Of a stretch of DNA of 6,536 nucleotides, positions 1 to 6,536 are shown piece after piece; the first letter of the stretch is position 1; every line of letters starts with the position of its first letter. This DNA comes from Candidatus Hydrogenedentes bacterium CG07_land_8_20_14_0_80_42_17. Its GTDB lineage: Bacteria > UBA8481. The position numbers and the translations under genes are program-made. Location: the NCBI GenBank assembly GCA_002780065.1, contig PEWQ01000105.1:1-6536 (forward strand), read 5' to 3'. The notes below the pieces were generated by a model. That model was not told the origin of the DNA and did not search any database. It saw nothing but the letters and a program-made list of their open reading frames with translations.

Positions 1-1115
1 TCGACATATCCTTTAGCCATTTGTTCGAGTGAATAATCTCTAAAGATTTTTTCGCGTAATTTTGTTGCCCGACGAACAGCTTCTGCTTTATCTGTGAGCG
101 CCACAAAAATTGCTTCAGCTAATGCTTTAGGATCGTCAGGTTCGACCAACCAACCGTCTTTTCCTTCTTCAATCATTTCTGCAATGCCTCCGACATTTGA
201 GGCAACAACCGGCAATCTCATTGCTCCGCACTCCAATAAGACAAACGGATTGCCGCCTTCCCATCTCGAAGGTAAAACTGCAATATCTATTCGGCTCAAA
301 AAATCAGGCACGTTTTTAATTTCGTCGCAAAAATTAACTCTGTCTGCAACTCCGAGTTCATTAGCCAAAGTTTTATACTCATCCAGTAATTCTCCCGGTC
401 CGCCAATGTCCAATTCGATATCAGTATTTTTTTTCTGCAAAATTGCAAATGCTCTAATCAGAACATCCTGACCTTTTTGACGTGAAAGTCTTCCAAGAAC
501 TCCGATAATATTTTTTTTCTCAGCATCAATATTTGTTCTTGTTGATTCATAACGATTACAGTCAATTCCATTCGGCACAACTTTTAGAACGGAAGAATTA
601 GCTCCACGCCGAACTGCCTCATCGATAATCGGTCTAGTCGGCGAAATAATTCTGTCGGCTGTTTTCAACGCTTTAGCTTCTTCCTCTCTGAACCACATAA
701 ATTCAGAAGTGCCTTCAATCAATCGACCTTTTCGCAGTTCATCATCGGAGCGGAAGGCATGAATGGTAAGAATCACCGGAATTTTTCTTTTCGGAATTGA
801 GGTAAACTCAAGCGGTCCTTGCGCAAATATTCCGTCGTAACTTGAAATATCCAATTTCAATAAGATGTCTGATATTAAATCTCGCCTGAGGTTAAACATC
901 TCTTTTATTCCTGAATTGCTTCCACCTTTTCGATATGCTCTAGCGACTTTCTCGCGATATAAAATCTTTTGCTCTTCAGATACGTCTGAAAAAGAAACAA
1001 TATCCATACTATGACCGATTCGCTTCATTCCTTCCTCAAGTGATCTGATATGGACCGAAACACCATCAGAAATCAATGCACGAGTGTCTAGCAAATGAAC
1101 GCAGAGAAATTTCAT
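1..1115 (-). CDS. GT4-family glycosyltransferase, C-terminus cut by window edge
   Basis: Probable retaining glycosyltransferase that moves a sugar from a nucleotide donor onto a glycan or lipid acceptor at the cytoplasmic face of the membrane. The frame is open for 371 codons from an ATG to the window edge, with no stop reached. Residues 1-180 look like the acceptor-side Rossmann domain (SDGVSVHIRSLEEGM near 16-30, LTIHAF near 117-121). PNGID at 181-185 leads into the donor domain, with GVLGRLSRQKGQDVLIRAF at 205-223 and PSRWEGGNPFVLLE at 282-295, then LPVVASNVGGIAEMI at 301-315. This order is typical of GT4. The two glutamates, E286 and E295, are 8 residues apart instead of the usual 7. The ATG overlaps the stop of the preceding gene by one base (TAATG), and GAGAAA lies about 9 bases upstream, so coupling is likely. 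Family length is usually 370-400 residues, so only a short tail is missing. The donor and acceptor cannot be told from sequence. Confidence 0.93.
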   Translation of the reverse strand, partial: MKFLCVHLLDTRALISDGVSVHIRSLEEGMKRIGHSMDIVSFSDVSEEQKILYREKVARAYRKGGSNSGIKEMFNLRRDLISDILLKLDISSYDGIFAQGPLEFTSIPKRKIPVILTIHAFRSDDELRKGRLIEGTSEFMWFREEEAKALKTADRIISPTRPIIDEAVRRGANSSVLKVVPNGIDCNRYESTRTNIDAEKKNIIGVLGRLSRQKGQDVLIRAFAILQKKNTDIELDIGGPGELLDEYKTLANELGVADRVNFCDEIKNVPDFLSRIDIAVLPSRWEGGNPFVLLECGAMRLPVVASNVGGIAEMIEEGKDGWLVEPDDPKALAEAIFVALTDKAEAVRRATKLREKIFRDYSLEQMAKGYV

Positions 1116-2461
1116 TATAGTTTTCTCAAAACATTAGTAGCTTTTCCGAAATAAAATGACTGTATCAGTAAGTATGCGCCGCGCCCCAGAACTAGAATCG
1201 GTAAAAATATTTCAGGGTCGCCGAGAAGAGTCAAAATTGCCAGCAGAAAAAGCATTACATCTCGACTGATGCACCGCGCAAATTGAGGCAGAAGTGTCTT
1301 TGCCGGTTTCCATGTTTCTCCAAGAATTAAGCCGAGAGCAGTCAAGGAATCTCCCGCACCCACATAAAGAATATTTGTCAATAGAGCTCCGAATGTCCAA
1401 ATCCATTCTCCAGTCCCATACGCTATTCCAAGAAAAATAGAATACTCGCCAAGCATATCGCCGTGCCGATCGAGCCATGCTCCAAGATAGGAGGTTTTGA
1501 ACTTGAGTCGCGCAATTTCACCATCTATTCCATCGACAACCGAATGGAGATGAACAAATATTCCTCCAAGAATAAAATGTTTGGTTCCAATCAATAACGC
1601 AGCTGAAACGCCGAATAATACCGCAAGAAGCGTTCCTGCATTTGGAGAAAAATTAATTCTCGCCAGCCTTCGAGTAAAAAAAAGAGAAACTGGCCGATTG
1701 AAAAGCCGAGATACCGGGCCGTCTCGACCTTTGACCAGTTGAGAAAGCAAAAAATTTTCAGCATAAGGAATCATCTCTGGAGTATCAACATCAACCCACT
1801 CAGCATTGTCAATAATTAAGGCGTTCATTACTCCTCTCTCTGACAAAATTTTTATTGCACCGGAAATAGAAGTGTCTCCTCGTGATTCAGACTCTCGAAG
1901 CGCAGAAAAAATTCCTTGAGTCATCTTGAAACAGCCCATATCGACTGAATCAAATTCATTTAAAGTTTTTCCGATTTTTTTTATCTTGAGACAACTCTCT
2001 TCAGTAACCGTCACTACTTTTGTCGCATCATCGAGATCCGGGATTTCATTAATTCGAGTATCAACCGCGAGCACAGCTCCACCAACAGGAACATGGAAGT
2101 CAATCAAACTCGAAATAACTGTCGGCGGCGCAAGGTGGTCCGACATCAAAACCAAAAAGTCTTCATCTTTTACAATTTCCTCTGCAGAAAGAATCGAAAG
2201 ACCGTTTGATTCTTCAAATCTCTTATTGAAGATAATTTCAATATTCTTTTTAATATTATCAGGAAGCCGTTGAAGTTCTTTTTGAATCTCTTCAGCGCGA
2301 TAGCCTAGAACAACGACAACTTTATTAGCTCCTCCTAATAACGCATTTCGTATCACTCGCACAAGCAAAGGAACTCCAAGAATAGGAGTCAATGGTTTAG
2401 GAAGAGTTTCAGTTGTAGATAATCTTGTTCCTTTTCCCGCCGCAACAATTACAGCTTTCAT
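1115..2461 (-). CDS. Fused sugar/polyol-phosphate cytidylyltransferase and CDP-alcohol phosphotransferase (IPCT/DIPPS-like)
   Basis: Two-domain enzyme of 448 residues. Residues 1-240 form a nucleotidyltransferase fold: AAGKGTRL at 7-14 and PKP at 21-23 bind the NTP, and SDH at 107-109 and VDVD at 223-226 give metal-ligand aspartates. Residues 250-448 form a membrane CDP-alcohol phosphotransferase with the complete D-x2-DG-x2-AR-x8-G-x3-D-x3-D signature (D310, D313-G314, A317-R318, G327, D331, D335) and several hydrophobic helices. This order is known from the bifunctional CTP:inositol-1-phosphate cytidylyltransferase/di-myo-inositol-phosphate-phosphate synthase of Archaeoglobus and Thermotoga. 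By analogy the first domain makes a CDP-polyol and the second transfers the phosphopolyol to an alcohol. The inositol substrate is an inference: no inositol-phosphate synthase is visible, and another polyol or a lipid headgroup is possible. The start shares ATGA with the upstream gene, and GAGAAG lies 8 bases before it. Confidence 0.9.
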   Translation of the reverse strand: MKAVIVAAGKGTRLSTTETLPKPLTPILGVPLLVRVIRNALLGGANKVVVVLGYRAEEIQKELQRLPDNIKKNIEIIFNKRFEESNGLSILSAEEIVKDEDFLVLMSDHLAPPTVISSLIDFHVPVGGAVLAVDTRINEIPDLDDATKVVTVTEESCLKIKKIGKTLNEFDSVDMGCFKMTQGIFSALRESESRGDTSISGAIKILSERGVMNALIIDNAEWVDVDTPEMIPYAENFLLSQLVKGRDGPVSRLFNRPVSLFFTRRLARINFSPNAGTLLAVLFGVSAALLIGTKHFILGGIFVHLHSVVDGIDGEIARLKFKTSYLGAWLDRHGDMLGEYSIFLGIAYGTGEWIWTFGALLTNILYVGAGDSLTALGLILGETWKPAKTLLPQFARCISRDVMLFLLAILTLLGDPEIFLPILVLGRGAYLLIQSFYFGKATNVLRKL

Positions 2462-3129
2462 TGAGCAGTCTTCTCAGTAGCTATAATTTTTTCCCATAAC
2501 GAAATCCATTGTGGAAGTAAGATTGCCGGTAGAAAAATTATTATCCATAATCCGAACTCAATTTTGCCGACCAAACAAGAAATGATAAAAACAATATCGC
2601 ATAGTTCACGGCCCATTGCCCAATAATGCGAAGTAGAAAAGAACGCAGAATTCAATTTGATTACAGATTCAGGAGAATTAATTCGACGAATGGCAGGAAT
2701 TTCTACAACCAAAGATATTGCCGAATATGAAAATATATTTGCAAAGATAGCGGCGGTAAGCCCGAAAATCGGATGTTTTATTCCAAAACCTGCAGAAAGC
2801 AGAATTAATGCATCAAAGAAAATACGCAATAAATAAAAGCGCCTTGCCGCAAGAGAGTTCAATTTTGTGTTGAATTCTGATCCTCTTTCTCGAGAAAATA
2901 TTAAAACAATAAAATAAATAATCAACGTCGCAGAGGCTAATCTGCTCATTCCAAACGCTAAAAGAAATGCGGAGAGCAATCCCGAAGAAAAAGTGATAAT
3001 GCAAGCGTAATTGTAAGGTAATATTTTTCTATTTTTTGAAAAAGACTTCAAAATTATTGAGCCATTGTCAAATCTCTCTGCAACAATTTCTTCAATAGAT
3101 TTTTGAGAGCCTATAATTTCATTTTTCAT
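2458..3129 (-). CDS. Six-helix membrane protein of unknown function, coupled to the CDP-alcohol enzyme
   Basis: Not recognised as a named family. From the ATG at 3129 it has 223 residues. A polar N-terminal stretch of about 38 residues is followed by about six hydrophobic segments (roughly 39-60, 65-79, 99-117, 119-143, 174-190, 191-209). The TTG six bases upstream at 3135 is possible but less likely than the ATG. The first membrane segment, starting LPYNYACIITFSSGLLSAF, resembles the N-terminal helix of CDP-alcohol phosphotransferases, and D106 sits where one of their catalytic aspartates might fall, but the rest of the DG-AR-G-D-D signature is absent. It could be a degenerate, non-catalytic relative or an unrelated membrane partner. 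Its stop overlaps the start of the fused CDP-alcohol enzyme (ATGA), so the two are probably made in fixed ratio and may act together. It is the first gene of the leftward operon. Confidence 0.8.
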   Translation of the reverse strand: MKNEIIGSQKSIEEIVAERFDNGSIILKSFSKNRKILPYNYACIITFSSGLLSAFLLAFGMSRLASATLIIYFIVLIFSRERGSEFNTKLNSLAARRFYLLRIFFDALILLSAGFGIKHPIFGLTAAIFANIFSYSAISLVVEIPAIRRINSPESVIKLNSAFFSTSHYWAMGRELCDIVFIISCLVGKIEFGLWIIIFLPAILLPQWISLWEKIIATEKTAQ

Positions 3130-3136
3130 ATTCAAG

Positions 3137-3164
3137 ATACTAACAAAGTTTAAAGCTTAAACAA
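3137..3164 (-). promoter_or_regulatory. Predicted promoter of the leftward glycan operon
   Basis: Reading the minus strand, TTGTTT (3164-3159) and TAGTAT (3142-3137) are 16 bases apart, a fair match to a sigma-70-type promoter. The -10 hexamer ends 7 bases before the ATG at 3129, so the transcript would begin at or next to the start codon. The -35 hexamer lies inside the left copy of the 26-bp repeat. This is a prediction from sequence only, in AT-rich DNA where such matches arise by chance. Confidence 0.4.
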
Positions 3165-3182
3165 TCATTCAGCTTCACTCAT
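3157..3182. repeat. Left copy of a perfect 26-bp direct repeat
   Basis: The 26 bases from 3157 to 3182 (beginning TTAAACAATC and ending TTCACTCAT) are identical, in the same orientation, to 4520-4545. The repeats lie just outside the two-gene toxin-antitoxin module. A perfect 26-base match is far beyond chance in a window of this size even with biased composition. Beyond the exact match the right-hand sides stay loosely alike (both AT-rich, with AAAT and TTTAT blocks), so an older, imperfect extension is possible but not shown. Confidence 0.93.
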
Positions 3183-3196
3183 TCATAAATAATTTA

Positions 3197-3721
3197 TTAT
3201 TTTATATCAATCGATATTGCGCCGCCGAGCGAAGAAACTAGCCTTTTTATCGTGATGAGAGAAACATTATCTCTGCCACTTTCCATTCGAGATATAAGTT
3301 GCTGGGATACTTTCATTTTTTCTGCGAGTTGTTTCTGAGTTAAACCTTTTTGTTTCCTTATCAACTTAATTTTATTTCCAACCGCCAAACATAATTCATC
3401 AATCGGTTTCGCATCTTTATTAACACCATTTATTTGAATATTTTTGTTTCGAAGTTTTTCTGCTATTTTCTCATAGATTGCCTGCCAAAACTCTATTCTA
3501 CGGTCGTTCCATTTATCTTTTCTCATCACCTTTTTTATCAAATGCCAATTACGACAGAAATTTATTGGAGTTATGTATTTAGTAAGAACTTCCTTTGGTG
3601 AATTTTCACGAGCTAGTAATACTGCAGAAAACTTTAGAAATTTTTTATCTTGAGGGTTTCTTAAAATTTTTTTTACTTCACATTTGCTGATTTTCATATC
3701 CCAAAGCCAATTGCTTTTCAT
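3197..3721 (-). CDS. XRE-family helix-turn-helix protein with novel-looking N-terminal domain, probable antitoxin/repressor
   Basis: A 174-residue protein. Residues about 112-170 are an XRE/Cro-type helix-turn-helix: IRKQKGLTQKQLAEKMKVSQ at 121-140 gives the first two helices, QLISRMESGRDNVS at 141-154 the recognition helix and following turn, and ITIKRLVSSLGG at 156-167 the closing helices. Residues 1-100 are charged, rich in Lys, Arg and Trp (NWLWDMK near the start, KWNDRRIEFWQAIYEKI at 70-86), and I cannot assign them to a named domain. They may bind the toxin. The ATG at 3721 shares ATGA with the toxin stop, which favours it over the in-frame ATG at 3697. No Shine-Dalgarno is evident, in keeping with coupled re-initiation. 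It likely neutralises the toxin and represses the module promoter through the paired dyad sites upstream of the toxin (inference). Confidence 0.85.
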   Translation of the reverse strand: MKSNWLWDMKISKCEVKKILRNPQDKKFLKFSAVLLARENSPKEVLTKYITPINFCRNWHLIKKVMRKDKWNDRRIEFWQAIYEKIAEKLRNKNIQINGVNKDAKPIDELCLAVGNKIKLIRKQKGLTQKQLAEKMKVSQQLISRMESGRDNVSLITIKRLVSSLGGAISIDIK

Positions 3722-4434
3722 ATAAAATCAATCTTATATTCAATTAAGTTGTCGATTTCTTTTTTAAAATGTTTTTCAATATTCTGATAGTCGATTCTTT
3801 TTTTTAGTTTCAAATCTTGTAAGCCTATTTTTATTTTCATTCTGTTATAAGTGCGATACCACAATATAAGATTTTCACAGACAACATTATCGCAATATTG
3901 TTCTGCAAAATCTGCGAGCCCAATGAATGTATTAGAAAGATAATACAAATCGCAAAAATCTTTTTCTTCCTGTCGCCCGCCTTGCCCTCTATTCCTCCCG
4001 GTATTGTCTTCTATTTGCCAATATCCTGCCACCGCATATATCTTTCTCAAATAGATATCTTCAAGCGACATCACATTCACACCGTCAATAATTCTCAAAG
4101 GTTTAATAAGTTTTATGTAATCCTCCACAAAATCTATTTTTAATTTGGTGTTTTTGCTTAGTGCGATAGAAAATACCATTATTTTTACCATATTTTTACT
4201 CATTTGTTGGTTTAATAACTCAATTGGTTTGTGCAAAGCTTCAGACAAACTTCTTACAATTCTTGTAATCTTTAATTTATTAAATTTATCCGTAAAGAAA
4301 TCCAGATCGTCTGAATCTCTATGCTGAAAATAGAAATTAGAAAGCGCCGTCCCTCCAGCTAAATAGAAATCGTCATTTTTATTTGCAAGAATCTTTAAAA
4401 CCTCTTCCTGATATATTCCTATTTTGCTTTTCAT
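3718..4434 (-). CDS. AbiEii/AbiGii-family nucleotidyltransferase toxin (DUF1814-like)
   Basis: A 238-residue protein with the layout of AbiEii/MenT-type toxins in the DNA polymerase beta-like nucleotidyltransferase fold. FYLAGGTALSNFYF at 23-36 holds the GGTAL substrate loop. RDSDDLDFF at 39-47 holds the D-x-D metal pair (D43, D45). KIDFVED at 99-105 gives a third acidic residue (D101), and LEDIYLRKIYA at 124-134 then GGRQEEKDFCDLYYL at 152-166 give the conserved Lys and Asp of the later motifs. Catalytic positions look intact. Relatives such as MenT3 transfer nucleotides to tRNA and stop translation; other family members act in phage abortive infection. The toxin comes first and the regulator second, unlike classical AbiE, where the antitoxin AbiEi comes first. 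The ATG lies 6 bases after a -10-like hexamer. A direct chemical target cannot be deduced. Confidence 0.9.
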   Translation of the reverse strand: MKSKIGIYQEEVLKILANKNDDFYLAGGTALSNFYFQHRDSDDLDFFTDKFNKLKITRIVRSLSEALHKPIELLNQQMSKNMVKIMVFSIALSKNTKLKIDFVEDYIKLIKPLRIIDGVNVMSLEDIYLRKIYAVAGYWQIEDNTGRNRGQGGRQEEKDFCDLYYLSNTFIGLADFAEQYCDNVVCENLILWYRTYNRMKIKIGLQDLKLKKRIDYQNIEKHFKKEIDNLIEYKIDFI

Positions 4435-4440
4435 ATCCAG

Positions 4441-4469
4441 ATTCTACAACATATAAATTGTTTTTTCAA
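4441..4469 (-). promoter_or_regulatory. Predicted promoter of the toxin-antitoxin module
   Basis: On the minus strand TTGAAA (4469-4464) and TAGAAT (4446-4441) are separated by exactly 17 bases, a good sigma-70-type match. The -10 ends 6 bases before the toxin ATG, implying a leaderless or nearly leaderless transcript. The spacer is almost entirely occupied by the proximal operator copy, so a protein bound there would block RNA polymerase. Confidence 0.6.
4446..4462. promoter_or_regulatory. Operator-like repeat, proximal copy
   Basis: ACAACATATAAATTGTT matches the distal copy at 15 of 17 positions. It keeps a partial dyad (ACAAC facing ATTGT, 4 of 5 pairs). It fills the -35/-10 spacer of the module promoter. 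It is the likely lower-affinity site of the module's own XRE protein (inference). Confidence 0.6.
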
Positions 4470-4472
4470 GTT

Positions 4473-4494
4473 ATAACAACATATAGGTTGTTAT
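4473..4494. promoter_or_regulatory. Operator-like palindrome, distal copy
   Basis: ATAACAAC (4473-4480) and GTTGTTAT (4487-4494) are perfect 8-bp inverted arms around a 6-base centre. The centre of this dyad is 30 bp from the centre of the proximal copy, about three helical turns, so two dimers would sit on the same DNA face. It lies just upstream of the module -35. This is the expected design for an autoregulated toxin-antitoxin operon with a dimeric XRE repressor. Confidence 0.65.
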
Positions 4495-4519
4495 TTTGTA
4501 TTGACTTCTAACTATTCTT

Positions 4520-4545
4520 TTAAACAATCATTCAGCTTCACTCAT
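4520..4545. repeat. Right copy of the perfect 26-bp direct repeat
   Basis: Identical to 3157-3182 in the same orientation. It lies upstream of the GT2 glycosyltransferase ATG and overlaps that gene's predicted -35. An in-frame TTG at 4501 would extend the GT2 reading frame through this repeat, but those added residues do not belong to the glycosyltransferase fold. Confidence 0.93.
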
Positions 4546-4566
4546 CAGCCAAAATTAGTTTATGAT
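4537..4566 (+). promoter_or_regulatory. Predicted promoter of the rightward glycan operon
   Basis: TTCACT (4537-4542) and TATGAT (4561-4566) are 18 bases apart. The -10 ends 6 bases before the ATG at 4573, the same short spacing seen at the toxin gene. The -35 lies inside the right repeat copy, while the -10 is in unique flanking sequence. The match is weak to moderate. Confidence 0.4.
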
Positions 4567-4572
4567 TTAGGT

Positions 4573-5535
4573 ATGTCTTCAACAAAATTCGATATCTCGA
4601 TATTCATAACTAACTGGAATGGTTATTCGCACGGTTATATTCAAGAAGCCTTTCCTAGCATAAGAAAAGCGGTCTCAAACTATTCAAAAGGAAGATGCGA
4701 GATAATCGTAGTTGATGATATAAGTTCCGATGAAAGCGCAGAATGGATCAAAAAAAATTATCCTGAATTTAAATTGCTGATACCAGAAAAAAATCTCGGC
4801 TATCAGGAAGCTTCAAACTTCGCAGTCAAAAATTGTAAATACGATATTCTTATTTCACTCAATAATGATATTAAGCTCGAAAAAAATGTCTTGAATAAAA
4901 TTGTCGAGCATTTCAACGACCCGCTTGTTTTTGCCGTCAGCACAAAGGTTTATCTATGGGATGAAAAGACGTATCTTGCCGGACACAGATACGCTGAAAT
5001 AAAGCACGGACTTTTTCTGCTTCATGACTCCGGTGATATAATATCCAATATTCGCATGACTCTCTTTGCGACTGGCGGCGCAGCAGCATTCAGAAAAGAG
5101 ATGTATCTTAAACTCGGAGGATTTCAGCGAATATTTCATCCGCTTTACTGGGAGGATATTGATCTCTGCTACCGCGCACTAAAACGCGACTGGAAGGTTT
5201 TGTATGATCCGAACTGCATCATGTATCACAAGCATCAGGCAACAATTAAGAAGATGTATGATCCAAAAAATCTAGGGCTGATAACCGCAAGAAACAGCTA
5301 CATTTTTTTCTGGAAAAATATTACTGATAAGAAATTTTTATTCGAGCATCTTATCTACACATTTATTTTTCACATCCGCGACCTTTTCAAAATGCGCTTC
5401 AGGTTCATAACTGCTACATTTATGGCATTATCACGGATTCGACAAATTTTGAAATTGCGTTTGGAAGAAAAGAGAGAGGGATTTCAGTTATCCGACAGAG
5501 AAGTTCTCGATATACTGAAGAAGGAGAAGATTTGA
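4573..5535 (+). CDS. GT2-family glycosyltransferase
   Basis: A 320-residue inverting glycosyltransferase with a GT-A fold, probably acting on the cytoplasmic face of the membrane to add a sugar to a glycan intermediate. DISIFITNWNG at 7-17 opens the fold, VVDDISSDES at 46-55 binds the nucleotide, and NLGYQEASNFAV at 74-85 and SLNNDI at 95-100 supply the donor and metal site (NND in place of a strict DXD, common in rhamnosyltransferase-like GT2). ATGGAAAFRKE at 166-176 and WEDIDLCYRA at 193-202 contain the acceptor-side ED pair (E194, D195). This is the usual motif order for the family. The C-terminal 60 residues are basic and partly hydrophobic, suggesting peripheral membrane contact. I chose the ATG at 4573 over the TTG at 4501 because the fold begins six residues after it and the extra residues would be encoded in the repeat and promoter. 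The specific sugar is unknown. Confidence 0.93.
   Translation: MSSTKFDISIFITNWNGYSHGYIQEAFPSIRKAVSNYSKGRCEIIVVDDISSDESAEWIKKNYPEFKLLIPEKNLGYQEASNFAVKNCKYDILISLNNDIKLEKNVLNKIVEHFNDPLVFAVSTKVYLWDEKTYLAGHRYAEIKHGLFLLHDSGDIISNIRMTLFATGGAAAFRKEMYLKLGGFQRIFHPLYWEDIDLCYRALKRDWKVLYDPNCIMYHKHQATIKKMYDPKNLGLITARNSYIFFWKNITDKKFLFEHLIYTFIFHIRDLFKMRFRFITATFMALSRIRQILKLRLEEKREGFQLSDREVLDILKKEKI
5521..5526 (+). promoter_or_regulatory. Strong ribosome binding site of the epimerase gene
   Basis: AAGGAG lies 9 bases before the epimerase ATG, inside the last codons of the GT2 gene. It shows that this organism does use Shine-Dalgarno pairing for internal genes, in contrast to the operon-leading genes here, which have none. 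Confidence 0.75.
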
Positions 5536-6536
5536 ATGAGCTATTGTTTAGTGACAGGCGGAGCAGGATTTATAGGTTCGCATATAGTCGATGAATTGAT
5601 TCTTCGAAAAAAGAAAGTAATTGTTCTCGATAATCTATCAGGTGGTTACAAAGAGAATATTAATCCGAAATCTAAATTCATTAAAGGCTCTGTCTCGAAT
5701 TCAAAACTTGTCGATAGAATATTCAAGGAAAATAAAATCACTCACGTTTATCATCTCGCGGCATACGCGGCGGAAAATCTGAGTCATTTCATTAAAAGAT
5801 TCAATTACGAAAACAATCTGCTCGGCACTGTCAATCTCATAAATAATGCAGTCAACCATAATGTCAAATGCTTCGTCTTCACCTCTTCAATAGCTGTTTA
5901 CGGAGATATGAAGCCGCCATTCAAAGAAACAGATAAGCCTGTTCCAGCTGACTCTTATGGAATTGCCAAACTCGCGTCAGAAGAGGAACTGCGCATAAGC
6001 AGGCAGATGTTCGACCTGAATTATGTCATCTTCAGACCTCACAACGTTTACGGTGAGAGACAAAATATCTCTGATAAATACAGAAATGTTATTGGCATTT
6101 TTATGAATCAAATTCTTCAAAACAAACCGATAACAATTTTTGGAGACGGAAAGCAGATTCGCGCATTTACTTATGTAAAAGATATTTCAGGAATCATTGC
6201 TCAAAGCGCTTTTATGCCCAAATGCTGGAATCATATCTTCAATATAGGTTCGGATAGAAAAACAACTGTCAACGAAATTGCAAAGCACGTCACAAAATTG
6301 TTTAACTCAAAATCCAAAATTCTGCATCTTCCTCCCAGAGTAGAAGCAAAGTTTGCGTGGTCGAATCATTCTCTCGTTAAAAAATATTTTCCAGAACTCA
6401 AAGACACTCCAATAAATGAAGGTATTGAAAGAATGGCAGAATGGGTGAAGAGATGGGGCGCTAGAGAGAGCAAATATTTTGAAGGAATAGAAATCGAGAA
6501 GAAATTACCTCAAGCGTGGAAGAGAATAAACCACAA
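5536..6536 (+). CDS. NAD-dependent sugar epimerase/dehydratase (extended SDR), C-terminus cut by window edge
   Basis: Acts on a nucleotide sugar, most likely as a UDP- or dTDP-hexose 4-epimerase or a related dehydratase, to supply donors for the neighbouring glycosyltransferases. The frame is open for 333 codons to the window edge. TGGAGFIGSH at 7-16 is the G-x2-G-x2-G NAD site, D32 in VLDN binds the adenosine ribose, and HLAA is at 73-76. The catalytic triad is S118 (FTSSIAVYGD), Y141 and K145 (YGIAK). FRPHNVYGERQN follows near residues 170-185, and GDGKQIRAFTYVKDI is the usual C-terminal substrate-domain signature. All key residues are present. Its ATG directly abuts the GT2 stop (TGA|ATG) with a good ribosome site, so the two are co-translated. 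At this length it is probably nearly complete. Substrate choice within the GalE/WbpP-like group cannot be settled from sequence. Confidence 0.93.
   Translation, partial: MSYCLVTGGAGFIGSHIVDELILRKKKVIVLDNLSGGYKENINPKSKFIKGSVSNSKLVDRIFKENKITHVYHLAAYAAENLSHFIKRFNYENNLLGTVNLINNAVNHNVKCFVFTSSIAVYGDMKPPFKETDKPVPADSYGIAKLASEEELRISRQMFDLNYVIFRPHNVYGERQNISDKYRNVIGIFMNQILQNKPITIFGDGKQIRAFTYVKDISGIIAQSAFMPKCWNHIFNIGSDRKTTVNEIAKHVTKLFNSKSKILHLPPRVEAKFAWSNHSLVKKYFPELKDTPINEGIERMAEWVKRWGARESKYFEGIEIEKKLPQAWKRINH

Follow-up and report, generated by a model that had tools for sequence, protein, structure and literature searches.

The window, by which we mean the whole 6,536-nt stretch of DNA analyzed here, hosts an AbiEii/XRE gene pair placed between two identical copies of a 26-bp sequence (TTAAACAATCATTCAGCTTCACTCAT), outside of which a membrane-protein gene and a GT2 glycosyltransferase gene are divergently oriented. 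The features of this locus are listed in order of position.

2458-3135, minus strand: left neighbour, membrane-protein gene, complete, likely start ATG at 3129, no Pfam family
3137-3164, minus strand: predicted membrane-gene promoter, TTGTTT (3164-3159, within the left copy) and TAGTAT (3142-3137) with 16 nt between them, 7 nt to the ATG
3157-3182, plus strand: presumed duplicated target, left copy, exact match to 4520-4545
3183-4519, no strand assigned: presumed inserted segment of 1337 bp between the repeat copies
3197-3721, minus strand: XRE-type partner, 174 aa, PF01381 (HTH_3), E 4e-14, 53 bits
3718-4434, minus strand: predicted AbiEii-family nucleotidyltransferase toxin, 238 aa, PF08843 and PADLOC AbiEii
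4441-4469, minus strand: predicted module promoter, TTGAAA (4469-4464) and TAGAAT (4446-4441), 6 nt to the ATG, leaderless type
4446-4461, no strand assigned: putative operator 1, ACAACATATAAATTGT, between the promoter hexamers (repeat D4)
4476-4491, no strand assigned: putative operator 2, ACAACATATAGGTTGT, in tandem with operator 1
4520-4545, plus strand: presumed duplicated target, right copy, exact match to 3157-3182
4537-4566, plus strand: predicted GT2 gene promoter, TTCACT (4537-4542, within the right copy) and TATGAT (4561-4566), 6 nt to the ATG, consensus match only
4573-5535, plus strand: right neighbour, GT2 glycosyltransferase gene, complete, PF00535, E 2e-18

The AbiEii assignment is based on the Pfam profile (PF08843, 61 bits, E 2e-16, with a cut-off of 22.5 bits) as well as on PADLOC (AbiEii, E 7.5e-11), and the protein shows the conserved blocks GGTALS and SDDLDFF. 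The partner gene is located after the toxin gene, overlapping it by 4 bp, and carries its HTH_3 domain at the C-terminal end of the encoded protein, which probably acts as antitoxin and repressor; toxicity of the one and antitoxin function of the other are predicted from the protein families. Identity of the AbiEii protein to its relatives is 55-56% for those from other uncultured bacteria and 44-49% for those from Omnitrophota, and a partner with a WLWD-like start and an HTH end adjoins most of the closer relatives. Comparison of the protein with plasmids and phages gave no match; its profile retrieved only distant relatives (32% identity) from viral sequences and had no match among solved structures. 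No AbiEi-type domain was detected in the partner, which shows HTH_3-like domains only. Because the partner is not AbiEi, the module does not represent a canonical AbiE pair.

Upstream of the toxin gene, two 16-bp palindromes of the form ACAACATATA are found 30 bp apart around the predicted -35 and -10 hexamers, and tandem palindromes at the matching position also occur in L070, L071, and L072. Given its own promoter and these tandem palindromes, kept in L070, L071, and L072, the insert would constitute a complete and probably autoregulated unit. All promoter assignments within the window are consensus readings. The 26-bp duplication would hold a predicted -35 element of each divergent promoter, namely TTCACT and, more weakly, TTGTTT, the latter being a weak -35 for the membrane-protein gene. 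Within the 26-mer (3165-3181), the motifs TCATTCA and TCACTCA are placed ten bases, i.e., one helical turn, apart, and possibly represent a putative regulator binding site for both operons. In a sample of 407 starts from the same genome, a TANNNT hexamer ending 6 nt before the ATG was counted in 40 cases vs about 11 at neighbouring positions, an approximately fourfold excess regarded as a signature of leaderless mRNA, and a Shine-Dalgarno-like motif was present at 118 of these starts.

The preliminary description of this DNA had drawn attention to a perfect repeat, a symmetric junction, and a module devoid of any recombinase, all of which were confirmed. The two copies of the 26-mer are exact, both on the plus strand, with a start-to-start spacing of 1363. 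Even with up to three mismatches allowed, they are the only two copies in the whole assembly (2.39 Mb in 207 contigs), and a reversed control of the assembly gave 0 matches. The longest exact repeat within 200 dinucleotide shuffles of the window measured 17 bp vs the 26 bp observed. Each copy is separated by 27 bp from the start codon of its neighbouring gene (ATG at 3129 for the left copy, ATG at 4573 for the right one); the junction with a single copy would thus span 27 + 26 + 27 = 80 bp between both start codons. Between the two copies, only the AbiEii and XRE (HTH_3) genes are present, and the GC content of the 1337-bp insert is 31% compared with 37% in the flanks. The 6,536-nt window contains neither a transposase or integrase gene nor a tRNA, and the insert has no terminal inverted repeat, the longest match between its ends being 6 bp. 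None of the viral contigs searched carries the 26-mer. An empty site could not be located via the membrane-protein neighbour, as no relatives of it were found in 60 genomes and a contig collection, and it is absent from the other examined genome of the phylum.

Extension of the analysis toward the rest of the genome was performed by scanning 1.146 Mb (about half) of the same metagenome-assembled genome (MAG) for two-copy direct repeats placed 300-4000 bp apart. The repeat scores decay to about 19 and then jump to a separate set; in total, 12 loci reach at least that level. At seven of these 12 top loci the repeat brackets exactly one toxin-type module and nothing else:

C135: RhuM module, repeat 58/58 bp
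C55: PIN_3 module, repeat 75/76 bp
C82: YafQ-family pair, repeat 60/60 bp, plus 36/43 beyond a short gap
C137: MNT/HepT module, repeat 49/50 bp
C197: Fic module, repeat 57/59 bp
C2: RelB/RelE-like pair, repeat 23/24 bp
Window: AbiEii/XRE module, repeat 26/26 bp

The duplications within this genome thus measure 24, 26, 50, 58, 59, 60, and 76 bp and are longer than those made by insertion sequences, the one in the window being the second shortest of the seven toxin-type cases. Random placement of segments of the same size would be expected to yield 0.016 toxin-bracketing cases among 12 vs the seven observed, a value that counts the 12 toxin modules known in the sample and that would leave the picture the same with several times more of them. 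As a control, albeit a weak one, a scan of 90 random ORFs revealed no toxin-antitoxin family among the 25 of 112 families listed. Not every such module is scarred: no repeat of this kind was found around the ParE modules on C92 and C101 or the MNT/HepT module on C145, nor did a 275-kb sample of the other examined genome of the phylum show any. The repeats at the remaining five of the 12 loci were rejected as members of this class: L173 represents tandem paralogous AIM24-like genes, L219 lies within one long coding ORF (with an FAD-binding type motif by reading), L198 is found inside one gene, L189 consists of hairpin repeats, and L187 is a 23-bp repeat around three ordinary genes.

The ancestral junctions at these loci were predicted by joining the flanks with one copy of the repeat. 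At each of the seven loci, the insert leaves both neighbouring genes whole, and the duplications are placed on gene junctions or promoters. For PIN, the duplicated piece is contained in the overlap of convergent 3' ends, in the YafQ and Fic cases it spans operon junctions with an ORF overlap of about 4 bp, and in the RelBE case it spans both convergent stop codons, 11 bp apart. In the MNT/HepT, RhuM, and window cases, it is located in promoter regions and carries a promoter or a start. On C137, the left copy supplies the ATG at which the first gene of the MNT/HepT module starts, and on C135, the left copy places RhuM behind the next gene's TATGAT hexamer; by this reading, both modules have taken over a copy of their neighbour's start region. 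A motif common to the seven targets was not detected, with no k-mer of 6-8 shared beyond shuffles. Likewise, no relationship exists between the ends of the seven inserts, which show neither a common motif nor an inverted repeat (longest shared stretch 4-8 bp).

A dispersed element of the same genome deserves separate mention. A further AbiEii pair is arranged back to back with an MNT/HepT pair (G000 C204:14239-15940; L009 6240, 7246, 7905), and they stand between three direct copies of GGGGTCAGGCTTGAACTTTTTTACTTTTTC. This element occurs 29 times in the genome, its copies often forming inverted pairs spaced by about 110 bp. These repeats were rejected as target duplication, being copies of a dispersed 29-copy element and not a unique duplication. 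In addition, a 278-aa gene (G000 C131:21503-22417; L061 2004-2918) is located between inverted copies of GGGGTCAGGC belonging to the same dispersed element. Its product reads as a REP-associated Y1 transposase and may be a candidate for spreading the GGGGTCAGGC element.

Comparison with other genomes was carried out at first for 33 relatives of the AbiEii module, most of them without a flanking repeat and two with long ones. In Ca. Omnitrophica 4484_171 (L082), a relative of the window module is found within a 99/100-bp duplication that extends across the overlap of two genes, taking in the end of the mtaB-like and the start of the rluB-like one. In another Omnitrophota genome (L258), the mtaB-like and rluB-like genes are 2 bp apart with no insert, and their proteins share 59% and 52% identity, respectively, with those of L082. 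L258 is what we read as the empty junction predicted by an insertion, at ortholog distance; at all other loci, the ancestral state was deduced locus by locus. The copies flanking the second relative, L085, measure about 111 bp and have diverged (96/111). Extension of the comparison to 80 AbiEii loci added L138 and L139. In L138 (Acidobacteriota), the copies match at 201 of 209 bp (3382-3590 and 4684-4892) and originate in a transporter gene, at its 3' end, with a GC content of 35% in the insert vs 49% in the flanks. In L139 (Cloacimonadota), the bracketed module is a DUF433/DUF5615-like pair instead of AbiEii, and the 48/48-bp duplication (818-865 and 1507-1554) comes from where an imidazolonepropionase-like gene starts. 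Gene names beyond the Pfam calls at these loci are our reading of the sequence. Two further observations were made on toxin modules with repeats. A Bacteroidales contig (L134) has long direct repeats (143-263 and 1482-1602) bracketing a toxin module. The two ends of a 3357-bp contig (G357 C18, L059) overlap identically over 141 bp, and it contains toxin-antitoxin-type genes only, separated by direct repeats containing GGGTCAGGTCTTGAAAT in reverse; it would represent either a small circular molecule or toxin-antitoxin cassettes in tandem array.

Based on these data, we consider the 26-bp repeat to be the target duplication left by insertion of the 1.34-kb AbiEii/XRE segment into an 80-bp divergent promoter region between two glycan operons, one of at least seven such insertions, with a probability of roughly 80%. 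For the window locus itself, the insertion is deduced from the pattern across the genome. The earlier suggestion of a recorded insertion event is thereby strengthened, indirectly, by the six other scarred toxin-type modules in this genome and by the L082/L258 pair in Omnitrophota. In respect to the mechanism, the variable duplication lengths, the unrelated targets, and the unrelated ends lacking inverted repeats argue against one transposase or integrase, and we infer that no dedicated recombinase was involved. The best fit is given by integration through a single crossover or by illegitimate recombination, the module then being retained because of addiction. Most likely, the module would have arrived as a DNA fragment carrying or acquiring a short stretch matching the target. 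It may then have been circularised and integrated by a single crossover, or one of its ends may have been joined by homology and the other illegitimately, either route giving the variable structure of target, insert, and target. In homology-facilitated illegitimate recombination, one end is joined by homology, and twenty-odd bases are near the minimum for RecA-type recombination. A point against the single crossover is that the homology needed on the incoming DNA is not visible. Of the two routes of entry proposed in the preliminary description, insertion by short-homology recombination fits better than an enzyme acting in trans, the recombination step itself being inferred. The idea of a minimal mobile toxin-antitoxin cassette is retained insofar as the unit that moved appears to be just the module together with its promoter and operators, and is not supported with regard to a dedicated enzyme.

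The prevalence of toxin cargo can be understood in two ways: either toxin modules have a higher rate of entry, or inserts of other kinds soon disappear when the two copies recombine. Insertions into tight junctions would survive only if the duplicated piece leaves both neighbours whole, and the direct repeat would subsequently allow loss of the module by recombination. Since loss of a toxin-antitoxin pair is counter-selected, scars would persist mainly around addictive modules. We favour retention, combined with a filter for intact neighbours, as the reason for the toxin cargo.

Several alternative explanations of the repeat have to be weighed against such an insertion. End joining, which would be the same kind of insertion by a different step, in that a staggered double-strand break would be filled in and the module ligated, with duplication of the overhang, accounts for variable-length duplications formed without homology or transposase, as observed. 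It is weakened by the fact that no Ku homolog was found in the 87%-complete assembly, and overhangs of 60-200 nt are long for that route, which makes it rather unlikely. An integrase encoded elsewhere might recognise the 26 bp, the copies then being attL and attR of a non-autonomous element; a satellite-type element of this kind would indeed show a perfect short direct repeat at its ends and no recombinase inside. This is quite improbable considering seven targets without a common motif above shuffles and with lengths of 24-76 bp, and a 26-mer not found elsewhere in the assembly as an attachment site. Transposition in trans by an IS-like or casposon-like transposase with an unusually long target-site duplication would agree with the direct repeat and the single-copy target, and casposases are known to produce duplications of about 14 bp or more. 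Nevertheless, the insert ends are unrelated among the seven modules and share at most the 4-8 bp given above, without terminal inverted repeats, and the duplication length varies within one genome, so that we deem this reading very improbable. The cassette moved by an enzyme encoded elsewhere, as initially proposed, is not supported, given lengths of 24-76 bp in one genome, no target motif, and no inverted repeat.

Hardly more can be said for two independent regulatory elements or a pre-existing tandem duplication, with the module in between by chance or later insertion. The TCATTCA/TCACTCA pair spaced by one helical turn, overlapping the predicted -35 of both operons, speaks for it, against 26 identical bases with nothing similar elsewhere in the genome and the same scar at six unrelated modules with unrelated targets; we give it very little weight. 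That an assembler joined unrelated contigs at a short shared word, conceivable for a metagenome-assembled genome in 207 contigs, is scarcely credible at all, as a fixed k-mer would not give lengths varying by locus and mismatches (75/76, 57/59, 49/50), and the same structure occurs in the independent assemblies L082, L138, and L139.

Returning to insertion with target duplication, the seven scars around seven different modules in one genome provide exact module boundaries, readable targets, and predicted empty sites that can be checked. They point to how selfish toxin genes spread without a transposase, and separate two testable questions, i.e., how a module enters and why only addictive cargo keeps the scar. 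As a broader proposal, to which we assign even odds, stand-alone toxin-antitoxin, Fic, and RhuM modules in many phyla would form a transposase-free mobile class entering gene junctions with long, variable duplications of the target and kept by addiction, and a two-copy repeat of ~24-200 bp around 0.6-1.4 kb would serve as a general detector. If true, such repeats would flag recent toxin-antitoxin acquisitions as well as unknown toxin modules, by a direct-repeat search rule that needs no homology.

Among known systems, the pair is comparable to the AbiEi/AbiEii type IV system (PMC3985639) in terms of the AbiEii nucleotidyltransferase, the two-gene operon, and the repressor-like partner, but differs by its WLWD...HTH_3 (XRE) protein encoded after the toxin and lacking an AbiEi domain. 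Integron cassettes with toxin-antitoxin modules likewise are small mobile units flanked by repeats; in contrast to these, the 26-mer is unique, the seven duplications share no sequence, and no array is present at the locus. Recircularised, partly homologous molecules have been found to integrate by single crossover, leaving duplications of 109-950 bp (PMC3240628). The resulting insert flanked by direct duplications of variable length resembles the one described here, whereas the laboratory duplications were obtained with designed homology and those of 24-76 bp in this genome have no visible source of homology. How toxin-antitoxin systems integrate was stated to be unelucidated in a 2020 review (PMC7167474), and the open literature searched contained no report of long-target-duplication insertion for toxin-antitoxin modules. 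The closest precedent are restriction-modification (RM) genes, for which insertion with long target duplication is credited to Nobusato et al. (2000), based on two genomes of Helicobacter pylori (PMC1643837); subsequent summaries speak of duplications that are long, variable, and in the order of 100 bp (PMC3874152, PMC3031569). The RM insertions share with our cases a lone addiction-type complex, variable target-derived direct repeats, and the lack of a transposase. The lengths of about 100 bp given there compare with 24-76 bp here and 48 to about 209 bp in other genomes, and H. pylori, where strain comparison showed the RM insertion, contrasts with the uncultured phyla of this study. Unlike in the original work, where RM complexes were frequently associated with such insertions, the cargo here consists of toxin-antitoxin, Fic, and RhuM modules. 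Hence, what is new is the finding of a known structure with a new class of cargo, represented by several examples within one genome.
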